From contig PFOR01000007.1 in NCBI GenBank assembly GCA_002792635.1, forward strand, positions 1 through 45,138: a stretch of 45,138 nt of DNA, given 5' to 3'. Both the position numbers and the translations under genes were made by a program. The notes beneath the pieces were generated by a model. The model was not told the DNA's origin and did no database searches. It saw only the letters and a list, made by a program, of their open reading frames with translations. Source of the DNA: Candidatus Pacearchaeota archaeon CG_4_10_14_0_2_um_filter_35_33. GTDB taxonomy: Archaea > Nanobdellota > Nanobdellia > Pacearchaeales > GW2011-AR1. Below are positions 1-45,138 of the stretch, in pieces (positions within the stretch are counted from its first letter, which is position 1; every line of letters begins with the position of its first letter).

Positions 1-60
1 ACAAAATTCCATCTTAAAATTATTCGTTTTTACTATGGAAACAAGTTTATTAATGTTTCG

Positions 61-696
61 CTACCTGCAAAAACCTCTTTGTTCAGCAGGTCTGCTCCCT
101 TCAAAGAAAATCAGTTTTATCCAACCAAGCCCAGGAATTTTAGCAATGCCCTTTCCTAAAACATTGCTGGGATAAATATTCCTCTCAGCAGCTAACTGGC
201 CAAAATTATTATCTCCTTTAGTCTCGAAAGCAGTCTCGTTCTTCTCGACAATTCTATGAATTAAAGGATTATTAAAACCAGCCTCAAAAACAATAATATC
301 TCCTAATTCTCTATCTCCTCGATTCCACAAAAGAATAATATCTCCCTTATCCAGACCATTCTTAAAACTATAATCCTGAAAGTCTTCTTTAGTAATATTC
401 TGTCTTTCATACCATAATTCATTTTCTGCCCACCAATCATCAACATGCACTCCGATACCAACTTTCAATAGCCCTCTTGCGATTCCCCCATCGTTCCAAG
501 AAGGAGTTGCGTGTGTAACCACTTCATCTATAGATAAATTAATTGGAAATGTCGGTTTCCCGCCTAACTCAAGAACCTTATCATCAACCTTATCAGCAAT
601 TTCTAGAAACTTCATCCCTGGCTTGATAATGGATTTCGCATAACTAACAACCTCAGCAGCAATTTTTCCTGCCTGCTTTATTTTTCCTTCATTCAT
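61..696 (-). CDS. Chimeric protein: N-terminal methionine aminopeptidase-like segment joined to C-terminal signal peptidase I-like segment
   Basis: N-term AGKIAAEVVSYAKSIIKPGMKFLEIADKV...HATPSWND...GVHVDD resembles type II MetAP; C-term GDIILLW...GDIIVFEAG..NPLIHRIVEKNETAFETKGDNNFGQ...GKGIAKIPGLGWIKL resembles archaeal signal peptidase I. Confidence 0.6.
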   Translation of the reverse strand: MNEGKIKQAGKIAAEVVSYAKSIIKPGMKFLEIADKVDDKVLELGGKPTFPINLSIDEVVTHATPSWNDGGIARGLLKVGIGVHVDDWWAENELWYERQNITKEDFQDYSFKNGLDKGDIILLWNRGDRELGDIIVFEAGFNNPLIHRIVEKNETAFETKGDNNFGQLAAERNIYPSNVLGKGIAKIPGLGWIKLIFFEGSRPAEQRGFCR

Positions 697-814
697 ATTA
701 ACCCTAAGAAAGACTATTTTTAAGATAAACCTTTCAAAAATTCTTATTTTATCTAACTTCTCAATAGTAACAAAAGCAAAGGTTTAAAAATCCACAATAA
801 TGCTAGTCATTATG

Positions 815-1120
815 AGTAAAATAAAAAGTAGTCTTAAAATTCAGAGAATAAAAAGAGATCAAGAACTCGGAAGTCTTGTGCAGATTAGTTACGACCCTAA
901 TCAGCCAGTAGTTCATTTATGGACAAAAGATATTAATAGCATAAGGGCTGCTTATGCAGAAATGCTAAATGTCAAAGACCAAAAAAAAATAGGGGACAGA
1001 GAATACATGCATTTCCTTTACAATATGAAAAAAGCAGGTTTTGATGAATTTGCCTTTGATGATGAAAGAGCAATTAATGGGCTTGTCGCCACTAGAGAAG
1101 CGATTAGGAATAAAAGATGA
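815..1120 (+). CDS. Hypothetical protein (start probably MSKIK)
   Basis: ORF after TATA-like tttaaaaatcc; no family recognised. Confidence 0.55.
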   Translation, partial: SKIKSSLKIQRIKRDQELGSLVQISYDPNQPVVHLWTKDINSIRAAYAEMLNVKDQKKIGDREYMHFLYNMKKAGFDEFAFDDERAINGLVATREAIRNKR

Positions 1121-1305
1121 GAGATACTTATAAATTTCCTGTAAAATTAGCAAGAGCCAGAATCTCCTATAAAGAACCTGGAGAGTCTAATTACAGACTT
1201 CCATCGCATCAAAGGTTGGCTGAAATAGAAAGAGAACTTATAATGATTCTCAAAGATGAAAAGTTCATGGAAGAAATAAATGAAGAAATAAGGAGAGATG
1301 CCTGA
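1117..1305 (+). CDS. Hypothetical small protein, ATGA overlap with upstream ORF
   Basis: 4-nt overlap suggests translational coupling. Confidence 0.5.
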   Translation: MRDTYKFPVKLARARISYKEPGESNYRLPSHQRLAEIERELIMILKDEKFMEEINEEIRRDA

Positions 1306-1317
1306 TAAGAAACGAAA

Positions 1318-1371
1318 TTATTTCAAGGTTGCTTGAGCATCCAAAAGTTCAAATACATAAAAACTTTTTGA
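1318..1371 (-). repeat. Two-hairpin repeat family, copy A (short form, inverted)
   Basis: Perfect reverse complement of 2764-2817 (54 bp). Confidence 0.9.
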
Positions 1372-1434
1372 GAGAAAATTTATGCAGAGAAAGATTTCTT
1401 AGATGCTGTTAAATATATAATAAAGAAAAGCAAG

Positions 1435-1668
1435 CTATTCTATCTTCAGCAATTTTCTCAACTTACTCTCATCAAAGCCAACGATTATTTCTCCACCAAC
1501 ATCAATAACAGGTACTCCCTGTTGCCCTGATTTCTTTATCATCTCCTGAGCAGCTTTCTGATCTTCACCAACATTTTTATTAGTAAACTTGACTTTATGT
1601 TCTTTCATAAATTCTTTTGCTTTATGGCACCATGGACATGAAACCGTGCTGTATATTATTACTTTCAT
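1435..1668 (-). CDS. Glutaredoxin-like protein
   Basis: CPWC active site (VSCPWCHKAKEFM), QQGVPVIDVGGEIIVGFD. Confidence 0.9.
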   Translation of the reverse strand: MKVIIYSTVSCPWCHKAKEFMKEHKVKFTNKNVGEDQKAAQEMIKKSGQQGVPVIDVGGEIIVGFDESKLRKLLKIE

Positions 1669-1703
1669 GTTCTAATTAAAAAAATATTCTTTATAAATTT
1701 TCA

Positions 1704-1718
1704 GTGAACTAAGTTAAC
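1704..1718. promoter_or_regulatory. Palindromic operator candidate GTGAAC TAA GTTAAC
   Basis: Upstream of and adjacent to TATA (tttataaat) of the glutaredoxin gene; shared dyad, see findings. Confidence 0.6.
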
Positions 1719-2755
1719 CTCCTTTTTAGCTTATTCATTTCTCTTTTTTCTATGAGGTATTTCAGGAATGCAGGAAGAAAACCAGTTATAACAAAATTTC
1801 CTAAATCAAGTATGCCGATATATTTTCCAAGACTAACCACCAAGGGTGTTTTTTTGCCCTGATATGGCATAAGATTGTTTTTATCCTCCATGGCGGTTAT
1901 ATTTTTAACAACAACCTTTGCCTGTCTTTCAGCATTCTGGGCTGTTTTTTCTTCTAACCTATCAGTAATGTCGCCAGCCGCGAAAATATTCTTCGCTCCA
2001 ATTAACTGCAGATGCTCGTTTACTATAATTTGAGCTTTTTCATTTAAACTTTTGGAGAAATTAGGTCTGATAAATTCATAATTGGGTGTAATTCCCGTAC
2101 AAAGAAAAACCATGTCTGGCTTTAATTTATTTCCTTTATCTGTTAAAAAGAAATTCTCTTCCTTTTTGATAACTCTCTCGCCATAAATTATTTTTACCCC
2201 TTTCTTTTTCAAGAAGCGTTCTGTATGTTTGATAGCTTTCTCATGATTTCTTTCAATTAATTTTTCTTTTGAATGAACTATCTTTATTTTTTTATCCCTG
2301 TAATGCGTACATATCTCTGCGGCCAACTCAACACCAACCAACCCCCCACCAACTATAAGAATCTCCTTTGCCTTACGCAAATCATTATAACATTCTCTAA
2401 GATTTTCGGCTCTTGTTACCTTAATTATATCTTTCTCTTTAAATGGAGCATTATAACTTGATCCGGAACAAATAACCAAATAATCAAAATGAATTTGTTT
2501 ATTATCCTCAAGAGTTACATAATCCTTGGTTATCGTTTTGACACATCCAACAATTATTTTTGCTTTCTTGAGATAATGCGTATGTAGAAGTTGTATTTTT
2601 TTAATATGTTCGGGCTCAACAATTGTCCTCAAAATTCCTGGAGTAAATTCAAAATAATCTTTAGAATCTATTAAAGTGACATTAAATTTATCTTCTAACT
2701 CTCTTGCAATGTGTGAGCCTGCGAAACCCCCACCTATAACAACTATCTCTTTCAT
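1709..2755 (-). CDS. FAD-dependent pyridine nucleotide oxidoreductase (NADH dehydrogenase-II-like); start reassigned to MKEIVVIGGG
   Basis: VIGGGFAGSHIA, LIVGGGLVGVELAAEI, NIFAAGDI; upstream part of the listed ORF is read through repeat copy B. Confidence 0.85.
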   Translation of the reverse strand: MKEIVVIGGGFAGSHIARELEDKFNVTLIDSKDYFEFTPGILRTIVEPEHIKKIQLLHTHYLKKAKIIVGCVKTITKDYVTLEDNKQIHFDYLVICSGSSYNAPFKEKDIIKVTRAENLRECYNDLRKAKEILIVGGGLVGVELAAEICTHYRDKKIKIVHSKEKLIERNHEKAIKHTERFLKKKGVKIIYGERVIKKEENFFLTDKGNKLKPDMVFLCTGITPNYEFIRPNFSKSLNEKAQIIVNEHLQLIGAKNIFAAGDITDRLEEKTAQNAERQAKVVVKNITAMEDKNNLMPYQGKKTPLVVSLGKYIGILDLGNFVITGFLPAFLKYLIEKREMNKLKRRLT

Positions 2756-2763
2756 ATTAAAAA

Positions 2764-2817
2764 TCAAAAAGTTTTTATGTATTTGAACTTTTGGATGCTC
2801 AAGCAACCTTGAAATAA
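2764..2817 (+). repeat. Two-hairpin repeat family, copy B (short form)
   Basis: TCAAAAAGTTTTTATGTATTTGAACTTTTGGATGCTCAAGCAACCTTGAAATAA, perfect inverted match to copy A. Confidence 0.9.
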
Positions 2818-2835
2818 AAAAGAAAAATAAATTTT

Positions 2836-3252
2836 TTAACGAACCTCGCTTACCGCCAATTCTCCAGGACCTGTCCATGCTAAACTAATTAAAGCAGCAA
2901 TTGATATGTAATGGAAGAATGCTGTAGCAGAACTAATTCCTTCATTGGGAATAGTCACGGTCAAAACAGCCACTACCAATATAATAGCAAGAGGCCATGC
3001 AGTATATTTGACTTTGTATCCAACAAGTATTAATGCTCCGAAGATTAATTCAGAAAGCAATAACAGCCATCCAAAAAAAGTCGCTGCCGGAAATCCAATA
3101 TTTCCTAACATGCCAATTATTCCAGAAGGATTTTTAAGTTTGCTGAAACCCATTATTACAAACAACAAACCAACAGTCATCCTTATTAAGGTATGTCCAT
3201 ACATGTGATATTGCGAGCGTGCATCATCGTGTTTTGCGTGTCTTTCTTTCAT
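2836..3252 (-). CDS. DoxX family membrane protein
   Basis: LIRMTVGLLFVIMGFSKLKNP...; four hydrophobic segments. Confidence 0.75.
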   Translation of the reverse strand: MKERHAKHDDARSQYHMYGHTLIRMTVGLLFVIMGFSKLKNPSGIIGMLGNIGFPAATFFGWLLLLSELIFGALILVGYKVKYTAWPLAIILVVAVLTVTIPNEGISSATAFFHYISIAALISLAWTGPGELAVSEVR

Positions 3253-3322
3253 CTTATTTTCCCCCTTTCATCTATTTTACCAAATACAGCAAAAAATCTC
3301 AGACAACATATTTAAAGTTTTA

Positions 3323-3358
3323 GTAAACTCTGTTAATGGTTCATTAGGTTCGCTCAGT
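3323..3358. promoter_or_regulatory. Operator candidate(s) GTAAAC TCT GTTAAT plus GTTCGCTCAGTTAAC half-sites
   Basis: In divergent region between DoxX and folE. Confidence 0.5.
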
Positions 3359-3397
3359 TAACTAAAGATATATAAAGTCTATTTTATTTAACTTATT

Positions 3398-3991
3398 ATG
3401 GAAGAAAAAGACAACAAGGGTATTGATGTAAATGTAATAGAAAAACATTTCAGAGAAATTTTGGATAAGGGCTTAAAGATTGATATTAAAGACCCTAACT
3501 TTATTGAAACCCCAAAAAGAGTAGCAAGAGCTTACAAAGAGATTTTTGCTGGTTTGAATCATACAGAAGAAGAAATAAAAAATATTTTCAAAAAATGTTT
3601 TCCAACTAATTATAAGGGCATAGTATTTGAAAAAAAAATAACTGTTTTTTCAATGTGTCCTCACCATTTCCTTCCTATTAGATATGATGTTTCAGTTGGG
3701 TATATCCCTGATGGCTGTGGGCTTGGTTTGAGCAAATTAGTTAGAATAATTGAACTATTAGCAAAAAGACCTGAATTGCAGGAAACATTTACTCAAGAAA
3801 TCGTCGAGTTAATTGAAAAGCATATGCATACCTTGGGAGCAATCTGTATGGTAAAGGGAGAGCATTACTGTATGCAAATGCGAGGGGTAAAACAAAAAGA
3901 TGTTTCAACGATAACAAGTGCAGCCAATGGTGTTTTCTTGAATAAACCAGAGATGGAATTAAAATTTTATGAATCAATAAGGAGCAGTTAA
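3398..3991 (+). CDS. folE: GTP cyclohydrolase I
   Basis: FSMCPHHFLPIRYDVSVGYIPDG, LGLSKLVRI, MQMRGV. Confidence 0.92.
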   Translation: MEEKDNKGIDVNVIEKHFREILDKGLKIDIKDPNFIETPKRVARAYKEIFAGLNHTEEEIKNIFKKCFPTNYKGIVFEKKITVFSMCPHHFLPIRYDVSVGYIPDGCGLGLSKLVRIIELLAKRPELQETFTQEIVELIEKHMHTLGAICMVKGEHYCMQMRGVKQKDVSTITSAANGVFLNKPEMELKFYESIRSS

Positions 3992-3992
3992 A

Positions 3993-4817
3993 ATGTTGAA
4001 AAACAAGGTCGCAATTATAACAGGAGGAAGTGAGGGCATTGGTTTTGGAATAGCTTCTGCTTTGGCATCTCAAGGAACTCATGTTTACCTGGTTGCAAGA
4101 ACAGAAGAAAAGTTAAAAAAAGCAAAGAATGAAATCATAGGGCGGGGCGGGAAAGCCGAAATTAGACCTGCCGATATTACAGATATTGAATCTATGAAAG
4201 AGATTATCGAGAATGTTTATAAAGACAATGGTCATTTAGATATATTTGTTAATAATGCAGGGGCATGGAAAAGTCAATCTCTTGACACACCATTTGCAGA
4301 TATTTGGAAACTTGTAGAGTTTAACATGAAAGCACCTTTTGAATTGACTCATTATTTAGCTAGCAGATTTAGAAGCGAAAAACACAATACCCTAAAAGTA
4401 TTAACTGTCGTTTCTCAGGCAGCACTTCAGGTTATGGACAGTGGTCTCGGCTACGGACCTGCGAAGATGGGGCTAGTTGCAGAACTATTCCATTTAGAAA
4501 ATGAATTGAGACGGAAAAAAATAGAAAATATTAAGTTTTATAGATTATATCCAAACACAGTTGCCACAGAAAAGATGATGGATGCAATTAGAAATAATCA
4601 AGTTCAAAATCCTGTTAATTTGGAATCTGTCGTTGATGTCGCAATAGATTTACTTTCCGATAAAACGCCAACGAGAGACATTAGAATTGGTTATTATCCT
4701 AGAAACGGAATTGTCAGAACATATCTCCCTTCAAACCCTGATGATTTTTATCATCAAACAAAAACAACTGAGGAAGTTGTAGATTCAAGTTTCACTCCAA
4801 AAGATTTATTAAAATAA
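3993..4817 (+). CDS. Short-chain dehydrogenase/reductase
   Basis: TGGSEGIGFGIA, NNAG, YGPAK. Confidence 0.9.
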   Translation: MLKNKVAIITGGSEGIGFGIASALASQGTHVYLVARTEEKLKKAKNEIIGRGGKAEIRPADITDIESMKEIIENVYKDNGHLDIFVNNAGAWKSQSLDTPFADIWKLVEFNMKAPFELTHYLASRFRSEKHNTLKVLTVVSQAALQVMDSGLGYGPAKMGLVAELFHLENELRRKKIENIKFYRLYPNTVATEKMMDAIRNNQVQNPVNLESVVDVAIDLLSDKTPTRDIRIGYYPRNGIVRTYLPSNPDDFYHQTKTTEEVVDSSFTPKDLLK

Positions 4818-4832
4818 ACCTTAAAGAATAAA

Positions 4833-5177
4833 ATGAAATTTACTAGACGATTTAAATTTGATGCGTCTCACACTCTTCCGCAAGAATTTGGTGTGAAAGA
4901 AACCAGGATGCACGGACATACTTATAAGATTGAAATAACAATTAATTGTCCAGTTATTAATGGGAGAGCAATAGACCTTGATAAACTTAAAAAAACAGTT
5001 CAAGAAGAAGTTATAGACAAACTAGATCATAATCATTTAAATGATTATTTCGAGGTTCCAAGTGCTGAGAACATAGCCGTTTGGATATGGAATCAATTAA
5101 AAGAAAAACTACAAGATATTTATGAGGTAAAATTATATGAAACAGAAAACCATTGGGTAACTTATGGAGGAGAATAA
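4833..5177 (+). CDS. 6-pyruvoyl-tetrahydropterin synthase/QueD family
   Basis: FDASHTLP, MHGHTYKIEI, DHNHLND, PSAENIA. Confidence 0.88.
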   Translation: MKFTRRFKFDASHTLPQEFGVKETRMHGHTYKIEITINCPVINGRAIDLDKLKKTVQEEVIDKLDHNHLNDYFEVPSAENIAVWIWNQLKEKLQDIYEVKLYETENHWVTYGGE

Positions 5178-5210
5178 AACTTTCCGCATCCACACTAATC
5201 ACAATTATTT

Positions 5211-5804
5211 TTAATTAGGAAATCCTCCCCTAAAAGCAAATTCTTTAACATGTTTTCTCTCACTTGGCTTCTCTGACTTCTGTATTCTTTCATGTAAGTC
5301 CTCAACATTTCCCTGTGTTCCTACGGCAAGCATTGCTTCAACATTGTAATCATCTGGAACGTTTAAGATTTTTCTTGCTTTTTCATAATCAAAACCAGCC
5401 AGACCATGAGCAATAAAGTTTTTCATTCTTGCCTGCAAAGCCAAGGACATCCATGCAGAACCAGTGTCAAAACTATGTGTAACATTCGGTTTATTCTCAT
5501 CGTTTGTTTTTTTAGAGAGGGCAACTATTAATGCTCCAGCGTCTTTCGTCCACATTTGATTAAATTCCCCCAATAAACTAAAAAAATTACTCCAATTTTC
5601 ATCACCATTAATTGCATATAAAAATCTCCATGGTTGAACATTAAACGAGCTTGGCGCCCACCGAGCTGCCTCAAATAAGGACATCAAATCATTTTCAGTA
5701 AAATCTCTTTTACTAATGGCTCTTGGACTCCATCTTTTGATAAAAATTCCATCTACATCGTGTTCAGATTTTCTTTCATTTTTAATATTATATGGTCTTG
5801 TCAT
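5211..5804 (-). CDS. Nitroreductase family protein
   Basis: RWSPRAIS, LFEAARWAPSSFNVQPWRFL. Confidence 0.9.
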   Translation of the reverse strand: MTRPYNIKNERKSEHDVDGIFIKRWSPRAISKRDFTENDLMSLFEAARWAPSSFNVQPWRFLYAINGDENWSNFFSLLGEFNQMWTKDAGALIVALSKKTNDENKPNVTHSFDTGSAWMSLALQARMKNFIAHGLAGFDYEKARKILNVPDDYNVEAMLAVGTQGNVEDLHERIQKSEKPSERKHVKEFAFRGGFPN

Positions 5805-5839
5805 ATTGTTCCTAACTAAACATCTTTTATAAATGTTTA

Positions 5840-5875
5840 GTGAACCTTGTTAACTTTTTCCTTAACAGAGTTTAC
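5840..5875. promoter_or_regulatory. Operator candidates GTGAAC CTT GTTAAC and CTTAAC AGA GTTTAC
   Basis: Two dyads in the divergent region between nitroreductase and the 5921 gene. Confidence 0.6.
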
Positions 5876-5920
5876 GGACATTAAAAAATAAGAAATGATT
5901 AATTTATCTGGAGGTGCAGA

Positions 5921-6183
5921 ATGGACAAGATAAAAAAGTTCTTGCGTGTTTGAACTTTTGGATGCTCAAGGTTGCATTCATCCATACAGTAAAGTGCATG
6001 GTTTTCTGCATCGGCAACCTTGACATAAAAATTTGCGAAGGATATTCGAACGCAGAAGCAACAAAATGCTGCAAAAAATACAATGGGTGTTACTATGATG
6101 AACGCATAAGATTACATTATGCAGAAGGACATATGAAAAAACATTTGAAAAAGTTAAGAATGTATAATTCTAATCTACCTTAA
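5921..6183 (+). pseudogene. Small Cys-rich protein gene interrupted by repeat copy C; restored product MDKIKICEGYSNAEATKCCKKYNGCYYDERIRLHYAEGHMKKHLKKLRMYNSNLP
   Basis: GGAGGTG Shine-Dalgarno 4 nt before ATG; frame is restored by removal of 95 bp between ATAAAAA direct repeats. Confidence 0.6.
5930..6031 (+). repeat. Two-hairpin repeat family, copy C (medium form) with 7-bp ATAAAAA flanking repeats
   Basis: Stem 1 AAAAGTTC/GAACTTTT; stem 2 TCAAGGTTGC/GCAACCTTGA. Confidence 0.85.
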
Positions 6184-6331
6184 CTGCATGTTTAATTATC
6201 TCAAGATTACAGCCTTTATGAGCATTACAGAAATCCTCGCATTTTTGTGCTAATTGTTCCTCTTTGTAAAAAAATCCACATATTGTACACTTAAAATAAT
6301 TTTTACCTTTAACAGTTTTTTCTTCAACCAT
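6170..6331 (-). CDS. Small zinc-finger-like protein (53 aa)
   Basis: MVEEKTVKGKNYFKCTICGFFYKEEQLAQKCEDFCNAHKGCNLEIIKHAVKVD, read by hand from the minus strand. Confidence 0.7.
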   Translation of the reverse strand: MVEEKTVKGKNYFKCTICGFFYKEEQLAQKCEDFCNAHKGCNLEIIKHAVKVD

Positions 6332-6336
6332 TTTAA

Positions 6337-6714
6337 TCACACTACTACTTCTGGGACTTTAACCTCTTTGCAGTTATGCAGTTCTCCATCAATCATCTCC
6401 CCACATATTTCACAATGTAACCTTTTCTTTTTTATAACCTCTAATACTCTCAATATTTCTTTTGTTACATTGCTTTTATTTTTTACAATTCGATTACAAG
6501 AAACTTTTACTTCTTCTAAAGCTTTTGGATGCATCTTTATCCTTTCAACTCTTTTCCCAGCAATATACTGTGAAATCGCAGCTTTAGTCAAGCCCATCAT
6601 TAAAGCAATGTTATCATAACTAATTTTGTGTTCCCTAGAAAAACACATAGCCATTTCCCTTCTTATTGCTGGAATAATATACCAGACCTCTATTTCTTGT
6701 GGTAGTGTATGCAT
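6337..6714 (-). CDS. HTH transcriptional regulator with C-terminal Cys motif
   Basis: ALMMGLTKAAISQYIAGKR helix-turn-helix; CEICGEM. Confidence 0.8.
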   Translation of the reverse strand: MHTLPQEIEVWYIIPAIRREMAMCFSREHKISYDNIALMMGLTKAAISQYIAGKRVERIKMHPKALEEVKVSCNRIVKNKSNVTKEILRVLEVIKKKRLHCEICGEMIDGELHNCKEVKVPEVVV

Positions 6715-6752
6715 ATTATTAGATAGAATAGAACAATTATAAAGTTATTGTT

Positions 6753-6767
6753 GTAAACAGAGTTCAC
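6753..6767. promoter_or_regulatory. Operator candidate GTAAAC AGA GTTCAC
   Basis: Divergent region between HTH regulator and TVP38 gene; perfect fit to dyad consensus. Confidence 0.6.
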
Positions 6768-6802
6768 AGATAATTTATAACCTGCTTTAAGATTGAAGAG
6801 GG

Positions 6803-7459
6803 ATGAACAAAAGAAAATTAGACTGGATTAAGTTTATATCACTAATGTTAATTATAGTCGTTATACTGATTCTTATTCGGGTGTTTGAAGCTGGAAGATT
6901 TTTATCCCCCTCACTTCTAAGAGAAACAATAACCGGGTATGGTGTCGCGGCACCCATTATTTTTATCATCATTTATATTTTAGCTACATTGTTCTTCCTC
7001 CCAGGCACACCCTTAACTATCTCAAGTGGCCTGATATTTGGCAGTTTTTTAGGAACTGTTTACACAGTTATTGGTGCGACTATCGGAGCTACACTTTCTT
7101 TTATCATCTCGCGCTATTTAGGAAAATCATTTGTGGAAAAAATTCTAAAAAACAAATATAAAAAATTATATTCATACGATAAAAAAATAGAGGAAAACGG
7201 GCTTTTAGTCGTGCTTTTCTTACGGCTTGTTCCGTTATTTCCTTTCAATGGACTTAATTTTGCATTGGGGTTAACTAAACTAAAAAAAAGAGATTTTATC
7301 ATTGGAACAGCTTTTGGAATAATACCCGGTAGTTTTGTGCTAGCATTTTTCGGAAATTCCTTGGCAGAATTAAATATTATGAAAATAGTTATAGCAGTAT
7401 TATTATTTGTCTTGTTGGCATTCACGCCAATTTTATACAAAAAATTCAAAAAAAGGTGA
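6803..7459 (+). CDS. TVP38/TMEM64 (SNARE-associated/DedA-like) membrane protein
   Basis: LPGTPLTISSGLIFGSFLGTVYTVIGATIGATLSF. Confidence 0.85.
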   Translation: MNKRKLDWIKFISLMLIIVVILILIRVFEAGRFLSPSLLRETITGYGVAAPIIFIIIYILATLFFLPGTPLTISSGLIFGSFLGTVYTVIGATIGATLSFIISRYLGKSFVEKILKNKYKKLYSYDKKIEENGLLVVLFLRLVPLFPFNGLNFALGLTKLKKRDFIIGTAFGIIPGSFVLAFFGNSLAELNIMKIVIAVLLFVLLAFTPILYKKFKKR

Positions 7460-7462
7460 ATC

Positions 7463-8092
7463 TTAGCTCTTCTTTAGTGCCAAATACAAAATATATGAAA
7501 CAAAAGATATTCCAACCAAAATTAAAATAATTGAAAGGTAGGGTTGAATCAAAAAGCCGAAGAAACTAAGAAGAAAAACTATCGGCATCATCCCTATGAA
7601 AGTAATAAGAGCAAATGTAAGCACATTCAGGCTTGTTAATCCAGCAGCATAACTTACAATGTCAAACGAAACATGAGGCATCAATCTTGTGATGAGAATT
7701 ATCTTAGCGATATTTCTTTCTTTTTTGCCTTTTATTTTCTGATAAAATTTATTTCTCTCTAATCTTTTAGATATGTAATCTCCTAAGAAAAACCTTGCGA
7801 TAAGAAATGCTAAAACTGCTCCAATAGTTGCTCCGATTAGAGTATACAACATCCCAAGAAAAGGGCCAAAAAATATTCCTCCAATAATCGCCAAGGGCGA
7901 GGAAGGAATAGGTGAGATAAGAATTGCAAGAATCATCAAAATAATGTATACAAATGGAGCAACATTCCCGGAACTTTCTATTATTCTCTCCACGTCGTTG
8001 TAGATATTGTTAATTTGGGGAAACAAAAACACAACTGCAATTAACAAAGCCACTAAAGCTATTAGTTTTACATATTTTCTTACTTTGTTCAT
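7463..8092 (-). CDS. TVP38/TMEM64 family membrane protein
   Basis: SPLAIIGGIFFGPFLGMLYTLIGATIGAVLAF. Confidence 0.85.
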   Translation of the reverse strand: MNKVRKYVKLIALVALLIAVVFLFPQINNIYNDVERIIESSGNVAPFVYIILMILAILISPIPSSPLAIIGGIFFGPFLGMLYTLIGATIGAVLAFLIARFFLGDYISKRLERNKFYQKIKGKKERNIAKIILITRLMPHVSFDIVSYAAGLTSLNVLTFALITFIGMMPIVFLLSFFGFLIQPYLSIILILVGISFVSYILYLALKKS

Positions 8093-9504
8093 AGTAACGA
8101 ATATAACACCCTCAACAACTTCTTAGAAAAGCTTGTTAGTTTTTCAGAATATAATTTAGTTATTGCTTTCTTATTTATCCTTGAGGCCGTTGGATAAGGA
8201 TATATTTTGTTGAAAACAGATTTCACGCTTAGTCCAGAACCCATGGCTAAGCCCAATTCCTGAAATATCTCCCCAGCGTTCGGGGAAATCAAACTTCCCC
8301 CGAGAATTTTATTAGTTTTGTTTATATAAATGATTAATTTGCCTCCAGAGTTGTCAACTATTCCTCTATCTACATCTTCATAATCTTGAATTAATTTTTT
8401 GTATTTTACATTTCTTTTTTTGAGTTCTTCCTCGTTTAATCCAAATGTCGCTATTTCCGGATCTGTGTAAGTAACCCATGAAAAATTATCGTATGAGAGT
8501 TTCTTCTTAAAGGGAGAGAAAAAGTTATTCAAAATTACAGAGGCATGCAGTTCAGTAGCGTGAGTAAACTGATACCCGCCTGCAATATCACCGCAAAGAT
8601 AAATTTTTCTATTCGTTGTCTGCAAATATTCGTTGACTTTTATTTTTCTTTTGTTCTCTGTAAGTTCAACTCCAGTGTTTTCCAGCCCTCTTGGAATATT
8701 TAACTCTCTTCCTGTAGCTAAGAGAACAGCATCGAAGTTTATTTTTACTATTTTTTCGGACTTTGTCTTGGCGGCAAGAGAATTTTCTGATTGGAAGGAG
8801 GTTGGCTCACAATTCATGTGAATATGCATCCCTTCCTTAAGCAATTGTTCATAAAGAATATTAGAAATTTCAGGATTTTCTTTGGGCAAAAAGTGAGAAC
8901 CTCTTTGAATGATAGTAACATTTGAACCCAATCTTAGAAAGGCCTGTCCAAGTTCAACTCCGATTGGTCCCCCACCAATAATGACTAATTTTTCTGGAAG
9001 ATTATTCAAATCAAAAATAGTTTCATTTGTATATATGTTCTTTATTTTTTCAATGCCCCTAATTTTTGGAATTAATGGTTTAGAACCTGTCGCGAGTACG
9101 ATTTTCTTTCCCTCGTAAGTTTTGCCATTAACTTTAATTCTATTCTTTCCAACGAACTCCGCTTCTCCAAGTTCAACATCCATTCCCTGTTTTCTGAACC
9201 ATCTGGCATTTTCATGCTCTCGAATAATGTCCTGTTTTTGTTTTATATATTCAATAACTTTCTCCATATTCAAATTTCCTTTTACCGAAAGACCAAACTC
9301 TTCAGACAATTTCGCATTGTGAATTATCTTAGCAATATGAATCAACGCCTTGCTTGGAACACATCCAAAATTGAGGCAGTCACCACCAATATTTTTATCA
9401 GATTTGTCTATAAGTAGAACTTCAAATCCTGCTTTGTTCATAAAGCCAGCTATGTTTAATCCACCAGAACCTGCACCCACCGCTATTATGTCGTATAATT
9501 TCAT
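8089..9504 (-). CDS. Class I pyridine nucleotide-disulfide oxidoreductase (dihydrolipoamide dehydrogenase/mercuric reductase-like)
   Basis: GGDCLNFGCVPSKALI redox-active motif; GGGPIGVELGQAF. Confidence 0.92.
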   Translation of the reverse strand: MKLYDIIAVGAGSGGLNIAGFMNKAGFEVLLIDKSDKNIGGDCLNFGCVPSKALIHIAKIIHNAKLSEEFGLSVKGNLNMEKVIEYIKQKQDIIREHENARWFRKQGMDVELGEAEFVGKNRIKVNGKTYEGKKIVLATGSKPLIPKIRGIEKIKNIYTNETIFDLNNLPEKLVIIGGGPIGVELGQAFLRLGSNVTIIQRGSHFLPKENPEISNILYEQLLKEGMHIHMNCEPTSFQSENSLAAKTKSEKIVKINFDAVLLATGRELNIPRGLENTGVELTENKRKIKVNEYLQTTNRKIYLCGDIAGGYQFTHATELHASVILNNFFSPFKKKLSYDNFSWVTYTDPEIATFGLNEEELKKRNVKYKKLIQDYEDVDRGIVDNSGGKLIIYINKTNKILGGSLISPNAGEIFQELGLAMGSGLSVKSVFNKIYPYPTASRINKKAITKLYSEKLTSFSKKLLRVLYSLL

Positions 9505-9505
9505 C

Positions 9506-9754
9506 TTATTTATTTCCTAATAGTTCTTTAATTATTTCCTTATGTCTGGGAAAAGGCCTTTCAACTTTCCACTTTTTCTTCAATCTCTGGAATAATTTAT
9601 CAGAATCAATCTTCAACTCATTTGCCCTAATCCAATTTCTCGATTTTGTATATGAAATCTTTTCAAAAGCATCAAAATCACCTCCATCTTTCAATGGTTT
9701 TCTCATCCTTTCCTCAAAAAGAGGCTTCATTTCATACTTCCAATTTTTTGTCAT
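9506..9754 (-). CDS. Hypothetical protein
   Basis: 82-aa ORF adjacent to 8089 gene. Confidence 0.5.
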   Translation of the reverse strand: MTKNWKYEMKPLFEERMRKPLKDGGDFDAFEKISYTKSRNWIRANELKIDSDKLFQRLKKKWKVERPFPRHKEIIKELLGNK

Positions 9755-9839
9755 ACTATTATTAAGAAAAAAGAGGTTTTAAGGTTGTTGATTTTATCAC
9801 AAAAAAGCAATTCCTCTCAATCTTGTGGTGGGTGGTCGG

Positions 9840-10080
9840 GGGATTTAAAAATCTGCACTTATTGAATATAATGTATACGATTAAGAAAAGTCCCGAGCTT
9901 GCGAGGGATTTGGGTGAAGCGAGGTGCAACCGAACGAAACCCTTTAAGCCCGGTTAGTTTCTTTTTACGAAATAAAAATTGATTTTTAGCACGAAATCCC
10001 GAAAGCAGAAAATCAGAGTTTTTGAAAATGCCGTTTGCATTAATCTGGGATAATATTTTTTTCTCCTGTCCTATAGGAAA
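9840..10080. ncRNA. Candidate structured intergenic RNA (unassigned)
   Basis: GC-rich block CCCGAGCTTGCGAGGG...GAAGCGAGGTGCAACCGAACGAAACCC within AT-rich intergenic DNA; upstream TATA-like gatttaaaaatc. Confidence 0.3.
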
Positions 10081-10107
10081 GACGTACCCTTCTTTGCTTC
10101 TTTCTTT

Positions 10108-10998
10108 TTAAAAAAGAATATGGAATAATCTTTTCTTGGGAGATGTTTTATTTTTCTTGTTCAATTTAAACAAATCCTCTTTCAAGACCATTATCTGCCG
10201 ATCAATATCTCTAATTAATTCTTTAAATTTTTTTATTCTAATTTTATAATCTGCCTCAGACATTTTTCTTGTTTTAAAATAATCTTTTTGCGTGTTTTTC
10301 AATAGATTGTTAATTACCTTTTTTCGGGTATGAAGATTACTGAATTTTATTCTCATTTTTAGCTTTTTTAAATTTGTCTTAAAAATTAAAAGCAAGACTA
10401 AAGTAACAGAAAAAATAATTAAAAGTTTTAACCAATTATTTGCAAAAAAATTCTTTATTGTTTTTGAAGTAGCATTGTAAAAAGAGTTTAAAGCAGTTTG
10501 ACTTGATTGAATTTCAGAGACTCGGTCATAACCAAGGTTAATTAATTTTAAAGTATCTTCAAATCTTTCTTCATCAAAAGACTGAATAAGAGCGTTATAT
10601 TCTTCTTCCATCTCAGAAAGATTTGTTTCTTTACTTATCTCCTCAAATGTTTCTTTAAAAATCCTTAATTCATCATGAGATTTTATAGCCTTTTCTTTTA
10701 TAGAATTTATATCGGAGGCATACTTAATAACTAAATCATAATTTGCATTTCCTTTCTTTTCTTCTAGTGATAACTGTGCTGAGTAAAGTTGTAATGCCTC
10801 TTGATAAGTTTCATTTACTCTACTCACTGGAATCCCCATTTCAATCATCTCAAAGATATTTTTTTCTACCTGGTTTAAGGCTTCTTTTGCCTGAATAGAT
10901 TCATTACTTAATGCTGAAACTTGATTTATAAAAATTATTGTAAAAAACAGAAAAAGAAGAATTATTTTTTTATTTAATATTTTTATCTCTTTCCCCAT
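10108..10998 (-). CDS. Secreted/membrane-anchored coiled-coil protein
   Basis: Signal peptide, single TM (LLIIFSVTLVLLLIF), cytosolic coiled-coil. Confidence 0.7.
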   Translation of the reverse strand: MGKEIKILNKKIILLFLFFTIIFINQVSALSNESIQAKEALNQVEKNIFEMIEMGIPVSRVNETYQEALQLYSAQLSLEEKKGNANYDLVIKYASDINSIKEKAIKSHDELRIFKETFEEISKETNLSEMEEEYNALIQSFDEERFEDTLKLINLGYDRVSEIQSSQTALNSFYNATSKTIKNFFANNWLKLLIIFSVTLVLLLIFKTNLKKLKMRIKFSNLHTRKKVINNLLKNTQKDYFKTRKMSEADYKIRIKKFKELIRDIDRQIMVLKEDLFKLNKKNKTSPKKRLFHILF

Positions 10999-11002
10999 GT
11001 TC

Positions 11003-14000
11003 TTACTCCTTTGGAACTTTTAAGGATATTCCCCAACTTTTTGAGGCTGTTTTAGCTTCAAGAGTTGCAAGTTTTTCCTCAATTTCAGAGAGTTTTTTAT
11101 TAAAACTTTCCATTTTTAATTCGAATGTTCTTGTTTCAAGTTTTTTCTTTTTCATATAATCCGATTGAAGCTCTTTTATAAGATCTATAATTCTGTTTTT
11201 TTCAGTTATGAGCAATTTGTTCTTAGATGTAAATCCTAATATATGGACTCTTTTTGTTTCTAATTCTATAAGCTCTTCAACAGTTTGTGAAAGTTTTTTA
11301 TTATATTCTTTCATTGTATTTTCATATTCTTCCATACTCATTTTTTTATCTTTAAAACATTCTTTTTGAAGAATCCTTATCAGCTCATTCAGTATTTTTT
11401 CTTCATCTTTAAGCTCTTTAATTCTGATTTTAATTTTTCTTAATTTCTTTATTTTATAACTCCCAAAAGAAAAAATTACTAAAAATAAAGCTCCGAGCGA
11501 AAGCTCCCCGGGATATTCTTTTAAATAATAACTTAATTTTCCAAACTCTCCTTTGACTTCTAAAGCATAGGTTAACTGGGTATCTTTAACTCTGCTATAA
11601 GCTTGTTCAAATTCTTTTCTTTCTATTGAAAGTTTTGCAAGTTTTAATAATCTCGCAGATTGAGAAACATCAATTCCCTTTTCTTCTGCTGAACTAATTA
11701 AACTTTCCAATTCTTCAATTATTTTTACTGAATCTAGAGCATAATTAATCTGCTCTTTTATGATGTTGTAGTTGTCTCTTACTAATTCTAAATTAAATGT
11801 TCCCATGGCCTCATAAGATTCATTTAATAAATTCTCTAAGTACTGAGAAGATAAATTAATTTCTTCTAATTTTTTTATTAACTCTTCCAACTCTTTTAAC
11901 ATTTCTTTAGCTCTTTCTACTGATAATTCATGTATCTCCAAAGTTATTTTTTTAGAATCTGTATAATCTTTTGTTCCTTTTTTCCCTTTCATTGTTATTG
12001 TTAATTCTTGCTTCCCAAGTTCAACATATGTTGGAGAGGTTATTATTAGTGTTATTGTTATTTCTTGTTTTGGGTCTAAATAAGAGACTTTTTTCGGATT
12101 AATCTCAATATATTTTGCTATTTTCCCTGAAACTGAAAAGGTTAAATCTTTTAATGATTCATTTTTGTCTTTATTTCCAAAAATAATTTTAACCTCATTT
12201 TGTTCTCCTCTTATTAACTGAAAGTCCGCTCTTGTTTCAATTGATTCTGATTTTGCTCCGTTACCACCGCCCCCGCCCCCACCGCCCCCGCTTGATGAAT
12301 CTGAAGAGTCACCGGAAGATTCTGTGCAGTCGGGGTCAGCTCCAACACCACACGAAGTAACGCAGATATTATCGCTTTCTGAATAACATGCAAAAATTAG
12401 TTGTCCTGTCTGATTTAGTGTTGTTTGATTGCCTGAATTAATTATAATCTCAAAGTCTCCTGTTGAGTTATCATAACCCCATGAGTAAATTGTTAGGTTA
12501 AATGTTCCTTTCTGGGCTGAAGTTAGAGTAGAAGAATTCAATTCAAGTGTCAGATTATTGTACTGTTTTGAGTTATCAGTTAGAGAATCGTAAAAGTTTG
12601 TCTGATTCCCCACCACAATATCCGAAATCCATGAAGGAAGAGTCCAGTTAAAAGAAACATTTCTCGCTGTATTGTCCTCGGTTCCATCTCCGCCAATATT
12701 TCTTGTATAAGCGCCAAGAGTTATATTTTGCTCTTTAAGGAAAAATGTCGGGACGGAATCCGGGTCAGGATATTCCATTTTCTGGAATAAAAGAGGATTT
12801 GGAGGGGAGATTATTATTGTCGTTGAGACTGTTTCCGATTTGTTGTTAGTTACTGAATCATTAATGTCTGCAGTTAATTTTATAGTTGGTGTTTCTGTTA
12901 ATGGAGAGCTTACGGAAGGGAATGAGGCAGAAATTGTAAGATTTCCATTTGATGAAGCATTCACGATTGTAGTGCTGTCAAAAGACAATCCTCTTTCGTT
13001 TGAAGCCCATGTCGTCTGACTCCAATAAGCCCCACTAAAACCAGTATATGTGTTTGTGAAAGTAACAGAACAGTTATTATTGCTATATTCTGCATCACCC
13101 GTATTAGTAATAGTTATGTTTCCTATTTTCTTGTCTTCAAAAAATCCGGTAACTTCTTCTAAACTTGAAGGAGAAACACTCCATGTGCAGTCCCATTCTG
13201 AGGCGAATGTTTGGTTTGTTGATTGATTTGCGTTTCCTAATGAATCATTTGCCCAGATATTATAGGCATAATTTTGCTCTGATGAAACGAGGAGTATCGT
13301 TGTATTGTAGTTTCCGTCACTGTCTGGAGAAAGCATTGTTGAGTTTGCCCATCCTGAGCCATTGTAGTATTGTAGAATTACTGTGTCTATTGACATTCTA
13401 TCATCAGCCACTGTTGAGTTGAATGTTAAGTTTGTGTTTGGGTCTACGCTATCGCTGGAGTTAGGGCTATAAACTATGTTTGAAAATGAAGGGCCTTGTA
13501 TGTCTACATAAAAGCTTCTGTTTGACGAGCTATTTGTATTGCTTGAGCCGTCTGTGCAGGATATACTCCAGTTATGTGAGCCGTGGGAAATACTTGATGC
13601 TTGAAGATTTGTTAGCGTGTTATTTTGAGTTGTCGCGTTTTCTGTTTGGTATGTTGAATCTATATAAAGGGAGCAATTAATGTCTCCCGTGAAATCTTCT
13701 ATTGCCGTGAAATTGAAGTTTATTGTTTGCGATGATGTGTTGTATTCACTTACTGGCTCATTCAAAGTGATTATGGGGGGGGTGATATCTGCCTGTTCTT
13801 CGCTGCCGAAACTTATTGTTGGTTCATTGGTCATCCATTGCCTCACTCTTGCATTATCAAACTCATGTGTTCCAGAATAAAATGGCCAGCCCACATGAAG
13901 TGTTGATTCTGTTGAGTATGATGAGTCATAAGCATTTGTCCAAGAGCTCCCATTATTAGTGCTGTAATCATAAAATGCTCCTCCGGCTGATTTCATTTGA

Positions 14001-14794
14001 ATACGAACATCATATGATTCATTCACATCCCATGTATGTCCTGCCAAATTGCCCCTTAAGTTCGCATCTTCATATACTATTTGTGTTATAGAAGTGTCAC
14101 TGCCACTGCCTCCATTGTTGTAATATGCATAAACAAAATTAGCATAGCTTACTCCTGTGCCATCGTCTTTCCACCCCATCATTAACGCATCCCACACAGC
14201 ATTATTGCTCCTCCACCAATAATCAAACTCAAAAGATAAATTAGAACGAGTAAAAGAATTATCTGAATAAACTGCTTTATCCCACACGTCATTTGTATCT
14301 CTGGCGAACCAAAGACTTCCATCATGTTCTGTTATTTCATCCCCGCCTGCTTGGTCAATTTCTGTCCAGATATTTGTATCAATAGTTCCATCATCAAAAT
14401 CATCAAACAATAGAAATGTTGCTGTGCCATTTGAAGTAGTATTTACATTAGCGTTGTTGTAATACATATAGATTGTTGTATTATCTGATGCTTTTAATGA
14501 ATCCACTTCTACCCATGCTGTGACGCTTGTGCTGTTTACTATCTCCTGCAACCAATAATCTAAAGGGCTATTACTGCTGTTTGTAAATCTTAAGTCACTA
14601 AAATCTACTTGCATATCACTATCATAAGCTATATTGATTTTTGTTTGATAATTTGTCTGTGCAGAATCCGTATTACTAATATTAATCTCCTGCCTTTTTG
14701 CCCAGTCAGTATCCCACCAAGCAGCACTAACAAAACTAATACTGAATAAAATAAGACATAAAATTATTTGCAATTTTAATAAGCTGTTTTTCAT
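11003..14794 (-). CDS. Large surface protein: DUF2341-like lectin domain, Ig-like repeats, poly-Gly linker, TM and cytosolic coiled-coil
   Basis: WWDTDWAKRQEINISNTDSAQTNYQ...; GGGGGGGGG linker; TM LGALFLVIFSFGSYKI. Confidence 0.8.
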   Translation of the reverse strand: MKNSLLKLQIILCLILFSISFVSAAWWDTDWAKRQEINISNTDSAQTNYQTKINIAYDSDMQVDFSDLRFTNSSNSPLDYWLQEIVNSTSVTAWVEVDSLKASDNTTIYMYYNNANVNTTSNGTATFLLFDDFDDGTIDTNIWTEIDQAGGDEITEHDGSLWFARDTNDVWDKAVYSDNSFTRSNLSFEFDYWWRSNNAVWDALMMGWKDDGTGVSYANFVYAYYNNGGSGSDTSITQIVYEDANLRGNLAGHTWDVNESYDVRIQMKSAGGAFYDYSTNNGSSWTNAYDSSYSTESTLHVGWPFYSGTHEFDNARVRQWMTNEPTISFGSEEQADITPPIITLNEPVSEYNTSSQTINFNFTAIEDFTGDINCSLYIDSTYQTENATTQNNTLTNLQASSISHGSHNWSISCTDGSSNTNSSSNRSFYVDIQGPSFSNIVYSPNSSDSVDPNTNLTFNSTVADDRMSIDTVILQYYNGSGWANSTMLSPDSDGNYNTTILLVSSEQNYAYNIWANDSLGNANQSTNQTFASEWDCTWSVSPSSLEEVTGFFEDKKIGNITITNTGDAEYSNNNCSVTFTNTYTGFSGAYWSQTTWASNERGLSFDSTTIVNASSNGNLTISASFPSVSSPLTETPTIKLTADINDSVTNNKSETVSTTIIISPPNPLLFQKMEYPDPDSVPTFFLKEQNITLGAYTRNIGGDGTEDNTARNVSFNWTLPSWISDIVVGNQTNFYDSLTDNSKQYNNLTLELNSSTLTSAQKGTFNLTIYSWGYDNSTGDFEIIINSGNQTTLNQTGQLIFACYSESDNICVTSCGVGADPDCTESSGDSSDSSSGGGGGGGGGNGAKSESIETRADFQLIRGEQNEVKIIFGNKDKNESLKDLTFSVSGKIAKYIEINPKKVSYLDPKQEITITLIITSPTYVELGKQELTITMKGKKGTKDYTDSKKITLEIHELSVERAKEMLKELEELIKKLEEINLSSQYLENLLNESYEAMGTFNLELVRDNYNIIKEQINYALDSVKIIEELESLISSAEEKGIDVSQSARLLKLAKLSIERKEFEQAYSRVKDTQLTYALEVKGEFGKLSYYLKEYPGELSLGALFLVIFSFGSYKIKKLRKIKIRIKELKDEEKILNELIRILQKECFKDKKMSMEEYENTMKEYNKKLSQTVEELIELETKRVHILGFTSKNKLLITEKNRIIDLIKELQSDYMKKKKLETRTFELKMESFNKKLSEIEEKLATLEAKTASKSWGISLKVPKE

Positions 14795-15033
14795 TTTTTA
14801 TTTTTAAAATTTAGTTGTTTTAAATTATCAATTACAAGAGATTTTACAAATTCTGTTGTTTTAACTCCAATAGAATCAGATGTTCCCAAATCAAAATCTC
14901 CCCGAGAATCATTAACAAATGTTGAGGCATAAACCAAAGATATAATTGAAAAAACAATGATTGCTGAAAATAAAAGATTCCTTTTCAAATTAATTATTTT
15001 CCTTTTTTTATTCTGCCTCTTTTCTTTTTTCAT
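14791..15033 (-). CDS. Small membrane/secreted protein
   Basis: N-terminal basic/TM segment; overlaps downstream start by 4 nt. Confidence 0.6.
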   Translation of the reverse strand: MKKEKRQNKKRKIINLKRNLLFSAIIVFSIISLVYASTFVNDSRGDFDLGTSDSIGVKTTEFVKSLVIDNLKQLNFKNKK

Positions 15034-15057
15034 ATTGTTAATTTTGCTGATTAAATA

Positions 15058-15525
15058 CTACTCCACAATAATCTCCCTTTTTATGTTAATATTCAAATCC
15101 AAAACAGAAAAAAATAATTCGTAATCTCCCGCTTCTTCAAACCTATAATCAATTAGCTCTTCTATTTTAATAATCCCCATCCCAGAATTTTTGTCTTTAT
15201 TTAAAACATCATTTAGATTAAAAGTTTTTGTTATTATTGGCTCATTGTTTTTTGTTAATAGTATCAACCCGTAAACTGCTTCTTCAGTTCCTATGTAAGT
15301 TACAACTATATCGCCCCTAAAGGGGTCTCCTATCTTGAAATTGTTTTCTATATCCAAAACAATATTAAAACCACCTTCTACATCCCGAACAACATTTCCA
15401 GTTAAACTGATAAATCCCCAATTAGCAATATTTGGAATGCCTGTTACAACACCTGAAACAAGATAGACGACTATTATAAGCGAAAAGATGGTTGTTGCAT
15501 AAAGTGTTACCTCTATTTTTTCCAT
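15058..15525 (-). CDS. Membrane-anchored hypothetical protein
   Basis: N-terminal TM, beta-rich ectodomain. Confidence 0.65.
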   Translation of the reverse strand: MEKIEVTLYATTIFSLIIVVYLVSGVVTGIPNIANWGFISLTGNVVRDVEGGFNIVLDIENNFKIGDPFRGDIVVTYIGTEEAVYGLILLTKNNEPIITKTFNLNDVLNKDKNSGMGIIKIEELIDYRFEEAGDYELFFSVLDLNINIKREIIVE

Positions 15526-15613
15526 ACAAAAAAGATGCTTTTGTTCTTTAAAAAGTTATTTGCAATCTCTCGAAAGACTTAAAAATATGTTATTATTATT
15601 ATTGTTATGCAAA

Positions 15614-16705
15614 ATGGTGAAAAAAAGAGGGATTAGTAAGAAAAAGAAGTCATCTGAAAAGGAAATTGTTTTGAAAGGTAAGAAAGCTGATAAAAAGATT
15701 AATTCTGATAAACAAAAAAAATCTATGTCTCACCCTGTTAAGAAAGAGAAAGTTATTAAAAAAGGAAAAAACCTTAAACAAAAAAAAATTCGAGAAAAGA
15801 AAAAAGAATTTTTAATAGATAAAAAATATTCCACTAAAAGATTGGAAAAAGTAGTTAAAAATCTTAAAAAAGGATTTTCTGAAAAAGAACTGCAAAAACA
15901 AGAAAAAGAGAAAACTAAAAAACCCGATGAAAAATTTATGCAAACAGGAATTAAAGGTTTTGATGAATTATTTGAAAAAGGCATGGGAATTCCTAATGGG
16001 AAAGCAGTTTTAGTAGAAGGGGGTCCTGGAAGTGGAAAGACAGTTTTTTGTTTAGCGACAACAAATAAATTATGCAAACGGGGGAGGAAATGTCTTTATA
16101 TGAGTTTTGAGGAATCTGAAGACCAACTAGTTGACCACATGGAAACTTTTGGATGGAATGCTAAAGAATATGTTAAAAAGGGCTTATTAAGAATTTCAAG
16201 ATTTGATGCAATTGATATTTCAAGAAGTATTGAAGCATTATTAAGTGCTGCTAAAAAAGAGCTTTTAATTGATATTGAACCCATGTTTTTTCCAGATGAT
16301 TTTGAGCCAGACTTTGTTGTTATTGATTCTTTAACTTCCATAGCCAGTGCTTTTTCAGGAGAGGAATCAAGATTCAGAATTTATATGGAGCAATTATTTA
16401 GATATTTGGAGAAAAATAAAATCACAAATTTTTTAATAAGAGAGGTTTCATCTCCATCCCATGTTGGAACAACATTCAAGGAACAAGGAGAGGCTGTTTC
16501 TTTTTTAAGTGATGGGATTGTTATTATTTACAATGTTATATATGATTCAGGGGAAAGAGCTTCTGCAATTGAAATTTTAAAGATGAGGGGAGCAAGCTTT
16601 AAAAAAAGAATTGTTGAAATGAAAATTATGAATAAAAAAGGTGTAGAAGTAAATCCTAATAAAATATTAAAAAAAAGTCGTAAAAGCAATTTTAGTTTGA
16701 CTTAA
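15614..16705 (+). CDS. KaiC/RadA-superfamily ATPase with Lys-rich N-terminus
   Basis: TGIKGFDELFEKGMGIPNGKAVLVEGGPGSGKTVF Walker A; VVIDSLTS Walker B; start placed at MVKKRG. Confidence 0.88.
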   Translation: MVKKRGISKKKKSSEKEIVLKGKKADKKINSDKQKKSMSHPVKKEKVIKKGKNLKQKKIREKKKEFLIDKKYSTKRLEKVVKNLKKGFSEKELQKQEKEKTKKPDEKFMQTGIKGFDELFEKGMGIPNGKAVLVEGGPGSGKTVFCLATTNKLCKRGRKCLYMSFEESEDQLVDHMETFGWNAKEYVKKGLLRISRFDAIDISRSIEALLSAAKKELLIDIEPMFFPDDFEPDFVVIDSLTSIASAFSGEESRFRIYMEQLFRYLEKNKITNFLIREVSSPSHVGTTFKEQGEAVSFLSDGIVIIYNVIYDSGERASAIEILKMRGASFKKRIVEMKIMNKKGVEVNPNKILKKSRKSNFSLT

Positions 16706-16748
16706 TTAATTGTAAAAAATTGCGTCTATTTCTGTAGATTTCATGAAA

Positions 16749-17060
16749 AAAGATGATTTCTAAATTAATTTGAAACGAAGTTTCACAAGTTGTCCGAAGG
16801 ACGGCGGTTAATCCTCCTTGCTGGGGCAGGTGGTTAGGAGTATTGAAACATCATCTTTAACTCTCTTCTAATTCCAAAGTTTAATACTCTAGAACATCTT
16901 GATTATATGAAGTTCTGACGAAGTCGGAATTTAGGAGTTTTTCGCAGGAAAATCCAAGATAATCGCTGTTATCACCCCGGAGGTGATAGCCAAGAGCCTG
17001 CAAAGCGTGGCTCGAACGAAGTGAGGGCGTAGCGTGGTGCGGAATGAAATGGAGCGAGTT
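16749..17060. ncRNA. Candidate multi-hairpin RNA region
   Basis: AAAGATGAT(16749)/ATCATCTTT(16850) closing helix; hairpins GAAAC-GAA-GTTTC, GTCC-GAA-GGAC, TCTGAC-GAA-GTCGGA, TATCACC-CCGGA-GGTGATA. Confidence 0.4.
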
Positions 17061-17144
17061 GAGAATGAGCAAGTACATTGGAATCCAGTTTAATCGATTT
17101 TTTTTTCGATATAAATTTCAATTCTTTTATTTCTTAAAATGATG

Positions 17145-17715
17145 CTCCTTGCCCTAAAGGGCAAGGCTTCTAAGCGTGAGGCCTATCCGGATTCCTTACG
17201 TACTCTTTTGCCTGCTCAACCTGTATAAATCCAAGGCTTGAAGCAAACTTTCCTGAACTCCATAAATTCCCTCTTGATACAATAAACCAATTAATTCTTT
17301 CGGTTTTTTCGTGTTAATTTACCATTGGGAGAACAATTAAGCCACTGAAGAATTTAATCGGTCTGCTATATCTTGGCCTTACTTTCGGATTATCCCTGAA
17401 GAACAATCTTGCAGACACTCCTTTCAATATTTGCAATGCATAAGCAGGACTTGTGCTTAGGCTTATCCCAACGATGCAATGCACATGCTCTGGCTGGACA
17501 TTCAGCTCCAGAATTTTTATTTCAGGCATAGCTCCAGCTCTTCTGATGCAGGCACCTATTAAAGCTCTCTGCTCTTCCTTGCGGAACATCTTATACCTGT
17601 ATTTCGTGCACCACTCAAAGTGCCACACCGATATTTAGAATCTATGACCCCTCCTTTCATATTTCCCTATTAATGCTTGCTAATCAATACTTGTGTTTCC
17701 ATTTTTATCTCCTCC
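17145..17715 (-). mobile_element. Decayed IS200-type element (Y1 transposase tnpA) with right-end hairpin and left-end leader
   Basis: FEWCTKYRYKMFRKEEQ...NVQPEHVHCIVGIS...LQILKGVSARLFF...RGNLWSSGKFASSLGFIQVEQAKEYVRNPDRPHA; hairpin CCTTGCCCTAAAGGGCAAGG. Confidence 0.8.
17272..17361. mobile_element. 90-bp insertion inside tnpA with imperfect ~14-bp stem and AGA flanking repeats
   Basis: Joining RPRYS to RGNLWSSGKF restores a canonical TnpA C-terminus. Confidence 0.55.
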
Positions 17716-17750
17716 GCAAAATTTAAAAAGTAGTTTAGGAGAATAAGAAG

Positions 17751-18128
17751 ATGAGCTTTTTTGATGATGACCCTTTCGAGAGCATATTTGAAGAATTCTT
17801 TAGCCCGGGAAGAAGAGTTAATAGAAAGGGGCAGTTTATTAGGAGCGAGGAAGATGAGAGAGTAAGTGATTTCATAGAGTCAGGAAATGAAATTTACCTT
17901 GTATTTGAGCTTCCAGGTTATAACGAAGAAGATATAATGATTATGGCAAATAAAGGAGAATTAGAAATAAAAGTTCAAAAGAAATCTGAGGAGGTTCAAA
18001 GCTACTTAAGTCAGAAGTTAAAACAAGGGTTGGTAATGAAAAGAACACTTCCCAAGTTTGTAGATACTAAGAAGTTTTCACACACCATGAAAAACGGCAT
18101 TTTGGAAATAAAATTTAAGAAGAAATAA
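17751..18128 (+). CDS. Hsp20/alpha-crystallin small heat-shock protein
   Basis: VFELPGYNEEDIMI..., HTMKNGILEIKF. Confidence 0.9.
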   Translation: MSFFDDDPFESIFEEFFSPGRRVNRKGQFIRSEEDERVSDFIESGNEIYLVFELPGYNEEDIMIMANKGELEIKVQKKSEEVQSYLSQKLKQGLVMKRTLPKFVDTKKFSHTMKNGILEIKFKKK

Positions 18129-18129
18129 A

Positions 18130-20286
18130 ATGAAAGAAAGCTATATTCAACTTGAGATAAGAGAAGCTCTTCAGGAAGACATAGATAAAGGTGTAGCCAG
18201 ATTATCTTCTAATTCTATGGATAAACTTGGTGTAACCTCTGGAGATATATTGGAAATAAGAGGCAAAAATTCTACTGCGGTCAAGATTTTGAGAGCAATA
18301 AATGGCCAAGAGTCAGAAACAATAAGACTTGATGGAACAACAAGATCTAATATTGGCTCTTCTATTGGAGAAAAGATATCTGTAAGAAAAGTCCAAATTT
18401 CTGAGGCTAAAAGCATTACACTATCTCCTCTACAAGAGGTGAGATTCTCAGATGATCCTACAGAATATTTTCATTCAAAACTTCTTCATAAGCCGTTATT
18501 TCAGGGTCAAAAAACAATTATAGATGTGTTTGGAACAAGACTCGGATATGTAATATCGAAGACCAACCCAAAAGACTATGTTATTGTGACTCCCGCTACC
18601 AAGATAATTGTTTCTGACAAACCTTTCGCAGGAGATATAAAGGCAACGGGTGTAACTTATGAAGATGTTGGCGGTTTAAAGGAAGAGGTTGAATTAATAA
18701 GAGAAATGGTTGAGCTTCCTATGAAGCATCCTGAAGTATTTCAAAAATTGGGCGTGGGATCACCTAAGGGAGTTCTATTAACAGGGCCTCCTGGGACGGG
18801 CAAGACTCTTCTTGCTAAGGCTGTGGCAAGTGAGACCGATTCTGCATTCTTCTCCATAGCAGGACCTGAAATAATGTCCAAATATTATGGAGAATCTGAG
18901 AAACACATAAGGGAAATATTTGATCAGGCAGAAAAGAATGCACCTGCAATAGTCTTTATTGATGAAATTGATTCCATTGCCCCTAAACGGGGGGAGGGAA
19001 CAGACCAAACTGAAAAAAGAATTGTTGCTCAACTCTTGACTTTAATGGATGGCTTGAAATCAAGAGGTCAAGTCGTGGTTATGGCAGCCACTAATAGACC
19101 TGATGATATTGATGAAGCTCTAAGGAGACCTGGGAGATTCGATAGAGAAATTAAGATAAATCCTCCTGATGAGACAGGTAGAAAAGAGATATTAAGGATT
19201 CATACGAGAGGAATGCCCTTGGATAAGGATGTAAACTTTGATGAAATAGCCAATAGGACTATGGGTTATACCGGAGCAGATATAGAAGTCTTATGTAAGG
19301 AGGCCGCATTGAAGTCAATCAAGCCTTATTTTAGCCAGTTGAAAAATCTCCAAGAAAAAGTTCCTACCCAAATATTAGATAAGATAAAAGTTTCCAAGGG
19401 ACATTTTATAGATGCTATGAAACACGTAGAGCCCTCTGCCATGAGAGAAGTTTTAATCAATAAGCCAAATGTCAGATGGGAAGATATTGGTGGTCTAGAA
19501 AATGTCAAAGAAAAATTGAGAGAGCTGATAGAACTTCCGTTAATTAGACCAGACTTGTTTGTCGCAGCCGGGATAAAACCAAGTAAAGGAATACTTTTGT
19601 CTGGGCCTCCTGGGACGGGCAAGACTCTTCTTGCTAAGGCTGTAGCTACAGAATCAAATGCTAATTTTATTTCTGTAAAGGGTCCAGAACTTATCAGTAA
19701 ATGGGTCGGAGAATCTGAGAAAAGAGTCAGGGAAATATTCAAGAAAGCAAGACAAGTTGCTCCAGCAATAATCTTCTTTGACGAGTTTGACAGCATTTCT
19801 AAACACAGGGGCTCTTCCATGAATGATTCTACTGACAGAGTTGTAAATCAGCTACTTACTGAATTGGACGGGATAGAAAACTTAGAGAAAGTTATTGTTG
19901 TTGCAGCGACAAACAGGAAGGACCTTATTGAACCTTCTCTATTAAGACCTGGTAGAATTGAGGCACATGTAGAACTTTCAAACCCGGACAAGAACACAAG
20001 AAAGAAAATATTTGAGATTCATACGAGAGGAATGCCCTTGGATAAGAGCGTGGATATGGGGGAATATTTGGACAAGACAGATGGATGGACTGGAGCAGAT
20101 ATAGAATCTATGTGTAGGAATGCTGGAATATTAGCAATAAAGAGATATTATAAAACTGGCAAAAAAGGAGATAAAATCAGGATTATGAAAAAAGATTTTG
20201 ATGAAGCCTTAAAAATTGTTACTGAATCAATAGGAAAGCCATTAAAAGAAGAAAAGAAAGACAACAAGAAACAGGCAAAGAAATAG
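18130..20286 (+). CDS. CDC48/VCP-like AAA+ ATPase
   Basis: Two [15 protein letters not shown] motifs, CDC48 N-domain. Confidence 0.97.
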
Positions 20287-20408
20287 ATGCCTGTAATCTC
20301 GACGATTTTTATAAATCAAAACCAGGAGTCAGAAGGCTCTGCCCAGATATCAAAGAGTCCAAACAGAAAGATTTAAATATGTTAATATGATATTAATACC
20401 AAGTTAAT

Positions 20409-20651
20409 ATGGTAAAAGCAATAGTAAATATATCAGATGAAGCGAACAGGATTTTTAACATTCTGAAAGCGAAGCATGGGCTTAAAGATAAGTCAGAGGC
20501 GATTAATTTAATGGCTGTTGAGTATGGAGAGGAATTACTTGAACCTGAATTAAGGCCTGAATTTATTGAGAAAATGTTAAAAATTAAGGAAGAAAAAGCT
20601 ATTCATGTGGGAAGCGTTGATAATTTAAGGAAATTAATAGAGATTAATTAA
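20409..20651 (+). CDS. DUF2683-like small protein (antitoxin-like)
   Basis: MVKAIVNISDEANRIFNILKAKHGLKDKSEAINLMAVEYGEELL. Confidence 0.7.
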   Translation: MVKAIVNISDEANRIFNILKAKHGLKDKSEAINLMAVEYGEELLEPELRPEFIEKMLKIKEEKAIHVGSVDNLRKLIEIN

Positions 20652-21041
20652 ATGAAATGCCCTATTTACATGGAATTAGAAGAAGTATTTCAAATAATAT
20701 CTGCGGGCAGAAAAGAAGGGAAGAAAGAGATAATAATTGGGATAGATGTTAATATTAAAAATCAGAATCTAGAAGAATTGCCATATATCTGGATAGACCT
20801 AGAAAATAATATTATTAAAATGACAACAGATGGCACAGACCTCATAGATAATTTAGAAGTTTTATCTGAGGAATTACACAAATTGGGAATACTTAGATTT
20901 GAAGTGAATTCCCATTTGCATGAAGGGGAGAGTCATGATAAAGATATTAGCTTCCAAGTAAAAGATGATAAAAAAATTTCAGCAGTGATTTCATATTTTA
21001 TTAAAAAATCTAAAGCTAATTTGGATTATTCTTTTAAATAA
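20652..21041 (+). CDS. Hypothetical protein directly downstream of the DUF2683-like gene
   Basis: Starts immediately after the upstream stop. Confidence 0.55.
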   Translation: MKCPIYMELEEVFQIISAGRKEGKKEIIIGIDVNIKNQNLEELPYIWIDLENNIIKMTTDGTDLIDNLEVLSEELHKLGILRFEVNSHLHEGESHDKDISFQVKDDKKISAVISYFIKKSKANLDYSFK

Positions 21042-21057
21042 AAAGGATATAATTTAC

Positions 21058-21141
21058 CTCGACAAAATATATAAAGAACGGAGATTTATATCGAATATAA
21101 GATTGGGAGTTCAACTAACCGATTGAACGCGGTTGAGGCGT
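21058..21141 (+). repeat. ~84-bp direct repeat copy 1 (TATA-containing leader)
   Basis: 76/84 identical by eye to 26108-26191, no indels. Confidence 0.9.
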
Positions 21142-21213
21142 AATACCCTTTACATCTCTATTAAACCTAAAGTAAAGGGTAAGATTTAAATAATCGTGAC
21201 ATCTCTATTTCTC

Positions 21214-22221
21214 ATGGCTTACATTTATAAGAAAATAGTGAAAGGGAAACCATACTACTACCTGAGGGTTTCCAAACGCGTTAAAGGCAAAATAGTGGTT
21301 AAAGATATTGCCTATCTTGGGAGCAATCCTAATGACATAAAAGAAAGACTTAAGGAAATTCCAGAAAAATATAAGGGTGAAATTAGAAAAACATATAGGA
21401 AAATAAAGAAATCGATCGAATCGGAACATTATCTAAATAAAATTAAGAAAAGCAAACTTAAAGAAGACCTATTTATTGATAAAAAATTGTTATTAGAGAT
21501 TGAGGCAAATAAGCTACACTTCAACACTGAATTTCTTAAATTAGACACTAAAACAAAAAATGAAATTTATCACCAATTTCTTATTGATTTTGCATATAAC
21601 ACGACCTCCCTAGAAGGAAATACGATAACCTTAGAGGAAGCTCATAAATTGCTTACAGAAAATCTCACTCCAAAGGATAGAACATTAAGAGAAATCCATG
21701 ATTTAAAGAATACTGAAAAGGTATTTTTCGATTTGATAAACAAGAAAGGCAAGATTACCCATAACCTAATCATAAAAACTCATGATGAATTGATGTTAAA
21801 TATTGATAAACGTAAAGGCTACAGAACTCACGACATCAGAGTCTTCAAATCCCGTTTTGATGCCTCTCCAGGAGAATATGTCAAAACTGATATGGATTTG
21901 CTACTTAGATGGTATGAAGATAATCTAAAGAAACTGCACCCTTTAGTGCTTGCAGTAATGTTCCATCATAAATTTGAGAGAATACACCCATTCGGGGATG
22001 GTAATGGGAGAACAGGAAGAATGCTTATGAATTATATTTTGCTTCAATCCAAATATCCCCCAATAATAGTAAGAAAAGTGAGAAGAAATGATTATCTAAA
22101 TGCATTAGCTGATGCTGATAAGTCTAATCTAACTGATATGGATAAAAAACATTACAAGAAGCTTATTAAATTCATATCAGAAGAGTTTGTTGATGGTTAC
22201 TGGAATATGTTTTTAGTTTAG
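21214..22221 (+). CDS. Fic domain protein
   Basis: Fic motif HPFGDGNGRTGR; upstream inhibitory-like TTSLEGNTI. Confidence 0.93.
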   Translation: MAYIYKKIVKGKPYYYLRVSKRVKGKIVVKDIAYLGSNPNDIKERLKEIPEKYKGEIRKTYRKIKKSIESEHYLNKIKKSKLKEDLFIDKKLLLEIEANKLHFNTEFLKLDTKTKNEIYHQFLIDFAYNTTSLEGNTITLEEAHKLLTENLTPKDRTLREIHDLKNTEKVFFDLINKKGKITHNLIIKTHDELMLNIDKRKGYRTHDIRVFKSRFDASPGEYVKTDMDLLLRWYEDNLKKLHPLVLAVMFHHKFERIHPFGDGNGRTGRMLMNYILLQSKYPPIIVRKVRRNDYLNALADADKSNLTDMDKKHYKKLIKFISEEFVDGYWNMFLV

Positions 22222-22560
22222 ATTTGAGAAACGTCTGCCTCTACACTTTATTAAAAAGTACCTAATATTGAATTTTGTAGGGGTACAAATATATAGTAGC
22301 TAATAATTAGAGGATCAAGGAAGTGTCTACAAAAAAGAAAAAATAGGGTTTTGTGGGCACCCAATAAGACTCAACAATAAATTATTTATATCATCGATAC
22401 TATCGACCTATAACAGCTAATAAACCACGACCCTATGTTTAGGGTGGTGAATCAAACTTTCTATCAAAGTTTCGGTTGGGGCGTATACCTATTCTGTTGT
22501 ATCCAACTGTACAACATTTGGCACAGATAAAGCTATATATCTAGTTGTCCTAGATAAATT

Positions 22561-23316
22561 ATGACTGATGAGCTAATAATGAAGGCCTTTGAATCAGTAG
22601 GCATACCTAAAATGCAAACCAAAGTTTATTTAGATTTATTGAAAAATAAAGAATCGTCTGCGACACAGGTTTCAAAAAGAACAAGGATGCACAGGGCTAA
22701 TGTCTATGATACATTGAATAAGCTTAAGGAAAGAAATCTTGTTTATTTGTCCACTAAAGAAGGAAAGCAGATATTTGTTGCATTGCCTACAGATATGATT
22801 CTTAATGAAGAAAAAGATAAGCTAGAGAAACTTAAATCGGCAATGGATTATATAAAAACAACTTATGTATCTGGACAAACTCCAAAGGTATATACTCTTG
22901 AAGGATTAAATGCAGTAAAAAGTATTTTATTTAGCCTTTTAGATAAAAAATCAGATGTTTGGATTTATGGGCTTGCAGAAAATGAAAATATAATCAATGT
23001 TTTAAATGACAGATTAATGCATTCTTTCCATATTGAAAGGATAAAAAAACATATTGAACTTAAACTCTTATTCTATAAGCTTCCTATTGAAGAAATAAAA
23101 ACTCTTAGCAGTCTAAAATTTACAGAAGCAAAACTTTTGCCAAAAACTCAGCAATCAAAAACTTCTCAAATAACCCAGATAGTTTATGATGGGTTTGTTT
23201 ATATTACTCTTTGGATTAATCCCATTTATACAATTGTAATAGAAAACGATGTTATTGCGAAAGAATATCTTGATTTATACCGCATTCTTTGGGATTACTC
23301 TAAGAAGGTAGTGTGA
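22561..23316 (+). CDS. TrmB-family transcriptional regulator
   Basis: GIPKMQTKVYLDLLKNKESSATQVSKRTRMHRANVYDTLNKLKERNLV. Confidence 0.85.
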   Translation: MTDELIMKAFESVGIPKMQTKVYLDLLKNKESSATQVSKRTRMHRANVYDTLNKLKERNLVYLSTKEGKQIFVALPTDMILNEEKDKLEKLKSAMDYIKTTYVSGQTPKVYTLEGLNAVKSILFSLLDKKSDVWIYGLAENENIINVLNDRLMHSFHIERIKKHIELKLLFYKLPIEEIKTLSSLKFTEAKLLPKTQQSKTSQITQIVYDGFVYITLWINPIYTIVIENDVIAKEYLDLYRILWDYSKKVV

Positions 23317-23543
23317 TTTTTTATTGCCAGTTAAACACTCTCGAGATTACTTAATTTTAAGGGTTAAAGAACCAGCCTTTTGCTCAATTATTAGTCATAA
23401 ATATTATTTCTATGTCCTGTTTTTAGAATTTGTATTGTATTTTGTTCAATTAAGTCTATCCTCATACAACTATTATGAAGAGCTACTGCTCTACCATATA
23501 TACTTGATTAACTGTAGTATATTACAAGGGAGGCAAAAATAAA

Positions 23544-23825
23544 ATGAAAAATAAACAAAGAATGAAGAATGACTTGGCAACTGATAATCGGAGAGAAGCT
23601 GTAGATAGAACGCTGAGCAATAACCGGAATAGGAATGATGCATTAACTCAAGAGAGAAGATTTGAGTCGGATAAAACTCTGAACAAGAATAGAGCTAGAA
23701 ACGATGAAATAACTACTAAGAGAAGAGAGATAAGGGATGCAAACAGTCCCAAAGGGGTTTTAGCAATATTTTTATTAATATTAATTGTTTTGGTAATTGG
23801 TTCTTATTTCATTTTTATCTTTTAA
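23544..23825 (+). CDS. Small tail-anchored protein with degenerate NRxRND repeats
   Basis: RTLSNNRNRNDALTQERRFESDKTLNKNRARNDEITTKRR plus C-terminal TM. Confidence 0.65.
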   Translation: MKNKQRMKNDLATDNRREAVDRTLSNNRNRNDALTQERRFESDKTLNKNRARNDEITTKRREIRDANSPKGVLAIFLLILIVLVIGSYFIFIF

Positions 23826-23831
23826 ATTAAA

Positions 23832-24146
23832 ATGATAAAAGTAAAAAATGAACACGTCTTTCCAAAAGATGGGGGCTGGATGGTCAGACATGAAGGAATG
23901 AAAAAAACTTTTAGATTTTTTGAAATTAAAGAAGATGCAATGGAATATGCTGGAATAATGGCTATTAATAATGGTAGTTTTGTCGTCACTCATAAATATA
24001 ATGGACAATTTAAGGAATTTAGAAAGGGAAATGAGATAATTGCAAGGATACATGAAAAAATTCCAAGGATAACTGATATCATTGAGATAAAACACCCTAT
24101 TGTTAACAATACACAACCTATTGTTGAGACAATAACTCCCATTTAG
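23832..24146 (+). CDS. DUF2188-like small protein
   Basis: VFPKDGGWMVRHEGMKKTFRFFEIKEDAMEYA. Confidence 0.65.
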   Translation: MIKVKNEHVFPKDGGWMVRHEGMKKTFRFFEIKEDAMEYAGIMAINNGSFVVTHKYNGQFKEFRKGNEIIARIHEKIPRITDIIEIKHPIVNNTQPIVETITPI

Positions 24147-24287
24147 AAGAAGGCTCTTGAGACATGAGGGTAAGTAGTCAATAACCTATTTTTATGCCTC
24201 ATAGAGTCTATTTTCCAAATTAGAAAAAATATAGAACTTAACACAGCAGGAGTTCATAGAATTAGTTTATAATTAAATAAAGATAAA

Positions 24288-24662
24288 ATGACAAAAATAA
24301 AAAATAATGTAGAAAAACTGAATACCTTAATCAAAGAAGGTAAAATCTTAGAGGCATTTGAAAAATATTATGATGAAAGTGTAGTTATCCAAGTTAATGG
24401 AAATCCATCTATAACTGGAAAAGAGCAGAACAGAAAAAGAGAGATGATTTTCTTGCAAGAAATAGAAAAATTAAACAGTGCCGTAATAAATTCAGTTACT
24501 TTTGGAGGAGATGAAGATAATGTTGCAATGACAGAATGGGCAATAAATATTGAAAATAAAGACGGAAAAAAGAAAACAATTTATCGTGTAAATGTTCAAC
24601 ATTGGAAAGATGATAAAATAATAAATGAAAAATTGTATTTTTGCGGAGATCAAAAATTCTAG
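24288..24662 (+). CDS. SnoaL-like/NTF2-fold protein
   Basis: KILEAFEKYYDESVVIQVNGNPSITGKEQNRKRE. Confidence 0.7.
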   Translation: MTKIKNNVEKLNTLIKEGKILEAFEKYYDESVVIQVNGNPSITGKEQNRKREMIFLQEIEKLNSAVINSVTFGGDEDNVAMTEWAINIENKDGKKKTIYRVNVQHWKDDKIINEKLYFCGDQKF

Positions 24663-24724
24663 AGTATGACATCATACAGCACAGCCATATATAGTATGAT
24701 AACTTTAATGCAACGGAGGATAAA

Positions 24725-24817
24725 ATGAATAAAAAAGGACTTATTGGGCAATTGATAGTAATTGTACTTGCAGTAGTCGGGGGATATTTCTTGCTTAAAT
24801 ATTTTGGAGTATTTTAA
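24725..24817 (+). CDS. 30-aa membrane peptide MNKKGLIGQLIVIVLAVVGGYFLLKYFGVF
   Basis: GGAGG upstream; stop/start overlap (TAATG) with the next gene; not in the supplied ORF list. Confidence 0.6.
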   Translation: MNKKGLIGQLIVIVLAVVGGYFLLKYFGVF

Positions 24818-25299
24818 TGAAACAATCAAAAGAAGATAAATTGGATGAGATAACCGAATGTATAAATCAAAAAGATAGTTTATACCATATCCATAAAAAA
24901 GATGCAGCCCGTTTTGAAGACGAAAGCAAAAAAGAAGGAAAAGGAACAATACCTATAATGACTTATGGTGAATATGTGATTTATTTAAAGGCCGATTCCT
25001 CTATCCCTAATATACCTTTATCTAAATTCAATTATACTTCTGGAACTTTTGAGAAGAAATGGGGTCCAGAACATAAGACTATTGTTTTAACACCCAATCA
25101 TTCGAGCATTAGAAAAGTTGAGATAGAAATTCAAGGTATAGATATTCATAAGATGGAATTGTTGCCTGATAAAACTGGAGATGTAATTGAAGATACAGCC
25201 AAGATAAAAATAACAAGACATTATAGATTTGCTAAGGGTGATTCTGAAAATAAAGGCGATTCAATTTCTGCTTCTCCTGGCAAAACTAATGCTAGATAA
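24817..25299 (+). CDS. Hypothetical protein
   Basis: 160-aa ORF coupled to upstream peptide. Confidence 0.6.
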   Translation: MKQSKEDKLDEITECINQKDSLYHIHKKDAARFEDESKKEGKGTIPIMTYGEYVIYLKADSSIPNIPLSKFNYTSGTFEKKWGPEHKTIVLTPNHSSIRKVEIEIQGIDIHKMELLPDKTGDVIEDTAKIKITRHYRFAKGDSENKGDSISASPGKTNAR

Positions 25300-25432
25300 T
25301 TATTAATTTTACATCTTAAACATGTCCTGTTTTTATAATAAAAAGTATCAATGTATACAACAAGTATGTCTAAATACAGCATCGTTATATATATCTTTTT
25401 TTCTTTAAATAAGCATAAAATGGTGACTAAAT

Positions 25433-25768
25433 ATGTTCAGTTCTAATATGTGTACAGTATGCAATGAGTCTATTTCAGACCCTGTGTGTAGATGTTGTTA
25501 TATTAGACAAATCGAAACTATCTTGAACGACTTAAATCTGCATGAACTGATTGAAGAAGTTATCTTAAACGAGGTAAAAAACAGATTTCCTGAGGGGACT
25601 CTAAATAACACAGAATGTATATTGTGTAGAAAAGATAACGTAGTTATTTGCCGTTATTGTTTTTCTATTATCTTAACAGGCATATTAAGAGAATTATGTT
25701 TTTCTGAAGAGATGATTGAGAATTTTGGATACAATGAAATATATGAAGGGAATGTTTTTCAAAAATGA
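25433..25768 (+). CDS. Cys-rich protein with two zinc-ribbon-like motifs
   Basis: CTVCNESISDPVCRCCYIRQIE and CILCRKDNVVICRYCF. Confidence 0.65.
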   Translation: MFSSNMCTVCNESISDPVCRCCYIRQIETILNDLNLHELIEEVILNEVKNRFPEGTLNNTECILCRKDNVVICRYCFSIILTGILRELCFSEEMIENFGYNEIYEGNVFQK

Positions 25769-25838
25769 ACTACTCACCACCTACTTCATAGCAAGCTGCG
25801 GGGTAAATCCTAGAAGAAAATGTAAATGATCGAGGTTA

Positions 25839-26096
25839 ATGATAGATTTAAAGACTAAACTTATTGGAGTTGAGTGGCAAAGAAAGTTTTTTACTAAAGA
25901 ATTATTGAAAACTTCTAAAATAAAGATAAGATACTTGCCATATGCTTCGGTTCCTCAAGGAGTAATTATAGTTGGAGACAGAGTTGCTACAATGATGTGA
26001 AAGCCTGAGCCAGTTGCTTTTGTTATTCAATCAAACCAAATAGCTGAGGTATATAAAAACTTCTTTTGGGATTTAGGGAACCAAGCCAAGAGATAG
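25839..26096 (+). pseudogene. TrmB-like C-terminal remnant with in-frame TGA (25998-26000)
   Basis: MIDLKTKLIGVEW...VIIVGDRVATMM*KPEPVAFVIQSNQIAEVYKNFFWDLGNQAKR. Confidence 0.6.
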
Positions 26097-26107
26097 ATGC
26101 CAGCAAT

Positions 26108-26191
26108 CTCGACAAAATATATAAAGAACTGGGATTTGTATCGAATATAAGATAGAGAGTTTGACTAACCGATTGAACGCGGTTGGGGCGT
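26108..26191 (+). repeat. ~84-bp direct repeat copy 2
   Basis: See copy 1. Confidence 0.9.
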
Positions 26192-26283
26192 TAACGCATT
26201 ACATAAGTTTAAATACACACTCCAGTTGCCTTTGTTGTAGTTTGAGTCTAAGACTAGCGACCTTTTTCTTTATCTATTAAATA

Positions 26284-26457
26284 ATGGCATATAACAGAAG
26301 ATTCCGTGGAAGTGGAAGGTCAAAGGAAATTGGTTGTTCATGTGGTGGAACTGCTAAGCTTTCTTCAAGGAAGAACTATCCATATGGAAAAAAATCAGAT
26401 AGTGTGACTTCCTGGTTTTATAAGTGTAAATCTTGTGGTGCATTAACTTTTAATTAG
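26284..26457 (+). CDS. Small zinc-ribbon-like protein (57 aa)
   Basis: MAYNRRFRGSGRSKEIGCSCGGTAKLSSRKNYPYGKKSDSVTSWFYKCKSCGALTFN, read by hand. Confidence 0.65.
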   Translation: MAYNRRFRGSGRSKEIGCSCGGTAKLSSRKNYPYGKKSDSVTSWFYKCKSCGALTFN

Positions 26458-26473
26458 GAGAAAGGAGGTAAAA

Positions 26474-26731
26474 ATGAGACAACAAAGAAATAACAAAAAA
26501 GGCTTTTCGGGCAATAGGTCTGGTGGAAGAAGCTTTGGAGGTAATAGGCGTGGTGGAGGCGGTGGAGGTCGGAGTGGTTTTGGAGGAGGTTCAAGAAGCA
26601 ACTTTGGAGGTCCAAGAGAAATGCACAAAACTACATGTTCAGAATGTAAACAAGAATGTGAAGTGCCTTTCAAACCAACCCAAGGAAAGCCAGTTTATTG
26701 TAAGGAATGCTATTCCAAGCATAAAGATTAA
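26474..26731 (+). CDS. RGG/glycine-rich protein with C-terminal CxxC zinc ribbon
   Basis: SGGRSFGGNRRGGGGGGRSGFGGGSRSNFGG...TCSECKQECEVPFKPTQGKPVYCKECYSKHK. Confidence 0.8.
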   Translation: MRQQRNNKKGFSGNRSGGRSFGGNRRGGGGGGRSGFGGGSRSNFGGPREMHKTTCSECKQECEVPFKPTQGKPVYCKECYSKHKD

Positions 26732-26818
26732 TTTTTAGCATTTGCAAAATTATAAAGTTTTAGTTAATTGCAGTTGTGCTATTGCATACTTTTAAAAAGA
26801 GACTCTTTGTAGGATTTT

Positions 26819-27133
26819 ATGGAAAAAGTATGCATTAGGACTTACATTGATGTGAATAGAATGGTTATGGATGGAAGGGCTATTGACTTAGATTCCACTT
26901 TGCTCTCCGCGGCTGTGGAAAATGTGAGAGATAGTGAAAGAGATACTGCTTTGGTTTTGAGGTATGATCATCAAGGCGGGGAAGAATTTTTAGCAAGAGA
27001 GACAGAAAAAATCTTTGAAGTTGCACAAGAGAGCAATTCTACAAGAGGTTTTCAGGTTAATGCTTATACCGGTGAGGAGTTGCCTACTTTAGCAGTTGTT
27101 GGAGAGTTTAGGGCAGAAGTTTATAGGTACTGA
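26819..27133 (+). CDS. Hypothetical protein
   Basis: 104-aa ORF. Confidence 0.6.
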   Translation: MEKVCIRTYIDVNRMVMDGRAIDLDSTLLSAAVENVRDSERDTALVLRYDHQGGEEFLARETEKIFEVAQESNSTRGFQVNAYTGEELPTLAVVGEFRAEVYRY

Positions 27134-27170
27134 CAGCAATATTTATAAAATCAGTTTCATATTTCCAGTC

Positions 27171-28034
27171 ATGAAAAGGAGTATGATTTTACTCGCAAGT
27201 ATTTTTGTTATTTTCCTTAGCACGAGCCTAGTCTCAGCAGAATGTAATCTAGATGCTTCATTAATTAACCAGGACCCTTATCCAGCAATTCCGGGAGATT
27301 ATGTGAAGTTAGTTTTTCAGTTAGAAGGTATTGAGGATGCATCTTGCGGGGTTGTTAAATTTGAGTTATTAGAAAATTATCCAATAACATTTGACCCGGG
27401 AATTTCACACACTACAATAGTAAGAGGAGGAACTTATCAAAGAGATTATAATTCATACTTGAGCATTCCATATAGGATAAGAATCGATAGCGATGCGCTT
27501 GATGGAGAAACACCAATCGAAGTAAGATACAGTTCAGGTCAAGAAAATCCATTGTTTAAAAATTTAGAAACTTTTTATTTAGAAATTGAAGACGCCAAGG
27601 CAGATTTTGAAATCCATGTAGACAAATATTCATATATGACAAAGGAATTAACAATTGAAATTTTGAACATTGCTAAAAGTGATGTGGAAGCTCTTACATT
27701 AGAAATACCCAATCAAGAAGGAGTAAATATTATTGGAACCAACAGAGTAATCGTTGGTGATTTAGATTCCAATGAATACACCATCGCCGACTTCAAGGCA
27801 GATTTAAATTCAAACGAGATAACCATTAACGTATTCTATTCTGATAGCACTGGAGCCAGAAGAAGTGTCGTTAAGAACGTTAATTTCGATTCAACTCTCT
27901 TTGAATCTACTGCTGATAGTAACGGATCATCCACTATCTATATAATTATAATAATAGTTATAATCGCCTTAGTTATTTGGTGGTTTTATAGAAGAAGAAA
28001 AAAGAAACAGCATAAACACCATCGTGCTCATTAA
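27171..28034 (+). CDS. Secreted membrane-anchored protein (S-layer/COG1361-like)
   Basis: Signal peptide at MKRSMILLASIFVIFLSTSLVSAECN; C-terminal TM and basic tail. Confidence 0.7.
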   Translation: MKRSMILLASIFVIFLSTSLVSAECNLDASLINQDPYPAIPGDYVKLVFQLEGIEDASCGVVKFELLENYPITFDPGISHTTIVRGGTYQRDYNSYLSIPYRIRIDSDALDGETPIEVRYSSGQENPLFKNLETFYLEIEDAKADFEIHVDKYSYMTKELTIEILNIAKSDVEALTLEIPNQEGVNIIGTNRVIVGDLDSNEYTIADFKADLNSNEITINVFYSDSTGARRSVVKNVNFDSTLFESTADSNGSSTIYIIIIIVIIALVIWWFYRRRKKKQHKHHRAH

Positions 28035-28035
28035 T

Positions 28036-29241
28036 TTATTCGTATCTTAAAGCATCAACCGGATTCACTTGTGACGCATTAACTGCAGGCCAAACCCCTG
28101 ATACGGCTCCGGTTACTGTTGCAAAAATTACACATGCAACAAACAACCATGCTGGAAAACTTGGCTGGAGAAAACTATACCCATAAAATCCGAGTAGAAG
28201 TCCTCCAAGATAAGATAAAAACCATCCGAGCAAAATCCCCGCCACTCCCCCCATAAATCCTAAAAAGCCAGACTCAAACAAGAATATTCCAAACACATCG
28301 GAATTTCTGGCCCCAATACTCTTTATTATTCCGATTTCTTTTGTCCTTTCCAACACGGAAGTTATCATCGTGTTTGCTGTATTAATCGCCGAAACAGCCA
28401 CAGAAATTAACGCAATGAAAACAATAAACAAAATTATCACATCAAGTGTATTAGAAAATCCGTCAATTAAATCATCAAATGACTGTACAAAAAAGTCTTC
28501 TTTTCCTTTTTCAAGATTCCTTGCATTTCTTAATTCTCTTTCAATTCTTTCTTTTACAGTTTCTATATTGTCCAAATCAACTTGCGCAATCATCCAAAGA
28601 TAAGTCAAATTTTCATCTGAATATAACTCCTCCATATAATCGTTACTCATATAAGCTTGAGAATCATCTTGGGGATTACCAACCTCTTCAAAAAAACCAA
28701 CAACCTTGATATTTTCTCCATTAATCTCGATATTTTGGTTCAATCTAATAGCTTTTGGAAATATTTTATTATCAACTCCATAATTATGCCCTAAGACAAC
28801 CTCTTTCCCTCCGGATCTAACCTGTCTTCCCCTTTCAACTTCTATATTGGACGTGTCCATAATCAACGGATTTTTAGGATCATAACTAATCAGAAGAGTG
28901 TACAATCTTTTCTCCTGTGCTTTTACTTCTACTGTTTTAAAATAAGAGCCTGTTGCTCCATAAACCCCTGAAACTCCTTGTACTGCCTCTAGGTCTTCAT
29001 CATCAAATTCAACATTGCTTGAGAACATTTGAAGCGTTCCCCCCTTAGGCTGAATAATTAATTTATCTGCCGAAGAGCTTTCTGTTAAATCCTCTATATA
29101 TCCATAAAGCCCTAATCCAAAGCTAACAAATATGAATATAGTAGCTATACCAAGAAAGATAGAAAGAATTGTAAAAAAACTTCTTGCTTTTTGTTTGTTC
29201 AAATTTCTCAAGGAATATTTTACTGTTTGTCGCGAAATCAT
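28036..29241 (-). CDS. ABC transporter permease (MacB/FtsX-like)
   Basis: MacB PCD N-domain, TM helices, GARNSDVFGIFLFES. Confidence 0.9.
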   Translation of the reverse strand: MISRQTVKYSLRNLNKQKARSFFTILSIFLGIATIFIFVSFGLGLYGYIEDLTESSSADKLIIQPKGGTLQMFSSNVEFDDEDLEAVQGVSGVYGATGSYFKTVEVKAQEKRLYTLLISYDPKNPLIMDTSNIEVERGRQVRSGGKEVVLGHNYGVDNKIFPKAIRLNQNIEINGENIKVVGFFEEVGNPQDDSQAYMSNDYMEELYSDENLTYLWMIAQVDLDNIETVKERIERELRNARNLEKGKEDFFVQSFDDLIDGFSNTLDVIILFIVFIALISVAVSAINTANTMITSVLERTKEIGIIKSIGARNSDVFGIFLFESGFLGFMGGVAGILLGWFLSYLGGLLLGFYGYSFLQPSFPAWLFVACVIFATVTGAVSGVWPAVNASQVNPVDALRYE

Positions 29242-30449
29242 CCTCTTAACGCCTCCACTGGACTTTGTTTAGTCGCACCCATAGCTGGAACTATTCCTGC
29301 AACAGCCCCAATCAAAAAACTACCAATCAAGGTAACCAATATTAATATAAAATTAATAGAAATCCTCGTGTCTGCACCAATCAAGTTGTTTATCTGCCAT
29401 ATTCCTAGTGTTCCAATAGTAACCCCAAATATAATCCCCAATATTCCTCCAACAAGACCTAAAAAGCCAGACTCAACCAAAAACATCAAAAAGATATGGC
29501 TGTTTCTAGCCCCAATGGCTTTCATTATTCCAATTTCTTTCTTCCTCTCAACAACAGAAGTAGCCATAGTATTAACAATGCCTATTGCACCAACAACAAT
29601 AGATATTGATGCAATAATTATAATAAAAATCTGAATTGATGTTAATATGCTATTAACTTGGTCAAGTAAAGCATCTGGTGTTGATACAACAAAGTCCTCT
29701 TCCCCCTCCTTAACATCTCTCCTATTCCTCATAAGTTTTTCTATATCTTCCTTAGCTTTTTCCACTAAATCCTTACCTTTAACTTTAACGGCAATAATAT
29801 CAACTTCGTCCCCATATCCTGCGAGATCCTCTAAATCTTGGTCCATCATCATGATTGCATTATCAATAAAAAAACTTCCTTTCCTTTCAAGAACGCCAAT
29901 AACAAGAAATTTATCTCCTCCAATGAGCAGGTTTTTTCCCACTGTAACTTCCCTATCAAATCCATTTTTGTCAGGATCTTCATAATTGCTTCCAACAATT
30001 ACTTTCCCTAAATCTCCTCTTTTCAATAATCTACCACTCTGAGACTCCAGATCCATAACCTCATATTGGTCTCTCGCAGAATCAGCCTCTATACTAACCA
30101 CACCCCCAAAAACAAGTTTATCATTATACTCAACTTCAAGAAATTCTATATTTCTAGTTACTGCAAACTCTATCGTAGAAAGCCTTTCAATTGCTTCAGC
30201 ATCCTCTTTGTCTAATGGATTAACAACCGTAGAACCGGGAGGACCATAATTCAACCCACCTGCTTGAACAGTTATAGTTTGCGTTGAACTCACCCCAAAC
30301 TGTGCTCCAACCACCTCCTTAAATCCATTTCCAAGAGTAACCAATGCGATTACGACAACAATGCCTATAAAAATTCCAAGAAGAGTGAGCCAACCCCTAA
30401 TACCTCTTCTTTTTAAATTTTTTAAAGAGAAAGAAAAATAGTTTACCAT
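29238..30449 (-). CDS. ABC transporter permease (MacB/FtsX-like)
   Basis: Paralog of preceding gene, 4-nt overlap. Confidence 0.9.
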   Translation of the reverse strand: MVNYFSFSLKNLKRRGIRGWLTLLGIFIGIVVVIALVTLGNGFKEVVGAQFGVSSTQTITVQAGGLNYGPPGSTVVNPLDKEDAEAIERLSTIEFAVTRNIEFLEVEYNDKLVFGGVVSIEADSARDQYEVMDLESQSGRLLKRGDLGKVIVGSNYEDPDKNGFDREVTVGKNLLIGGDKFLVIGVLERKGSFFIDNAIMMMDQDLEDLAGYGDEVDIIAVKVKGKDLVEKAKEDIEKLMRNRRDVKEGEEDFVVSTPDALLDQVNSILTSIQIFIIIIASISIVVGAIGIVNTMATSVVERKKEIGIMKAIGARNSHIFLMFLVESGFLGLVGGILGIIFGVTIGTLGIWQINNLIGADTRISINFILILVTLIGSFLIGAVAGIVPAMGATKQSPVEALRG

Positions 30450-31154
30450 TTATTTCACTCTTTTCTTAGTTATTTTTTCTATCTTCCCATCCTTAAGCCA
30501 ATAAACAGTGCGCGCGTGTTCTTTTGCCAAATCAGGGTCGTGTGTAACCATTATTACAGTTTTTCCCTCAGCATGCAACTCCTCCAAAAACCCCATAACG
30601 GTTTCCCCTGTCTTGCTGTCAAGATTTCCGGTTGGTTCATCTGCTAAAATCACCTCTGGATCGTTTGCTAAGCTCCTGGCTATTGCAACTCTCTGTTGTT
30701 GTCCCCCAGATAATTGATTGGGATAAAAGTCCATTCTATCCCCCAAGCCAATCTTCTTAAGAATTTTTTCAGCAACCTGCTTCATTTCCCAAATGGGGAT
30801 GCCTTGAAAGTCCATCGGAAGCATCACATTTTCCCTAACAGTTAAATTAGGAATAAGATTAAACTGTTGGAATATAAAACCAATCTTCTTTCCCCTTAAT
30901 TCAGCCAAATCTGATTCAGAAAGGTGAGAAATATCCTTGCCATCCAAATAAATAGAACCCTTGGTAGGAACATCAAGACTCCCAATCAAATTCATAGACG
31001 TGCTCTTCCCAGAACCAGATGGCCCCATTATTGCTACAAAGTCACCTTTCTTTATCTTTAAGTCTATCCCGTCAACTGCCTTAACCATATTTTTCTCGCC
31101 AATTCTATAAAACTTAGCTACATCCTTCAGATGGATTATCACCTCATTTTTCAT
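30450..31154 (-). CDS. ABC transporter ATP-binding protein (LolD/MacB-like)
   Basis: GPSGSGKST, LSGGQQQRVAIARSL, VILADEPTGNLD. Confidence 0.95.
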   Translation of the reverse strand: MKNEVIIHLKDVAKFYRIGEKNMVKAVDGIDLKIKKGDFVAIMGPSGSGKSTSMNLIGSLDVPTKGSIYLDGKDISHLSESDLAELRGKKIGFIFQQFNLIPNLTVRENVMLPMDFQGIPIWEMKQVAEKILKKIGLGDRMDFYPNQLSGGQQQRVAIARSLANDPEVILADEPTGNLDSKTGETVMGFLEELHAEGKTVIMVTHDPDLAKEHARTVYWLKDGKIEKITKKRVK

Positions 31155-31252
31155 ATTCTGAAAAACAAAACTAATTATTTAAAGCTTATCTGCCCAGAAA
31201 TTTATTTAAACAGGAGATAAATCGATTAATTATAAGAAAAAACGAAATAATA

Positions 31253-31561
31253 ATGTGGGCCTTAATCAACTCAATTGGAACAACGCTCTACATAATACTA
31301 ATAGCTTCTTTTATGTATTTTCTTGAGAACGTCCTAAATACCAAGACATCGATTTTCATACCCGTTGTTATGCTTATGCTCCTAGTCTTTTCGGTAGCAC
31401 TTGTTGGAGCCCTCATTTTTGGAAGACCTGCCATCTGGTACTTAGAAGGAAAAAAGAAAGAAGGAATTTCTCTTTTCATATCCACACGTGTAATCTTCCT
31501 GATGGCATTAATAATTATTTTCCTTTCTTGTCCTGATTTAGCGTTGATTTATAAAATCTAA
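31253..31561 (+). CDS. Small membrane protein
   Basis: Hydrophobic 102-aa ORF. Confidence 0.6.
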   Translation: MWALINSIGTTLYIILIASFMYFLENVLNTKTSIFIPVVMLMLLVFSVALVGALIFGRPAIWYLEGKKKEGISLFISTRVIFLMALIIIFLSCPDLALIYKI

Positions 31562-31576
31562 AATTCTTAATAGAGA

Positions 31577-32077
31577 ATGAAAACCATCAAGGTAAAAAAC
31601 AAATATCAAACTTATACGTATAAATTAACAGAACCAGTTGGAAAAAATTTCAATTCAGAATTTAAGCCAGAATTATCTCCAAAACAAATGCTTAAACTTG
31701 GCGTTTTTGGCGGAGATTATTTTCTCGGTAAGAATTATAAAGAATTCCCAAAAGACTGGTTCAAAAATTCCTGGCTGTCCCCATCCGGAAAAAATCCAGA
31801 GTACAATTATTTCAAAATCTCCGCATCACAACCCTTGAGCGCATGGAAGAAAAAAGGCTGGATTCGCAAACAAGATCCATTTGGATGGTTTCATTGGTAT
31901 TGCCGTTATTATCTAGGAAGAAGATCAGAAGATGATGAAAGACAGATTAAACGCTGGAAAGCTATATTCAGACATGTAGCACAGATAAAGAAAAACTGCA
32001 AGCCTAAGGACTTAAAATGCCGGCTAAAACAAAGACAAGCAGTCTTACACTGGGCTTACGACTCAAGGAAACTATGA
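31577..32077 (+). CDS. Conserved hypothetical protein
   Basis: WHWYCRYYLGRRSEDDERQIKRWKAIFRH; ATGA overlap with msrA. Confidence 0.7.
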   Translation: MKTIKVKNKYQTYTYKLTEPVGKNFNSEFKPELSPKQMLKLGVFGGDYFLGKNYKEFPKDWFKNSWLSPSGKNPEYNYFKISASQPLSAWKKKGWIRKQDPFGWFHWYCRYYLGRRSEDDERQIKRWKAIFRHVAQIKKNCKPKDLKCRLKQRQAVLHWAYDSRKL

Positions 32078-32571
32078 AAACAGAAAAAGCAACATTTGGC
32101 ATGGGGTGTTTTTGGAGCCCCCAATTACTCTTTGACAAAACACCGGGAGTAATCAAGACAGTAGTCGGATTCATGGATGGAAATAAAAAGCGTTTTCCAA
32201 ATCCAACATATCAACAAGTATGTGATAACCCAACAGGATATGCAGAAGTAACCCAAATCACATTTAATCCTAAAAAAATATCTTATGAAAAACTCTTAGA
32301 TATCTTCTGGAAAAATCATAACCCCACAACAAAAAATAGACAAGGATTAGATATAGGAGTTCAATATAGATCTGTAATCTTTTACCACAACAAAAAACAA
32401 AAAGAACTAGCAGAAAAAACAAAAAAAGAACAACAAAAAATCGGGAGTAAAAAGAAATCATTTTTCGGAGGGAAGAAAGTGGTAACTGAAATAGAACCTG
32501 CTGGTAAATTCATAAAGGCCGACGAACATCATCAAAAATACCTCGAAAAACATGGGAAGATTAGTTGCTAA
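32074..32571 (+). CDS. msrA: Peptide methionine sulfoxide reductase A
   Basis: FGMGCFWSPQ, GYAEVTQITFNP, DIGVQYRSVIF; start reassigned to MKTEK. Confidence 0.9.
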   Translation: MKTEKATFGMGCFWSPQLLFDKTPGVIKTVVGFMDGNKKRFPNPTYQQVCDNPTGYAEVTQITFNPKKISYEKLLDIFWKNHNPTTKNRQGLDIGVQYRSVIFYHNKKQKELAEKTKKEQQKIGSKKKSFFGGKKVVTEIEPAGKFIKADEHHQKYLEKHGKISC

Positions 32572-32837
32572 AACAATTTTGTATCAAAGCAACAATCAAT
32601 ATCTATCCCAAATGCTCTCTTTAACTTGCCATCTTTAACAGGGGGTACAGCGGCAATCATCTTCCTGCTTCCTTTAGTAAAAAATCTACGGTAACATAAT
32701 AAGGGCATAGATCCTACACCATTTAAACATGCAACCACCCCGACATAAGATTCATTAATTCTATGTGCATACCATGTAGATTTTCCATCCATTAAGAGTA
32801 ATTTCCTTAATCTTTCCTTTCCACCTTCATAAACCAT
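32568..32837 (-). CDS. Hypothetical protein
   Basis: 89-aa ORF. Confidence 0.45.
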   Translation of the reverse strand: MVYEGGKERLRKLLLMDGKSTWYAHRINESYVGVVACLNGVGSMPLLCYRRFFTKGSRKMIAAVPPVKDGKLKRAFGIDIDCCFDTKLF

Positions 32838-32910
32838 ATTAATGCATCGAAAAAGGGTTCAAAAATTTTACATTCACAATCTTTTTAAACCTAATTTCCC
32901 ACACCAAAGG

Positions 32911-33177
32911 ATGGAACAAAAGTATGAACTTCAGATGAAAAAAGAGGAAACTATTGATACCTTAAGGGATGAATTAGTTAAACAGAGACAATCCCTAAAA
33001 AGGAGAATTAAGAGACTAGATGACCAGGAAAATCGGAACCAGCTCATGGAGTCCTTAAGAAAAATACATGACATATCTGCATCTCTAATCCCTTTACAAG
33101 AATCCCTAAACCTTGTCTGGAAAAGAACTCAACAAATAGAAGAAGAAATTAAAGAAGTCCTGGACAGGCTCTCGTAA
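32911..33177 (+). CDS. Coiled-coil hypothetical protein
   Basis: MEQKYELQMKKEETID...; TATA ctttttaaacc upstream. Confidence 0.6.
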   Translation: MEQKYELQMKKEETIDTLRDELVKQRQSLKRRIKRLDDQENRNQLMESLRKIHDISASLIPLQESLNLVWKRTQQIEEEIKEVLDRLS

Positions 33178-33208
33178 TATTTATATACTATAAAATATAC
33201 ATTAGAGC

Positions 33209-33592
33209 ATGGCAATGACATCCATTGAACTATTCGCACTGATTATTTCTGCCCTGATTGTGGTAAAAATCCTATTCCTGTTCTTTAATAAAGAATCCTG
33301 GTTCAAGTTTGTGAAAACTCTTTATACTAAAAACAATTCCATATCATGGTTACTTGGAATCTCATCTCTAATTGTCTTATATTTTCTGCTTAAAACCATG
33401 ACTATTGTACAGGTATTTGCAGCAAACTTGTTCTTTGCACTCTTAATGGGCATGGTATTGGTAACATACGGAACTGAATTCGTGAAGATGGCCGATAAGA
33501 TTATGAAGCGTAAACTTCCGGCAGCAGTATTGGTAAATATCATAATCTGGCTTGTACTGGCCATATGGGCATTAGTAATTCTTTTCACTTGA
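33209..33592 (+). CDS. Membrane protein
   Basis: Four hydrophobic segments. Confidence 0.65.
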   Translation: MAMTSIELFALIISALIVVKILFLFFNKESWFKFVKTLYTKNNSISWLLGISSLIVLYFLLKTMTIVQVFAANLFFALLMGMVLVTYGTEFVKMADKIMKRKLPAAVLVNIIIWLVLAIWALVILFT

Positions 33593-33634
33593 TTCTATAA
33601 CCTTTTAAATCCTTAATTATAGTTCTTTTAAATA

Positions 33635-33715
33635 GCCCGGATTGAGCAATGGTAGCTCGCGTGGCTCGAACCCACGTTTCCTCTGGATATCCAGGTTCGA
33701 TTCCTGGTCCGGGCG
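33635..33715 (+). tRNA. tRNA-Ser(CGA)
   Basis: GCCCGGA/TCCGGGC acceptor, anticodon loop CTCGAAC, long variable arm TTTCCTCTGGATAT, T arm CCAGG-TTCGATT-CCTGG. Confidence 0.9.
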
Positions 33716-33852
33716 TAACCCCATCATGCGATAATAAAGGGATGTAGATTATACCAGTTTTATACAAGATGGTTCTAGAAAAGCCCATATGAACTTTTTT
33801 GTTACCATAAGAGTATAGAAAAGCTTATAAAGTTCTGAGAATAATCAAATGT

Positions 33853-34443
33853 ATGAAAAGAAGCAAGAACTCCAAATTAAAAAATGTAAATGTGAATGAA
33901 TTAGAAAGAACCCTTAATAAATGTCTAGTATGGTTTTATGCTTATCCAAGAAGCAAAATAGGTCTTACAAACTTGGCTAAGTCAATAAATTCATCTAAAA
34001 CAGCCACAAAACAAATCGTAGAGGACTTAGTTCAAATACAGTTCTTAACCAAAGAAATTGTTGGGAGAGCATGGCTTTTATCAGCTAATCAGAAACACCC
34101 TTATTTCATCACTAAGAAAATCCCTTATAATTTAAGTACCATATATGAATCTGGAATATTAGATGCAGTTTACCAAGCAGTTCCATCAGCAAGGGCAATT
34201 ATTCTATTTGGAAGTTACAGATGGGGAACAGATATAGAAGATAGTGATATAGACATAGGGGTGGAAGTTGTAGATAATGAAGAACTGTTGATACATAGGT
34301 TAGGAATTATTGAACAACTTGGGTATAGAAAAAAAGTCCCTGTCAATCTACACATATTTTCGCGTAATAAAATAGATTTAAATCTTTTTGTAAATATTGC
34401 TAATGGAATTGTATTGGATGGATTCCTTGAGGTAAGAATATGA
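33853..34443 (+). CDS. MNT-type nucleotidyltransferase
   Basis: ILFGSYRWGTDIEDSDIDIGVEV. Confidence 0.88.
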   Translation: MKRSKNSKLKNVNVNELERTLNKCLVWFYAYPRSKIGLTNLAKSINSSKTATKQIVEDLVQIQFLTKEIVGRAWLLSANQKHPYFITKKIPYNLSTIYESGILDAVYQAVPSARAIILFGSYRWGTDIEDSDIDIGVEVVDNEELLIHRLGIIEQLGYRKKVPVNLHIFSRNKIDLNLFVNIANGIVLDGFLEVRI

Positions 34444-34850
34444 GCAGTAGAATAAAACATCAAGATAAGAAAAATGCCATTAGTATTATAAATGCTTCCG
34501 AAAGACAAATGCAGTTCACACTTAAGCAAGATGTAACTGATGAATCTGCCTTTAACATTATACGGAACATTTACGAGTGCTTCCGTATGCTTGGTGATGC
34601 GGTTCTAGTATCTAAAGGATTTGCCTCAATAGATCATGTAGAACAGATAAAAGAACTTGAAAAGATACCTGCCAAAACAGAGAGGCCGATAAGTCTTGTA
34701 AACAGCCTGAGAAAATTAAGACATAACATCAATTACTATGGATATATTGCAAAAAAACTGAAGCTGAAGATGCCATTTCTATCGCACACGCCTGTTTCAA
34801 TCCATTGCTAAAGGAAATCAAAAAGTTCTTGTGTTTTACTCCACACTAAA
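34440..34850 (+). pseudogene. HEPN-domain protein, frameshifted near C-terminus and truncated by repeat copy D
   Basis: SLRKLRHNINYYGYIAKK then -1 frame TEAEDAISIAHACFNPLLKEIKK; A7 run at 34751-34757. Confidence 0.7.
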
Positions 34851-34947
34851 GTGTGGGGTTTGTTTGAACTTTTGGATGCTCAAGGTTGCATTCATTCATG
34901 CACTAAAGTAACTGGTTTTCTGCACCGGCAACCTTGACATAAAAAAA
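34819..34947 (+). repeat. Two-hairpin repeat family, copy D (long form with extra CCACAC-TAAA-GTGTGG hairpin)
   Basis: Shares GAACTTTTGGATGCTCAAGGTTGCATTCAT...GGTTTTCTGCAYCGGCAACCTTGACATAAAAA with copy C. Confidence 0.9.
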
Positions 34948-35237
34948 GGACTTGAAAAAGAGAAAGCAAGAGAAATCCTTGGTGGAAAATCAGAAGCAGG
35001 ATTTCCAATTCTATATGGGAATCCAAAGCAGCGATTAGAACAACTTAAAGGCTACGGAGGAAAAAGAATAGAAGAATTAAGAAATAAGTTAAAGGAAGAA
35101 GTAGCAAAACAAAAAAATTCTAAACATTGATCTCATCTCGACAATCCTTAAAAATCCTAATCGCTCAAAAAAATTTGTACATAACTTGTATAATAAAATT
35201 CCGGAGATAATATAAACAATAGTTTCTTAGAACATCA

Positions 35238-35663
35238 ATGAAAACATCAGACATCATATGTTCCATAATCATCCTTGTTCTCCTTGCTACAATAATATTT
35301 AATCGGACTCAACAACTATGTTTTCCTGAAAAATGCTTTGAAATAGAAAAAGCAATAACGTCCGAAGAAAGAGCCATGGGACTGATGTTCCGGGAATATC
35401 TGCCTGAAAACTCCGGAATGTTATTCATTTTTCCTGAATCAGGCATTTACCAATTCTGGATGAAAAATACATTAATTCCTTTAGATATAATCTGGCTTAA
35501 CGAAAATTACAAAGTAGTTCAAATAGAACATGTAGAGCCATGTCAATCAAATCCTTGCCCTATCTACAATCCAGAAAAAGAGGCAAAATATGTCCTAGAA
35601 GTTAATTCCAGACTAACAGACAAGTATAGCATACAAGTCGAAAGCCAAGCTAAGTTAAAATAA
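35238..35663 (+). CDS. DUF192 family protein
   Basis: FEIEKAITSEERAMGLMFREYLPENSGMLFIFPESGIYQFWMKNTLIPLDIIWL. Confidence 0.9.
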   Translation: MKTSDIICSIIILVLLATIIFNRTQQLCFPEKCFEIEKAITSEERAMGLMFREYLPENSGMLFIFPESGIYQFWMKNTLIPLDIIWLNENYKVVQIEHVEPCQSNPCPIYNPEKEAKYVLEVNSRLTDKYSIQVESQAKLK

Positions 35664-35697
35664 AAAAGAAAAAGTAAAATTAGGATAAAAAATAAAT

Positions 35698-36033
35698 CTA
35701 GTGCTTTGCCATGCTGAACACGTGCTTCAAAGCCACAACTATTGTAGCAGGCACAAATATCAACAATAGGGCGTCAACTACCATAACCAACTGGTCAACT
35801 GCACTAAGTGCACCACGTCCAAACGCGCTAACGATAACTAGAATAGCACCCGACATCAAGAAAGGAGTAGTTTCGTCTTCACTTATGTTCAAGAATCCCA
35901 CAATCAAACCAATCACAACAAGAATCCATGTCCATGTTTGGTCAATGTATCCAAGGAATCCAAGAATTAAAGCTAAGATAACTCCGATTAAGAAAGACCA
36001 GCCACCTATGCCCTTGCTCTTTTTCTTTGGCAT
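35698..36033 (-). CDS. Small membrane protein
   Basis: Three to four hydrophobic segments. Confidence 0.7.
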   Translation of the reverse strand: MPKKKSKGIGGWSFLIGVILALILGFLGYIDQTWTWILVVIGLIVGFLNISEDETTPFLMSGAILVIVSAFGRGALSAVDQLVMVVDALLLIFVPATIVVALKHVFSMAKH

Positions 36034-36088
36034 TTTTTAACCTCCTTTATATGCTCTATTATATATTTTCCAGTTTAAATATGTTTTG

Positions 36089-37465
36089 TCATGCTTTCTC
36101 AACTCTAACACCCTGTTCACCGTCTTCTAAAATATAACCTTTTTCTTTAATCCTAACCCTTAAAATATCAGCCTTAGCGTAATCTTTTTCCTTTCTTAAT
36201 TTCTCCCTTTCTAAAACCAGTTTCATTATTTCTCTTGGAATTTTCAACTCATCTTGTTTCATTTCCTTGATTCCTAAACCAAGAACGCTATCAAATTTTT
36301 CTAACAATTTTATTTTCTTTTCTGGAGAAAAATCGAAATCGTCTAAAACATTCCAGAAAACTTTCAACGCACCAGCAGTATTCAAATCATCATTCAGATT
36401 TTTCAAAAACTCCTTATCATACTGCTTAGTTCTATCTATCCCTTTCCTGGAATCTTGCCTAAGTTCGATAACCTTTCTATTAATCTTAAGATAAGCATTC
36501 CTTGCAGCATCAAGGTTTTCAAAACTAAATTTTAAAGGCTTCATATAATGAGTCATTAAAAACAAATACCTCAAATGCTCGGGCTTATAGTTTCTTTTCT
36601 CCAATTTGTCTAACGTTAAGGCCTTGCCCTTACTTTTACTCATCTTCTCATCACTAGACAAAAGCCACCTTCCATGCAACCAGTAATTAACAAACTTCTT
36701 ACCTGTAATTGCTTCACTTTGCGCTATCTCATTAGTATGATGAACTGGAATATGCTCTTCCCCACCTGTATGGATATCAAATCTGTTTCCAAGATACTTC
36801 ATGGACATTGCCGAACATTCCAAATGCCATCCGGGAAATCCTAAACCCCAAGGTGAATCCCACTCTTGTTCTCTGGATTCCAAAGAAAACTTCCAGAGAG
36901 CAAAATCAGTTTTATGCTTTTTTTCACCAACTTTAATCCTCTTTCCAGCTTTAAGCTTATCAACTTTTAAATTAGCCAATTTTCCATACCCTTTAAACTT
37001 TGTAGAATCAAAATAAATTCCATCATTAGTTTTATACGTGAACCCTTTCTTCTCCAATTTTTTAATCAGATTAATCTGTTCTTTAATATGGTTACTCGCC
37101 CAGACCCATTTCCAAGGAGCTAGAATATTCATCTTCCTTAAATCTTTTTCAAAAGCCCTAAAATAAAATTTTGCAATCTCCTCTGCCTTCTTTCCTTCCT
37201 TTTCTGCTGCCTTTTCCATTTTATCCTCTCCAGTATCTGCATCACTAGTTAAATGACCAACATCGGTAACATTAATCACATGTTTAATTTTTAGTCCATT
37301 GTACATTAAAGTTCTCACCAAAATATCAGCAAAAAAATAACTTCTCAGATTACCTATATGTTGATACCAATAAACCGTAGGCCCACAAGAATAAATTCTA
37401 ACTGGGCTACTAATCGGCTTAAACACCTCCTTCCTATTAGTCAGCGTGTTATACAACTTTATCAT
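36089..37465 (-). CDS. cysS: Cysteinyl-tRNA synthetase
   Basis: YSCGPTVYWYQHIGNLRSYFFAD, GWHLECSAMS, SKSKG (KMSKS). Confidence 0.97.
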   Translation of the reverse strand: MIKLYNTLTNRKEVFKPISSPVRIYSCGPTVYWYQHIGNLRSYFFADILVRTLMYNGLKIKHVINVTDVGHLTSDADTGEDKMEKAAEKEGKKAEEIAKFYFRAFEKDLRKMNILAPWKWVWASNHIKEQINLIKKLEKKGFTYKTNDGIYFDSTKFKGYGKLANLKVDKLKAGKRIKVGEKKHKTDFALWKFSLESREQEWDSPWGLGFPGWHLECSAMSMKYLGNRFDIHTGGEEHIPVHHTNEIAQSEAITGKKFVNYWLHGRWLLSSDEKMSKSKGKALTLDKLEKRNYKPEHLRYLFLMTHYMKPLKFSFENLDAARNAYLKINRKVIELRQDSRKGIDRTKQYDKEFLKNLNDDLNTAGALKVFWNVLDDFDFSPEKKIKLLEKFDSVLGLGIKEMKQDELKIPREIMKLVLEREKLRKEKDYAKADILRVRIKEKGYILEDGEQGVRVEKA

Positions 37466-37499
37466 CTCATTAAATAGAAAAAGGAAGTTTTAAGCGTTT

Positions 37500-37982
37500 C
37501 TAATCTTTAATTCTAGAAAGATTCCATTCTCCCAACTTTCTATTTATAATACGTGCCTCATTAATTTCATATCCTGCTTCCCTAAGATTCTGCTTGGCGG
37601 GAGCTAAAAGCCCATTAACGTCAACCTCATACCTCAGTCTAATAATTTTCCTGGCAGGATTTATGGTGACCTTGAAATCCGGCAGCTCTATAGGCTCATA
37701 AGTTGAATAAAATCCAAAACTTTCATCATTATGGTCCCTAGAACTAATAATTTCTCTCATCCAGCCAGCAATCTCTTTAGAGTTCGGCGCATCATAACTG
37801 TCCTTTCTTTTTAAGAACTCATTCCAAAGAAAAACGGAATGGATGTAAAGTTGATCTCCCCTGTCCAAACTTTCCAGAGCAGCAAAATTAATATTTACTG
37901 GTTTATTTCTGCCAGAAACAGAAATTCTGTCGTATCCTATAATTCTCATTACACCTGAATAATTTCTGTCCTCCGGGTTCAT
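37500..37982 (-). CDS. Hypothetical protein
   Basis: ~160-aa ORF. Confidence 0.6.
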   Translation of the reverse strand: MNPEDRNYSGVMRIIGYDRISVSGRNKPVNINFAALESLDRGDQLYIHSVFLWNEFLKRKDSYDAPNSKEIAGWMREIISSRDHNDESFGFYSTYEPIELPDFKVTINPARKIIRLRYEVDVNGLLAPAKQNLREAGYEINEARIINRKLGEWNLSRIKD

Positions 37983-38056
37983 CTTCACTTCCCCCCGTAT
38001 TCTCGCAATTTCTTTCCATTTTATTAAACCTTAACAACAAACAAAAAAGACCCTAT

Positions 38057-38989
38057 TTAAATCTTTCCTACAAAATCCTTAATTTCCCTATAAGTTTTCA
38101 ATAACATAAACCCTTCCCGCAATTTAGCAGCCCCTTTAAAGCCTTTTAAAAATTCCACCCCAAGACGTTTAATCCAATTAATATCTGCAACATCATAATC
38201 CTTAGCTAGTTCCAAGTATTTCTTAAACTCATTTAACTTTTCTTCCTTAGTGATTTTATTTTCCTTCCCTGTTTTCAAATATCTCTGAATTTCCCTAAAA
38301 ATCAATGGATTCCCAATTGCCGCCCTTGCAACCATTGCCCCATCACAAATATCTAACATCTTATCAACATCTTCTCCAGATTTAATATCTCCATTTCCAA
38401 TCACAGGAATCCCCACCTCTCTCTTAACCTTTTTAATCCATTTCCAATCAGCCTTTACTGAAGAACCTTGATTAGCAAGTCTTGCATGCACAGTTAAAGC
38501 CGAAGTGCCTGCTTTCTCAATCTCCTTAGCAATTTTCATAACATTATTCTTCTTAAAACCTAATCTAATCTTGGCCGTTACAATTTTATTATCCAGAATC
38601 TCAATCATTTCCTTAATCTTGCCGGGATTCTTAAGCAAATAACTTCCAGCCTCATTCCCGGTAATCCTAAGACTAGGACACCCACAATTAATGTCAATCA
38701 AATCGTAATCCTTTAAATTCATCTTAGCCAATTCCTTAAACTCTTCAGCATTATTCCCTGTCACTTGTAATCCAATTGGCTTGTCATTAGAATTTGTCAT
38801 CATCAATTTCTTAGTTTTAGGATTTTCATGCAAAATCGCAGAAATATAAATCATCTCGGTATATGCCATACCCACATACTTCCTACACAATTGCCTATAA
38901 GCCAAATCAGTAACATCTATCATTGGTGCCAAAAATACGGGATTTCTAATTCTAAGGTTTCCTATTTTAAACATGCCAATCACAACCAT
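38057..38989 (-). CDS. dus: tRNA-dihydrouridine synthase
   Basis: NPVFLAPMIDVTD, DINCGCP, VIGNGDI. Confidence 0.93.
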   Translation of the reverse strand: MVVIGMFKIGNLRIRNPVFLAPMIDVTDLAYRQLCRKYVGMAYTEMIYISAILHENPKTKKLMMTNSNDKPIGLQVTGNNAEEFKELAKMNLKDYDLIDINCGCPSLRITGNEAGSYLLKNPGKIKEMIEILDNKIVTAKIRLGFKKNNVMKIAKEIEKAGTSALTVHARLANQGSSVKADWKWIKKVKREVGIPVIGNGDIKSGEDVDKMLDICDGAMVARAAIGNPLIFREIQRYLKTGKENKITKEEKLNEFKKYLELAKDYDVADINWIKRLGVEFLKGFKGAAKLREGFMLLKTYREIKDFVGKI

Positions 38990-39022
38990 TAACTTTTTAT
39001 AATCCTTATCATAGTTAAAACC

Positions 39023-39313
39023 ATGGAAAAAGACATTGACAAAATAGAAAAAAATCCCGAAACAGATATTGTAATTAGAATTGATGACTTTGGTGGAAGA
39101 CCTGGATTAACAATCAGGGAATTTGTCAAAAGTGAAAGATACACTGGATTCACAAAAGCAGGCACTAGAATCCCTGCTGATAAGTTCGAAACGTTCAAGG
39201 CTGCAATCAACAGCATCCAGGCAGATGATTTTAAGGTTGAAGAAGAAAACCTTGAAGAAAACCAGCAACAAACTCTAAATCCTAAAGAAAACTCTGAAAA
39301 AAAAGAGATGTGA
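39023..39313 (+). CDS. PC4/p15-like transcriptional coactivator
   Basis: VIRIDDFGGRPGLTIREFVKSERYTGFTKAGTRIPADKFETFKAAI. Confidence 0.85.
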   Translation: MEKDIDKIEKNPETDIVIRIDDFGGRPGLTIREFVKSERYTGFTKAGTRIPADKFETFKAAINSIQADDFKVEEENLEENQQQTLNPKENSEKKEM

Positions 39314-39490
39314 TTTTCAAAAACCCAAAATTTCCACAAGCATCTCCAGAAATATGCACTTTCCATCTCTCTAAATTCCAAATTTGCCAATATTCGTTAA
39401 AAGTCTGTTATTTGAAATTTTTTGCTTCACAAAAAACTCTTCGTTCGATTAATTTTAGTTATTACCACCCAACCCAGATGGCAGAGCTAA

Positions 39491-39721
39491 TCATCTCTTT
39501 AAAACTAAAGAAAGTTCCCCAATCGATGCTTCTTCATTCAAATCAAAACTCAACTTTGCAACATGAAGATTGCCATGTCTTCTTATTTTCATTAACTGCA
39601 TTTGTCCATAGAATGGGTCTTTCGGATTTGTTTCTCTATTAAATTTTTTTACATAAACAATGACGGTAGTTTTCAACTCAAGGGGACGCTGCGCTTCAAA
39701 ATCAAAGATTTTGACCCTCAC
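39491..39721 (-). CDS. Hypothetical protein, ATGA-overlapping downstream partner of 39718-40092
   Basis: ORF; low support. Confidence 0.4.
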   Translation of the reverse strand: MRVKIFDFEAQRPLELKTTVIVYVKKFNRETNPKDPFYGQMQLMKIRRHGNLHVAKLSFDLNEEASIGELSLVLKR

Positions 39722-40092
39722 ATAACAAGAATTATATAAAATAATTTTCTTTCCAAGTCAACTAATTTTCTTCCTTGTAAAGATTGTTCGCAATATAATC
39801 CGTGTCTGAAATATTCGTGAAATAAACTTAAAGGATTTTCTCCTTGAATTACTGCTGTTTGATTTATTGGTAAATAAATTCCAGAAGAATTTGGATTTAA
39901 TCCTTTTTGTGTTGCAAACTCATTCCATTGAGTTTCCGGAATTTGTTGTAAAGAAGTTTGTTCAGGTTTATAGCCCAGTAAATCTTGATAAAATTGATTA
40001 GGGAAATCTAAGAGTGTTCTTATTTGTGGGGCTTGTATTTGAACTTGCTCCATTTTTGTTTTTTGGTAGAAACCGCACGAGGTGATTTCCAC
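39718..40092 (-). CDS. Hypothetical protein with HExxxH motif, possibly truncated
   Basis: LSLFHEYFRHGLYCEQSLQGRKLVDLERKL. Confidence 0.5.
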   Translation of the reverse strand: MEITSCGFYQKTKMEQVQIQAPQIRTLLDFPNQFYQDLLGYKPEQTSLQQIPETQWNEFATQKGLNPNSSGIYLPINQTAVIQGENPLSLFHEYFRHGLYCEQSLQGRKLVDLERKLFYIILVM

Positions 40093-40204
40093 CCCTCAAG
40101 AAATTGAGGCGATGCTTGTTTAAATAATTTTTTGTTTTTCGTCGGTTTTAGTGCGCGTCCTATTGGATGGGAGAAAAAATATTATCTCCTATTTCATTAT
40201 CATC

Positions 40205-40304
40205 CAAAGTACCACATCGATATTCAGAATCTATGGTCTCTCCTTTCATATTTCCCTATTAATGCTCGCTAATCAGTACTTGTGTTTCCATTTTTATCTC
40301 TTCC
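40205..40304 (-). mobile_element. Solo left-end remnant of the IS200 element
   Basis: Same-length ~100-bp match to 17616-17715, including METQVLIS(K/E)H mini-ORF. Confidence 0.75.
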
Positions 40305-40467
40305 CAAAGATTTATTTAGAACTAGAGAGTTATCACTACACCTTTGAATGCAATGAGCTAACATCCAACACACATCATAATCATTTCAGAAATAATTGAA
40401 TTCATCAACTTGAAAGCCAAGGATTTCTTGCGAAAAAGTTTAAATAGCCCAAAAAATCCAATGAAAT

Positions 40468-42327
40468 ATGGCCGTAAAGGGAATAATAGGGATAGATATT
40501 GGCTCTGAATACTTACACGTATCTGGCTTGGATAATGACGGAAATCTAGTTTATAGTCCAAATTCAAGAATGCATTTTGGCAGACCAGAAGAAGCGATGT
40601 CAGGCCTTCTAAGAAAAATGGTTTCTGATGGAGTTGATGAAAAAGATTACAGATTTTCATTCACAGGAAGTGGTGGGCAAATATTTGCCTCTTCTCTAGA
40701 TGTTCCTTTTTTCCATGATACCGTAACCATTCCCACAGGAGCACGCTTTCTAAATTCCAAAACTAAATATATTTTACACATAGGTTCAAGAGACCCTTAC
40801 TTTTTTGAAATAGGGGGCCTGGGACATGTAGGAAAATTATTGACAGTTGTCTATGATAATGGAACTGGAACAAAATGTGGAGGGGGCTCTGGAACACTGA
40901 TTAGCAAAACCGTAAGAAGGTATTTAGAAAAGCAAATCCCTCCCGGTTTGGATTCACAAGAAAGAATGCAAGCAATGTACGAATTAGCACAACAAACAGC
41001 CTTCAAATTTAAAAAACAACTTAACATAGGTGGAAGATGTGGTGTCGTAATACAATCAGATATGGTTCATCAACAAAATGAAGGGGAATCTGTTCCAAAC
41101 ATTTTAAACGGGATGTTTAGAAGAATTGCAGAAAACTACGTAACTGATGTAATAAGAACAAGACAGCTAGAACAAGGCCAGACAATGGCAACTGGAGGTG
41201 TATTTGGCAATCCCCTTATACTAAAATATTTAGAAGAATCAACAGGCCTAACTATTGTAAGAGATCCTAATTATCAAAAAGTTGGGGCAATCGGAGCAGC
41301 CCTAAAAGCCGGGGAAATTAATTCACCGGCAGGATTAAAAAAAACTCGATTAACAATAGCAGCGGATGCTGAAAGAAGCAAAATAAGATTCGCTCAACCA
41401 TTATCAGAAGGTCTAGATAAGATAAATTTTTTCGAAGAATCAGAAAAATATGAAAAACATGGAGACCTAAAAATTTATCCAGAAAATCTCAACGATAAAA
41501 CAGAAGTTGTCATGGGTGTTGATGGTGGCTCAACAACAACAAAAATAGTAATTGCGAGAAGAGACTTAGAAACCATAGCCGAATCGATAAAACTTACTAA
41601 TGGGAGACCTCTTGAAACAATCCAAGAAATGTTTAGAGAAGTTCAACAAACAATAGGACAAAGAATAGAAATACAAGGTGTTTGTTATACAGGTTCATCC
41701 GGAGGATTTTATCACCAATTATTTACAAATCCTGGAGAACCTCAGACAGACACAAGAAAAGATGAAATAACATGCCATGCATTAGGTGTAAGTCAATTCA
41801 ATCCAAATGTGGATACGATATTTGAATTAGGAGGACAAGATGCCAAATTCACAAGATTCAATCCGGATGGAACTGTAAAAAGTTCAAAAATGAATTTAAG
41901 TTGTATGGCTGGAACAGGACAAACAATGGAAAACATGATGAAAATGGTTGGATTAGATTATCAAACATTCGAACAAGCAGCTCTAGCATCCAAAAGGACT
42001 CCAATAGTAGATGACACCTGCGGAATTTTCACTGAAGCTGGAATATCCAGACTAATATCTTTGGGATTTCCTAAAGAAGAGATTGCGGCTGCAATATCTT
42101 TTGGTTTTATCGGAGGATATGCAAATAAATTCGTTGGGAATGAACCAGTTGGAAAAGTCATATCCGCCCAAGGAGGTCCTTTCAACAACAAAGCAAATCT
42201 TGCATCCTTAGCCATTCATTCCGGAAAAACAATTAACGCATTCCCACATAGACAATTATTTGGGGCATATGGCGCCGCAATAGCTGCAAATCAACATCTT
42301 GAGAAGTTAGAAAATGGGGAGCTTTAA
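40468..42327 (+). CDS. Acyl-CoA dehydratase activase (BcrA/BadF/BadG/HgdC ATPase family), tandem domains
   Basis: GIDIGSEYLHVSG, GVDGGSTTTKIVI, ELGGQDAKF, NLSCMAGTGQTMENM, DDTCGIFTEAGI. Confidence 0.9.
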   Translation: MAVKGIIGIDIGSEYLHVSGLDNDGNLVYSPNSRMHFGRPEEAMSGLLRKMVSDGVDEKDYRFSFTGSGGQIFASSLDVPFFHDTVTIPTGARFLNSKTKYILHIGSRDPYFFEIGGLGHVGKLLTVVYDNGTGTKCGGGSGTLISKTVRRYLEKQIPPGLDSQERMQAMYELAQQTAFKFKKQLNIGGRCGVVIQSDMVHQQNEGESVPNILNGMFRRIAENYVTDVIRTRQLEQGQTMATGGVFGNPLILKYLEESTGLTIVRDPNYQKVGAIGAALKAGEINSPAGLKKTRLTIAADAERSKIRFAQPLSEGLDKINFFEESEKYEKHGDLKIYPENLNDKTEVVMGVDGGSTTTKIVIARRDLETIAESIKLTNGRPLETIQEMFREVQQTIGQRIEIQGVCYTGSSGGFYHQLFTNPGEPQTDTRKDEITCHALGVSQFNPNVDTIFELGGQDAKFTRFNPDGTVKSSKMNLSCMAGTGQTMENMMKMVGLDYQTFEQAALASKRTPIVDDTCGIFTEAGISRLISLGFPKEEIAAAISFGFIGGYANKFVGNEPVGKVISAQGGPFNNKANLASLAIHSGKTINAFPHRQLFGAYGAAIAANQHLEKLENGEL

Positions 42328-44875
42328 AGGTCTTGAAGTAGCAGATAGCCAATTTGAAAGGAGAACTTCAAATTGTAGTGAAGAAGTTTGTAACAGTTGT
42401 GGAGCAAGAGATTGTCTATTAAATGTTTTTCAATTGGGAGAAGATACCGTCTTGGTTGGAGGGTTATGCCCAAAAGGAAATACTGCTGGAAAAACAGATA
42501 AAGCTCCAAACTACGTAACAGCGTACAAAAACATACTAAATAGAAAATTAGGAGAAATAACAGTTCCTCTAAATGAGCAATCTGGAGAAAAAGTTCTAAT
42601 TCCAAGAAGCCTAACATTTCTTAATGAAACAGGAGTTTTCCAAACAGCCCTATACCACCATTTAGGATTTGATGTTTCCGTGTCGCCCGAATCAGACGAC
42701 GAAATAGCAGACTTGGGAAGGAAACACGCACACCCAGAATCGTGCTTCCCTGTAATCTTAGCTCATGGTCATGCTGCACACCTAGCCAGACATTTAAATG
42801 GAAAAGACAAAATACTATTGGCAAACAGCATAGGTTCGTTTGAACCCCCTAATAACAGAATGAAATTCTGCCCATATGTTGCAGGGATAGGACACTTAAT
42901 CAGAGGAAGTCTCGGATTGGATGAAAATACAACATTACTACCAGACCTAAAATACAACGACCCTGCATATCCTATGGATGAATCTATCGGTAAGGACTTA
43001 AGAAGAGTTTTTGGAAAAAGATTCAAAAAAAGACAGATAAAAGAAGCAGTAGGAAGAGCGAATGAAATGCAACAAGGGTTTCTGGAAGATGTAAGGCAAA
43101 AAGGAGAAAGGATTTTAGAAACTCTCATATCAAATGAGGAAGACATATTCTTAGGAGTCGGAAGGGGATATACTCTATTAGATCCAAAAGCAAGTTCAAG
43201 AGTAGACGAACTGTTCGCAAATTCAGGATTACATTTTATGCCAATGTTCTTCCTAGAACCTGATAAAACAGATTTAACTGACATCGCAAGAAACATGTAT
43301 TGGCTCCAAGGAACTAGTATGATTAGAGCAAACCTAAAAGCAGTTCAACAGCCAGGAATGTATGTAGTCAGAGCAACTAACTTCAACTGCGGACCAGATT
43401 CATTAATATTAATGCACGAACAACAGTTAGCAGAAAAAACGAATAATCCAAGGCTACAATTAGAAACAGATGGACATAACAGTAATGCCCAGTTTGGAAC
43501 AAGAATATCTGCATTTAATGAAGTAATAAAGCAAAGAAAATCTGAAATTAAAATACCATTAGAACAAATCAAGTCAAGATTGCCTAAACTAAATGGCCTG
43601 AAAGATAGAAAATTAGGGATTCCTTATATGGGTCCTTCATCAAGTGTAGTGGCTGCAACACTTCGTTCGGCCGATTTTGACGCCGAAGTAATGCCTACTC
43701 GCACGGAATTATCACAAGAATTTGCGGAAACATATGTAACGACTAACACTTGTAAACCTTTTGCATTCCAAGTCGGAGATCATCTGGCTTGGCTAACTAA
43801 TTTAAGGGAATCCCAGGATCCCAATGAAACAGCAGCAGTATTATTGCCAAGAGCTAAAGGGCCATGCAGATTTGGGCAATATTCTGTTATACTAAGAAAC
43901 ATTTTAGACAGAGAAGGATTTGATAAAGTTCCTATATTCGACCCGGGAAGCGAAGCAGACTATCAGGTTGACACATTAGATGATAACGCATTAAAACAAA
44001 GAGCTGCAACAGTATACAAGGGTGTCTTCTCATCAGATGTGTTACACAGTGCATTATTGAGAACAAGACCTTACGAGACAACGCCTGGAAGAGCAGAAGA
44101 AGTCTATGGGGAAGCCCAACAAGGACTTATTTCATTAATAGAAACAAATCCTTCATTAAAACAAGTTAAAAAATTCTTAGAACAAAAAGCACAAGACTTC
44201 GCAGGAATAGAAAGAATCGATGAAAGATTCCCTAGAGTTTTAATGATGGGAGAGATATTTGTAAGATGTCACGAAGCAGCAAACCAAGATTCCGTCAAGA
44301 TGCTCGAACAACATGGATTAGAAGTCATACTAGATCCTACATCAGCATGGTTTGATTATGTCAATGAAAACTCGGTTAAAAGATTTAAAAACGAAGGACA
44401 ATGGAAGAATTTCGCAACGTCGGCAATAAAAAGAGTTTATATGAAAGCCGTAGCTAAAACATTATACAAACCATTTTCTGAAATCCTGGCAGGAAGAGAA
44501 TTCCACAACCCCTTTAGCCACATACGTCAATTAGAAAGAGATGTGATATTCACACCAGAATTAGAAGGAGAATCTCCAGTTAGTATAGGTACTGTATACG
44601 CATTCATAAATGGAGAACTAGATGTTGACGGAATTTATCACGTTGGCCCATTAGGATGCATGCAAGAAACGGTAGCCACATCCAGAACACAGCCACTATT
44701 AAGAGATGCTAGAGGAAATGCGTATGACAAAGAAATATTCCCTGTTATGGACGCTGTATTCGGTGAATCCGAGCAACCAAATTTAGATTCTCAAATCGCA
44801 CTATTCGCAGAAAACTGTAGAATTAGATCTACATATAAGAGTGACCCCGGTGGGATTCCTGAAGTGAACTCTTGA
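42314..44875 (+). CDS. DUF2229/2-hydroxyglutaryl-CoA dehydratase-like partner protein
   Basis: CNSCGARDCLLNVF, HPESCFPVILAHGH, NTCKPFAFQVGDHL, GPCRFGQYS; 14-nt overlap with preceding gene. Confidence 0.85.
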   Translation: MGSFKGLEVADSQFERRTSNCSEEVCNSCGARDCLLNVFQLGEDTVLVGGLCPKGNTAGKTDKAPNYVTAYKNILNRKLGEITVPLNEQSGEKVLIPRSLTFLNETGVFQTALYHHLGFDVSVSPESDDEIADLGRKHAHPESCFPVILAHGHAAHLARHLNGKDKILLANSIGSFEPPNNRMKFCPYVAGIGHLIRGSLGLDENTTLLPDLKYNDPAYPMDESIGKDLRRVFGKRFKKRQIKEAVGRANEMQQGFLEDVRQKGERILETLISNEEDIFLGVGRGYTLLDPKASSRVDELFANSGLHFMPMFFLEPDKTDLTDIARNMYWLQGTSMIRANLKAVQQPGMYVVRATNFNCGPDSLILMHEQQLAEKTNNPRLQLETDGHNSNAQFGTRISAFNEVIKQRKSEIKIPLEQIKSRLPKLNGLKDRKLGIPYMGPSSSVVAATLRSADFDAEVMPTRTELSQEFAETYVTTNTCKPFAFQVGDHLAWLTNLRESQDPNETAAVLLPRAKGPCRFGQYSVILRNILDREGFDKVPIFDPGSEADYQVDTLDDNALKQRAATVYKGVFSSDVLHSALLRTRPYETTPGRAEEVYGEAQQGLISLIETNPSLKQVKKFLEQKAQDFAGIERIDERFPRVLMMGEIFVRCHEAANQDSVKMLEQHGLEVILDPTSAWFDYVNENSVKRFKNEGQWKNFATSAIKRVYMKAVAKTLYKPFSEILAGREFHNPFSHIRQLERDVIFTPELEGESPVSIGTVYAFINGELDVDGIYHVGPLGCMQETVATSRTQPLLRDARGNAYDKEIFPVMDAVFGESEQPNLDSQIALFAENCRIRSTYKSDPGGIPEVNS

Positions 44876-44924
44876 GCTTCAGGGACTAGGGAGCTTTGCT
44901 CCACAGGATGTTCAAATCCCAAAT

Positions 44925-44998
44925 GGCCCCGGTGGGATTTGAACCCATGACATCTGGATTAAGAATCCAGTGCTCTGACCAAACTGAACTACGGAGTC
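44925..44998 (-). tRNA. tRNA-Lys(CTT)-like, possibly extended 3' (see finding)
   Basis: Anticodon arm CTGGA-TTCTTAA-TCCAG, T loop TTCAAAT, D arm GTTCAGTTTGGTCAGAGC. Confidence 0.75.
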
Positions 44999-45138
44999 AT
45001 TTCCAATTAAAATTTAATTGCTTTAAAAAACTTTAGAAATTAACGATACTCTCTCCAAGTATGATCGCACTTTGTACACCTATAAAACTTTGTCTCCGAT
45101 TCATCCGCTGCTCGCGTCTGCATTGTCCAGAAATAAGC

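Follow-up and report, generated by a model that had tools for sequence, protein, structure and literature searches.

The palindrome-associated transposable elements (PATEs) of Haloquadratum walsbyi form homogeneous high-copy families of non-coding length that have no terminal inverted repeats, carry palindromes near both ends, leave no target duplication and also occur as core-only short forms of 52 bp (PMC3119063). REPs and REPINs are small non-coding palindromic repeats, and a Y1 transposase (TnpA-REP) is believed to mobilize them via folded single strands (PMC3116915, PMC8266576). Autonomous IS200/IS605 elements encode the Y1 transposase TnpA themselves. Canonical MITEs are miniature, non-autonomous and multi-copy, with terminal inverted repeats and usually a target duplication (PMC10969869), while the archaeal cbf5 pre-mRNA intron interrupts one conserved protein gene, from whose transcript it is spliced with restoration of the reading frame (PMC2738675).

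In the 45,138-nt stretch of DNA analyzed here (the window; its genome is designated G000), a small gene is interrupted by a repeat, copy C, that shares every PATE feature listed above, including a short form (51 bp), but differs in sequence and host lineage, in its target AT^AA and in its adjacent hairpins with one shared GGATG between them. By this comparison it is, in form, a PATE-like (IS200/IS605-type) miniature element. Unlike autonomous IS200/IS605 elements it is non-coding, with Y1_Tnp found elsewhere in G000 (truncated) and in genome G024. It differs from REPs and REPINs in having no GTAG/CGTC tag and in having copies inside genes, and a dedicated single-copy TnpA-REP was not identified. 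Both the terminal inverted repeats and the target duplication of canonical MITEs are absent, and in contrast to the cbf5 intron the element is multi-copy, occurs in both orientations and has decayed host genes. No earlier description of it was found in the literature searched. We conclude that copy C is very probably a miniature mobile element, non-autonomous and lacking a transposase, whose insertion at AT^AA interrupted a small zinc-finger gene and led to its inactivation. We count as demonstrated the family with its exact ends, the empty sites, insertion in either orientation without duplication, two covarying hairpins and host-gene decay. The ends, target, two-hairpin fold and gene inactivation described here belong to a miniature mobile element found in Pacearchaeota with small genomes (DPANN), and one proposed new class of archaeal intervening sequence is eliminated.

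Coordinates of the interrupted genes and element copies in the window
Feature	Position	Strand	Remarks
Small B-box-like zinc-finger gene, interrupted, now a pseudogene	5921..6183	+	55 codons without the insert
Copy C, 95 nt; P1 without inner hairpin, P2 with inner hairpin	5932..6026	+	own-genome family, empty sites
Copy B, short 51-nt form, intergenic	2765..2815	+	
Copy A, short 51-nt form, intergenic	1320..1370	-	identical to B, inverted to B
Copy D, full 122-nt form, both inner hairpins	34819..34940	+	
ORF rejoined without copy D (LLKE-IKKGLEKEKAREIL)	34727..35130	+	

The original prediction had described a gene with the strong SD GGAGGTG upstream of its ATG, whose frame is restored by removing 95 nt, and its coordinates, sequence and arithmetic all proved correct on re-reading. 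Excision of copy C places ATGGACAAGAT directly before AAAAATTTGCG, and the 55-codon frame thus opened encodes MDKIKICEGYSNAEATKCCKKYNGCYYDERIRLHYAEGHMKKHLKKLRMYNSNLP; the joined reading includes IKICEGYSNAEATK. Among 275 genomes searched, four gave strong scores, all with uninterrupted homologs of the joined protein (G001, 75%; G051, 69%; G120, 61%; G206, 53%), so that the joined gene is not a product of chance. G001 belongs to the same genus and G051 to the same family as the window genome; both loci are syntenic, the SD GGAGGTGCAG, the start and the flanking sequence are conserved in both, and both carry an empty site, AAGATAAAAAcTTG or AAGATAAAAATTTG (also given as AAGATAAAAA and GATAAAAA), that is, GAT^AAAAA as predicted. 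The restored gene and the expected empty site in relatives are thereby borne out; both the gene and the insertion were genuine.

The homologs show weak B-box matches, and the four cysteines conserved in all of them are replaced by Y, Y, Y and R in the window's protein. Thus, of the Cys-rich 55-aa protein originally proposed, the joined frame holds, but judging from these residues the product is no longer a good zinc protein. On its own branch the copy C gene has 11 nonsynonymous changes to 5 synonymous ones, as could occur without any constraint (p = 0.07 relative to the neutral share), while the G001 branch, with 3 and 7, respectively, is strongly constrained (p = 1e-4); compared directly, the two branches differ only at p = 0.1. 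Single frameshifts could be assembly errors in such metagenome-derived genomes; changes of four conserved cysteines hardly could. The insertion, which had been called recent, is therefore not fresh, because its gene has already decayed.

The element was found at about 33 places in G000 (776,861 bases, 27 contigs), and relatives were found in 13 of 92 related genomes searched, several of them Pacearchaeota genomes. The richest carrier, G024, has at least 35 copies that are 95-100% identical to the query, and 17 of the 32 examined are mutually identical, which indicates a recent spread there. Copy C is flanked by AT (5930-5931) and AA (6027-6028). Full copies start with C(A)AAAAAGTTCTT after AT and finish with CTTGA(C/A)AT before AA, spanning AT^C(AAAAAG...) to (...GACAT)^; the left end ATC-AAAAAG is present in nearly all copies, copy C having A for C. 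These AT^AA boundaries were fixed by the syntenic empty sites and by Pfam matches that span the junction in rejoined proteins, and 60 filled sites in two genomes gave the target consensus A(A/T)AT^AA(A/T)AA; in more distant subfamilies AT is kept on the left, and AA on the right not always. The 7-bp ATAAAAA noted earlier at 5930-5936 and 6025-6031 is present, but as a target-site duplication it was rejected, because it is made up of the element's own conserved end (the left AAAAA) and a local A-run; only AT, itself ambiguous, is common to both junctions, and comparison of the filled sites with the empty sites of G001 and G051 revealed no duplication. The idea of a MITE-like insertion into a gene was right in substance, as the empty sites attest, apart from this duplication. 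Nor were terminal inverted repeats found between the left CAAAAAG and the right end (reverse complement, ATGTCAAGG). The copies have no coding capacity; most are 51-132 nt and the longest found is 173 nt, and in G000 they come in modular lengths of 51, 59, 76, 78, 95, 100, 120 and 122 nt, set by the presence or absence of an inner hairpin in each of two arms.

A few copies are unusual in structure or placement. Copies A and B lie 1.4 kb apart as a 54-bp perfect inverted pair; in one copy (L011, G000 C6:11130-11228) the inner segment of arm 2 runs opposite to that of the other copies, as though it had flipped between its GGTTGC/GCAACC arms; and a 59-nt hybrid (L034, G000 C14:26740 down to ~26680) consists of the two palindromes fused at their CACTNNAGTG centres, within an otherwise open endonuclease/exonuclease/phosphatase-like gene. 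In G024, copies repeatedly lie ~110-130 bases from contig ends (C9, C15, C21, C22, C25, C39 and C43), perhaps marking assembly breaks where some cells have a filled and others an empty site.

Comparison of 21 copies from different genomes and subfamilies revealed two covarying hairpins, P1 and P2, with pairing kept at most variable positions, often by opposite pair types; the outer stem P1, for instance, pairs as AAAAGTTC/GAACTTTT, AAAAGTCC/GGACTTTT or AAAAAACTC/GAGTTTTTT. In the wider covariation set the finder required near-pairing, which inflates the percentage paired, so that pair-type changes count as evidence and this percentage does not. The DNA fold of copy C has z = -2.5. Between P1 and P2 lies the conserved GGATG, whose GAT is able to base-pair with ATC at the left end and whose ATG with CAT at the right.

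Rejoined frames across the junction were found for about 13 sense and about 15 antisense copies, removal restoring the frame in both orientations. Sense hosts in G000 include two NUDIX genes, an endonuclease/exonuclease/phosphatase-like gene, the copy C and D genes and others, and those in G024 genes for a TrpD-type phosphoribosyltransferase (C35:21535) and a GNAT protein (C44:67340) and a further gene with two insertions; antisense hosts include a low-molecular-weight phosphatase, HEPN, a 2'-5' RNA ligase-like gene, a YafQ-like toxin, PIN, a cupredoxin-like gene and others. These assignments are based on open frames and, for some, Pfam, several hosts having no domain; matches across the rejoined junction reached 8e-78 (TrpD-type glycosyltransferase), 8e-14 (GNAT), 3e-14 (NUDIX) and 1e-6 (HEPN), and an uninterrupted homolog of the endonuclease-like gene is present in G029. 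The gene hit twice (L095, G024 C18:32831 and 33043) holds two sense copies 212 nt apart, and its frame is continuous once both are removed. Across G000 and G024, about 24 of 65 copies lie in genes, compared with 85% of the window's ATAA/TTAT sites in coding sequence, an approximately twofold depletion (binomial ~1e-18, on hand-made gene counts), which indicates that insertions in genes are purged. Besides the insert, an in-frame stop interrupts both the NUDIX gene L007 and the phosphatase gene L024, and by eye L008 appears frameshifted elsewhere, as does the copy D gene, whose apparent upstream part lies in another frame and whose rejoined ORF gave no Pfam match. The endonuclease-like gene and the G024 host genes are otherwise open with no visible decay, as expected if their insertions are young.

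These genic copies bear on the suggestion that the element is excised like an intron. Were the archaeal splicing endonuclease, or some activity not yet known, to remove the 95 nt from the mRNA and so give the 55-aa protein, both the stable fold and the exact frame restoration at copy C and more than 20 other in-gene sites would be accounted for. Removal leaves the frame intact, however, because insertion neither added nor lost bases, so that perfect frame restoration is the outcome of any duplication-free insertion and is not evidence of splicing. Roughly half of the copies in genes lie antisense, and the transcript would there carry their complement; genic insertions are depleted; and hosts decay, by loss of the four zinc ligands in the copy C gene and by stops or frameshifts in several others; on these three grounds the intron reading fails. 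Further, flanks beyond AT^AA vary freely, and no exon-exon helix of a bulge-helix-bulge (BHB) motif is therefore conserved; the two element ends belong to separate hairpins, unlike a BHB; and a search of Rfam gave no family at threshold at the element, other matches being at chance level. RNA splicing is thus extremely improbable, and a new archaeal intervening sequence, whether removed at the RNA or the DNA level, is not supported by these sequences, host-gene decay arguing against a functional spliced product. Barely credible is a reading of the element as exonic, for which an open 89-aa ORF with a GTG start (5914-6183) runs through the insert: the repeat-encoded residues, whose presence in homologs had been named as a ground for refuting the interruption, are missing from all four, which start at the conserved ATG. 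Translational bypass, as with mobile byp elements and T4 gene 60, would have ribosomes take off from AUC/AUA before the element and land on AUA at its end, and matches the finding that 12 of 13 sense in-gene copies in G000 and G024 lie in the ATA codon phase (one-sided p = 0.002, post hoc), the thirteenth (L103, GNAT) having CAT on both sides, hence CAU for take-off as well as for landing. Genic ATAA sites divide ~51:49 between phases, evenly also after weighting for flank preference, and antisense insertions show no skew. Against bypass, antisense copies exist, sense-interrupted genes decay (copy C, NUDIX L007 and L008), the skew is post hoc and from small numbers, and different tRNAs normally decode AUC and AUA; we consider it very unlikely. 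It is likewise hardly to be expected that ATA-phase sense copies are partly tolerated through bypass of the folded element (AUC/AUA, CAU/CAU), the dead genes then reflecting insufficient tolerance, which, if true, would make this a mobile bypass element in an archaeon. Alternatively, insertion in the ATA phase stops translation within about ten codons, which may do less damage than the long hydrophobic read-through that the other phase gives. Reading through the element by a -1 frameshift at A AAA AAG, which would restore the frame, is compatible with lengths of 95 and 122 nt but not with 51, 76, 78, 100, 115 or 120 nt, and was on that account rejected as a general rule.

A mobile element that inactivates its host genes is the reading that we follow, and its movement would be of the IS200/IS605 type. 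In this model, the single strand would fold into the two hairpins, the GGATG between them would pair with both cut sites (GAT-ATC on the left, ATG-CAT on the right) and guide a Y1 (HUH) transposase supplied in trans, which would cut after AT at each element end; rejoining 3' of an AT at a new site would then leave no duplication. The likeliest engine, we infer, is such a Y1 TnpA acting on the folded single strand. An intact Y1 transposase ORF of 146 aa (C44:19797) occurs in G024, where the burst took place, whereas G040 and G028 carry more divergent copies and gave no Y1 match. PATEs are linked to an IS605-type parent; here the flanks of the Y1 loci in G024 and G000 lack these element ends, and searches through Y1_Tnp flanks, the left-end pattern (G024 and G000), TnpB and IS110 found no autonomous parent. 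An odd left end in G024 (C34) was rejected as parent, being a short remnant beside an unrelated ORF. Other chemistries might instead move the same element, for example those of IS110-type bridge-RNA recombinases, Helitron-like HUH enzymes or tyrosine recombinases. The AT that flanks it on either side might then serve as a 2-bp core or as a Helitron-like A^T site, and two structured arms and an element with no known autonomous partner would suit this. We regard such a mechanism as possible but rather unlikely, since near-terminal palindromes, lack of duplication and core-deleted forms follow the PATE/IS605 pattern (PMC3119063), and the four genomes with copies searched for IS110 (G000, G024, G040 and G028) gave no PF01548 match.

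The window itself contains a truncated Y1 transposase remnant (17353-17625, minus strand), the start region of which overlaps a 110-nt direct repeat (17616-17725 and 40205-40314). Beside this tnpA remnant lies a hairpin with a CTAAAG loop (~17147-17172), which has a weak likeness to the element palindromes. A separate 84-nt direct repeat, 90% identical between its copies, occurs at 21058-21141 and 26108-26191.
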